A DNA stretch of 64,000 bases from Antedon mediterranea. Its lineage: Eukaryota; Echinodermata; Crinoidea; Comatulida; Antedonidae. The notes below the pieces were generated by a model. The model was not told where the DNA came from, made no database searches, and saw only the letters and a program-made list of their open reading frames with translations. This document shows positions 1 through 64,000 of the stretch, in pieces. Numbering within the stretch: position 1 is the stretch's first letter; each line of letters opens with the position of its first letter. The translations under genes and the position numbers were made by a program. The stretch lies in contig NC_092673.1 of NCBI RefSeq assembly GCF_964355755.1, positions 7,507,001 through 7,571,000 on the forward strand, in the 5' to 3' direction.

Positions 1-99
1 AGACCTTCAAAGTGAAAGTCCACAGGTGGATGCCTAAAAAGGTCTTGTACAGAACAGTATATTGTAGGTCCATGTCACTAATTTGAGGATTACTTGAAT

Positions 100-480
100 A
101 ATTATATTGAGATGTCTTTTACGAATTGATTTGGTTCGGATTTTGCTAAAAAATCAATGACTAGAGAAAATCGAGGAAAAGGATTCAGATGGTTTACAGC
201 AAAGGCTCATTACCATAAAAATTGAGTACATTTGTTTAGATGCAACGAAAATGACCAAGAATTATGTGAGTTTCTGATTAATGAAAGTAGGTCTACTGTA
301 GTAAGTACTTTGAAAGACGGTGTTCTCTTAACTCATGAAAATGAGAACTTTCCGAACTTGTCTCATATGCAACATCAAAGAGGCCAACGAAAGAATGCTA
401 CTTTACATCAAAAATATTTCCAAATGGCATCTAACAATTCAATTCAACTTTTATTTCAGACAATTGTCCATATGGTATAA
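100..480 (+). pseudogene. Decayed ORF remnant of the same family as the 11.9-13.7 kb element
   Basis: Conceptual translation gives a broken coding trace containing RGKG, FTAKAH, then LFRCNENDQELCEFL and DGVLLTH, ending at a stop at 478-480. The order (basic RGKG patch, then a short helix with N-D-x-E-L-x-x-F-L, then a V-L-x-T-H strand) parallels FLSHKETKAELTKYL and KKVLVTH in the element at 11928-13658. An in-frame stop lies between AKAHYHKN and VHLF, so it is not functional. Followed at 880-1110 by DNA resembling the inner part of that element's right terminal repeat, which supports one decayed element running off the left edge. The assignment is an inference from weak similarity. Confidence 0.4.
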
Positions 481-689
481 TTAATACATTACAAAAAAAA
501 AAGAAAAGATGAAGGAGAGAGGACCAAAACTTTTATATAACGATTGACACATCACAGTTTAGCAAACAAGTCGGCATAGATGAGCTCAGTGATTGCTGTT
601 TCTCAGTGATCTGTCATACTTTACGCCTATCCTATCACATCAAAAGTCAAAAATTCAGAATAATAAATTCCTGGTCATTTTTGCATTAA

Positions 690-1225
690 GTGTCATTTAT
701 TTCGGTAAAACAAATTAGGTGCATTTATACCAATGTAAACCACATACAGTATGTTCACATAATTATATATGTCAAAGGTTATAAATTGTATTTCCAGTCA
801 TTTTATGTGAAAATGTTTCATTACTACAAATATAAATGTCTCTATTCTGAACAAAATCACACCAAAATCGATTGAAAATGATCAGTAGTTACCGAGATAT
901 ACAGATAAGAGGTCAAAGATCAAACTGGAGGAAACGTCATTTCCGGTCATTTTTTGACGAAACTTTTCATTAGAGCAAATAGAAATATGTGGTTTGTGAA
1001 CAATTTAACACCAGAATCAAGTCTATACTGTTTATAGTTGCCAAGATATGAACACTTTTTGTTTTTATGGTGGCCATTTTGAAATCAAGATGGCCGCCAT
1101 ACCGGACGTTGGACACTTGGCACCCCCCGATATTTTGAATCTATATACATCAAAGAAACTTTGTAGCAAGTTTCATGCTTTGGTAATAAAGTGCACAACT
1201 TGGCTATTTTTATGGCCTTAACTGC
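690..1225. repeat. Terminal-repeat-like DNA related to the 11-14.3 kb element
   Basis: The segment carries the same recurring phrases as 13850-14165: a TTACCGAGATAT motif, GGTCAAAG near a second pass, CATTTCCGGTCATTTTT, CATTAGAGCAAATA followed by AATATG, then a ggccattttgaa-type word. These phrases recur two or three times within the segment, so the terminal repeat is itself built of sub-repeats of roughly 130-150 bp. It follows a coding relic of the same family. Confidence 0.5.
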
Positions 1226-1229
1226 TCTA

Positions 1230-2290
1230 CTATATACCCATTTTGGTTGCACTCGCGCACAGTGATAATGAATAGGATTTAGTTTATCACTGTGCGCTAC
1301 CATACCCATTTTTGGTTGTACTTGAGCACAGTGATAATAAATAGGATTTAGTTTAGCACTGTGCGCTACCATACCCATTTTTGGTTGTACTTGAGCACAG
1401 TGATAATAAATAGGATTTAGTTTAGCACTGTGCGCTACCATACCCATTATGTTTGCACTCGCGCACAGTGATAACTAGAGGGTACTCCGAGAGTACAAAC
1501 CTCCGCCTACTGTAAAATTCCTCTACATAAAATGCCCCCTGAATATTTTTTTTTAACATTTTTTTTTATTAGTTCTAAGTGTAAATATGTTAACTGCACA
1601 CTACAAAGTTGTGGATGACAGTGTGGTGTAATGGTTATGTATCCAGCCCCTCACAGTTGAGGTCGCTGGTTCAAGCCCCACTGAGGGTTTTTTTTTTTTT
1701 TATTATTTTTTTTTTTTTTATTTTTTTTTTTTTTGGTGGACCTTGATCTTTGACCCTGACCCTTCAAAATGTAACCACAATTATATGATGTGTCATTGAT
1801 CATTGTGGCTAAGTTTGGTGAGAATCGGATCAAAACTGTGGTCTCTAGACAGTAAAATAGTTTTTTGTTAGTTGTGACCTTGACCTATGACCTTTCCCCC
1901 TCAAATTCGAACTCGTCCGAGCTTTTTGGGCATAGATCATTGTGTCCAAATTTGGTTAGAATCGGATTAAAACTGTGGCCTCCAGGCTGTTCACAGACAC
2001 ACACACAAACACACAAACACACACACAAACACACAAACACACACACAAACATACAGGGGTGAAAACATAACCTCCTTGGCGGAGGTAATGAATAGGATTT
2101 AGTTTATCACTTTGCGCTACCATGCCCAGTTTGGTTGTACTTGAGCACAGTGATAATAAATAGAATTTATTTTAGCACTGTTCGCTACCATACCCATTTT
2201 AGTTGCACTTGAGCACAGTGATAATAAATAGGATTTAGTTTAGTACTGTGGGCTACTATACCCATTTTGGTTGCACTCGCGCATAGAACA
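1230..2290. repeat. 69-bp tandem array with hairpin units, interrupted by an insertion
   Basis: The word atacccatt recurs at 1302, 1371 and 1440, a 69-bp period. Further diverged units run from about 2089 to 2290 on the far side of the insertion at 1475-2088. Each unit contains an inverted pair, CACTGTGCGC near one end and G(A/C)GCACAGTG near the other, so a single strand could fold into a stem-loop per unit. Because 69 is a multiple of 3, long reading frames run through it; these are not taken to be genes. Confidence 0.8.
1475..2088. mobile_element. Composite non-autonomous insertion with tRNA-like module and AC-rich tract
   Basis: The segment interrupts a tandem-repeat unit exactly: the array reads gtgataa before it and tgaatagg after it, with TAA on both sides as a possible 3-bp target duplication (1472-1474 and 2086-2088). 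Its ends carry CCTCCGCC and GGCGGAGG as a short inverted pair. Inside are, in order, a tRNA-like region (A-box-like TGGTGTAATGGTTA near 1624, B-box-like GGTTCAAGCCC near 1669), a T-rich tract, two diverged copies of a ttgacctttgac...agaatcggat...aaactgtgg module, and an (ACACACAA)n tract. The tail 'cctccttggcggaggtaa' is familiar from repeats in many marine invertebrate genomes. Confidence 0.7.
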
Positions 2291-2369
2291 TTCATTCTAA
2301 ACCGCCCGGTGATATACTGAAATAATTAATTATTTTAAACGATAAGGATCTGTGGGAATGAGAAAAAGT

Positions 2370-2441
2370 CACCCAAACCGAGACTCGAACCCGGAGCCTT
2401 CTGTTTGATATGCGGATGTTCTAACCATTAGGCCACTGGGC
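2370..2441 (-). repeat. tRNA-like sequence, probably tRNA-derived SINE or pseudo-tRNA
   Basis: Read on the minus strand, it begins GCCCAGTGGCCTAATGGTTA (A box) and carries CCGGGTTCGAGTCTCGG, a good 5-bp T-arm with a B box. The acceptor ends pair only loosely and the anticodon stem has mismatches, so a functional tRNA gene is unlikely. RNA polymerase III promoter boxes are the only firm evidence. Confidence 0.55.
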
Positions 2442-3700
2442 TTTCGTAGTATTGTTCAAACTCGATTGAATAGCGACTTTTTAACACTCTCGGCGTGTTA
2501 CGGCTGAACAATACTAGTCCCTCAATTGTACGCACACACCAGAGATCAAATTGATCAGTATTTTTAATTAATTAATTAAATTTCCAACGGTTTTTAAAAT
2601 AATATTGTGTATATGTAAATCAATTGTGTTGCGTAGCACTGTGTCAATAATAATATATATCATACTGTCAAATTATAGAAACAGTGCTCATATTCAGAAA
2701 ATGATCATATAATCGCGTCGAGCAGCATAGCTCATCGGCGAAAGTTGGAATGTATTCCGACTAGTTAAGCTTCCACTGATTGTAAGGGCGTTTGTTGTAT
2801 GAGAGAATGTATTTATATAGATGAATGCTATAGAAATATAAACAATTTTTATTATGATCCTCTTCATTTATTGTTGTGGGAATGTCCTTGTCTCGCTGGT
2901 TTATAGTGTTATTAATTGATTGAGCTACAAACAATTTCCAGAAATTTAAATAATATTAACAAGATACTGATTATAATATTCAAAAGAATGTGAACATCTG
3001 GTTATTCAATAAAATATTGCATTGAGCTGTACACTATTCAAACAAATCATCCCATTTATTCAGTGCTCTAAAATGAAATATGCAATTCAACATTTGAAGA
3101 TTTCTAATTCTATTACAGTAACTAGGAAGTTTCAAATGTTTAGAAGTATGTGTATTATTAAGCCTTAGAAATTGGACGAAATTATTTTAGATTACTAAAT
3201 GTATTAAGTTTGAAATACAGTACATTATATCCCTTCCACATTACTCTAAGCATTGGTTTAACGATACCAAATGATAATCAGAATTCTCAACCAGATAATC
3301 CAGCAAAAACACAAAATTCATGTAAGTATCAGGAAGATCTGTATCTAGACAAAGTATTCCACCATCAGAAGTCTGTAACTTTTCTGAAATTATTCTCAGG
3401 GCCTTTGGTATACGTGCAACATCTCGGTGTCGGTAGTAATTCTCAACAGTCAGTAATGGTTCTGTAAAATACGGTATAAAAACATTCTTGGTAATACAAA
3501 TAATAATACAGTAATCTTCTTTTGCTGTCCATTGTGTCCCATGATGAGTATATTATGTGGGTATATCTGTGTGTTTCCGAACATGCAGAAGTAGTTTCTT
3601 TCTTGTGCGGAAGGATCGTGAACAGTGTGCACAAAGATGGTCAAAAATAAAAAAACCATAGAAAGAATTTCTTATTGAAACATTCGCCTTTGCATCGGTT
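2442..3700. other. AT-rich intergenic stretch, nothing recognised
   Basis: I see no splice-bounded coding segment and no clear repeat. Short open frames at 3210-3467 and 3443-3659 overlap on opposite strands, lack family resemblance and look like chance. The segment lies downstream of the minus-strand FkbM/NodB-like gene and probably holds its 3' untranslated region near 3700. Confidence 0.5.
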
Positions 3701-6700
3701 TTAATTATCCTTACGAAAAATTATACCCATCGTAGTTATATACTGTACTACCAATTGTTTATGTCTTTCTTTTATCTGTGCATTATGTCTATGAGTAGGC
3801 TCAATGGTGGAGTACGCCTTACCTGATTTAGGCGGAAAGTTAACAGAAGGTTTAATAATACGGAATCCTCTGTTTTTTAGCTGTTCCTTAACTGAACCAC
3901 CGTCTTCATCAGGTGAATAAAACATCGGTTTTAAATTGAGTTCTTGAAGACGCATTTCAGAACTAACTACAGCTTCTCTGATCCAATTTGCCGACATCTT
4001 TTCAAAATGTCCAGCTGGATATGGATGATTTCCACGAAGACCAATAGTGTAGTACTTTGCCCAAGCTTTGACTAGTTCCGGCCATTCTTCAGCAAACTCA
4101 CTGAACACAAACACAGTGACTGGTATTTCTATCTTATAAGACTTCAGTGTAGTTAATACTCTTACTGCATGTTTCTTACTCATGCCAACGTTCACTGTAA
4201 TGGCTAGATTCCTGTCACCAGAGCATTTATTGTATACTTGTCCCGCTTCACCTGGAGCTGAATCTGGTATCTATAATGAGTAGTATGTACCGGTAATCAA
4301 AGGTTGAGCCAGTGAACAAGTTAATCGGTTTCCTCCTTCGTTACAAAGTCAGTCAGTAGGTCAGTCATCATCTCATTGCTTCATAAAGTAATAGTGAGTA
4401 GGCCTAAATATGTAGTCAGTGGATCAGTTAATGAGTCAAATTAATCAGTCAGTCAGCAATAAAGTTTACCATAGAATACTTGCCTGTATTGTGTGAATGG
4501 CATTGAAGTCTTCATATATTCTGTATTGACCTGCCCAATCTAGCATTTTCCTCCCTTTATTTTCAACGTCTTTGATTATTTGGGACGTCATAGAACGAGA
4601 GAGACCCACCGGCTGGCGCTGATGATATTCGCCATAATATCTGGAAATGGAATAGGATAACTGTTTTACGAAAGTTACATTAATCAGGCCCGTATGCAGC
4701 ATTTATAATGGGGGGGGTGCGAGCGAAGCGAGCAACAATGGCTGGGGGCCAGGGGGCCGCCAAGGGCCCCCGGTCAGGGTCCAGGGGCCGAAGGCCCTGG
4801 AAAAATTTGCGTTATTTGACATTCTAAAGACTGATGTAAGACTCTCTGTTGTGGCTTGGGCTAGTTGAACGATGGACACCAGAACTTAACGCTTTCATGA
4901 TGAGGCCAACTCAGCAGGGGTGGCGCCAGGATCTTCCCGACGCGGGGGCTACATTCTCCGACGAAGGGGCTATGCGAGCGAAGCGAGCATCACTAGGCTG
5001 AGGGCCAGGGGCCGCCAAGGGCCCCCGGCAACGCGTTCTAGCGTCATTTGAGGTCTTTTTAATCAGATTTAGGGTAGCCATTTTTTCCATTTTTTATAAT
5101 GCATAAATAAAATACTGCGTGCAAAAAAACGATGCGCGATGACTGTTTCAATCCATATTTTTCAATTTAAAAAATAAAAGTTCAAAGAAAATTTTGAAAA
5201 ATAGAGTTGGAGGTCCCGGAAATTGGACTTATTATACTTCAAAACATGAAAAAAAATATATAAGTCCCTATCATGGGTTGTGACTGAGCTAAGAAATGTT
5301 TGAAAAATAGAGATGTTAGGTCCCGGAAAATGTACTTCTTGTTCTTCGAAATATGACCAGCTTTATTGTTGGGGATGAGCTAAGAAAATGTTTAAAACTA
5401 GAGCTGCAGGTCTTCAAAAAATTGCATTTTATACTTTGGAAACATCAGGCCTAGAGGCTTAAAAAACGCAAGCGTAGACCTTTTTCAGTCGGGGAAAAAA
5501 GTTTATTCCTCCCAGGTGTATGCATGCGTACCATCTGGACTTCCGAGTGGTGAGAAATTCATGACATACAGGATATTGAAAATGTAATAACTATAGCTAT
5601 AATGTTGGCTAAGCGAAAATGGCATGTTTTTTTGTTTAGTAATGGATGAAAAATTTATTTTAGGTGCCCCACGGTACAGAAGGTTACTTGTAAATTAAAA
5701 AATTGGTGAACAAACGAACAATTAACATAATTCGTTTTTGCTGTAGTGTAGCGTACGTCGACGCAGTACACGACGTAACCGTCGGTAAACTTCGCCTGGA
5801 AAATAACACATTACACATTTTGGTCCCTGGATGAAACTTGATATCACGCGTCTCGACCCAACGTTGAACGATTCGTACAAAGGGATACCGCCAGACAAGT
5901 GCGTACCTAGCTATTGTTTAGTAGTAAGTTAGATCGCTGGCAATAATGAATGCATATAAAGTGCATAATATCACTCTGACGTACTCTCACGGTCAATGAA
6001 ACGTCGCGGTTTTCTAGGCGCTGAAGCTAGCTACGAAGTGAACGCGAACGCTTTTTACTGTATATTATATTCCCCGACAAAAAGTACACGTGTTCCCTGA
6101 CGTTAAGTTGTCTGTATTTCTCCAGCAAACACTTTACCGCGTACATGAAGCGCTAAGCTATTACTTGTCGTCACATGATCGACTGCGCATGTTTTACATC
6201 GAGTTTGTAGTCAGTTCAGATTCCGTAATTTAATTACCGGTATTTTTTCATTTTATATTAGCATATTTTTGTTTGTATACCATTGATAATGTAAATTTTG
6301 TATATATATAATGATATTGTCTTTAGTTAAACAAGACAAGAAAAAATACCAACCGAGGAAAAAGTGGACCTTTTGGGACTTGGGGGGGGTGCGTCTGCAC
6401 CCAACGCACCCCCCTTGGATACGGGCCTGTTAATGAAAGTTTAAATCACATATATCCAGTTGGATATATCGTCTATATCGTATTTAGGGTTTAAACAACA
6501 GCAATAAACTGACATAGCAATTAGACAGAAATACAGCCTTTGTTGCCGTACAATTAAGCTAGGTTTTATATTTAAAATAGACCCTGATATAGGAGTTTTC
6601 TTTCATTTAATGCATTATAAACATTGCTTTTCAGAAATATTTTGTATGGAAATTTGTATAGCGTCATTCCAACAATTTAGCGCTGTGGCTGTTACACTTG

Positions 6701-8358
6701 TTATTTTTAAATTTCACATAACATCGGATGACTTTTTTTTATTTTTATAATTTATCGTGCTTATAAACTAAGTCTCATTTGAGGCTTAGGGAGTGAAGTT
6801 GAAGGAGTCGTGAGTTACAAATATGGCACTAGGTCAGGATTTAACCAAGGACCATGAGATTGGAAGGCAAGCATGTTATCATCCAAGCTACAGCTACACT
6901 ATTTGCTCCCTAAGTGCTGCCACGACAGTAGAGTATATGTGAACCGGTGAATGTTTAAATTATTTTGAAAGGCTTGAACTTTTCTTCTCTGTTCTGACTA
7001 TAAAGGCGCCATGAACATCGTTTGATGTCCCACAAGATAATGTAGCTGTATATTTTGTAAAGAGAAGTTGGTATGGATAGAACATAAAATAGAAGGTAAA
7101 GATAGTCTACATAGAAAACTTCAAGATCCTTTATTAGCAAATTTACCAGCTGGTCTACGTTAGCACACTTTGGAGCACTTTCCTTGCAGACTCGTTTGTA
7201 AATTAAAGTTTTCAGGATAGACTAGGCTTTTATCAAAGCTACCTTTGGTGTGTATAGAAACAATTTCCAATTACTATAGGCTAATTAATATTATTGTTAT
7301 GCTTAACGGTGAATTATTATCGTTAAATGCTATCTAAACAACATGGATTTCACAGAACTAGGAGTCCTTAAAAGCGAAAAAAAATTGTAAATCACAACAT
7401 TTTATGCAGAGGGTGTAAATATATATAACAATATATAAATGTATTATAGAATTTTCGGTTATTAAATGTCGTACTTATCAATCCATGCAAATGTTCCGTC
7501 ATTTAGCATTTTCTCAAGGATAAGGAATTCAGCGCCCTCGACGTCTAATTTTAAAATAACGTAGTCTTCCTTTCTCGTATTTTCCTGAATCCATTTTGAC
7601 AAGTCTACAACTGGTATTTGCTTACGATAAGACAAATGTCTTGGTCCTCCAGTTTTGTCATCTTCTAGTTCATTTTTATCAACATAGAGAGATCCCCCTC
7701 CCCATTGAACGTCTCTTCCGTTGTTTTTGTCTTTATCTGGAGACCATGCCGACTCCATAAATGCGGTCATATTTCCTAGAGATAAGTTTAAACTTTCAAT
7801 CGGTTTACAGATTTAAAAATAAATGAAAGACAATGGATTTAGTATACATGGAAATATAACGTACTTAAGACCAATTTACACAAACCAGCGGTAACGGTAC
7901 ATAGGCGGGAAACTAGCGTGTATCTTCCCGCGTTAGAATGTGTATCTATATCCTGAGCGTTCCGCTTAACCTCTGGTCCGCTCCGCGTTTTGTTGTGGAC
8001 ATGGTCATAAAATGTTCAAATTTTTCCCGCTTACCATTTACCGCTTACCGTTACCGCTCGTCTGTTTAAATTGGCCTTTAAAGAGTACATCCAAGAATGA
8101 TTATTTATAGTCATTGTGTAATTACCATATTCTGAAGCTACTCCAACAGGACAATGCAGATAGTGTTTTTCGTATGGACTGAAATATGGTGCAAGGCGTT
8201 CATCGATTTCAAATGAATGTATTATAAACTGTTTTCCATCAGGATATGTCTCCCTAAATAACTCCACCGTGGATGCCATGTTTCCTCCGCAGTCCAGCAA
8301 GATTTTCCTGGGCCCAATATCGCTTGATTTTGAATAATCTTTATCGGGAACAGCACCC
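3701..8358 (-). CDS. FkbM-type methyltransferase fused to degenerate NodB-like domain
   Basis: Four minus-strand exons join in frame: 8358-8089, 7792-7475, 4640-4484 and 4270-3701, giving at least 437 residues. Residues 1-180 look like an FkbM-family SAM-dependent methyltransferase: motif I is ILLDCGGN, followed by SFEIDERLAPYF and later VILKLDVEGAEFLILEKML. The last 189 residues look like a NodB fold: AITVNVGM at the position of the catalytic TFDDG, then VTVFVFSEFAEEWPELVKAW, IGLRGNHPYPAGH and a C-terminal G-F-R-I-I strand. The metal-binding Asp pair is absent and the His pair is spaced H-x5-H instead of H-x3-H, so deacetylase activity is doubtful. The N-terminus lies upstream; see 10185-10322. 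Intron 1 is uncertain at its acceptor: the donor AT|GTACTC at 8089 keeps frame only with an acceptor at 7793. Intron 3 uses a GC donor. FkbM and NodB assignments are from motifs; the substrate is unknown. Confidence 0.72.
4685..6429. mobile_element. Non-autonomous DNA transposon with TTAAT target duplication, in an intron
   Basis: The 1745-bp segment starts CAGGCCCGTAT and ends with its reverse complement ATACGGGCCTG. TTAAT flanks it on both sides (4680-4684 and 6430-6434). A TTAA-type target suggests piggyBac- or Kolobok-like mobilisation; the superfamily is not decided. Just inside each end is a G-run followed by TGCG. GCGAGCGAAGCGAGC and GGGCCGCCAAGGGCCCCCGG occur near 4715 and again near 4970, so the left part is an internal duplication. 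There is no long ORF. It lies in intron 2 of the FkbM/NodB-like gene, about 45 bp upstream of the exon at 4640. Confidence 0.75.
6780..6905 (-). repeat. Possible tRNA-derived SINE
   Basis: On the minus strand it carries an A-box-like GTAGCTTGGATGATAA and a B-box-like GGTTAAATCC about 45 bp apart, in the order expected for a polymerase III promoter. It lies in an intron. No target duplication was identified. Confidence 0.35.
7861..8090. mobile_element. MITE abutting a splice donor
   Basis: The left end reads GTACTTAAGACCAATTTA...CAGCGGTAACGGTA and the reverse complement of the right end reads GTACTCTTTAAAGGCCAATTTA...GAGCGGTAACGGTA, an imperfect inverted repeat of about 45 bp around a roughly 140-bp core. 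Its right end coincides with the 3' border of the exon ending at 8089, so the first intron bases, including the GT, are element sequence or its target duplication. Confidence 0.65.
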
Positions 8359-8830
8359 CTTTAAAAATAAATACAATATTTATCAATGTTCCCAGACGTT
8401 CTTAGCATAGAAATAACTGTCCAGTCAATACAGAGCAGCAACTATTTTCATTCAGTTATACTAATGTATTTAATTTTTATATTTCACTTCTTCTATAGTT
8501 TACCTCCCTCCCCCCCCCCCCCCTTATTAACAATACTTAAGGTTTATGAGTTGAATGGGAACAAAACCAGTTAAATCCTTATTCTCTCTCCAATCAACGA
8601 AAAACTTAAAACACAACCCCATCTGCTTCTATCTTGAATAAGTTCCTCAATCACTATTCAGAATTGTGTGGAATAGCACTATTATTGAATGGCAAATATT
8701 TTCTAATGCATTGTCCTTTGTCTTGGAGTTTTATTTAGTAGGCCTAACAGTGATAATGTATTAATAATCATTAAATATAAAATCTAACACAATAATTATT
8801 CTGGATATTTTATGATTACTTTGTTTTTTT

Positions 8831-9597
8831 TACTCTACTCTACTCTATAGCTCACTATGTCGGTCGGTCGGTCGGTCGGTCGGTAAACACTAACTTGTAT
8901 ATGGTCTTGTCTTGATATCAGTTTCATCTAGCTAAGTCAATTTTTTACAATGTATTCCTTATGGCCAGGAATCGATGTGGTTATGTTTTTACAGTGGTCT
9001 ACGCACGATTTAACGAAATCACGTTTGTAATAATTATCTTCGCAAGCATGAATCACAATTAAATAAAATTTGGTACTCATAAATTTCAGGTCATATTTCA
9101 TCATATGGCAATACAATTACGTGCATAGCGCATATAACGCATGCGTACGCGCGCTTAAAATTTTCAAAATTATTTTCGATGAAATTAGAGTACGTTTCAG
9201 GCAATTTTAAGCGTTTAAAAAATTGCCAATTAATTAATTAATAATTAATGAGTGCGCAGTTTTTTACACGCGCACTGCACTCTTTTTGCTCGATTTCTGT
9301 TTTACAACCTTTCTTTAATAACATCATCAAGAATCTCCATGTAGTGCTTTCTTTTTCAGTCCTTGGTTTTCTCCTCTTGCCACCTCTTCTGATAATCTAT
9401 AAGATTTTCTTTTTCATCTACCACCTTCTCCTTTTTAAAGCAAATTGCAGCATCCACTGTAGTATTTTTACTCTACAGCTCACTATGTCGATCGGTTGGT
9501 GGGATGGTTGGTCGATCGGTTTGTCCGTCGGTTTGTCGGTCGGTAAACACTAACTCAAATTTGAGCACGCGACTGCAGCCATGTTTATGGCCTTGTT
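8831..9597 (-). mobile_element. Dispersed GACC-rich inverted element, copy 1
   Basis: It shares a long block with 29735-30180, 42853-43610 and 56253-56940: CGCGCGTACGCATGCGTTA, then atgcgctacgcacgtaattg, then cacatcgattcctggccata. This copy is in the opposite orientation to the other three. One side carries a (GGTC)n tract after ctcactatgtc, and a second such tract lies near 9480-9545. The end 'ggccttgtt' matches the start 'aacaaggcc' of the other copies. No coding capacity. Confidence 0.75.
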
Positions 9598-9639
9598 CCA
9601 AATCAATTAGGAGGCATAGCAAGAATAGTTAATTATAAA

Positions 9640-10025
9640 AAGGTTTCGATCAATACATTTTTTGAATTTGATCCACACTCTCGTACCCGAGTCACCCATA
9701 TAAACTCAAGTTTAAAAGCTCTCTTAATATAAGGAGGGACACGTTCTCCATGAGAGTTATTCTGATGGAATGCTCTGTCTACGGATAGTTTCATGTGCTA
9801 CTGTAAACTCGTTCAAAGCAAAACTTAACGTCGCATGGTCCAACCACCCGCTGAAGTTTTCACCTTATATTGAATATGACTTTATCGTCAAGAGGGCCGG
9901 GCTATTAAGCACTGAGTGCTTCACCTCGATCCCGTAGACGAAACTGTACGGGAAACAAGTAAATTGCTGGGTAGAAGCAAACATATTTAGATTGCGTTTG
10001 AAACGATACAGGACTATGTTGTATT
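9640..10025 (+). pseudogene. Possible eroded 3' end of a non-LTR retrotransposon ORF
   Basis: Across two frames the translation gives WNALSTDSFM and then TVNSFKAKLNVAW, resembling the conserved tail of Jockey/CR1-type LINE reverse transcriptase ORFs (W-N-x-L-P ... S-V-N-x-F-K-x-x-L-D). Frameshifts and stops show it is dead. Weak evidence; the motif is short. Confidence 0.3.
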
Positions 10026-10184
10026 TTTTTGTCCTGTGTGGGTTCGTGTTACCTTTATTATACTCTATTATAAATATTATATTTACAAGAATATGGCTTT
10101 AGTCCAGTTTCACCCGGTATATATGCCTCTCCTTAAAATAACGTCTAACATATTTTAGTTATTGCAAAATAAAAAATACTTTAC

Positions 10185-10322
10185 CCATTCCACCATCCAA
10201 AAGATGACATGTCTCTGTCTTTTTTCTTGTAAAACTACATTATTTGTAAAATCACGATGAAAAAGAGATGCTAAAGCAATTCCAACAGTAAAGGATAACA
10301 TACATTTACTTATAGTTTTCAT
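10185..10322 (-). CDS. Candidate first coding exon with membrane anchor for the FkbM/NodB-like gene
   Basis: An ATG at 10322-10320 opens a 46-codon segment: a short basic start (MKTISKC), a hydrophobic stretch (MLSFTVGIALASLF), then a basic hydrophilic stem with KRQR, ending at a donor GG|GTAAAG at 10185. This is what a type II signal anchor of a Golgi-type enzyme looks like. An in-frame ATG eight codons upstream is also possible. It ends in phase 0, while the next recognised exon (8358) needs two carried-in bases, so at least one intervening exon is missing from my model, or this exon is not part of the gene. Confidence 0.35.
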
Positions 10323-10994
10323 TGAACGAATTCCGCTTATTGTCATCGTCGACCAGTTTAATTGAAATAATACTGTACAAACTGTTGAAACAACCTTCAA
10401 TATTACTATTAGCCTAATGCTGCTAACACAATTAATTATGTATATTTAATGGGGGCAGTAAGTTAATAGATATATATGTGAACCAACGAGGCCATGACAG
10501 CTTTCAGCATCATACACAGTTTAGGATAAAAAGCTCTTATAATCTGGTTCAAATGTCCACCTAAATTTATTTTTTTTAGTAGTAAAACAAACAATTTAGA
10601 ACGACGTTTTTGAAAAAAAGAACCTCCACAATATTATCACCATTTATCATCACGCTATTCGTCTTTAAAAATATAAATGGCTTTGAAATATAGACCTAAA
10701 AAGAACTTTGTCCCACGACACAAAAAACATTGCGTAATAAAAAAAATGATCACATTCATAGGCCTAAATAAACTTTATTCAATAATCAATTTCATAATTA
10801 ATGATTTACATTATTTGTTGATTGAAGAGGAAGCAGGTTTCAATTTTTATGCCTTAAAAATACAGTAATTAATATGAAAACTTAATATGAGACCTAGCTG
10901 TTGAATACCGTTGAAGAGGATTTTATTAACCCCTTTTACAAGTAAATAATTTATCACTCATGGAAGAGGCATGTTTAAATTCGTTGTTTATAAT

Positions 10995-13900
10995 AAGTCA
11001 GGCAGCATTTGTCACTATATTAACTTTACTTCATATATTTAGCCAAGTTTGATTTTTCACTTTTAAGTGATCAAGGACATCACAAGACACAACTTCCAAC
11101 TTGTTGTCCAAATTCTAAACGCGTTTTTCATTCGCTGGGGGCGCTTTTTCAAAATGGCCGCCTATGCTATCAAGTACTTATATCTCGGCAACCACTAATC
11201 GTAGAGACTTGGTTTTAGTCTTAAAATGTTCGTAAGGTACATAATTCTATTCACTATAATGGAACATTTTGCCCTAAAATGACCGTAAATACTATTTCTG
11301 ACCATTTGACCTTTAACCTAATCTTATCATATCTCAATAACTATTGGTCAGAAAGAGTTGATATTTATCCCAAATTGTTCAGAAAATACATGTTTCTATT
11401 TGCTTTAATGCAAAGGTTTGTTTAAAGATGGCTGGAAAAACCATATCTAACCTTTGACCATAACCTGTGTGATATCCACAACATGTTGGTTATAGATAAC
11501 ATTTTTCGACAGATTGCTCAGAACATCCATATTTGTAACACATTATTGATTTTTGAATTATTGATGCTTTAAAACATTCACTTAAGCTTGGAAATTAAAG
11601 TTTTAAAATAAATAAAAGCCACTCATTATCTCCATACATAATCCTAGCCTGTGATTGGCTGAAAGTTCAAGCAGATTAGATTTCATGAGTTTAAATGGTA
11701 AGTGTTTTTTAAACCGATTTAAACAGTGTTTGCTGGGAAATCATACTTATTATTAGTACATATACATTTACTTGTATAATAATGTACCTATGCTGATATA
11801 AATATTGTACAGAGGCCTTAGTTAAATAGTTATAAACTATAGTTCCAGCCTAGGCCTTGTCGCTAACACCTAGCAAACAATGCTAGCCTGGTGAGATCCC
11901 CGTGGAACTCAGTGACAAGCCAACTCAGTGCCTGGCATGGTAACCTCCGATGATGTCAGTCAAACGATTGAAAAGCAAGACCAATTAGGAAAAGAAGCAT
12001 TGGATAAATTTGTGACTTCACGAATGGTTGAAAAAACCGTAACATTTTTGGACCCTCAAAAGAAAAACAACTTCTCTTATTTCAAGCATGTAGGAGCAGT
12101 GGTGAAAACCAAAATTAATGGTCAACTAGTTTCAATTAAGCAAGAGAGAAAGCTGGTGTCTAGATTGTTAGTTGTGGCGAAGAGCAGGCCAGAGTTCGCT
12201 CTAAAGGATGTCTTAGGCAACTATGAGTTCAATAGCACTCCACCATCAAATTTCCATCCAGATGGAAGAATGATAATGCTTTCTGGAAAATCCAAGGTAT
12301 TGCAGTCAATAACAGAACTCCCTCTACCAGATAATGTCAGCAGGCCTGTACAGAAAGATGATAAAAAGCAGCATCAATCCCAATTATTGATGGCATGTGT
12401 GTCATCAATATGGTAAAAAAGGTGTCTGATAAGTTCAATGCTTCTGACTTTGCATCTGAATTTGTTAACCTGATTGTTGGTATGAGCAAACCATATGATG
12501 AAGTTCGTCTTTTATTTGATCAATATCTATCAGGATCTTTAAAAGAATCTACACGAGAAAGAGAACACAGAAAACAACTACCATTCACTACCATGTCAAT
12601 GACAACACTGAGATTAAGAACATTAAGACATTTTTATCGCACAAAGAGACCAAAGCTGAACTTACAAAATATCTGTCAGAGAAGATACCTAATCACTTCA
12701 AGAACAACACGAAGAAGGTCCTAGTAACACATCACACGTCCATGATGGCAAACTGCAATCTCTCAGAAGTTATCATGATGCCAGAGATGAAACACGGACA
12801 ACACACATTGGAAGAAGGGGACCAACTGGTCTTATTGTATGCCTTTGATTGTACGTTTGTATGAACAAAGACCCAAGTGCCAATGTTGACATATTTTCTG
12901 TAGATACTGATGTCTTATATCCTTTTAACAGGAAGCTATCCTCTACTTCCTCCAATGACCACATTTGTAGGAAAAGAGGGAAAAAAATACCTATATGGGA
13001 ATGCTATTACCGACTTGGAAAACAAATATCAGCAGCACTGATTGGATGGTATGCATTTAAAGGTACAGATAACACAGGTACATTTGCTGGAAAAGGAGTG
13101 TCCGCCCATTTCAAAGCACTTTTGAAATGTGACGATGAAATACTAGATGCATTTGCTGTATATGGACTGACCTCTGAAATACCAAATTGGATTTTCAGGC
13201 AAATGGAAAGATATGTTTGCATATTATACAGTACTTCTAAGATCAAGGCAGATTATGTCACAGACTTGAGATGGATGTTATTTGCACAGAAAGGCAAGGA
13301 AGGACAACAATTACCCACAACCATGGAAACTCTTAGATCACACGTGGAAAGAGCATACTACATGTCTATTGTATGTAATTCATCATGCAAGCCAACTCCA
13401 TCTATTCCACCAGCAACTGACTATTCCTGGTAACTAGAAGATGGTCACTTGAAGCCGGTATTTTTCAACAATCCACCAGCACCAGAAGCTCTTCTAGAAA
13501 TTCGTCGATGTACCTGCAATGGTTCATGTTCAACAAATCACTGTAGTTGTAAGAAAAACAACTTGCTCTGTACTGATGCATATGAGTGTGGTGATGAATG
13601 TGAGAATACAAAGGACTGGAATGTAGAGCTAGTAGACGATATCGATGAACTTTATTGACTGGAGAGGGTAATCTGACTATATTCAATATTTATGGTATGT
13701 ATTTATTTATTATAACAGTTCCATTGGTGATTTGAAATATTGATTTTGGAACAAGGGATATCATCAACAAAACCACAAGTACCGGTACAAGTTATAAACA
13801 ATACTAGACAAATCTATAGTCTCTCAGTTGTGGATATTACATGCATTAGGGCAAGAGGTCAGATATGGCATTTCTGTTTGCTTTAAAACAAAACATTTAA

Positions 13901-14305
13901 TTACAGTAAATATAAAAAGGCATACTGCGAACAATTTGAAACAAATGTCAAGTCTGTGTGACCATTAGTTACCGAGATATGATGATAGATGGTCAAAGGT
14001 CAAACGGTCAGAAATGGCATTTTCAGTCATTTATGCTCAAAATATTCCATTAGAGTAAATATAAATATGTACCTTACAAACATTTTAAGATTAAAACCAA
14101 GTCTCTACGATTAGTGGTTGCCGAGATATAAGTACTTGATAGCATAAGCGGCCATTTTGAAAAAGCGCCCCCAGCGAATGAAAAACGCGTTTAGAATTTG
14201 GACAACAAGTTGGAAGTTGTTCGTTGTGATGTCCTTGATCACTTAAAAGTGAAAAATCAAACTTGGCTAAATATATGAAGTAAAATACAAATGCTGCCTG
14301 ACTTT
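10995..14305 (+). mobile_element. 3.3-kb element with about 480-bp terminal inverted repeats
   Basis: The left end starts AAGTCAGGCAGCATTTGT and the right end is its inverse (ACAAATGCTGCCTGACTT, ending at 14305). Similarity continues inward to about 11480 and 13830 and includes ttggacaacaagttggaagttg, gcgtttttcattcgctgggggcgc, and the accgagatat / ggtcaaag sub-repeats. The repeats enclose a broken ORF (11928-13658) on the plus strand. I found no convincing target-site duplication (TAAT on the left, TAAC on the right). The arrangement fits a DNA transposon whose ORF is not a transposase I can name. Confidence 0.8.
11928..13658 (+). pseudogene. Broken element ORF with DTDVL core and C-terminal CXC-like cysteine cluster
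   Basis: Four frame-shifted pieces (11928-12416, 12395-12724, 12849-13433, 13449-13658) form one ancestral protein of about 570 residues. In order: an N-terminal region (FVTSRMVEKTVTF); FDQYLSGSLKESTRE; in another frame, FLSHKETKAELTKYL and KKVLVTHHT; HTLEEGDQLVLLYAFD; FSVDTDVLYPF; IGWYAFKGTDNTGTFAGKG; and a tail CTCNGSCSTNHCSCKKNNLLC. The blocks (E-E-G/A-D, S-x-DTDVL, a G-x-x-A-F-x-G-x-D-T-x-G-x-F-x-G-K-G loop and the cysteine tail) belong to an uncharacterised family that I recall as common in cnidarian, mollusc and echinoderm genomes. DTDVL with upstream acidic residues could mark a PIN/FEN-like metal site; this is speculation. Frameshifts near 12400, 12590, 12725-12850 and 13430 make this copy dead. 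Confidence 0.65.
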
Positions 14306-14451
14306 AACCCATTAAAGTTGTTATCTAAGTAATGATTTGATTTTTAAATATGAAGATGAGTGTAAAAAATGAAATTGTGCTTATTTTTTTTTTAGAGAGG
14401 GCGTGCTCACATCCGTCATTTCTGCGTCACGTCATTTGAGGTATATTCAGC

Positions 14452-16185
14452 AGAGCGTCATTTCGACGATCGAGCATTCTCTCTACTTCTACGGAGCGCC
14501 ATTTATGCCTTTATTTACTTACGAAATAGAAATAGAAATAGTACTACGGTAGCTGCTCCAGTGGACAAAATGTAGCACTAGTGGAGCGCAGTGATATAAA
14601 ATAGAAATAAGTCACTAATGTTAATATCTTTTCGTATGTTAATACACTGTGCTCAAGTGGACCCAATTTGGAGCCAGGGGAGCACAGTGATATAAAATAG
14701 AAATAAGTCACTGAATTTTAATATCTTTTCGTATGTTAATACACTATGCTCAAGTGGACCCAATTTGGCGCCAGGAGAGCACAGTGATATAAAATAGAAA
14801 TAAGTCACTGAATGTTAATATATTTTCGTATGTTAATACACTGTGTGCTCTGAAAGTGGACCTAATTTGGCGCCAGTGGAGCACAGTGATATGAAATAGA
14901 AATAAGTCATTGAATTTTAATATCTTTTCGTATGTTAATACACTGTGCTCAAGTGAACCCAATTTGGAGCCAGGGGAGCACAGTGATATAAAATAGAAAT
15001 AAGTCACTGAATTTTAATATCTGTTCGTATGTTATTACACTGTGCTCAAGTGGACCGAATTTGGAGCCAGGGGAGCACAGTGATATAAAATAGAAATAAG
15101 TCACTGAATGTTAATATCTTTTCGTATGTTAATACACTGTGTTCAAGAAGTGGACCCAATTTGGAGCCAGTGGAGCACACTGATAAAAAATAGAAATAAG
15201 TCACTGAATTTTAATATCTTTTCGTATGTTAATACACTGTGCTCAAGAAGTGGACCCAATTTGGAGCCAGTGGAGCACACTGATAATAAATAGAAATAAG
15301 TCACTGAATTTTAATATATTTTCGTATGTTAATACACTGTGCTCAACTGGACCCAATTTGGAGCTAGGGGAGCACAGTGATATAAAATAGAAATAAGTCA
15401 CTGAATTTTAATATCTTTTCGTATGTTAATACACTGTGCTCAAGTGGACCTAATTTGGCGCCAGTGGAGCACAGGGATATAAAATAGAAATAAGTCACTG
15501 AATTTTAATATATTTTCGTATGTTAATACACTGTGCTCACCACATGGACCCAATTTGGCGCGTGCGCCAGTGAGCACACAGTGCAGTGATATAAAATAGA
15601 AAAAAGTCAAAGTTAAGATATTAAAATTCAGTGACTTATTTCTATTTTATATCACTCTTCCTGTGCTCCCCTGGCTCCAAATTGGGTCCACTTGAGCACA
15701 GTGTATTAACATACGAAAAGATATTAAAAATCATTGACTTATTTCTATTTTATATCACTGCTCTCCTGGCTCCAAATTGGGTCCACTTGAGCACAGTGTA
15801 TTAACATACGAAAAGATATTAAAATTCAGTGATTTATTTCTATTTTATATCATTGTGCTCCCCTGGCTCCAAATTAGGTCCATTTGAGCACAGTGTTATT
15901 AACATACGAAAAGATATTAACATTCAGTGACTTATTTCTATTTTATATCACTGTGCTCCTCACTGGCGCCAAATTGTGTCCACTTGAGCACAGTGTATTT
16001 ACATACGAAAAGATATTAAAATTAGTGACTTATTTCTATTTTATATCACTGTGCTCCACCGGTGTTAAATTTGGTCCACTGGAGCAGTTACCGTAGTACT
16101 ATTTCTAATTTAGAAGTAAATAAAGGCATAAATGGCGCTCCGTAGAAGTAGAGAATGCTCGATCGTCGAAATTAATGACGCTCGT
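14452..16185. repeat. 1.7-kb foldback: about 98-bp tandem units inverted around 15610
   Basis: From about 14570 to 15600 roughly ten copies of a unit of about 98 bp run head to tail (gtcactgaattttaatatc recurs near 14708, 14806, 14906, 15003, 15102 and so on). From about 15620 to 16090 five copies run in the opposite orientation. Outside the arrays lies a unique inverted arm: gagcgtcat...cgacgatcgagcattctctac on the left and its complement on the right, including ggagcgccatttatgcc. Each unit has its own small hairpin (CACTGTGCTC ... GAGCACAGTG). The whole could fold into one long hairpin of up to about 0.6 kb per arm. Confidence 0.88.
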
Positions 16186-16312
16186 CATATTTGCTGCAGC
16201 AGCAGCGCGCATGCGCTGCGTGAGTTGTCAAGTTTATTTTTAGAGAGTGTGAACATCGTGAAAAAATACGAATCAAATTTCTTCTATTTTAGTGGCGATT
16301 CAATTATTATTT

Positions 16313-19300
16313 ATGACTTCTAGTGCTTTGAATAACAAATATGACTCTGTTGAGTTCCCATTTTGTGATGAGGTCACCAAATATGAAAAACTTACCAAAA
16401 TTGGTCAAGGAACATTTGGGTAAGAGAGAAGTCAATCCGGCGCCGCGACGACCTGTGTGTCGTGCCGTGGGCTTGACTCTGGGGAGAGAGGGACAATAAA
16501 CATGCTAGTAGGCCTAGCCTAGGCCTATATGCCTAGAGAGTTAGACATAAGACCGTTTTGGCCACAGGCTAATTTAGTTAGGTAATTAGCCTGGTTGCCT
16601 GTAGAGTCAAATGCAAATAGGCTAATGTAATAAGTGTAGGTAGGCCTAACCCTCTCACTAGCTAGCTAGGCTAGTAGTAGTACTAGTAGTAGGCCTACCT
16701 CTACTAGCGGAGTATGGTCGAAGCGGCCACCAGTTTAATAACGTAATTTGTATGGAACGCTATGCGTGCTTTAGCTTTGATGGTCGTTGTCAACGCCATG
16801 GCCTATAGCGAGTTGAGTTACAGCTAAAAGAGTATGGTCAAACCAATAAATATAAGCCAAAAATCATGTACTATCGAATCTTTATATTTTTATAATAATT
16901 AAGTTTGCCTGCCTGTACTATTGAACCTTTAATAATGTATGTACAGTATTGCCGAATCTTTATATCTCGTTTACATACTATCGAATCTTTATACAGTATG
17001 GCAATAATAATTTACATACGGTATTGCCGAATCTTTATATCTCGTTTACATACTATCGAATCTTTATACAGTATTGCATTAATAATTTACGTGTACGGTA
17101 TTGCCGAATCTTTATATCTCATTTACATACTATCGAATCTTTATACAGTATTGCATTAATAATTTACGTACGGTATTGCCGAATCTTTATATCTCATTTA
17201 CATACTATCGAATCTTTATACAGTATTACAATAATAATTTACGTACGGTATTGCCGAATATTTATATCTCATTTACATACTGTACTATCGAATCTTGGTT
17301 TTTATTATTAGTAATAGGGTGTGTTATACATTTAAGTGTTATTCCATTGTAATACATTGTTTGTGTTTTCAATAAAGCAACGTGGGGACGAATACGCCAG
17401 AAGAACGCGCACCTTCTTCAGCACTATTCCTGGCCGCAAGTCGAGTTATTAGCAGGAATTCGCATAATTAATTACCGTACCGTACAGACACTTGCATCTT
17501 ATTTTAGTATTTAAAACTCATTTTAAATTGAACAATATTTATATATTTGAAGGTATACAATAATGTAGAATATTAAATAAATAAATTGCTGTCTTGTAAT
17601 TAAATTATGATTGCGAACACTACTAGTTACTTTACTAATTAATTAATATACAATAACAAAAATAAATATATATATTTTGATATACTTTATTTAAAAAATA
17701 TATATAATTCCTATTAATAATTGGCTTATTATATATTATATCAATATACAATACAAACACCACAATGTATTTTATTGGCTTTATTAAAGTAACATATCAT
17801 TTAGAACAGTTAAAATAAGTAATCATCGATTCGCCTTTTCGTTTAAAAGAACATATCACAATCAATCTGTAAAAAAAGAAAATAAATTACATAATAATGT
17901 AGATTGTTATTTACGTCCGAGGTAAAGAAAACCTGTCGAAACAATGACAATCAAAGATTACAAAACAACGACAATCAAAGCACACACGGCGTTCCATAAA
18001 GATTACCGTTATTGAACTAGCGGCCGCTTTGGTTGGCGGCCGCTTCGACCGTAATTCCCTCTAGCTAGGGGCCAGGCTATATAATTATTTTTAATAGGCC
18101 TAGTCTAGTTAGGCCTATTAAAATATATTATAGGCTACTAGTCTAGGCCTATTATTATTAGTCTAGTAGGTCTATAAATTGTCAGACGATCGGGTCCATA
18201 TTCCAACCAAGACGATCGTGTGGACGTTCGGGCCCCAACATAATTAAATGATCGGAACCATTCTAAAATAAAAGAAAGACGATCGGGTCCATGAAAATTA
18301 GTAAGTTATAATTGTTCACCATAAAATAAGGTGTTCTTGATACAAATGTAATCAACTATGTAAAAGAATTATAAATTGTATATTATGTGTGTGTCAAATC
18401 TAGTTATTCTTGTTTGTAATACTAAACCATTTTGTAAAAAGGCCTGTGTCTGCTAGACGTTATACTTTTGGTAGCAAAAAAACGGCATAAGAGTAAAATA
18501 AAAGCACATCAATCAAGCCCACAACTGCTGCTACACAGGAAGCACAGTCAGTTGGTCCCATGTACAATCAATAATTTGGTTAAATACTGTAACAACACTC
18601 ATCCACTTGGTATGTAGTTGTGACAGTATGCCGAGAAGTCAATTAGAAACTAGAATGTATTTACAAAGGATATGTTCACTTGACTATCGGGCATTTTATT
18701 ATTATATAATTATAGCAAGTTGAAAACTCGGATCTACAGTAATTCCTAAACACTTTAATTCATAAACAGACAGCCAGTGCTTTTTAAGCTAGGCCTAGAC
18801 TAGTCGGAGTACTGTAGTGATTATTATTATTGTAGAATTACACTGTATTATCATTCATGTGGTTCTTTTATTTACTTTTTTTGCAGAGAGGTTTTCAAGG
18901 CTAGACACAAAAGAAACAGAAGAGTGGTTGCACTTAAGAAAGTTCTCATGGAAAATGAAAAAGAAGGAGTAAGTAATGACTGGTACTGTAGATACATGGG
19001 GGTAGAGGGAGAGAGGAGTCATGTTATTTTATGGGGGAGGGCTGAGATAACACTAAAACATTAACATTTGTCGTATTCGATTGGGAACTTTCGTTGTCAA
19101 TGTAAAGATTCGTTGAGTACTTTTTGTATTCAAATTGTAAATTTGTGCTCAACAGAAAGTCATTCGAATAGAAAACGTTGACAATGAAAGCTGTTTCGTT
19201 AAGAACAATCTCAACGCTCAAAATACTCTGTTAAAGAAGTACTCAACGGAAAAACTGTACTCAACGGTGAAAGTCTAAATCGAATACGACAATTATATGA

Positions 19301-21462
19301 CAATCAAAGTTTTGTGATTTGTATTGCCAAAACATTAAGCGTTTGAGACAGGATTGCCATAATCCATTAAAAATAATACTAAGCATTTATAAAGCGTTCT
19401 TAAATTGCTGTGTCTTAAGCCTTCTTGTCTACACTATCAAACTTTTTTATGTGACAAAAAAAATGTGATGTGCCCATATATGGACATAATGATGTCATAT
19501 CACTATCATATTTAAGCATATCACTACTTTTTTGTCAGACTAGGTTGATAGTGTAGACAGAGCTTTACAGCACTAATGACCACAAGTTTGTTTGAACTTT
19601 GTGGGATCATGCTCTGTGGTTGTGTTTTTAATATAATTTGTTCAGTGTAGGACAAGTCTATTTAAAAAAAAACCCAATTTAACCGTACAGAAGTAGATTG
19701 GGTGTACACTATTTCTCCTTGTGTATACTTTGAAAAACCAAGTACATCTTTTGAAATGAGAGGGGATTTTACAGTGTTCTACATTTCGCACTGTCCCCTA
19801 AGATAGATGAATTGGCACATTTGTTAAAACAAAAAATAAACCTCCAACCTACCAAATTGTTATACTATGTGTTATACAAATAGTATTTAATATTAATTAA
19901 TTATATTATTTGTTTATGTACAATTCTTACAGTTTCCGATTACAGCCTTAAGAGAAATCAAAATCTTGCAACTTCTCCGACACGAAAATGTGGTTCATCT
20001 AATTGAGATTTGCCGAACAAAAGGTACATGAAGTCGAGTGCAGTAACGTACTATTACTGTAAAGGATCTAAAGAGCACCACAACACAGCACTACAAATTT
20101 AAATGTGAAACAAATTTCATCTGTTTTAAGTTTAGTAATGGGTATAACACTGAAATAAATTCCTGTCATTTGATTGGACAATAAAACGCACTATTACACA
20201 ATCTTGCAATAAATATTCTCGCTTATGAAGAAAATAAAACACCAAAGCAGTCAATTAATTAAAAATTTCTTTAATGGAAGGCTTTTTGAAAATTATTGAA
20301 TCATTAATTATTAAACTTTGAAAGCCCATCATTTGTGTGACTGCTGTGTGTTGCTTTTTTATCAATTACAGTATATACATAAAACTTTTTATTTGCCGGA
20401 TATACATTACTTAAACCCGTTTTGAGTTTCCTCACTGAAAGTCAGTATAATTATACTACTTATAAGCCGATATGTTTGTGATAAATAGGCTGGCATAGCT
20501 TGCCATGGAGTACATACAGTAAGATATGTATGTATATCAGTAAAAAAGCGTTCAAAACCAGTTTCTGAATAATTCTGTTGCTACTTCTTTTTTTTTCAGC
20601 AACAGCATATAACCGTTTCAAGGGAAGTATCTTCTTAGTGTTTGAGTTCTGCGAACATGATTTAGCTGGGCTACTAAGCAATGCAAATGTCAAGTTCTCG
20701 CTTGGCGAGATAAAAGAGGTTGTGAAACAGCTTCTAAACGGACTCTACTATATCCATAGTAACAAAATACTACACAGAGACATGAAAGCAGCTAATATTC
20801 TTATAACAAAGGAAGGCAAGTTAAAATTAGCAGACTTTGGTCTTGCCAGGGCTTTCAGCCACGCTAAACCTAGCCAGCCGAACAGGTACACAAATAGAGT
20901 TGTCACATTATGGTACCGACCACCTGAGCTATTATTAGGTGAAAGAAATTACGGTCCACCTATAGATATGTGGGGTGCTGGGTGTATCATGGCTGAAATG
21001 TGGACGAGAAGTCCCATAATGCAAGGCAACACAGAGCAACATCAGTTGACCTTAATATCACATTTATGTGGGTCAATTTCGCCAGAAATATGGTCAGGCG
21101 TTGACAAACTTGAATTCTTTTCTAAACTTGAACTTCCAAAAGGTCACAAACGAAAAGTAAAAGAACGACTCAAAGCCTACGTGAAAGATCAGATTGCTTT
21201 GGACCTGATTGACAAACTGTTGTGGCTTGACCCGTCCAATCGTATTAATAGCGATGATGCCTTGAATCATGATTTCTTTTGGTTAGACCCGCTACCGTGT
21301 TCACTGCAAAAGATGTTGTCGTTACATACGCAATCCATGTTCGAGTTCCTTGCGCCACCACGGAGGCGAATCCAACAGCAAGCGCAGCATTCTGCTGTCC
21401 CACCACGAAGATCGGCAAACTTACCACAATCACATGATCAAACATTTGACAGAGTGTTTTGA
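16313..21462 (+). CDS. CDK9: Cyclin-dependent kinase 9 (P-TEFb catalytic subunit), copy A
   Basis: Four exons: 16313-16419, 18887-18968, 19933-20023 and 20600-21462 (with stop), 380 residues against 372 in human. With cyclin T, CDK9 phosphorylates the RNA polymerase II tail, DSIF and NELF to release paused polymerase in the nucleus. Visible motifs: SVEFPFCDEV at the start, glycine loop GQGTFGEV (31-38), Lys53 in VALKK, the PITALRE signature helix with Glu71, HRDMKAAN (Asp154), DFG (Asp172), and the activation-loop Thr191 in NRYTNRV, equivalent to human Thr186. The tail keeps FLAPPRRR and ends FDRVF, as in CDK9 generally. All splice sites are GT-AG. The start follows an in-frame context beginning MTSSALNN. 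Its upstream 127 bp separate it from a large foldback repeat. A second full copy lies at 25521-27275. Confidence 0.96.
16700..18063. mobile_element. 1.36-kb inverted-repeat element in CDK9-A intron 1
   Basis: The left end (ggtcgaagcggcc, then gtttaataacg, then tatggaacgc, then ctttgatggtcgttgt) matches the reverse complement of the right end at 17930-18063, giving arms of roughly 110-130 bp. The right arm has a small insertion with a duplicated gcggccgc. The interior holds an array of about 75-bp units (16870-17300) and AT-rich DNA. No ORF of note, so non-autonomous. Confidence 0.65.
16870..17300. repeat. Tandem repeat, about 75-bp unit
   Basis: gtattgccgaatctttatatctc recurs near 16946, 17021, 17098, 17172 and 17246. 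Each unit has two related half-units, one with gccgaatctttatatctc and one with atcgaatctttatacagt. Open frames across it are by-products of the repetition. Confidence 0.85.
19066..19296. mobile_element. Palindromic MITE-like element in CDK9-A intron 2
   Basis: The left end TTGTCGTATTCGATT with gaactttc is repeated inverted at the right end (gaaagtctaaatcgaatacgacaa). Inner words such as gttgagtactttttgta / gtactcaacgg and gttgtcaatg / cgttgacaatg also pair, so nearly the whole 230 bp is an imperfect palindrome. Confidence 0.65.
19417..19567. mobile_element. Palindromic 'tgtctacactatc' MITE, copy 1
   Basis: Inverted ends TTGTCTACACTATCAAAC and gttgatagtgtagaca enclose a palindromic core with gtgatgtgcccatatatgg and atgatgtcatatcact. 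Related copies lie at 33551-33719, 40819-40983 and 47900-48143. Confidence 0.75.
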
Positions 21463-24400
21463 GTCGGTTGATTATGTCTAGTATTGTAAGTACAGAAATT
21501 GTCTGTCTTATCATTCAATCGACGGAAAGTATTATAAATGGATTATAAAGAGATGGAAATGATGGTAATGTTTCTAGATCTATTGTTTTCTAAGGATTTT
21601 GTACTGTACAAAAGTTGTACTTAGAGTACGTAAAGCAGGGATTGTTTTATTTACCATAAGTAGGTCTTGCCCAAATGAAACCAACTTACCTCAGTTAGTA
21701 ACTGAACAGGCCCATTAATATCCAGGCATGGTGTGCTGTGCATTAGTGTGGTCACAAAGAAACACACCATGCACTTTGTATAATTTATAGCATGTTTGCA
21801 ACTCGAAACATCCTCAGACACAAACTATTAAATTATTCTTATTTTTAGTTAAACATTATTAATCATGTTATAACATAATAATACACAGTCTGTGTTTGTC
21901 AATAATAAATTGTACATTCCAAATCATTTTTTATGATAAAATGTAAAATGCTTCTCCAGTATCATAGCATATTCTATAATACAGGTGTCACATGTGATAC
22001 AGTTGCATTATGAGATATCCTATCGACGCACGTCATACTAACACTGTATGTGGAGATAAAGTACTGAAAATTTCTACTGTACATACAATGTTACCGTAAA
22101 TAGAAATCCGCAACTTATTGATCAATCAATATTTGACTTTCATTTTTATGAATTATGTTACTAACTCATATTAAATATGTTGATGATGATAACTGCAAAA
22201 TATGAATATTGTATTTATTACTCAGTAGTTTTTTATATTTAACCAAGTTATTGCTAAAATTTCCTTTTTTCACACAATAATGTAAATCAATTAAATGTAT
22301 TTCAATTTAAAATGTATTATGTCCACTGTACTGTAAATGGGTAATAACCCAAATATTAATATTTATAAAATATACAGTAATTTATTAATCCCATAATGTA
22401 TCATTCTGAAGACAATTGTAAAATTAAATTATGCATTATTACAATAAAGAGATGAACAACTTAATAATTTTAACTATTGTTTTTAATAATAATAATTACT
22501 GTATCATATGTGTATATATTTTTTTTTAATCATTATTTTTAATTGCACCACGTAATTGTTAAATATATATCTTGACACTTTCATTGTTTTTATAAAACAA
22601 TTTCCAAATTGCTGTAGTAAGTATTGTTTTGTATATATTTATTAAGTGAGGCGAGCACGCCATATTCAACCATGTCATTCAGTATTCTATAGTCAAGTTC
22701 GATTGTGCCAATAGAAAATGTTACTACCAGACACTCGGTCAACTGTGCTGGTAGACAATAATAAATGACATGCATGTTTGACCAATAGACAATTCCAATT
22801 ATTCTCCCTTTATTTTGTATAACATTTAGTTTAGACTTTTCTGGTACAGTAGTACACCCTAAACAAAACCCTAAAAAGTTCTACATTTGTTTATCACACA
22901 AGTAAAACTAATAGAAAATAACCAATGATATTACATTTTGTGAAAATTGTGTAAATAGTAAATGTTTGTAAGACAAATACCAATAAAAATATCCTATTTT
23001 AGGTACTGCAGTGGGCCTACTGGTATTATTGTACATGCATGAGCATTTTTTGGAAAGTGTCAAATTTACATGTAAAGTAAAGTGGAAAGCTTTTCCCGTC
23101 CGTGGAACAATTCATGTGCGAAGGTTTTGCAAGCTCTGAATTCCCTGCATTGAAAACTGATGCTTAAACGTCTCATTTGATTTTCACATTGAAATCGTTC
23201 GTTGTGTAAAAATTGTGGTTCGCATGTAAATTGTTCAGTTTTCATCGGCTATTAACATGATGAGTTGAGTGCAGTGGAGCAGATATTACAATCCACCTAC
23301 TTTTTCCACTTAAACGCAACAAAATGATGTTATTGTAAACACAGAGCAAATAATTTGACCAATCATTATGCAACAGCTCATCCACTGTCGCTTTGTGATA
23401 GGTCAACTTACTTGCAGTGTGCCTACGTTGTGTTTCATCCATATGGGAACCATGCTCAACAGTGTTGCCACCAAACGTTGCTCATTTCTAATTGGTCTAG
23501 TACATCACGGTGACCCCCTACTCTTCCAAAAAATGCACTGGGTTCCTACAACCATTGATGTGTACACTGGACCTCCATCTTCTGATTCACCAGATTTGTG
23601 AAGATATTTTAGCTATAATTTGTGGTACCTGCCTTAACCCACTCGACTTGTCTATGGTTGTAAGCCTGTCTGTGGATGGGTTTAGTTTTGTTGTAAACCT
23701 GTTCGTTAAAATGACTACAACGCATTATGGTTTAAAGATGTATTGTCCCCCTGAAATAATTTTTACAATTTTTTTTTATATGACATTTTAATGTCACATA
23801 ATAGTTATCCACTTTAAACAAAATATTTTATTTAAACAAAAATGATTTACCGGAAAACACTGCAATTTAAAGCAATAAATAGACAAATTGGCTGCCAGCC
23901 AATAGGGGTTTTAGTTGAATTTGGCCATTTATTTTGTCTTTTTATATGAGAAAACATTGAGTTTTTTTTTGTTTTTTTTTTTATTTTTGATGAAAGGGAT
24001 TAACTTAAAACTCCAAAATAACCTATTCAAAGTCTGATTTAATTAATCGTCATTTTTCATGTTTTTGGGGGACAATACATCTTTAGTAAAAGGTTTTGAA
24101 TGCTCCGCCTTCCAAACAAATAAACCACCTTATCAATTTCAACATTTTAATATCAACAACCAAACATTTTTAACTTCAGTTAAAACATTTTCTGTGCTTT
24201 AATATTTTTTTTTCTTGACTTTAAATACTTTATTTCAAAATAACATTTCACAGAAGAGTAGCTATAATCTATAAATAAATATGTTGATTTTCTCTATGTT
24301 TAAAAAAATCTTTTAACAAAAAACAAATTTCTGTAAAATATTGCATAGCAATTTGTAAGTTTTAAATTGAGTACACAATCAATTGGCTTTGTTACAATAT

Positions 24401-24839
24401 AACAATACAGTGCAATAATCAATGCATTTCACACCCTAATTAAACCTAAATAAAGTTTTCTTGTAATGTATTAAAAGCAAGGATCTCCTAATTGACAATG
24501 GCAATGTTTTCAGTGTCGATACTCAACTCTTTGAAAGTGTTAAAATAACAAATATAACATTTCTCCATAGTAATATTGCCCTATTCTATTTAATACAATA
24601 CAATGTGTGAATCTAAAAAAAAAATGTTTTATTCTAATATATATTGGTAATAGAAAACTTTTTTAGTAAACATCCATATTTCATAAATTAAATAATAATA
24701 TTAAAGTATAAATTCTAATGTGCTATTAAAAAACATTTTGCTGACTTATAGTAGTTAATCAGTATTATGGAATGGTATTAATCAGTACTAGGATTATATT
24801 GTAATCGATTGTAATCTAGCAGTATTGTAATAAAGACAA
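21463..24839. other. Intergenic DNA between the two CDK9 genes' 3' sides
   Basis: Contains the presumed 3' untranslated region of CDK9-A (AT-rich, with aataaa-type signals such as near 21900) and the MITE at 23732-24085. Open frames at 23242-23791 overlap on both strands and resemble no family. Otherwise AT-rich DNA with nothing recognised. Confidence 0.5.
23732..24085. mobile_element. MITE with TTAAAGATGTATTGTCCCCC ends, copy 1
   Basis: The left end is TTAAAGATGTATTGTCCCCC and the right end is its near-perfect inverse (gggggacaatacatcttta). The middle (tgtcacataatagttat, tatttaccgg-like block, ccattttattttgtcttttta) matches 48145-48495. A fragment of the inner block also occurs near 45195-45260. 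Confidence 0.8.
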
Positions 24840-25570
24840 ATTATGACCTTAAAATGCCAGGTCAAAGGACATGATACCATAAGATGGTTAATAAACCTAC
24901 GACCTTACAATGCCCAGTCAAAGGACATGACGATACCATATGGTTAATAACCTATGACCTTAAAATACTTGGTCAAAGACATGACAATACCATAAGATGG
25001 TTATAGCTTTAGAATACCTCGTCAAAGGACATGACAATACAATTAAATGGCAAAGGTGGTTATGAACTATGACTTTAAAATACCCGGTCAAATGACATGT
25101 CAAGACCATGAGATAGTAAAGGTGGTTCTGAACTATGACCATAAAATACCTGGTCAAAGGACATGTCAAGACCATGAGATGGTAAAGGTGGTTATGGACT
25201 ATGACCTTAAAATACCCGGTCAAAGGACATGTCAAGACCATGAGGTGGTAAAGGTGGTTATGGACTATGACCTTAAAATACCCAGTCAAAGGACATGTCA
25301 AGACCATGAGGTGGTAAAGGTGGTTATGGACTATGACCTTAAAATACCCGGTCAAAGGACATGTCAAGACCATAAGATGGTTATAGCTTTAGAATACCTC
25401 GTCAAAGGACATGACAATACAATTAAATGGCAAAGGTGGTTCTGAACTATGACCTTAAAATACCCATTCAAATGACAGTTCAATACCATGAGATGGTAAA
25501 GGTGGTTATGGACTATGACCTTAAAATACCCGGTCAAAGGACATGTCAAGACCATGAGGTGGTTTCTTTA
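24840..25570. repeat. 66-bp tandem array that includes the 3' end of CDK9-B
   Basis: About 12 copies of a 66-bp unit. The conserved word ggtcaaaggacatg (or close variants) recurs near 24861, 24913, 24967, 25018, 25083, 25149, 25215, 25281, 25347, 25398, 25464 and 25530. The unit nearest the gene is the coding end of CDK9-B itself: on the minus strand it encodes PPHGLDMSFDRVF and the stop, followed by about 27 bp of 3' flank. The leftmost units are shorter and more diverged. A variant pair (gttatagctttagaatacctcg) near 25000 and 25380 suggests a higher-order duplication of about 380 bp. Confidence 0.92.
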
Positions 25571-27275
25571 TTTTCTGTTGGTTCTGCTGTTGACGTCTAC
25601 GATTTAGAGCAGAGAATTCAAACATTGATTGTGTATGCAACGTAAGCATTTTGGCAAAAGAGCGTGGCATTGGATCAACCCAGAAGAAATCATGATTGAG
25701 GGCATCATCACTGTTGAGACGCTTTGCTGGATCTATTGCTAATAATTTATCGATCAAATCTAACGCAATCTGATCACGAACATATAGATGTAATCTTTCT
25801 TTTACTTTGCGTCGGAGATCTGGTTGCAGTTTTATCTTAGAGTAAAATTCTAGTTGTTCAACTTCAGGCCAAACTTCTGGTGTAATAGAACCACACAAAT
25901 TAGATATGAGGTTGAGTTGATGTTGTTCTGTGCTTCCTTGCATTATTGGTGTGCGTGTCCACATCTCAGCCATAATGCACCCTGCACCCCACAGATCAAT
26001 GGGTGGTCCGTAATTTCTCTCTCCGAGTAAAAGCTCGGGTGGGCGGTACCAGAGCGTGACAACGCGATTTGTATACCTATTAGGCTGATTCGGTCTGGCG
26101 AGGCTGAATGGTCGAGCAAGTCCAAAGTCTGCTAATTTCAAATTTCCTGTCTGAGTGATTAAAATGTTTGCTGTTTTCATGTCACGATGTAGAATTTTAT
26201 TACTATGTATATAATACATGCCATTCAAAAGCTGCTTCATAACTTCTTTGATCTCAGGCAATGAAAACTTGACTTGAGGGTTGCTAAGTAACCCAGCCAG
26301 ATCATGGTCGCAGAACTCAAATACGAGGTAGATACTAGTATTGCAATGGTCGTTTGATGTTCCTGTAAAAAATATATCAAAAGAAGCCAAATTTAATGGG
26401 CACAAAAAAAGTTGTATTAAAAGTTATAATAATTGGAATACACTGTACCTTTGGCTCTGCATATCTCTATCAAATGCGTAATATTTTCATGACGTAATTG
26501 TTGAAGAATCTTTATCTCTCTTAAAGCTGTGATTGGAAACTGTTGGGAGAAATAAATGATTAAACACATTTACCATATTCATTTGAATGCGGCGCTTATT
26601 GTTCAGGAGGGTTTTTAGGAGCGTGTTTATTCGGATGAGGCGTTTATTCAAAGCAGAGAGTTTTTATTCAAATAAATATAATAGTAACAAATTGCCATAG
26701 CACGTGTTATTAGGCTAGACCTGGGCCTATAATGTACTTTAAATTTACATTTAATTTGATTGAAAATACAACACAAAATATCATTATTACATGGAGCTAT
26801 AATATTTTATAGTACAATCAATGTCCGTAATTATTATTATTAACAATGTGAGATTTTTAGTCTCACCCCTTCCTTTTCATTGGCCATTAACACTTTTTTC
26901 AGTGCTACAATCTTTCTCGACTTTTTGTCTCGTGCTTTGAAAACTTCTCTGAAAGACAAAAATAATGCTAATAAATTATACTATAGTATGTAGAGTACAA
27001 CAGGGCTGAACAGTAGAGAGAGGGCTAGCAGAAGTGAGTATACAGTAGTTGAGATCAAACTATGCAATATACTGTAACCTAGCTAGGCCTAATACCGGTT
27101 CCTCTTCCTGGGAATTTCAGTATACCGACTGGGCTGTATAGTGCTGATTTGTGAACGAATTTTCTGCTTACCCAAAAGTTCCTTGGCCAATTTTCAATAT
27201 TTTTTCGTACTTTTTTACATCATCACAGAATGGAAACTCCAATGAATCAATCTTGCTGGCTGAATTTGAAGCCAT
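25521..27275 (-). CDS. CDK9: Cyclin-dependent kinase 9, copy B
   Basis: Four exons on the minus strand: 27275-27172, 26948-26867, 26539-26449 and 26362-25521, giving 372 residues, the human length. Exons 2 and 3 have the same sizes (82 and 91 bp) and phases as in copy A, so this is a DNA-level duplicate or an ancient paralogue, not a retrocopy. Complete kinase: GQGTFGEVFKA, VALKKVL, PITALRE, HRDMKTAN, DFGLARPF, NRYTNRV activation loop, APE-like PPELLLGE. It differs from copy A by SLEFPFCDDV, an altered tail (SALNRRRQQQ replaces the conserved LAPPRRR) and HGLDMSFDRVF at the end. The final codons are one unit of a downstream tandem array. It faces copy A tail to tail and shares a 218-bp intergenic spacer with TLS1. 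Both copies look functional. Confidence 0.95.
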
Positions 27276-27493
27276 TGATTAGTTTAAAGTATGTCAAGTT
27301 GAACTATAGGTCGTTTTAAAATAGAGAAAATAGATACAAAAAACAACTTTTTGTTTCTCAGCTCTCAGCACACTTATGTCACCTATCGACGACGTACTAT
27401 GTTGTTGTTTTACTTAGTCTTTCAATCCAGATCCTTCAACTTTGGTTTGTTTCATGGTGCTGAGGAGACTACCATACTTCCGAAAAAATAAAG
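27276..27493. promoter_or_regulatory. Presumed bidirectional promoter, CDK9-B / TLS1
   Basis: Only 218 bp lie between the start codon of CDK9-B (27275, minus) and that of TLS1 (27494, plus), so both 5' untranslated regions and core promoters must fit here or overlap upstream coding DNA. No clear TATA box was identified. The role is inferred from arrangement alone. Confidence 0.6.
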
Positions 27494-30191
27494 ATGGCGT
27501 TCGCATCATCAAAACGTCGTAAACAATTTCGTCGAAGAAAAGCGTCAAGTTCTGATGATGAAACAGAGACTGAAGATATAAGGTAATCATTAATTGATAT
27601 ATAAAGTAATACAAAATATGTCAATATTATTGAATGTGCCAAATACTATAATCTGTACTCTAAATTTAGCTTTTTAATCCTAGGCCACCATCAATGAGTT
27701 TTACCGTTTCTTGGCTTGTGATAACGTCTATTACGAGGGTGTTCAATGATTTTTTGCCCGTCCAGATTCATGTTGTGTCAATGGTTCCGTATAGGACTAG
27801 GCCTAGCATTGTAGCTATGATTTCTGCTAATTTCGACCGGAGGTTAATTATCATAGCCAATTCAGTTTTACATTTTACAACTTATAACCTTTTTAATATC
27901 ATTGACATTGTTGTCAACTGTCTGTGTGCATATTTCGATTATTTGATTAGGCCTAGCCTAGCTAGGTTAATAATATAATAAAATAATTATTATAATGCGA
28001 GTTGTACACAAAAATAATGTGGTGATCTTATGTATTGATAACATTATTATTTTATATAATTGAATACAGTATGTACAGTATTGTATTACTGTATTTTAAC
28101 TAAGAAATAATCGTATTGTTCATACTGTACTGTCTGTATTGTACCTCCAACCTGTGTGTGTTGAGCCCCTTGACAGCGAATTTATTTCGCTTTTTGGTTA
28201 ACCAGTCATTTAGATTTTGAATTTATTTTCTTATTTGTTTTGTTGTTCTGACGAAATAAATGTAATTGTAAGGTAGGAAACGTAAAATATAGTATTGCAA
28301 CAGTCTTGCGATTCATGTACAACAGATTTGTTTGTGGGTTTTTTGACAATAATAAATTCACCATTTCTTTCACATAGTATTTTTTTGTCAACATAGGTCA
28401 ATACTCGAGGAAGCTAAAGAAGTTCAAAAATTCAGAGAAAGACCGAACGGTGTAAGGTACAGTATGGCATCATTCTCTTGATCAAATTGAATTTATTTGG
28501 TTAAATCATTGCCTGACATATCATGAATCATGCATTTAATAACAATTTATATACAGTCAGATTCAGATTCAGATTCAGATAATATTTATTTAGAATTAGA
28601 TAATAATGAATGAATATATACAAAATAGAAAAAAGATATTAAAGTGAACATAGATAAAGCAGTAATTGGTAGTCATTATTATCATGGATCCCTTCTAGAA
28701 GTTAAAAACTTGTCTCGTAGGGACCCACAACAAAACACATTACTAAAAAAATAAAAATAACCTAGAATATATAATTATATAATTTAGGATAAAAAATTAC
28801 AGTATAATAACATAACTAACATCTTCTTTATAAAAATTATTTAAATTATATTTCAATAGTTTCATGATAATTATAAATGAAACTAGATTTAATTCGTCAC
28901 TATGACGAATTATAGGTTATATGCATTGATAATTAAAATAAAGATAATTTATTTTTAAAAGATATTTTGATTCATTGATTTTCTCAGATTCTTTAAATAA
29001 TATATAATATATGATAGGACCTTGCTAACGCGAATACAATAGCCGGTATCACAATCCGATCAAAGATCCCTCTGCGTATAATGTCATAAACCACATTTGC
29101 TGTTACATAATAATAAAGACATAAGTTATTTTTTATCTAGATTTCATTATAAATCATGTGTATAATATATACACTAAGAAATAAATTTGAACAAACAATA
29201 CGGATAATAAAAAAAAAATTTATTTCGTTTCCCAAGGTGAGACTCGATCTCGGTACCTTGAGTGCCATAGACACGAGCACACACCACCGAGCCATACACA
29301 ACTGACTAAAAATTGTAGAAAAATTCCTCCGTGTATTTACTATGCAGTAACCACTTTGGTGCAGATAGATTATTACATACCGCAATGAATTATAATTTTT
29401 TACTATGATGACATCTCTAAAAATGTACAAAAATGATGCACTGTCAAACTATATACTTTTAACTTTAATATATGAACTTCTTAAGGAAGAAAGTTAACGT
29501 TAAGTTTGTTATTTTGGCCTAAGAAAATGTTATAATTTGTTTGATTGTCGAAATTAATTTTGTTGAATTTAATATGCCATTAATGATGACTTAATCAACT
29601 TTTGTTCTTCTAATTTCATAATAAATCATACATATGATACATACACTTCAAGAAAATTAAATAAAAAATAGGTGTTCCCGAGCATTCTAACGATATATAT
29701 TAATTTTAAAATTTAGCATATTTTCACCATTTTGTTAACTTACACGTGCGTAGCCCGTCACTTTTGACGTGCTCGTATAACGCTGTTTCGCGTTGAAAAG
29801 TGAATAAAATATGATGATATTATTAAAGAAAGGTTATACAACAGTAATCAGACACAAACAGTGCGCATTAACGTTTGACAATTTTCAACATTTTAAGCGC
29901 GCGTACGCATGCGTTATATGCGCTACGCACGTAATTGTATTGCCATATGATGAAATATGACCTGAAATTTATGAGTACCAAATTTTGTTTAAAAGTGATT
30001 CATGTTTGTGAAGATATGATTACAAACGTGATTTCGTTAAATCGCGCGTAGACCGCGTAATTTTTGATTGCGCACCGTGAAAACATAACCACATCGATTC
30101 CTGGCCATAAGGAATATACTCTGAAAAATTGACTTAGATAGATAAAACCGATGCCAAGATAATTGACGGACAAATAGTGCTAAGGAAAGAA

Positions 30192-30234
<43 letters not shown>

Positions 30235-33200
30235 AGATTCTGACAGAATCAAGAGGTTATATGCATATCATGCATATAACCTAATAACTACCGATATTGG
30301 TAAATGAAAAAAAAAATATGTATACATAAATTATAATTCCAGTATATATATAGTATACTATATATACATTATATATAGTATAGATTAAAGATTGCAATAA
30401 TAAACAACAACTATATTTTGTGTAAGACATAAATAGTATATGAGTATAAATAATGATAATAAGCATATTAACTAAGCAGTATAATATTTAGATATATAAT
30501 GATTCTTTAACTTTTTTCGGAAAGTAAATAATGATATTGACTGATATAGTTATAAAAAATTTAGTTTTAGTAAGTCCAGCAAAAGGAATGTTTAAATGAG
30601 AAGTTCTTAAATTGTAATTGTGAAATTTGGTACGTTTACAGAGCATATCAATCATAGAAATAGGAAGTTGGTTTTTAAAATAATTAAACATAAAACTGGC
30701 AACTTGAACATTGTGGATATCCGTTAATTTTAATATACCAAGACGTTTAAAAAGGGGTTCAGATGAGGTTCTATATGGTGAAAAAGTAATAATTCTAGCT
30801 GCACGTTTTTGTAATTTAGTTAATCTAGCAATATTAGAAGAGTAATCTGCAGCCCAAATAATGTTACAATACTGGAAATAAGGAAGTACAAGTGTGTTAT
30901 AAAGAGAAATTAAAATATTTAGAGGGAAGAAGTGCTTAAGTCTGTTAATAATACTAATAGATCTTGATATTTTTTTCGAAACGTAATTTTGATGACTGGT
31001 CCATTTGAGGTTTTCATGAATATATACACCTAAAAAAAGTGTTTCAGTTTTGCGTTCAATTTGAATTCCGTCAAGAAGTATATTTAGGTCATCAACTTTT
31101 AGTTTACGTTGAGAATTGTGAAAAATTAAATAATTTGTTTTAAGAGTATTAATAAGTAATTTGTTTGAAATAAACCAGTCACAAAATTTTGTTAATTCAT
31201 CATTGAATGTAGTAAATAATAAATCAATATTGGAATTAGAGTAAAATAAGGTGGTGTCGTCGGCGAAGGATATTACTTGCAATTTGTTACTGACATTAGC
31301 CAGATCATTAACATAAATAAGGAAGAGCAATGGCCCAAGCACAGATCCCTGTGGCACTCCGCAAGTAATATCCATCGTCGACGATGTACAAGATCCTAAT
31401 GCAACATATTGTTTTCTATCTTTCAAATAACTATTAAACCAATTCAATGAAATACCTCTAATTCCATAGCACTCAAGTTTTTTAATTAAATTATCGTGAT
31501 TAATAACATCGAAGGCCTTTGAAAGATCAATAAATAAACTTAATAAATTTTCTTTTGATTCAAATGAATTTGTAATATTATTAATAAGATCTAAAACGGC
31601 ATGGGATGTAGAGTGATTTTTTCGAAAACCATATTGGCGTTTATTAAGTATATCAAATTTTGTGAGATAATCAGAAAGTTTAGAATACATGAGTTTTTCA
31701 ATAATTTTGGAAAACACTGAAAGTAGTGATATTGGCCGGTAATTAGATAATTGACTTCGTTCACCTTTCTTGAAAATGGGCACAACTTTAGCTAGTTTTA
31801 AGTGTGTTGGAAAAGTGCCAGATAAAAAAGATGAATTTATACAATGGGTAAGTTGGTGGATGATTAAGGGAGATACAGATTTTAAGACACGAGCAGTAAT
31901 ACCGTCAGATCCAGACCCTTTATAACAATTATAATGCAAGATACTGACATTTTAGTATCAAATTGTCTTTTGTACATGTCTTTTATATTCACTTTATTAC
32001 AATATTTTGTCCCAAAAAAGAGCAGCAACTTTCATTTATCATGGCACTCTAAACTTTGACCTGGTCATCTTTTACCTTAGCTAACTAGTACTGTTAGTGT
32101 AAGCCTTCAGTATAGAAGACAATATAATAATATAAATAAGGTTGGGTGTAAATTGTTCAAAGTAAAGTAGTTTATTTTTTTAAGTATTGTTTTATTGGTT
32201 TTTGAATGTTTTCAGCTCGGCAGCATTAGCGACAGGGAAAAAACTGTCAAAAGAACAAGAAGTTAGCAATGTAAGTACCATATTGAATTGTTATACTGTA
32301 TTATGGTTCAATGCATTACAAATAGCCATACACTATATATCAAGTTTTGTTGGTTCTATGATGCATACTTACTGTATGGACTTTTCTCTTTTCAATATCT
32401 TTTTTGTCGTTTTTATATGGTGTTGTTTTGTTTGTAATATCACAAACTTGTGTAAAAACAATCTATATTGATTGAACGAGTTGTACTGCAAATTAGTCTT
32501 ACTGTATGTATAAATAAAGTTTATATATAAGGAAGCCCTCCACATCACCTGGAGTAAACCTTCTTTGAACAAACAAATCTATAACTTAGGCTTAGTTTGC
32601 CATATGATTGATTTGTTGCCTACGTTCCTTGTGGTTTTATCATGCTAATTACTTCCTCATTTACATACTCTACAATCTGTCCTATTGGTATATAATAAGT
32701 ATTCTAGGCGTTGTTTTCTGTTCTGGTGATGAGAATAGTTTTAAGGCAGTTTGCCTATTTATCAAATGCCTAACAATCGTTGTTTTAACTCAAAAGTTCA
32801 TGATTTATCTAACAAGTACTGTATACTAAATCAAAATATGTTTTATATTTTAAGGATGATCCATTTAAATTAAAGACAGGGGGATTGGTTGACTACCAAG
32901 AGATCAAAGACAGGAACAGGGACAGGTACTGTATGTTAATGTTAAGTTTGGCTAAAATTAAGAAAACCAAAACTACATATATAAAGATTCACTTAGCTGA
33001 GTGAATCTGGGTGAAGTGACCTACTATCAAATATTATTTTAATATTTTCTCAAACATAGTTGGCGCCTCTGACCTTCTGTGCCTAATACTGTAATAAATA
33101 CATTATTTAACTGGCTTTATATATAAGTTTGTTTGTTTTCACGATACTTTACTTTGTGATTGAACCTTTGTTTCTTTATTACCTTTTCTAATTTCTCAAT

Positions 33201-36200
33201 CTTTCTACTGTAGATCAGATGAAGATAAAGGTGATCGTGATGTTGCTAACATGAGCAGTACATTTGCAGCTGAAACAAACAAAGGAGATGAACATGCTGA
33301 CATGTAAATTATACCTTCTTTAGAATATTTTAAAATGTAAAAATATAAGTAAAAAATGTCAATATTCTATATTATTTTCATTCTGTAAAACTATTTGTAA
33401 TATGAAATCAAATATGACAGAAACCTGTGTATACTCACAGGCCAGTAGCCCTACTTCTTCTCGTTTCTGTATGTAAATTATATCTTCTTTACTCTACTAT
33501 TTTATAAATGTAAAAATATAACTTAGCATATGCACATGCTCGCAGTTCCTTTAAGCGCTGTCTACACTATCAAACACACTATGTGACAACAAAATGTGAT
33601 GTGCCCATAATGGACGTGATGATGTCATACAGTATCACTACCACATTTAAACATATCAACTACCTTATTTGGACACATCATACTTTTTTGTCAAACTAGA
33701 TAGTGTAGACAGAGCTTTAGTAACAGTGGGAATACCTGGATTTAGCAGTGTCATTTACAGTATTTGATAAATATTTTCAGTTAAACTACACACAGTCGCA
33801 TTTCACAAAAGTTGTTTTACTGAACAATATTAATGCATGAGGAGATCACCAAAAATAATATTTTGATCTATTTGACTTATTTTTTATCTAAAGGATGAAA
33901 TACATTGATGAACAGATGGCAATAAGAAAGGGACTTGATGAAGACAAAGAAGATGATAATGTAAAGTGAGTGATAATTGATATAGTAGTAATGGCACTGT
34001 AACTGGTTGCTTACCAATTCCATGGTACAGGGTTCAAATCCTACCAAAGAACCTATCCTAAAACAATGAAACTAAGTTTAGAAAGTATGAGGTTATCGCC
34101 TTTATAACGAATAAGAGATATGGCAGAAATTTACATCAAAACTTTACCCACACATAAGAGTGTGCCTCAGCCCCATCCACTATGGTTGGAGCTGAGGTAA
34201 GAAAAACATGTTAGGAATATGGACCTGTAGATAATAGTTCTTTCCTATTTCTGTTCATTCTAATTCTCTGGAAATTGTGTTTTTTTGTTTGAATGATCAA
34301 AATTCCGCGGATCCACCAACATCCCAGGTTTTCCCCTCTAATGTACATGACACAATTGTCAAAAAACAAGTCGCACACATTTTCAGCAACATTTAACCTT
34401 ATTAAAAGACGATTATCATGCTAAATTATTGTTTTCAATTTCTTAAGCCACCCTGTAGCCCTTAAAAAATGTTCCCATAGTTTGTGGAACGTCGTCCTAC
34501 ACTTTAACCTGTTATGGCTAGAAAGTGGAAAGTTAATAGTAGTAACACAAATTGTTGAATTTATAACTTTTAGGTTTAAAAGTGCCGAAGACAAATTATA
34601 TGAGTTGCCTGAGCATTTGCAAGTGGCTCAGAAGAAAAGAACAGAGGAAATGTTGTCAAATCAGATGCTGTCAGGCATACCAGAAGTGGACTTAGGAGTT
34701 GAGTAAGTATACTATTCAAATAATGTTGTTTATTTATTGTTTTTAATGATAAATGTATAAACTGTGTGACCAGTTAATGGGTAACATTTTTGACCCCTTC
34801 AAACCACCTCTCTATTTATTGCTAGGTCCCATTTTCATTTAAAGAACCCCTCCTCAATTAACTGCATCAATGTGTTCACATCTACTCTGTTTATTTCACA
34901 TTTATATCACATAAATGTTGTAAAAATCCTTTTCATTTCCCCTGTAAATCTTGCATTTGATTGGGTGAAAATGTAACATAACACAATTTGTTTACATTTT
35001 CACAAGTCTGAAATAATTTTTCTACATTTAGTAATAAATGTAGAGCATGCCTAAATCAGGGCCATATTTTAAGCATCTTTGCCTCGTCTGTTTTTACCCT
35101 CTCGTTAAGGCCTTGCTAAATATTATATACCTTGTATATACATTAATTTTTTCCAGTGCAAAAATTAAGAACATTGAATTGACTGAAGAAGCGAAGCAGA
35201 AACATTTAAAGGAACAAATGACAAAGAAGAAAAATAATACATCATTCGTGCCAGCAAATATGGCAGTAAACTATGTGCAACATGCTAGGTGTAAGTTCAG
35301 TTCAATATTCTTCAAATTTAATTGAAAACAATAAGAAACAAGGAAGGGAAACAGGAAAAAAAAAGCTTAGCTCCTTTTTCCATTTTTACTCAATTTGCAT
35401 TATTTAATAAAGCAGTTTTAAATAAATTCACCATAGTGTCATCAACATAATCACCAAAGTATTTTTTTTTATTAAATATCTCAGTAAATAGAAATTAATT
35501 TTCAATTCAAAGACTTTTTATGTATAATTTCCTCCTATAAAATGGTGTTTTTTTAATCACCTTTTTTACAGGGTCAAAGACAATTGTCTTTTCCAGTGGG
35601 TCACACTATTTTAGTACTTTTTTTTTACATTTTTGGTTTTTAAATTTTAAAAAATTGCATGAAATCCTATAGCTAACATTATCTGTTCTGCGAACACAAT
35701 CTATCCTTCACAACAACAAGATTAGAACAATGGCAAGAATCTACTTAGATGTTATATAAAACAAATAATGATCAGAACAATGATGGCAATGACAAGATGT
35801 TATATAAAATAAATAATGAATGTTTTTATATTTGTGCAATGCTTAAAAATAATTTCATGAGGTGAAATATGAAATTCTATTTTTACTCAGGCTTCATCTA
35901 ATGAAAATAGAATATCATATTTTACCTCATGAAATTATTTGTACCATCGTACTGATAAACATTCATTATTTGTATAGTATTACCTGTAACTATGCTGGCA
36001 GAGTAAGAGAAAAAATGTTATTTTGTCCTTCTAATTCCATGTCTGTGATAATAATTTAACTTGTGTTATAAATAACATTGGCTGATTTTTGTTTTAGTTA
36101 TGTATGATGATTCTGGTGGATCAAGAAAACATCACAAGCAGCAAAGTAAAGAGGAACTGGTGAAACTGAAACCAGTAGTAGTTGGAGATGCCGAAGATCA

Positions 36201-36787
36201 AAAGTTTACAGGTCAGTACAGTATACATTTTGGGTTTTAAAACCTGTGACAAAATGCCGTAAGAAAATAAGCAACCGAAAATAAATTACAGACATTCCTG
36301 TCATTTCCTATCCCAAGCTTAGACCTTCCGCTTCATCAACTTTACCCTTTCCCGCTCTCTGCTGCTGGTTGCATTGAGGAATAAAAAAACATTTTAAAAG
36401 AGGCAAACGAATGATTCAAAATTCCTCGCGGACCACCGGAAATTGTTGTAAACAAGTCATATTTTATGACAACACACATAAAATATGTACACAACCAGGT
36501 ATAGTTGATCATTCATAGGCAAGGGAAAACACTATTGTTGGAAGGGTATTTTCTTACATTGTGTTGGTTGCGTTGTTCTCTAGTGGGACCCAGGCCTCTG
36601 TTTTTAAGACATTTTTGGAGACAGTCTTCCTGAGAGTCCAGATAACCAACTATCTTTTTGTAAGTCATTAATAATATTTCTGTTCTTTTCAGAACCTGAC
36701 AAAAAACCACAGAAACGTTCATTGTCTGAAAAGGCCACAGACGATTACCACTTTGAAAGATTTAAAAAACATGTAAGACGTTACTGA
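27494..36787 (+). CDS. C9orf78: TLS1 / C9orf78 orthologue (spliceosome-associated, telomere length and silencing family)
   Basis: Ten exons: 27494-27582, 28397-28456, 32216-32270, 32855-32925, 33214-33303, 33894-33965, 34574-34702, 35157-35290, 36098-36211 and 36693-36787, giving 302 residues (human 289). In the family, the protein binds spliceosomal helicase BRR2 and affects splice-site choice; the fission yeast homologue supports telomere silencing by the same route. Recognisable blocks match human C9orf78: basic KRRKQFRRR start with an acidic SSDDETE run, RERPNGV, DDPFKLKTGG, STFAAETNKGDE, YELPEHLQ, EEMLSNQMLSGIPEVDLG, TSFVPANMAVNYVQH, and ATDDYHFERFKKHVRRY at the end. All introns are GT-AG. 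The protein is highly charged and lacks a folded enzymatic domain, as usual for the family. Intron 2 carries an antisense LINE. Confidence 0.95.
28560..28800 (-). mobile_element. 3' tail of an L2/CR1-like LINE or SINE
   Basis: On the minus strand the segment ends AATAAATATTATCTGAATC followed by (TCTGAA)n, the kind of short tandem 3' tail typical of CR1/L2-type non-LTR elements. The upstream part (ccctacgagacaagtttttaac) looks like untranslated tail. It lies in TLS1 intron 2. Confidence 0.45.
29215..29310 (-). repeat. Possible tRNA-derived SINE
   Basis: The minus strand shows an A-box-like TGGCTCGGTGG and a B-box-like GATCGAGTCTCACC about 45 bp apart, in promoter order. Lies in TLS1 intron 2. 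Confidence 0.4.
29735..30180 (+). mobile_element. Dispersed GACC-rich inverted element, copy 2 (partial)
   Basis: Shares tacacgtgcgtagcc, cacttttgacgtgctcgtata and the CGCGCGTACGCATGCGTTA / cacatcgattcctggccata block with copies at 42853 and 56253. Both terminal GACC tracts are missing; an (AAAT)n microsatellite at 30190-30235 follows directly. Confidence 0.75.
30480..31945 (-). mobile_element. 5'-truncated non-LTR retrotransposon with open reverse transcriptase frame
   Basis: A 483-codon minus-strand frame (31939-30488) carries reverse transcriptase motifs in order: KGSGSDGI, VPIFKKGE, NYRPISLLSVFSKIIEKL, QYGFRKNHST, LFIDLSKAFDVINH, GVPQGSVLGP, SFADDTTLF, and the downstream LGVYI / LYNTLVLPYFQYCNIIW region. 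FADD is the catalytic box. The type resembles CR1/L2/Jockey-group elements. The frame begins inside the first reverse transcriptase motif; no endonuclease domain or ORF1 lies upstream, so it is a dead-on-arrival 5' truncation. It has no internal stop, so insertion is probably fairly recent. Antisense to TLS1, in its intron 2. Confidence 0.9.
33551..33719. mobile_element. Palindromic 'tgtctacactatc' MITE, copy 2
   Basis: Ends TGTCTACACTATCAAAC and gatagtgtagaca with the same core (gtgatgtgcccat, gatgatgtcata) as 19417-19567. Lies in TLS1 intron 5. Confidence 0.8.
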
Positions 36788-39700
36788 AGTTTATGTTTGT
36801 CAACAAATCTTGCATAAAACCGCACTTTCGGAACTTTAAGACAGCCACTACTTATAGTTCCTCAGATTATTGAATTAACTTAAGTAGATTCTTGACTTTT
36901 CATTAGATGATTGTTGATCACATAATATATAATAACTACTCCATTGAACTCTTACATCATCAAGAGTGGTATTTCATAACAAGCCAGTTAAATTTCATAC
37001 ATTCCTGTTGAATTTGGTTATAGGATGCACATTCATTATTGTTATATGTTGAGTAACCATGTGCAACACAATGCTGTTGACTGATCCTGTTCGAAAATGA
37101 ACCTGTAGTGTGAGCCATCTAGAATTGTTCTGCTCCATATTCAAAATAGGAGTGATATCCTTTCAAATGATTTAGGCCTTTAAAATATGTGTACTAAAAA
37201 AAGAATGTCTTATATATCCAATGGAACAAATAATTTCATTTTGTGAAAGCTGAAATGTTCCATTTTCATAGAATATAACCTTTCACTTTATGAAATTATT
37301 TGTACTATTGCACTAATAAACATTATTTGTATATTAGTGCTGGGTAAAATAAGTTAGGAATACTATATACTGTACCAGTGAATAGCAAGCTAAGATGTCT
37401 AGAAATTGTAATGTCGCATTCGAAAATCAACCTGTAGTGTGCATTGTCTAGAATTGTTCTGCTCCATGTCCAAAATAGGAGTGCTATCCCTTTGAATGGT
37501 TTAGGCCTTGGGATTTTAGATGTCTAGAAATTCTAATGTCTTATTATAAAACCTAAGCTAACTATAGAGAGAGCATAATAAAACAAAGATTTCAGATTTT
37601 CTGAAAAGAATCTACATATTGCAATGCATAAAGTAATCTGCTCCTTCAGGTTATGATTGTCTTACGCCATATGTCAAGTTTGAAGAAAATGCAGAGTGTA
37701 AAGAACATTGAATTATTCCACTTTCTTTAAAATCAATATATGTGTATAAATTGGTTTGTTCTTTTTCATTTATTTATTTAATAAGAACAGGTCAGGAAAG
37801 ACAAAAGTGACCTTAATGCCTCTATGACACAATACCTTTACACAATATAAAAATATATAAATTTGGTAAATTATGAAAAACACTATTTTACACTTTATTT
37901 AAAATCCAATTACAGTGTATACAAATTTAAGATTTCAGGAAAAAATATAAAAAAACTATTAATAATAGGCAGGAAAGACAACCTATTGTGCACTAACTCC
38001 ATATAACGGTGAACAAACTGTAAAATAAGACATTAAATATGAAAAATCAAACACTAATACTGAACCTGAAAAGAGATTTTTTAAATGTTTTTTTAATTTA
38101 GAATTAGGAAAGAATGTCATTGGGTTATTTTCTGGTGTATTAATGATGCCTTGTTTAATATGCACAAAATACATGCTGATATTTCTAATGTGTCATCATT
38201 TTTAAGTGTAAAATAAAAGTAATATTCGTTCTAATATAGGACTTATTGCTCATAGTGCCATAATAAGCAATTATATCCGAAAATAAAAAGTGGGGAAATT
38301 ATGAACTTTTCAAAAATCATTTATTTTATTGCATAATGCGCATGTTAATTGATATTTTTATAATTTTCTACATTTATTTTTTGATATGCGCATAATTACA
38401 TAATGTGTTCGTACCTCAATACATTTTGAAAAGTAGATATTTTGGTCATTTTTCGAAAAATGGCCAAACTTTTACTCTTATTTTTTGGCATACACACATA
38501 CAATTTAAAAACTCTCTTCATTCAACTATTACTGAACTTTAAATCGTGCATTTCTGTGTGTAATTACAATTATTTCTTATAATTGTTGATTGCTCAATTT
38601 GTTTATGTCATTTTGTAGTTTTCATATTTATGATCTTTTGATCTGTATTTTTTATATTTTAAAGTTTATGTGTGTCTTCAATTTTTATGTGATTTATGTA
38701 TGTGGTTTGGAGTATTGGAGAGCCACTTTGATAGTGCTTGCACTGTTGGCAATCAACAGGGTACTCCATCCACACTTCGTTTGTTAATGTTGTTGTCTGT
38801 ATACCTGGAAATTGAATAAATAAATAAATAAATAAATAAAATATCACATTACATGTTCTGCGCATGTTTCCAAACTAATATTATGAAAAGAATCACACAA
38901 TATATTCCGCGTGTTAACTCAAAACATGTTTGATAAGTAGATATTTTGAGTATTTTTTTTCGAAAAATCTCTATACTATAATACTTAATAGTACAGATAT
39001 ATTTTCCAGAAATTTCCAAATTTCTTTGCATGCGCAGAATCACATATTATGTTCTGAGCATGTTCTTTTCATATTTTACAAAGAAATCAATGTACCCACA
39101 GTGTATGTTCGTATATATTAATATTTTTGAAAATCAGGCTCGTCGCACACTGAATCATTTTAAATTTCCGTACGGATTTACTCAAGGCTACGGTATTGCA
39201 ATTATTAAATTATTAAATGGCGGTATTTGGGTTTAAGTTATTGTAATCCGCCCTTGGGCCTTAATTACGGTTATCGTAACTAAAACATTATCATTTGTCC
39301 TAATTAAGTCATCAATTACCGTTAAAAGGTACTACTAGTTCGCTTAAGAACCATAAGTGCCAATTGATCTGGAATTCCTTATACTCTAATACTACGTTGA
39401 CTGCCACGTTTTTTCATTAAAGACGCTGATATCAAGTTGATTCTCTCTATAATAAATTATCAACGTATGGAACGTGTCATAATAATCACTCAGACGGATT
39501 AGTTCGCTTAGAAGTATAATTATATTTCAATAAATGCTGTTGTTTTTACTTCAGATTTCTATTTTCGAGCTTGATTCCTCCACGATGCATTATTCATCAT
39601 ATAAAATACATGAGTTACCTTGCCATTTGATTGGTTAATTCCATATCACCTGTCCACATCATTGAATAGAACAGTCAATCTTAAAATATTCTCCCATTCA

Positions 39701-40281
39701 ACTCATAAATATTCATTATATTTTAGTTGTTCGTTATCGTCAAAAACAAATATATAGCTGTTTTCGTTCGCGATTTTTTGAAACACCGGTTTATGGGCAT
39801 TTCGTATTAATATTTTTAAGTTCTAGTTCGAAAAAAATGTTAAGCGACAGGAGGTAAAATTACGCAAGTACTGTATTGAAAGCTGGTAATAAAGGCGGGA
39901 AAGTCTATCAAATCGTAGACGGGTTACACAGTTTAAAGTAAAGCGGTTGTCTTGTAATATAGTAGGTGAACCACATTGACTATTCAATTCATTGCTCAAT
40001 TGATATCGATTTTTGCAGTATCAAAGCGGCGCTAGTTTAGCGGCTGTTTTCAATTTATCCTTTAATTATCTATTATTATTACCAGGGAATATTGGTTCGA
40101 ATTTTGATTCGCTATTTTTACACAGTTCAAACTGTGAGGAAAATACAATTCGGTAATAAAAAATATTACTACTTGCTGATTACCTCAGTGTAGCTAAGGA
40201 ACTAATCGTAGTACAGACTTTTAATCGGTGTCTAGAAATTCAACTCTCGTGGGATATTTACTTGTTTTGACGTTAAAAATA
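36788..40281. other. Intergenic DNA, TLS1 to GABA-B-like gene
   Basis: Holds a pair of about 100-bp direct repeats (37080-37180 and 37400-37510, both with acctgtagtgtg and tctagaattgttctgctcca), separated by a palindromic aaataatttcat...atgaaattatttgta segment (37215-37330) that resembles 35840-35960 in TLS1 intron 8. A LINE-like tail lies at 38690-38843. The pieces at about 38400-38480 and 38920-38980 (agtagatattttg...tttttcgaaaaat) are diverged direct repeats. No gene recognised. Confidence 0.5.
38690..38843 (+). mobile_element. 3' tail of a non-LTR retrotransposon
   Basis: The sequence ends tgtatacctggaaattgaataaa followed by (TAAA)n, a common arrangement at the 3' ends of invertebrate LINEs. 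No coding part remains. Confidence 0.4.
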
Positions 40282-43200
40282 ATGTACAACTTAAAACTTG
40301 GAACTAGTATCATTTTTAGTTTACTTGTTTTTAATGCATGTTTACCGCAAGTGGTAGGAGAGAATGGAATATCATTAGCAACAAAGATTCCTATTTATAT
40401 CGGAGGGTTTATGCCGTTTTCGGATGATACGTATGATCATTTAGTGCACACCGTTCTTACAGCCATAGACCATGTCAATTCATTTGAAGAAATACTACAT
40501 GACTATGAACTTCGTATGATTTGGAACTGGACTATGGTAAGATTTTAATTAATTCATTTTTCATGGCGTCTCTAGTTGATTCTTAGATGACGAAGTTTCC
40601 TATTGCGTTGTCTACACTATCAAAGTAGTTTGACCAGAGCTTTAGATAAAAACAACTTGTTTGATAAATAAAGCCTAACTAAACACTTTTAACTATCTTA
40701 GCAAAATTATTTTTTTGGTCTAAATTAATGTTATGGTCCTTTGGATCGTCTACAAATATAAGTTTCACTAGTAATATAATTTATGTTGTGTTTTGCTTAA
40801 TTTTTTTCATATCTAAAGCTCCGTTTACACTATCAAACTAATTTGGCAAAAAGGGTGTGATGTGCCCAAATATGGTAGTGATATGAACAAATATGGTAGT
40901 GATATGACATCATCATATCCATATATGGGCATATCACATTTTTTTGTCACATAGAGTTTAATAGTGTCAGTAGACAAGGCTTAATATTTGACGGATACCT
41001 TGCCTTTGTACAATAATACAGTAATTGTTATTGTTATTAATCTCAAAACTGAATGAATGTTATTCCGTTTGTCCCATTGTTGTATTGGCATTGTAAGTAG
41101 ATTATTAATAAACTCCTATAAAACTGTACGTTTTCATGTCATTGTTACAACAACAAACCAATCCCATTCGGTTACGATGTCAATTTGTTTGTCGCAGTTG
41201 ATGCGGTAAATGACGATCAGAATAATGGTAATAGCTGACAGTGAAAATGTGAAATGTTCTGTAAAGAAAATTATAATAATTTTAGAAATAAGTTCTTATA
41301 ATATAATAATTTATTGGAAACTTCACTTTTACAACAGTGGCACACTTTGATGATAAAGGTGCGTCCAAATAATAGCATACAAGGATAAATAAAAGTATTA
41401 ACTTAAAAATAAATCAAAATGAATGAGTGAAATACAAAACATAACTCTTACAAAAACAAAAAAATAATAAATCAAAATAAATAAATAAATAAAACAAACT
41501 TAAGAACAATCAAAATAAATCAAAATGCTTAGATACACACAAAATAAATAATAAAATTAATTTCATGGTATGAACCAAAATAAAGAGTATAATGGTGTGT
41601 GTAAAAACTCAACACATTAAAAAAAGACAGCATATCAACAGTACTTACATATACAGTACCATACTAAAGTTATAATTGCATTGGACTTCGTAAATCTAAT
41701 CAGAGAAATAGAAAGTTTTGATCCAGAAATAATTGGTGGGTGAAAATCTAAATTTTTATCGGCCACTGCACTAGTTAACTTACTCCTGAAAAACTAACCA
41801 AGCTAATTTTAACCTAGCTAAATGTTAATAGCGCTGTTTTGTTATTTTTCGTACATAAGTTCCGCAATTCAGAGTTTTCAGTTCTATTTGGTAGCTCGGT
41901 AAAAACAACTTCAACCAGCTCATTCGACTAATAGTTATCGCGGACAAAGTTACAGTATTGCATATCAATGAAGCCAATGGTGCTACAGATCTATACTTAT
42001 ATGCCTACTTTGTATAGGTAATTACGGTATTGAAATGTTATGTTTGTGCACGCAAACACGTATACTTGCTCCAAGTCTATTTATTAGTCGCGTGCGTGCA
42101 ACGCGACTCTTCAGCTCATTTTATGTCGGTCAAACTTGAGCACGCCCTTGAAGCCATGTATATGGCCTTGTTGTCTTTTTATGTTAGTCCACCAGTCGAA
42201 ATTTCGATTTTTGTCTGTATCCAAGTATAGTATATATACATATGAAACGCCATATGTGCAAAATATATCTTGTTACTAATATCAAGACAAAATAACTCCG
42301 TCTGGAACCCAGACTAGAAAACACGCAGCTAGCTCTACTCTTCACTCACAATCTGTAAACTATAGTATAGTATTAGTAATAATAAAACAGTCTTATCATT
42401 CAATTTCAGGCGGATCCAGGAAACTCTTTGCTGACATTTTACCAGTTGATAAACAGCCCAGAAACAATGCTGATGGCCTGGGGACCGACGTACTCAATCG
42501 TTGGAGAGATGCTTAACGTGGTTGTCTCAGAATATAACATAGTTCAAGTATGTAAATACCAATACTATTACGCTTCCCTTTCTGTTTCATTCGCATAAAG
42601 ATCTTTGGGGGTTTTTCTTCGTCCTTTTTTTCAGTTCGATATCATTTTTTTCATCATTTGATTATCACAATGTACTTGTATGGCAGTTAACGTTATAGCT
42701 TATAACTTCTGTGCATGCGAGCTTTTTGTATTGGTAAATCCTCGTAGGTAGGTTGTAATCTTTTTTTTTAAATTATGATGATAGTGTATTCATAATTTGT
42801 CCAGCTAGCATCATAGCCCTAACCGTATCATTATAACCGTATACTCCTGTAGAACAAGGCCAACAGCCATTAAGTCGCGTGCTACAATGCATAGTGATAC
42901 CGGACCGACAGACAGACCGACAGACCGACAGACAAACCGACCGACTGACATAGTGAACTATACTGACCGAAATTACTGAACATGTTTAAAAATGTTGAAA
43001 TGTTTAAAAACATTTATATTTTTTTAATTTACACGTGCGTAGCCTGTCACTTTTGACGTGCTCGTATAACGTAATTTCGAGTTGAAAAGTAAGTCAAGAA
43101 AACAGAAATCGGGCAAAAAGAGTGCGCAATAACATTTAACGCGCAGTGCGCGCGCAAAAATATGCGCACTCATGGCAATTTTGTAAACGCTTAAAATTGC

Positions 43201-46200
43201 CTGAAACGTACTCTTATTTCATAGAAAATAAATTTTGAAAATTTTAAGCGCGCGTACGCATGCGTTACATGCGCTACGCACGTAATTGTATTGCCATATG
43301 ATGATTTATGCCCTGAAATTTATGAGTACCAAATTTTATTTTATTGTGATTCATGATTGTGAAGATATGATTACAAACGTGATTTCGTTAAATCGTGCGT
43401 AGACCGCGTAATTTTTTATTGCGCACCGTGAAAACGTAACCACATCGATTCCTGGCCATAAGGAATATACTGTGAAAAATTGATCTAGCTAGATTAAACT
43501 GATATCAAGATAAGGTCAGAAAGCGATAAAACGCATAGTGATACCGGACCGACAGACCGACAGACCGACCGACCAACATAGTGAACTATAGAGTCGCTTC
43601 CACGCGACTAAAAATGATGTCATATATAGAGCTTATAAACAGAAGAGAATCGTGTACCCGCGTACAGATGCCAAATACGAAAGGAACACTTCAAGTTTTA
43701 GAAAGAGATCGAAAATGTACACAAAAAAAGTATTAAAACACAGAATAAATAATATTTAAAACTGTCGAGCCTTTAAACCTGTCTTTGGGATGATTATAAT
43801 AATACAGAATTCCTTTATTTCAGGTTGGAATTGCTCAGTTTCAAACAGATGATCTTTTCTTGCTAGATTATCCATACACTATCCAAATATATCCGAATGC
43901 CAACATATTTAATCCTGCCAGGATTTCACTTTTTAAAGAATTGGGTTGGAAGAGGGCCGCCATAATCTACGAAGATGTTGATTTATTTCGAGGCGTAGGT
44001 TCAATATAATTTACATTTGATCGGCTTGTTTTGGCATCACGTGATATGTATTTAATACACCTATACATGTTTCCATTCCATCCATAAAAATACAATATAA
44101 AAAAACGTGGACAAAGGACAAGAAAAACATCACACACAAAAACAGGCAGAGAGACGGGATTTCCTAAAAACCGAATTAATCACTATCTAGTAGGTCTCCT
44201 ATTGCACTGATTGGATAAAAAAAACATTTAGAATATAATTTGTATAAACATGTATCAAAATACTGTATCAAAATAAATTTAAATATATTGCAATATCATT
44301 AACAATTATCAATAAATAGCACAATTAAATTTTAAGCTCGTTTATAAAAGTCTTAACTGTATTTAAAATTAATGAACCTATTACTTCTTCCGGTATTCCC
44401 TCCTATGCACGGGAAAATATGTAAAAATTGAGTACTTTAAAGAATTTGTCGGGGCAAAAAGGTGTACGAATATGAGATGATCACCGTGACGCGGGTTGAT
44501 TGGAATATGGTTTAAATTTGGATTGGAACAAAGCTTTCAATCGTAATGCATGCTCGTCACCCTACACATAATAACATACCGTATTACATTTTAAATTTAG
44601 GAGATGGAACAATTTGCAGTAATGATGGTTGAAGAAGGATTTGAAGTGATCAGTATAGAAACGTTTTCTGACGAGCAACCAGCAGATAGGATAAGAAACC
44701 TGAAGGTTTGAAGCCACTAATTACATAACATCTTAATATTGTATGAAGTGAATAATTGTTGACAAGATTAGAGATTACGTAGGACAAACAGTATTTAATC
44801 ACCATCACTACCGTCTAAATCTTAAGAAGATCAGGTTTTTCGTGAAATAATATAATTCGTATGCATATTATTTTATTATTAGCTAATTCAAGACGAAATA
44901 TTGCAAAGATCTTTATCAGATAAGAAAAAGAATAGGCCAGTCACAGAAGGCTAATAGCAAGGCAGATATACGTCACTCCCTCCTTTTAACAGCTAAAAAG
45001 AAAATCATGAACTACTTTTTTTATATTGACAAATTCAACCGAACTAATAGTCAATAACCACAAATAAACACAGTGGTAGGTAAATAAACACAGATTTCGA
45101 TATTTACGTATATTCTTCCCAACGTGGTTAAGTCATCAGAGTACCGATATTTAAAACTTACGTTTTATATTTTATAAACATCGTTTTAATATGTTAGTTC
45201 CAATGTCACATAATAGTTATTACCTTTGACAACAATTGGATCAGAAAAACCGGACCAGAAGTTTTTTTAACTTATTATTTATATATATCATTCATTTGGT
45301 ATGCCGGCTCGCAACGCGGCAATAAGCGAGTACTACAAAGTTTTCCTGTTTAATAATTTAATTTAATTTATTTAATTCATATAATCCGACTTCGCAGCGA
45401 TAAAAATTACAATTATGGTGCCCACTGTGCATAGACTAGAGATGGGGATCAACCTCGCCATAATATAAAGGCTACCGTTCTCAGGAATTACCTTGGAGTA
45501 AATATCGCTAAACATATTTGTAAACTGACTTGATACTACTTGGTAATTGATCCTTCATTAAGATCTCATCAAACAAATTGTTCTTTTCACAATTAAATAG
45601 TGGTGTTTTGGTGGGAAACAACATGCTGAAAGTACAGTAGCAGAGTTGCTCATAGTATGCCAAGGCCTTGTTTATCGGATTGTCCTTGTTATTTTTTGCT
45701 TTTAGTTTAATTAATCGAACATTTTTTTCTCAATGCCAATTTTACACTCGGAATAAATTAAAAAGACATTATTATTATTTCATCCTGTCTTGTTAATTTT
45801 AAATTAAAATTTAAAATGTTAAATTACAACAAATTGTATGTTAAAATGATGAATACGAGGGTATGTGGCACATGTGTTGACTATATTATTACTGATCGAA
45901 TCCAACGGTCGTCGCATTAATTGTATCCTTAGGCAAGACACTTTAGTTTTGTAGAAGTGGAAATAAGAGCACATAATTGCTGATATTTCAACGAATATTC
46001 TACACAATGGTTTCGTAGTTTAGCTACATAATCTGGTAGCAAACATCTAACATTAACAATAAAATACTGACGGAATCGATTTTTCTTCGAACTATCTAAT
46101 AAACATGAGCATATGTTACTTGGAAAAAAGTAGGCCTACCCATCATTTTCTCACAAAGAACACGTGTGTTATTTTCGTGTGACACGCTAGGACTAGGTGG

Positions 46201-49200
46201 ATTGTACCTTTTGCATCAAGCATTATAATAAATTTATTAGAGATTAGAGATATTATTTAGGGCGTTGCTCGAGTCTTTTATATATTTGGTTTGTGCTCGA
46301 TCACTTTCTTCATATTAGACTACAATATTTCCGATTATCTGATATTCTGTGCTTCCTTGCTATTTTATTTTGAATTTTCACTATAATCATATTATTCCTA
46401 ATTATTTTCTTGTCAACCTTGCATTCGGTAAAAGAATGAACAGAATCCATCTTAGGTTCTGTTTATGTACACTATTTACTGATTTGTTCAATCCCTTTCT
46501 AGATCTACACGTCAACAATGTAGAGAATTAAGAAAATAGTAATATTAATTCTAGTGATTATGGCTAGACCAATTGTTCATAATTACCCTACACAAAGTTT
46601 GGCACATACAAAATGTTGTGGATGTTAGGGTGTAAACTAATTATTTTGTTTAAGGAATTGTTGCATTTCGTCCCGTTACTAATGCATTTTTATTGAATTA
46701 ATACAGGATCACGATTCTCGCATTATTATCGGTCTGTTTTATCAAGATAAAGCCGTCAGGGTATTCTGTGAGGTAATGAACATGTTAATCATTTTAAGGG
46801 TGTGTTGGGGGAGGGGGGGGGGGGGCTAAGGAGTATACTAGATCATATTATATAGGAGGGGAAAATGAGAAATCATAAAAAAAGACAAAATATTCCACGA
46901 CGCTTGTTCTGCGTTAGTGCTTTCTGAAAACAGTGGTTATCAAAGTGATTGCAAATGTCTGGCCGGCCTAGATAATTTATAATAAACCATATTTATACTA
47001 AAACCATTTAACAGATTATCATTGCGGTGCGTCGATGGAAGTATAATTTACAGTATTAGTTACAAAAACAACTTTGCTTAACAGAAAGTGACACGTAATT
47101 CCAACAATAATACAAAGATTTTTTATAAGAATAGAATTTCTTTGAAAATAGTAGTCTCACTGATAGAACTGCCATTTGACTGAGAGTACAAACAATTACA
47201 ACCAAGTGTTATTATGAATTACCTATACTGTGTCGACTCATAACAATATCTGGCTTTCAGTAAAGACGCCAATCAAATCGCGTCATATTCTTTTTTAATC
47301 GCTTAACCCAGAATTCAATATTAAGTGAGACGGGCTAAAATTTACCAGTATATTCTATGTATTTAGGGTATAATTCTAAATTCCATTTCACATAACTCCA
47401 GTCAAATGATAGCATTAAACAAAATAACACAAAAAAAATAAATTTAAGTATCGTACATAATCGAGTACGGTATTATAACTAAACCATTATTGTAGGCCTA
47501 GACTGGGATATTAATTTACGCGCACGTTAAGCTGCGTTTTTGTTGATCCAAACTAGTTTTTTCCAGGCTTATAGACAAAATCTATACGGACCTAAGCATG
47601 TATGGATGATATTGGGATGGTACCATGCAGACTGGTGGATTGAAGAGACGAAGAAAATCAGACAAACAGATCAAAACTTCTGTACGCTTGAAGAGATTGA
47701 GAAAGCAGTTGATGGATATCTGAGCATGCGTGGATTTGAATTTCAGTCAAATACATCACACATCCACTTCAATGGAGTTGTAAGTTTTGTTAAAATTATT
47801 TAGAGAAGTACAATACAAATAGGATATAAATCTATCTACACTTTTATATACACCTACTGACTATATACACAAAATAGGGCAATCGTGAACCATGCTTTTG
47901 GAACAAAGATCACACTATCAAACTTGATGTGATAAAAAAAAAGTGATGTGCCATCAATAATGTACACGATGACGTCATATCAGTAACATTATTAATTTGG
48001 CACATGATTAATTTGGCACATAACACTTTTTTTGTCAAACTAAACTTTATGTGACAACAACAAATGTGATGTGCCCATATATGGACACGATGATGTCATA
48101 TCACTACCATATTTGGACACATCACAATTTGTTGTCAAACTGTTTTAAAGATATATTGTCCCCCTAAAAAAATATTTTTTTTAATTTTTTTGTTGAATAT
48201 GTTATTTTAATGTCACATAATAGTTATTCACTCTCACAAAAAATTGGGTCTGAAAAAAATTTATTTACCTGAGAAAAATGTAATTTAAAGCAAAAAATGG
48301 TCAAATTGTCTGGAAGACAATGAGTTTTTGGGTAATTTAACGGTTTATTTTGTCTTTTTATAGGTGAAATAATTTTTTCCCCCGTTTTTTTTCTTATGCA
48401 AGTGAACAACTTCATTAAAACTGCAAATTGGCCTATTCAAAGTCTGATTTTAAAAATCTTTATTTTTCATTATTTTGGGGGACAATACATCTTTAATAGT
48501 AGGGAGGTTTCGCAACCTTACGAATACGATAACGAAAACGGATACGTCACACACACGTATTCGATTTCGTAAGCCATAAAAAAATCTGTTTCGCATGGCA
48601 ACGAAATATTGAGGGTGCGTCCAAAATATGACTGCGGTAAATTGAGCGAAGCGCAGGTACGTGTTGCTTGGTGCTTGCCTGCCTAGGCCTAGCGTAACAT
48701 CAAAGCGAATGTGAGGACTTTAAAAACTGCTATTTATCAAAATTGACTTGGCATTTTAGTAAATTACTTTAGTAAATTACTTTCAATAAATCTATAATTA
48801 TATTATAATTATGAATCATTCCTGATTCAAATGCAAAATGTGCAAATAGATCAAAAACTATACTCGTTTTGTAGTTACGAATATGACGGGTGATATTCGT
48901 CAAAACGAATACGCTTTACGAATATGAAATGGGGATCAGCTCAAAAGTTTCACAAATGTATGACGTATCCGTTTTCGTTATCGTATTCGTAAGGTTGCGA
49001 AACCTCCCTATTATACAGGCTTTACGATTATACGACAATAGAATGGAAATTAAGAACAACTTTCTCTTAAAAATATTTTAAGCACCCTTCAGAAGATCAA
49101 CTTGAATATATGGAGGAGCTTCAGAAGATGTTGTTAACATCGGGTGCATGCGACTCATATGGCTACGATCAGATTATAACCATAAGTCTTGCACTCAATG

Positions 49201-52200
49201 CGTCTATTGCAGATCTAGATCAATTAAACCCGCCAAAGAAACTTGAAGATTTTACATACAAGGCTAAAGACATGGCGGATATATTTTATAAAAACACAAA
49301 GAACGTTAATTTTGATGGATTAACGGTAAGATTTATTTCTTTTATTTTTCCATCACCGCAATTCGATAGTAAGTGCATAATTTGTGACGCGGAGCATTTG
49401 TCGGTGTTAATGAAGTTTGTTGGTTCCGCTGAGCAGTTTACCTGTTCACTAAGCCGTTTTCCGGTGCCGTTGCAGTTCCCAGTTTGCCGCCAGTGCCACT
49501 GAAAAGTTTGACGCTTGATGTTTGTCAGTGTTACTGAGCAGTTTTTTCAGTAGTACCGTTGAACAGTTTCTCAGTGTTCCTGAGTTTGCCAGTGCCGCTG
49601 AAATGTGTTCCGGTGTTACTGAGCAGATTTTCCGTGTCACTGAACTGTTTTCCAATGCCGTTGAACAGTTTGCCGGTGTCACTGAGAATATTTACGGGGT
49701 CACTGAGCGTTTGTCAATGCTACTGAACGGTTTTGCCAATGCCACTGAGTAGTTTGACAGTGCCCCTGAACAGTTTGTCAGTTTCATTTCATGAGCAGTT
49801 TACCAGTTTCACTGAGCATTTTACGGGTTTCACTGCCGCTGAACATTTTATCAGTGCTTCTGATGTTTGCCAAGTGGCAGATTTTTTTTTTTCTGTTGTC
49901 TCGATAGAGTTGAGCCATTTACCAATGTCTATCGATAGATTACCAATTTTGCCGTTGCATAAAACAAGCAACTCCATTATTATTTTTCCATCCCATCGCT
50001 TACGTTAATTCATCTTGGCCAACTCCTTGCGATAACAATTACATAAAATGTCACAATCTAGGTCACACTTCATGCTATGAATAGATTGTTTTAAGTAATA
50101 TTAAGCTCAATTAATTATGCAGTATTATTATTTCCAAGGGGTTCGTAGCATTTGATGAATACGGTAGCAGACAAAGTGACGCAGTCGTACAACAGCTTCA
50201 AAGTAAATGTCTTTTTTAATTATTCTTGATAGAAATACTGCTGTAATGTGATAAACATTTATACAAAACAGTTCAACTTGTAGTACTTTCACTACTGTAT
50301 GTAGGCACACTACAGTAGGCCTATTGTATTGAAATGAAATGTATTTATTTTTAGCAGCATTAATGAATACATTAATACTGTCTTAATACTTTCAACACAA
50401 GCTTTTGCTTTTTAGAAATTGTGCCTCCTTCATAATATTGTTTTATTCATGTTAAAGATGAGAAAAAAAAATTGTATTGTTTTAACTATCTTTCTTCTCG
50501 TCATGAATTTTGTGTATTATATTATTTATTTTGTATATTATGAAGGAAATAAATGTTACTATGAAATGAAATGAAATGAAAATTGATATAACATTCTTCC
50601 TATAGATCGCATTGCCTGGTGTACAGTAATCAAATGCTGGCACTACCATCACATATTGTTATAGCTTATACTGTATCAAAATGTAACGTCGGTATCATAT
50701 GGACCCTGACCTAATTAAACGAAACATTCCACGATACATGTGGCCACATAAGATGCTTTTTTACGGAATTTGCCTGTGATACTAATTAGGTAGTATAGCA
50801 TATTAAAATCGCATTTTTATTATAATTTTTAGATAGAAGTATTGTACAGGTGTTAATTCACAATCAACTCAAAGATACGACAAGATTTATCAACAATTTT
50901 ATGTGGAGCGGTAAATATTTCAAACCTATGTGGGTTAGAGCAAAACAAACAATAAATAGAGATAGGTTTAACATTTATAAAATAGAAACACTTAACAACA
51001 ATATCTAACTGTTTTCAAATATCCCGCCTCGATGGTTTTTCGATTTTCAATCGTACTTTGAACCCATGGAAGTTGTTATTTATTTTCAAATATATTTCAA
51101 GAAAGTGGAAGGTAGGCCTATATAGCCCAGAATTCATTCACTATCCTTGTTAAATATGGCACCCAGCCTGTTCACAAAACATAATAAGTAAAGAAAAATG
51201 TGATGCACTAGACATTTAGTCTTGAAGTGAAGTTTATTGTCTCTGTTTTTCTTTAATCATGCAGATTGAAAAAGGTGTGTTTTCAATGGTACTTTTATAA
51301 TTGTGTTCTGACATTAATAAAAAACAACAACTTGTATTTTATCTCAAATTAATTTGGGTAATTGCATGAGTCATACAGCCAGGAATATATTTTATATTTG
51401 TAAACAACCTTTAACATGAACGATATTTTCTATGTAATACTGAGTTGATGACATCATAACTGACCTTGAAAGTGGTAAGGTGTCACTTTTTAACAATATT
51501 GGTATGATGATGCCTTCTTTGTCGTTTTGGTATTATCAAACTTGAATCTTGGCAAGCCATTTAGTGGGAGATGAGAAGTGTACTTAATGAAACACGGTAT
51601 CCAACTGGGAAAACAAAATTATTTATACGTGAAAGAAATAAATGGCAATAATTTCAAATAAATTCTAAACAATTTGGGCAAATTAATGAATACAGAATAA
51701 ATCACGGCTTGATACAATTCTGCAAAACACATTTTTTTTCATAAAACAACCAAAATGGAAAAATCTTTGGTGACCTAAACAATGTTTCTTTCCAAATCGG
51801 ACATCGTCGTATGACGAGGCCTGACGAGTCGTTTCAAAAATTAAAGTTAAATTAAGTTCTCGCGACGACCTAAAAACTGTATCTCGTTGGGATTCTACTC
51901 AGACAGCACCGACGAGTCAAGACGTTTCGTCGGGCCTCGTCGTACGATACGACGCTGTCTGAGTAGGCCTCTATACGTTATTGTTTTACATTAAACAGGT
52001 GGGATTGTTCCAGTTGACGGCCCTACATATCAAGAAGCTCCTCTAACAATTTGCCGATCTAAGAAGATCTTTGTATACGTTCTACTGACGTTAGGAATTA
52101 TATATGCTACAGTACTGTTGATACTGAATATTAAATTTAGAGAAACTCGGTAAGAATTGAATTATTATTTTGATTAATACAAATTGTATTTTAAAATAGA

Positions 52201-55200
52201 TGATTTTCAATTAAATAATCTATACTGTATTTACACTATGGTAGTATTAATCTTAGTATGTACATAATTATAGGAATGATTAGGAGAAAGACGATTTGCA
52301 ATGTTTTCATTCCCAATCTACATAATCCGAAGGTTTATACAGACATGTTATTAAGACAAAAGGGCATGCGATAATGTCGCTTTATCAGCGACGGGCATAT
52401 CATGTTTAATTTACACAGCAGATGTACCGTACTTAACGACGGACACAATGACACCGTGGCTTGATTTGGTCGGAAACAATACACATCACCAAATAGCTTA
52501 CGAAAATAATGATGATGCGAGAGAGGAGATTTACGATCGGCTAGATTTGTCGTCGGTACAGCGACAGACATGGTCGATGAGTTCAAGTAGTTTGAGTTCA
52601 GTTTGTCGGAACGCTCGAGACAATAAATGTTCTTCAAAAAATTCTAAACATTCCGCCCAATACGAGGAATGCAAAATCGCATCGACCGACGCCGTAACGA
52701 CGATAATGCCGGCAATTGAAGAAAAACAAAGAATTACCTATAGACGAAAGAAAGAGGTGTTTTTTCTCTAACTATAAAATAATAATATTTATTCATATTT
52801 ATTTATCTGGAGGATCAAACTTAAAGATTTGGCGTAATGCGTCCTCCTCACACAATTATTTTCTTTTACTTTACGTTCTGTAATTCTGTATATTGTATTA
52901 TGTGAAACAATTACCTTGAAACTTCAACCTAAGCCGATACGAATTTCGGCAGCAAGATGATGAATGTAACATTATGTAACATTTCGAGGACGAAAAAACG
53001 CCATGCAACTGTCGAACGAATGGGGTAGAATCTTCGTCTCGCAGCCCGTATGATTCCATATGCCACATGATGGTTGGTCGATGGAGAATCCGTAGCAATT
53101 TACCAGATCTCTCGTTGGTTAGGCGAAAAAGCGAAATAGTAACGACATAATTATGAACGATTTATATATTAACAAACATGCTAAAAACATGTTTGTCGAT
53201 TCACGGAAAATTAAATCGGCGACAACGACAGAGAAGATATCCACGGCAACAAAGACAGTTATTCCGACGACGGCTAATTCCGATGATTGATAAACTCCAC
53301 TTACGAATGAAGCATTGATTGCACTGTTGCTGTTGTTCACACACGTACGGAATGGCACTTCCTCAACTGAAGACACTGGTGATGCCTACAAACGGCAGAC
53401 ATGACCACCGTAGCTCAACCTGCTAATGCGGTGGTGATCACACTTGCAGTGAAAACGAACGAAACTTCTCCTACAAGGCCGTTATGACATTTCTAGTGGA
53501 GACAACTAACTGACGCTCAATCATTTTAAACGACAAACCGACGTTGCATCTACAGATGCAGTGACGACGTCGACTGAAACGGTGACGGTGATGTCGACGT
53601 ACGCTTTGACAACTACAATCTATTATCGAAAAGTACGAAAATAACGGGATCGAGGCGAAATCGACTGACACTACACCTATTCAACGATGACAATGGAAGC
53701 TGCGTCTGTGCCAGTGACGAAGATTGCTGCACCGACTATCCGCGCCAACGGTCATGATCGTCGTTTATTCTGTTAAACGTACGGGAAAACACTTTTGTAG
53801 GCTAGTCATCAGTAACCATGATATATAACGATGTATCCCTCGGTCCTTTGCACAAAGCCGAACACACATTCAAGCTCAATTGACGGTTTTCAGACGACGA
53901 ATTCCGGTGAACGCTTATTCATGTCTAGGTTTTAGCTCCTCATACCGTATAGGGGAAGACATAAATCGTTTTCCTTTTTAAAAAAAAAGGTCATACTGTG
54001 TTTTCGTCAGAGGGATTTCGAATCTTAATGTATCTTTCCATTCAATTGGCGTATTTCTGTACGTTTCAATTCGAGGACAGGAGAATGATTGTGATGGCGA
54101 AATTTTCTCGAAATATTACCTCACAATTCCAACGACTGCAAAAAAGACGACCATCGATGCAGTTACACAGCTTATGATGGAGAGAAATATACTCCACGAC
54201 TGCGGTGATAACGACATTTTAAGCGAAGACGAACACTATTGCTCATCCTTCGACTCCAATCGAAAAGACAATCGACGCTGCTTCGTCTACTACAGCAGTT
54301 ACAATGTCTGTAGCAGTAAAGGTAGGAACCACATTGGAAATAAGTTGTTTTACTTTAAACGACTTTATGTGTTTTCCCGTGCATCGTCAGACCTCATTAA
54401 TCCCGCCATTTTTATTTGCTTTTTTGATGTATTTTAATATTTAAGGTGATTATATATATTATTGACGTATTTTTAATGTTATGTATTGAGATGCCAAATA
54501 AATGAAAGAAAGAAAGAAAAGGTAAAGGTATTTATATTTGTCCTCAAGCTGAACTGGAAACTGAGGAAATTCGGATTAGGCCCTCCACGGACCCCCGGCA
54601 GCCAGCAGTGCAGCGCCTACCAGATCAGCACACCAGGAGACGATCCCCTATTTTTTTCGAATAGAGTACCAAGTTCTTTAACGTGCACTGTTAAGTACAC
54701 GAGACCAACGGATTTACATCCCATCCGAAGGATGAGGCAATGAGAGTAAAGCATCTTGCCTAAGGATGCAATTAGTATGGTACAGATAACATTGAACGCA
54801 TTCCTATCACATGCTAGTCCGATATTACCATTACACCATCACTCTCCAGTATATACAGCACCCGCCGCAATTTCTAGACGGTCTCCAATCGAGAACGCAA
54901 CCGGGCCCAACGTTGCCTAACTTCGGTGATCTGACGAGAACCGGTGTTTAAATGCAGTATGGCCGTATATGAATTCGGCATCGGTGTTGACATTTGTATT
55001 GAAATGTATTGGTGCTATACCATGTTAAGCATTGTTTTGCAATGCGAAGTTAGTGACAGCGTTCATAAACCAACTTGTAATATATGACAGTCTGTTATTG
55101 TTCTACTCCGCGTCCAATCCAGTGCCTTTTTTCAATGGACTAGCCTCAAACTAAGACGTCGGCATTGATTCAACTTGGAAGCAGTAGATAAATTGAATAA

Positions 55201-58200
55201 GGCATACTTTATATTATGTTATTTGAATACTTTAACATTACAAAAGTTAATCTAATCAATCACTATTTTTACAGAGTAATAAAAATATCAAGTCCTCTAT
55301 TAAACGGATTGATAAGCATTGGCTGTATTATTCTGTACATCTCAATGGCGTTGTATCAATTGGCTCTGGAAATCAATACAGATTCACATATATTTATATC
55401 TTGCCAGGTAAGAAAACATTAGTTAAATTGTAATATTATGTGTCTTTTAGTATCGATATGCAATCAAGTGATTGTCTGGAATTTTGATTTGAACATTATC
55501 TACTATTTAAACTTGACATTTTAAAGCTGAAAAGTGAAGGAAATCCATTGCCATAAGTCGCAAAAGCACGTGCGGTGATAAGATTGCTAACAGGGCAATC
55601 GTTATCAACTTTTGCCAGTCACAAGATGTATTTGTCCTCTGACATACAGCGAGTCGACACCAGGAACGACGTCTCCTGTTGTTTTGTTATGATGAAACCC
55701 GTCGTAACGAAAAGGGCGTATCCTTCATCAACCAATCTTTGATGTTCATATGTGATATATTCCATGCTGGTGGAAAACTACGAAATTTCTAACTATGCAT
55801 GTAAACACCTGCGGATCCGTTGAAAAGACAATGCGATGAAATGGCAAAATAGGCCATGGATTCTAAAAGGACACCAGCGTTAGTCTGCCTCACAAGGGAC
55901 GTGAAAGTATGCGTAGTCTTGGTCTATTGAGGCTGTCCCGTCTCCTCGTCTTTGTCCCCAGACGATCCTTTGACAGTCTCAGACAAACAAACACTTTCAC
56001 AATCCTGCCCGTCGCCCGTTTTTTTCTGTCAGGAAAACAGTCGACTTGCGTCTCGATACCGTGCATCGTTCGTTTCCGTGTTCAACTGCTTCTTTTCAAG
56101 CAGGGAAGTGAGACAGCCCAAAAGGTTTTGACTCTTTTGCAGAGGTTTGGCCTTGTACATTATTGACTAATTTTTTTAATTTTCGAAACTAATTTGTCGA
56201 GGTTTCGAAACTCTTTGTGCTTCTGCAGGATAACATGACAGCCTTCAACCTAAACAAGGCCATATAGATGGCTGCAGTCGCGTGCTCATTAGTGTTTACC
56301 GACCGACCAACCAACCTACCAACTGACCGAAATTACTGAACATGTTTAAAAATTTTGAAATGTTTAAAAACATTTATATTTCTTTAATTTACACGTGCGT
56401 CACTTTTGACGTGCTCGTATAACGTAATTTTGAGTTGAAAAGTAAGTCAAGAAAACAGAAATCGGGCAAAAAAAGTGCACAAAAAAATCTGCGCACTCAT
56501 GGCAATTTTGTAAACGCTTAAAATTGCCTGAAACGTACACTTATTTCATCGCAAATAAAATTTTGAAATTTTTAAGCGCGCGTACGCATGCGTTACATGC
56601 GCTACGCACGTAATTGTATTGCCATATGATGATTTATGCCCTGAAATTTATGAGTACCAAATTTTATTTAATTGTGATTCGATTCATGGTTGTGAAGATA
56701 TGATTACAAACGTGATTTCGTTAAATCGTGCGTAGACCGCGTAACTTTTTATTGCGCACCGTGAAAACATAACCACATCGATTCCTGGCCATAAGGAATA
56801 TACTGTGAAAAATTGACTTAGCTAGATTAAACTGATATCAAGATAAGGTCAGAAAGAGATAAAACGCATAGTGATACCGGACCGACAGACCGACAGACCG
56901 ACCAACCGACTGAACTATAGAGTAGCGTCCACGCGACTAATAAAAATGTAAACATAAGTTTGATAAATGTTCATCACTATCCTCATTTTTTGTTCATCTA
57001 TTATTCTGTTTGCCAACCAGGCATTATATAATTTAATGTAAACGCCACATTTACCTTAACTTTACCTTTTAAAATATCATGTTGCAATTATTACATTCAA
57101 GCCTATAGGAAAAAAACTGAAAAGGTGATACATTAATGTTGCTGCTATTGATTACAGCTTGGACTGTTTACTACAAGTGTTGGTTTCTCAATGGCATTTG
57201 GGGCGCTTTTTATGAAAACATATCGTGTCTATAGTATCTTCAAAACAAGTATGAAACAACTTCGAACTGCGGTAAGATTTTATTTCATCAGTAAAACACG
57301 TCTTCAACGTTTTTTTTTCCGCCTCGACACAATGTATTTGTTCACATTATTCATTTAACCTTTAAAAAACATATACAATAGATGAGTGATTTACAGAATA
57401 AATTGTTCATTGGCAATGCTGTAAATTTATATAACTATTCTAGAAATAATTAATGGGTCTATGGAAAAGGAGAGTTACTTAAAAAATAGGGCCCTGGGCT
57501 TACATATAAATATATAATAAGCTTGAAAACATTTTCTTTGTAGACTAAAATATCATGTTAGTGTAACCCTAATTACGCTATGTATTTTAAATTTGTGAGA
57601 AAGGTTTAAATTAAAAAATCCTAACGCCAAAATAAATGTGTTTAGGTATACTGTACATATAATAACCATTTGTGGTTTAAACATTACATAGTAGGGAGGT
57701 TTCGCAACCTTACGAATACGATAACGAAAACGGATACGTCATACATTTGTGAAACTTTTGAGCTGATCCCCATTTCATATTCGTAAAGCGTATTCGTGTT
57801 GACGAATATCACCAGTCATATTCGTAACTACAAAACGAGTATAGTTTTTGATCTATTTTGCATATTTTGCATTTGAATTAGGAATGATTAATGATTATTA
57901 TATATATATATATATATATATAGATTTATTGAAAGTAATTTACTAAAGTAATTTACTAAAATGCCAGGTCAATTTAGATAAATAGCAGTTTTTAAAGTCC
58001 TCACTCGCTTTGATGTTACGCTAGGCCTAGGCAGCCAAGCACCAAGCAACACGTACCGTACCTGCGCTTCGCTCAAATTTACCGCAGTCATATTTTGGAC
58101 GCGCCTCAATATTTCGTTGCCATGCGCGAAACAGATTTTTTTATGACTTACGAAAACGAATACGTGTGCGTGACGTATCCGTTTTCGTTATCGTATTTGT

Positions 58201-61200
58201 AAGATTGCGAAACCTCCCTATTAACATTCAACAGAACTGTTACAGTCAAGTAGATTCAATAATACGAAACTAATCCAGCAAATAGTAAGTGTAATCAATG
58301 ATATCATTATGCCGACACCTTTAACTAAACTTATAATATAATATGTATTTTTATATTTAAACAGAAAGGTCTACATAACAGTATGCTATTTTCCTATATT
58401 GCTGTTTTTGTATTTCTCGATATTTTCATCCACGGATTATTCTATTTGTTGAATGATGTTGAACTAGTTTCAAGCGAAGTCAACATTAAGGTAGGTTATT
58501 TTAGTGAGTGAGTAGCCATAGCGTCGGCAAGGGCTACATGGTCCTGAACCCGAATCTTCTGGGAATAGGACTATCAACTGTAGGTCCAGTGTACACATAC
58601 AGTAGCTCATGTGCATCTAGTACATATTTTAGAGACGATTAGGTGGTTACGTCGGTGTACTAGTCCACACACGCACAGCCACTGTAACACACCAGCGACC
58701 AACCGGTGATGATGACGATGATTTTGATAACGATGGTGGTGATTGTGGTGGCGGTGATGATTGTTGGCGTTGGTGGCATTGGCGGTGACGATGGTGGTGA
58801 TGGCGGGGAAGTTAGCGATGGTGGTGTTGACGGTGTTGGTGATGTTGACGGAATTGGTGGTGCTGACGGCGTTGGTCGTGTTGACGGCATTGGCGATGAT
58901 AATGATTTTGTTTGTGCCGTTGGCGTGTTGGTGGCGACGGTGATGATGATGGTGGTGATTGTCATAATGGTGGTGGTGGTGGTGGTGATGGCGATGGCGG
59001 TGGTGAGAAGGGTTAGTGATGATAGTGGTGACGGTTGGTGGCGTTGGCGGTGATGTCGGCGACGGTGACAGTGATAATGATTATGGTGGTGGTGATTGTG
59101 GTGATGGTGGTGGCGTCGGTGTTGTTAGTGGCGTTGACGGCGTTGTTGGCGTTGGCGGAGATGGTGACGGTGATTGTGATGACGATGGTGTTGATTGTGG
59201 ATGCGGTGATTTTGGATGCGGTGGTGGTGGTACTGGTTGGTGGCGTTAGTAGCATTGGCGGCGTTAGCAATGTTGGTGATAATTGTGATAATGTTTGGTG
59301 GTGTTGGCGGTGGTGGTAACGATGATTGTGATGATGATGGTGATGGCGGCGGAATTGTCGGCAATGATGATGGTGATGGTTGTGGTGGTCATGGTGGTGA
59401 TAATGCAGACAATGATTGATGATGATGGTGGTGATGGTGGTGGTGGTGACGTTGGCGTTGGCGACGTTGGTGATGATGATGATGGCGGCTAAACTGATAC
59501 TCTCTTGACAGATGGTTGAAATAACAAAAAAAATCAATGGGAGGAGGAGTCAGAGTCTATTCTCTGAAATAACCATACTGTAGGTGATAACAAATGACCA
59601 AGTGTTTGTATTTTGTATACTGAAAGAACAGAGGGCTTTTTCTTTTATATCTCGATCAGCCACTGGAAGTCATACATCTAGACAATTGAGCGTGCTACTG
59701 TATAATTCTGTATTGTTATTCCAATTTTTTTTATAGGAAGACACAACACAGTCTAATTTAGAAATGTTCTATATTGAAGTGATATACGGATGTTCATCAA
59801 AATACGGGTTCATTTTAACATACTGTCTTATTGCATATAAGGGATCGATTTTGCTCTTTGGTGTCTTTTTAGCATGGTCTACTCGCAATGTCAAACTCGT
59901 CCATCTAAATGATAGTACGTGGACTTACTATTTATATTTTCATGTTGATTTTCTTAATGTTGTAGCATCCAACTAAAAAATACCTCATAATAGTGATAAC
60001 ATAATTGATAGGCTTTCTACTCACCATCTTACTGTCCTTCTGTCTAAGTTACGCTTGCAAGCCACATTCATTCATTTCCTTCCTCTTCTCTATTTCGCTC
60101 TACTTCGTTTCCATGGGCACATAAAAAAGGAAAGATATCCTGACACACAAAAAAATGCATTATATAAATAAAATGTTATTTGAATAAAAATAAGAATGCA
60201 AAGTAAGAAATAGCGGTAACACATAATTATTTGCACAAAGCTAATGCAGTATGGTAAATCTGAACACACGTGTAATTGACTGAATAGTCAAATAAAGAGC
60301 TTCTTTTACTAACCAAAGTTGAGGTGTTAGGTCTAGTCTAGCTAGTAAATAATGGTGGGCATGACTCAGGATATCGTACTATATCTTAATTTATTCACAG
60401 ATATCACTGTTCAAATTTTAATTTCAGGTCATTACATAGCCATATGTGTGTATACAGTAGTGATTTGTTGCCTCATAACCGTGCCCGCCGCAGTACTCAA
60501 CTACGATCAAATTGGTGTTGTCTTCATACTTTTTGGTACCACCATATTCATCACCAACACTGTCGTTCTTTCGCTTGTATTCCTCCCGAAAGTAAGTACA
60601 GTATTCAGTTTGTTTGCTGAGATTTAATATTAGACAGTTGTTCAAAGGAATACTTCATTGTGACTGTGCACTGTTGCATTACACCTTTATGTAAATTATT
60701 TTGCACGGTTTAGCGTGGTGCAGTTCAGTTATTTTGTTTGAAACATGCGGCTTGTATGGCCTTTGGTAATACTACAAAATAATACAAATTTTCACTTCAT
60801 GCTATTTTAAGTTGAATTTATTAAAATTGTTTTGAGAAACAGACGTAATACAAGCCAACACACATGCAAAGACAAGCCATGCAAATAAGGATTTTTATTC
60901 AGTGATAATTGCATTACAGCCGGTGTTGGTATTAATGGTAATTTACCTGGATTTACCTAGTGTCTTTCCTTTTTGGTTTGCGCAACCTATTCGAGCCATA
61001 ACTAGCTTACAGTACCTTAAAACGTTACGTTAGACTTTTAGTAGTAACTGCACTATGAACGCATTGATTGCAGAACGTCTTGGAGGTAATACACCGTCGA
61101 TATTGATTGACTTTGTCCGTCGGTTTGCATAGTTTAAGCTCATCAGCGACTGACAATGCTGCAACATTATCCACACAATGTTATCAACGTGTATGGCATT

Positions 61201-62344
61201 ACAAGAAAATTGGAGCCACTAGGACCACTTGCAGTTGCATGTGCGACAGGACAGTTGGCAAAAAGAGTTGGCTGGAATGGATTGAGTCAAGAAATGACGA
61301 TCAATATAGATGGGTAGCGAGGGGTTCTATCAGAAATTACTAGTACTGAGCTAGTTTGTTGTTGTCCAGTTTTGTCAAGGATTTAGGTGACTGGGTCCAC
61401 CGAAGGACTCAACCAACCTCCATCTTGCGACGCCTACACACTCAAAGTCAAGAATACAACTATTTCTATCGAGTTTAACACGGGACCATAATTAGCTCAT
61501 TCTCATTAAGCTGGGTAGGAAATCCAATACCTTGCGTCAGTTGTATGCTAATCGAGCTAACTCCGATCAACCACGTCCGACTTGACTCGATTTAATATAG
61601 ACTTAAGGTTGAACCTTATGTGACACTGGACGTCGACCGAACCGTAAACGTAGGTAATTTCATCGAATATGTCCATACTATGTAGCCTAAAGCAGATTTA
61701 TGAGAAATCATCGAACATGTTCTGGCCTGGTAGTGGAACAGTACACCGAAAAATCCATAGTCTGTCGCAAAGAAATGTGATCCTTTGATAATTCATTGAT
61801 GCCGGCTGCAGATGGTTAATTTACACTCATTATCCGAGATGGAAAACACTGTAGCGTCATTTTTTAGTATCAGGCTCAGATACCTCAATAGATGCGTAAT
61901 CAGGGCCGATGTGTAAAAGTAATCATGTTAATGCAATAATTTTGGCATCAATTTACTTTCATTCTTTCAGTTGATTGTTTTATATAAAGACGGGGGTAAG
62001 GATGTTAATATTAGTTCAATGCCGAGTGAATTTACCTCAGAAATATCAGTCACCAGAACTAATCAAAGCACTTTAGAGGAAATGTATATCCAGGTAAAAT
62101 ATACTTTATTTAAATATAATATAGAAACTTTACCAAATTAAAATAAAACACAATTTGGTGCCGCTATAGAGGGCCTGCTACACAATGTATAGAAAGGAAC
62201 TGAAATAACTAGTGACGATATAGAGGGCGCTAACCAAATTAGCGTCTACGGAACTATGCTTCACTTTATTTTTTACGATGTATTTATTTTTCACAGAAAT
62301 GTTTGAAACTACAAAGACTAAAACAACAACTTGGAAAGCAGTAA
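40282..62344 (+). CDS. GABA-B-like class C G-protein-coupled receptor (GABBR2-like)
   Basis: Sixteen exons: 40282-40536, 42410-42547, 43824-43994, 44601-44705, 46707-46772, 47567-47779, 49083-49325, 50139-50202, 51999-52149, 55275-55407, 57158-57271, 58365-58490, 59737-59914, 60428-60591, 61971-62093 and 62297-62344; 763 residues in one frame. A signal peptide (FSLLVFNACLPQVVG) is followed by a Venus-flytrap domain (about 30-430) with no cysteine-rich linker, as in GABA-B receptors. Human GABBR2-like blocks include WKRAAIIYEDV, RIIIGLF, VFCEAYRQNLYGPKHVWMI, GWYHADWW and FVAFDEYGSR. Seven membrane segments follow (about 440-705), with ISSPLLNGLI, FGALFMKTYRVYSIF, KGSILLFGVFLAWSTRNV, NDSHYIAICVY and LVFLPKLIVLYKD. 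Extracellular-loop cysteines (SCQ, YGCSS) are present. The tail is short (about 56 residues) and ends in about three heptads (LEEMYIQKCLKLQRLKQQL). The ATG is chosen because it precedes the signal peptide. Ligand is not established. Confidence 0.9.
40600..40985. repeat. 'tgtctacactatc' MITE fragments, copy 3
   Basis: A short two-ended remnant (tgtctacactatcaaa...agctttaga, 40605-40645) is followed by a fuller copy at 40819-40983 with gtttacactatcaaac, gtgatgtgcccaaatatgg (duplicated inside) and gtttaatagtgtcagtagac. Lies in intron 1 of the GABA-B-like gene. Confidence 0.7.
42084..42172. mobile_element. Internally deleted derivative of the GACC-rich element
   Basis: cgcgact...cagctcatttTatgtcggtc joins directly to a aacttgagcacgc...gaagccatgtatatggccttgtt end, so only the two termini of the family at 8831 and 42853 remain. 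Located in intron 1 of the GABA-B-like gene. Confidence 0.5.
42853..43610 (+). mobile_element. Dispersed GACC-rich inverted element, copy 3
   Basis: Starts aacaaggccaacagcc, has agtcgcgtg near one end and its inverse cacgcgact at the other, and has gcatagtgataccggaccgaca with (GACA/GACC)n tracts on both sides. The core matches 56253-56940 closely in the same orientation. Lies in intron 2 of the GABA-B-like gene. Confidence 0.85.
47900..48143. mobile_element. 'tgtctacactatc'-type palindromic MITE, copy 4 (rearranged)
   Basis: Contains cacactatcaaac, two passes of gtgatgtgcc...gatgatgtcatatca and a terminal cacatcac...tttgttgtcaaac. Appears to be two fused or partly duplicated copies. It is followed immediately by the next MITE at 48145. 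Confidence 0.6.
48145..48495. mobile_element. MITE with TTAAAGATGTATTGTCCCCC ends, copy 2
   Basis: Left end TTAAAGATATATTGTCCCCC, right end gggggacaatacatcttta; interior collinear with 23732-24085 (tgtcacataatagttat, aaagcaaaaaatg, tttattttgtcttttta, cctattcaaagtctgattt). Confidence 0.85.
48500..49010. mobile_element. MITE with TAGGGAGGTTTCGCAACC ends, copy 1
   Basis: About 50-bp inverted ends (TAGGGAGGTTTCGCAACC, then acgaatacgataacgaaaacgg). TA borders both ends, suggesting a TA-target (Tc1/mariner-type) MITE. Interior carries aatatttcgttgcc-like and gcctaggcctagcg words shared with 57692-58220, where the copy is inverted. It ends 72 bp before exon 7 of the GABA-B-like gene. Confidence 0.88.
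49380..49870. repeat. Degenerate minisatellite, about 30-bp unit
   Basis: Variants of the phrase 'cggtgttactgagcagttttcc' / 'agtgccactgaacagttt' recur 12 or more times. It begins about 55 bp after the exon 7 donor (49325) of the GABA-B-like gene. Frames across it on both strands are by-products. Confidence 0.75.
50310..50582 (+). repeat. Possible retroelement tail with (ATGAA)n
   Basis: Segment begins tgaaatgaaatgtatttattttt and ends aggaaataaatgttactatgaaatgaaatgaaatg, a pattern of short terminal tandem repeats like 3' ends of CR1/L2-type elements. No coding trace. Confidence 0.3.
51893..51967. repeat. Short perfect inverted repeat upstream of a splice acceptor
   Basis: CTACTCAGACAGC at 51893 and its inverse GCTGTCTGAGTAG at the other end enclose about 49 bp that also contain cgacgagtc / cgtcgggcctcgtcg words. 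A diverged related piece with cgtatgacgaggcctgacgagtcg lies at 51808-51835. The right end is about 31 bp before the exon at 51999. Confidence 0.65.
52440..54345 (+). pseudogene. Thr/Ser-rich decayed coding-like DNA in a GABA-B-like intron
   Basis: Several short plus-strand frames share Thr-rich phrases: IASTDAVTTIMPA (near 52680), TTTEKISTATKTVIPTTAN (near 53220), STDAVTTSTETVTVMST (near 53550), KKTTIDAVTQ (near 54140) and EKTIDAASSTTAVTM (near 54260). Base composition is richer in G and C (many acgacg words) than the surrounding AT-rich intron. The recurring T-x-D-A-V-T phrase suggests mucin-like repeats that have decayed. No splice model or intact frame was found; only 52448-52771 is open for over 100 codons. 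Confidence 0.35.
54566..54850 (+). repeat. Dispersed SINE-like repeat
   Basis: Contains ccacggacccccggcagccagcag, ttaacgtgcactgttaagtac, acgagaccaacgg, catcccatccgaaggatgagg and agcatcttgcctaaggatgcaa. I recall this ordered set of phrases as a high-copy repeat in many marine invertebrate genomes. A loose match to its 'tatccttaggcaagaca' segment also appears, inverted or rearranged, near 45925. Confidence 0.5.
55540..56250. other. GC-richer intron segment, nothing recognised
   Basis: Moderately GC-rich compared with neighbours and open for 85 codons at 55909-56166 on the plus strand, with a basic, hydrophobic composition. No family resemblance and no splice-bounded coding segment found. Confidence 0.3.
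56253..56940 (+). mobile_element. Dispersed GACC-rich inverted element, copy 4
   Basis: Same orientation and near-collinear with 42853-43610: aacaaggcc, tgcagtcgcgtgctc, (GACC)n, acatgtttaaaaat, cacttttgacgtgctcgtata, CGCGCGTACGCATGCGTTA, cacatcgattcctggccata, ccggaccgacagaccgaca and cacgcgact. Lies in intron 10 of the GABA-B-like gene. Confidence 0.88.
57692..58220. mobile_element. MITE with TAGGGAGGTTTCGCAACC ends, copy 2 (inverted relative to copy 1)
   Basis: Inverted ends identical in kind to 48500-49010; the interior order (cacaaatgtatgacgta...gaatatcacc...ctgcgcttcgctc...catattttggacgc) is the reverse complement of copy 1. An (AT)n tract at about 57900-57922 is unique to this copy. Lies in intron 11 of the GABA-B-like gene. 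Confidence 0.88.
58695..59490 (+). repeat. Long GGT/GAT-rich simple-sequence tract
   Basis: About 800 bp of imperfect trinucleotide-rich DNA (ggtggtgat, gttggcggt, gatgatggt) with almost no C on the plus strand. Overlapping frames on both strands encode Val/Gly/Asp- or Thr/Ile/His-rich runs of no coding value. Lies in intron 12 of the GABA-B-like gene. Confidence 0.85.
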
Positions 62345-63835
62345 TTACTTCAGTTTTTTCAATGAAAAGGTTTATTCATTTTAAAATAATTGTATCTTAA
62401 TGGAGGAAATGAATGCGAGATTTTCAGACGTCTGGTAAAAATCCCGAAAACATTGTTGATCATTAAGTGTTATTAAATAACACCCTTTTTAATTTACTAA
62501 ATTAGATTTGTTGAAACTTTTCTCTACACTATTGGGAATTCATTTTAGATTTCGTAAATCTAAGCGCCTAGTTTACATCGTCGTGGCGTAGGCCTGTTAT
62601 GCATGGTTAGTTGTGGAAATATCCGGGTTAAAGAGATATTGTATAGTTGCTAACATTTTAACAATTATATTCACGACCGAAGTCAATTAAACAGTTCTGT
62701 ACATGCATTCAAACGTAATAGTTTGCGAGCATGCGCACCTATTAACAATTATTTTTTAAAGTTGTATTTAAAAGTATACTGCCCTCTATTGTAATTATTA
62801 CTCTTCGTAAGGATACTGTACAATAGTATAACATTTGTAAAACCCCAATTTATTACATTAATATAAACATTTGTTAGATTAGATTAAAAAAATCTTAGAT
62901 TAGGTTATGTAATAACAGTTTATGTTTCAAGTATAACGTACAGTAGATTGTTTTTGTGTTTGTTTTTTTTAGTCGTCGAATAAACGCCTTGTCGTTGAAT
63001 AAGATTCCCCCTCTGACGATTAGGCCTAAGCGGTAAAGCGTTTCATGCGTACATTTAATAGAGGGTAATCGAGCGAACCCACCCTCTAGTAATGAAAATT
63101 CAAATATCAAGCCTTTACTATACAATTTTTTTGATAAAATCCCATATTATCCAGAAATTGAAACTGAAATGGATTAGTACAATGTACACATTTTCTACAT
63201 AAACAAGATTAACATTCTGTGCATGTATACAGTATACTGTACCAGAAACCGCTAGCGTAGGCCTACCTTTCGTGAGATCTATGAAGGAATAATGTGGTTA
63301 ATTAATTTGATGGGCCGGACAAAATAGACCAAACGGCGAACCAACCAACCAACCAACTTTTGATGATTTGAGTGTTTTAGATTTAACTAATGCAAAAAAA
63401 GAAATAGTATTTGTTTTGTTTAAGATATGTTTTGTTATGTTTCTAAAATAAAATTATATATTTGAGAGAAGGTTAAACAAAAATGTTTTCTGTATACAGT
63501 ATTATGTTTAGAAAGGTTGCCCATATTGATTTAACTATTTATTTTTTTAATGATGAGTGACTGGTTGTGACTATTTTTTAGCCCTTCCCATGATTCATTA
63601 TGTTTTTATTCATGTTTACAATGTTTATAATTTACTTTTTGGGTAAATAAATAAAAAAGAAAAAAGAAAGATATTGTCCAGTGACTTCGTATCCGAAACT
63701 ATTTCGAACAGTTATCATAAAATGTGTTATCGAACTATCTACTCCTGCCCCTAGAATAAATTTTCATTCAGGGAAATTCTACTTGTATTCAAGAGATGTC
63801 TACGACAGTTTTAATGAATGATTGAATATGGTTTT
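62345..63835. other. 3' region of the GABA-B-like gene and intergenic DNA
   Basis: AT-rich. Probably begins with the 3' untranslated region of the GABA-B-like gene. A (CCAA)n-type run near 63340 and an A-rich tail near 63640-63670 (gggtaaataaataaaaaag) resemble repeat ends. The frame at 62895-63125 on the minus strand has no family resemblance. Nothing else recognised. Confidence 0.4.
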
Positions 63836-64000
63836 CTATGATAAATCCATAAACATAAATTGGCAATCTTCAAAGACATATACTTTAAAAACTTTGAGGT
63901 TTTCGTCGCGCACAAGCTTTTCAAATCCAACCAAAGGCACAACCCACCATGGTGCAGATTTAAATAAGTCAAGAAAGTAAAAAAGATCAGGCAGTTCAAT
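63836..64000 (-). CDS. Last coding exon of an unrecognised minus-strand gene, cut by the window edge
   Basis: From the right edge a frame runs 54 codons to a TAG at 63838-63836 without interruption. The peptide is rich in aromatic and hydrophobic residues with protein-like composition: LPDLFYFLDLF, APWWVVPLVGFEKL, VYVFEDCQFMF, ending MDLS. That composition and the clean stop suggest a real C-terminal exon; I do not recognise the family. It cannot be excluded that this is chance, since the frame is short and no acceptor is visible inside the window. Confidence 0.45.
   Translation of the reverse strand: MELPDLFYFLDLFKSAPWWVVPLVGFEKLVRDENLKVFKVYVFEDCQFMFMDLS

Follow-up and report, generated by a model that had tools for sequence, protein, structure and literature searches.

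The locus considered here lies in a 64,000-nucleotide stretch of the Antedon mediterranea genome, referred to below as the window, and comprises two CDK9-type kinase genes arranged tail to tail (16313-27275) with identical intron positions. Their exons are listed below, with the strand in brackets.

27172-27275 (-): CDK9-B exon 1, carrying the start codon
26867-26948 (-): CDK9-B exon 2
26449-26539 (-): CDK9-B exon 3, with canonical splice sites
25521-26362 (-): CDK9-B exon 4 (last), ending in the first array unit, u1; stop codon TAA at 25523-25521
16313-16419, 18887-18968 and 19933-20023 (+): CDK9-A exons before the last
20600-21462 (+): CDK9-A last exon, ending in FDRVF and a stop, without a terminal array

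CDK9-B is intact, with four exons, canonical splice sites and a product of 372 aa. It reads as a CDK9-type kinase, in which PITALRE, HRDMK and DFG are all present, and its best PDB match is human CDK9 (E 2e-129). One CDK9 is usually ascribed to most animals; in this genome, the close CDK9 matches are CDK9-A and CDK9-B only, and the next best match covers part of the kinase at 53% identity. The two proteins share 75% identity, with a dN of 0.19 and synonymous change that is saturated (NG86 returns no dS value), indicating that the duplication is old and that both copies look constrained. CDK9-B is the more diverged copy, as its last exon scores lower against human CDK9 than that of CDK9-A (434 vs 478 bits).

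The window holds other repeats as well. A 97-bp array (14554-15558) is followed by a second one (15615-16086) in which this unit is inverted; the pair (14554-16086) stops some 230 bp before the start codon of CDK9-A. The 97-bp unit holds an inverted repeat (GAGCACAGTG...CACTGTGCTC). Across the genome it is matched at least 320 times, frequently in neighbouring arrays that lie on both strands; it belongs to a family of dispersed arrays and may be a mobile element. Two short arrays with a 68-69-bp unit (1234-1474 and 2086-2277) share the GAGCACAGTG / GCACTGTGC motif with this family. In addition, a 75-bp array occupies 16929-17281 in the first intron of CDK9-A, and a 487-aa open frame resembling a LINE-type reverse transcriptase lies about 3 kb upstream of CDK9-B (30488-31951, minus strand).

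The 3' end of CDK9-B carries an array of 12 tandem units (25563-24827, minus strand), which starts inside the last exon and continues into the presumed 3'UTR. On the plus strand, TRF reports it as 24842-24994 (period 56) and 25009-25564 (periods 66/132), with scores of up to 713. Unit u1 (25562-25497) reads CCA CCT CAT GGT CTT GAC ATG TCC TTT GAC CGG GTA TTT TAA, followed by 24 bp, and encodes PPHGLDMSFDRVF, the last 13 residues of CDK9-B, before the stop. A sequence-only reading of this DNA had proposed that the gene-proximal unit contains the terminal codons of CDK9-B, the stop and some 3' flank, with about eleven further copies downstream. The sequence of u1 confirms the former, and the latter is borne out by the 11 units that come after u1, in the position that it gave. 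The proposed unit length of 66 bp applies to seven of the 12 units (u1, u2 and u4-u8) and fails for u3 and u9, which are 50 bp long, and for u10, u11 and u12 (57, 56 and about 61 bp). The units, all on the minus strand, are as follows.

25497-25562 (-): u1, coding unit, PPHGLDMSFDRVF, stop and 24-bp spacer, 66 bp
25431-25496 (-): u2, 66 bp, would encode PSHGIELSFEWVF
25381-25430 (-): u3, 50 bp, would encode PFNCIVMSFDEVF; same sequence as u9
25315-25380 (-): u4, 66 bp, recombinant with a u10-like head and a u1/u6-like tail, breakpoint 25373-25369
25249-25314 (-): u5, 66 bp, FDWVF
25183-25248 (-): u6, 66 bp, same sequence as the coding unit u1
25117-25182 (-): u7, 66 bp, FDQVF, stop changed to TAT, frame continuing to the u8 stop
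25051-25116 (-): u8, 66 bp, FDRVF
25001-25050 (-): u9, 50 bp, same sequence as u3
24944-25000 (-): u10, 57 bp, tail codons with a 1-bp deletion
24888-24943 (-): u11, 56 bp, FDWAL
24827-24887 (-): u12, about 61 bp, FDLAF; boundary with the unique flank approximate

Judged by its sequence, the coding unit belongs to the array. A relic of the same coding tail is present in all 12 units, and the stop at the end of this relic is kept in 10 of them, the exceptions being u7, where the stop is lost and read-through to the u8 stop would add 22 residues, and u10 with its deletion. The units differ from one another by up to 29%, and the distal three are 18-25% diverged from the coding unit. The spacer is likewise of two types, TTTATTAA in distal and ACCACCTTTA in proximal units. 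With 12 units of 50-66 bp and TRF periods of 56 and 66, the array falls within the range of roughly 10-100 bp per tandem unit that is expected of a minisatellite.

Exchange among units is recorded most directly in u4, which is a clean mosaic. Unit u3 and the head of u4 are identical over 73 bp to u9 and the head of u10, the remainder of u4 matches both u1 and u6 perfectly over 62 bp, and the two matches overlap at 25373-25369, within the part homologous to the coding tail. Across u3 and u4, the informative sites show a single switch from the u9+u10 type (15 sites) to the u6 type (8 sites), a pattern obtained in 0 of 10,000 permutations. Either unequal crossover between u10-type and coding-type units or conversion would account for this mosaic. 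Similarly, u1 with the head of u2 is identical over 79 bp to u6 with the head of u7, whereas u1 differs from the adjacent u2 at 10 of 66 sites. As this identity extends across the 24-bp noncoding spacer, it cannot be put down to selection on the protein. Simultaneous amplification followed by independent drift was also considered and is unlikely, given pairwise differences of 0 to 10 among the 66-mers; a one-time amplification with drift does not easily yield the 79-bp identity of u1 and u6 beside the difference between u1 and u2. The u4 mosaic and the identities u1 = u6 and u3 = u9 thus match the unit exchange or conversion of minisatellites. They also support the unequal exchange proposed in the sequence-only reading, as a probable mechanism acting between units that include those identical to the coding unit. 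Divergence rises only weakly with distance from the gene (Mantel r 0.29, p 0.03; Spearman coefficient from u1 0.34, p 0.31), because u2, u3 and u9 break the pattern, and this speaks against an array that grew out of the gene end.

The downstream units might act as a donor reservoir, with conversion repeatedly rewriting or repairing the CDK9-B C-terminus. The identity of u1 and u6, spacer included, next to a dissimilar u2 would fit such transfers, as would the u4 breakpoint, which falls in sequence homologous to the tail codons. However, the direction of transfer between u1 and u6 is not readable from a single assembly, and FDRVF stands directly before the stop in only three of the 11 downstream units (u4, u6 and u8). 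The other eight would end in FDWVF, FEWVF, FDEVF (twice), FDQVF with a 22-residue extension, LTKYFKVIGY, FDWAL and FDLAF, so that most transfers into the gene would alter the conserved ending. A donor reservoir is hence improbable in our judgement. We give similarly little credence to its wider form, in which a kinase terminus embedded in a self-homogenising array is re-supplied from 3'UTR copies and vice versa, in concerted evolution with its own untranslated tail. The earlier suggestion that copies could restore each other is accordingly weak, as eight of the 11 downstream units would replace the ending FDRVF.

It is fair to infer that exchange could rewrite the CDK9-B C-terminus. All 12 units, if coding, would close the frame within a few dozen codons, and nearly all transfers would leave the protein near its present length because the unit carries a stop. 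In human CDK9, F336 and E337, deeper in the tail, shape the ATP site (PMC6170502). Their counterparts are conserved in CDK9-A and CDK9-B (SMFEF vs SMFEY in the alignments), at sites that precede the array. A literature search found no paper on a role of the last five residues of CDK9, and a search on the motif FERVF returned nothing relevant. For CDK9-B, the array would appear to be a hazard that is tolerated rather than a reservoir for repair.

The ancestry of the unit can be approached through the protein ending, which is FDRVF in CDK9-A, FERVF in human CDK9 and FDRVF in CDK9-B. The chance expectation for F(D/E)RVF plus a stop over the whole stretch and both strands is about 6e-5. Searches of the 354-Mb genome with 951-bp, 251-bp and 33-bp queries (the last allowing up to 3 mismatches) found no array copies elsewhere; such searches skip very common words, and weak copies may escape them. 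As a positive control, the same kind of search gave at least 320 matches for the 97-bp array of the same window, which indicates that the method does detect dispersed arrays. Within this sensitivity, the array is found at one locus only, as expected of a minisatellite. An origin from a dispersed repeat or transposon was rejected, since copies were found at the CDK9-B locus only and the control worked. Further, the CDK9-A end showed no array homology beyond 12-bp chance matches.

The shared ending, its low chance expectation, the single locus and the tail relics in all units make the direction from gene to array much the likelier one on present sequence. The claim that the coding end is ancestral and that the array grew out of the CDK9-B end is thereby supported by paralogue A and human CDK9, and it gains further support from the 18-25% divergence of the distal units. 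In the reverse order, a local or dispersed repeat would have existed 3' of the gene, and the CDK9-B frame would have been truncated into it, capturing its C-terminus. In favour of this order, the eight residues with which the unit opens, PPHGLDMS, lack an obvious equivalent in both paralogue A and human CDK9. However, it needs F(D/E)RVF plus a stop to be rightly placed by chance, and it meets no array copies at other loci; we regard it as extremely improbable. The original duplication junction is unreadable because the distal spacer differs from the proximal one. A 7-bp match, ACCACCT, occurs at the unit start and in the proximal spacer, and we conjecture that it offered a route to the 66-bp form of the unit.

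The units beyond u1 give few signs of function. In the gene frame, variation among noncoding units is not concentrated at third positions. Other open frames run through the array (142 aa, 24960-25388, minus strand; 132 aa, 25047-25445, plus strand), and long open frames are expected from a 66-bp period, since 66 is divisible by three. The idea that the array codes for protein in another frame was rejected, as the 15 variable columns fall 8/2/5 over the three positions, which is not significant allowing for six frames. The array could instead be a functional 3'UTR element under selection, such as an RNA structure or a cluster of binding sites. Past the CDK9-B stop, the first AATAAA (24628-24633, minus strand; a consensus match only) is reached only beyond the array, which is therefore probably in the 3'UTR, and the RNA fold of the array is somewhat more stable than shuffled sequence (z -2.4, with only 20 shuffles). 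Against such an element, Rfam gave no match in 20000-28000, and the units vary in length and in up to 29% of their sequence. Such arrays are also common in this genome: seven comparable ones occur in the 64-kb window and four in 59 kb around other kinase exons, or about one per 11 kb. At this density some must begin at gene ends, so that no functional explanation is needed, and we hold a selected 3'UTR element to be unlikely. The array is probably neutral, serving no evident purpose.

Taken together, these observations make it highly probable that the array is a single-locus minisatellite seeded by the CDK9-B gene end and partly homogenised by exchange, with selection on u1. It would have started when the 3' end of the last exon, with tail codons, stop and a piece of 3' flank, was duplicated in tandem, and would then have grown and been partly homogenised through unequal exchange or conversion between units. 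Since almost all units contain a stop, the protein C-terminus would be supplied by the unit that directly follows the unique coding sequence, and the later ones would fall in the presumed 3'UTR and drift. Purifying selection for F(D/E)RVF would then act on the gene-proximal unit only. Such a history would make the locus a clear example of how the end of a gene can give rise to a minisatellite without disruption of the gene, in which growth of the array leaves protein length unchanged because the unit includes the stop. It would also illustrate how an array can expose a conserved protein ending to exchange with decaying copies.

Several known systems share parts of this arrangement. In D4Z4/DUX4, only the unit beside the unique flank forms a complete functional gene end, and the CDK9-B array is alike in that only the unit adjoining unique sequence gives a complete gene end. 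However, a D4Z4 unit spans kilobases and includes an entire reading frame, in contrast to 13 codons and a stop per CDK9-B unit. Borrelia vlsE consists of an expressed copy plus silent cassettes, and both systems place one expressed copy beside tandem related silent copies. Unlike vlsE, CDK9-B is an intracellular kinase with a conserved ending, and neither diversifying selection nor sequence transfer into its expressed copy is in evidence. The CEL VNTR is likewise a tandem array in a last exon, that of carboxyl ester lipase, with a unit length divisible by three and array changes that can alter the C-terminus (PMC8692231). Its repeats are translated, whereas in CDK9-B nearly every unit has a stop and the first alone is translated. 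No clear case of repeats spanning a stop codon was found in the literature searched. Human minisatellites such as MS32, MS31A, MS205 and D1S80 (PMC3356730) and the CDK9-B array have in common single-locus units of tens of bp, mosaic units and block duplications; the array differs from them in that its unit probably derives from the end of a protein-coding gene and in that its first copy still codes.
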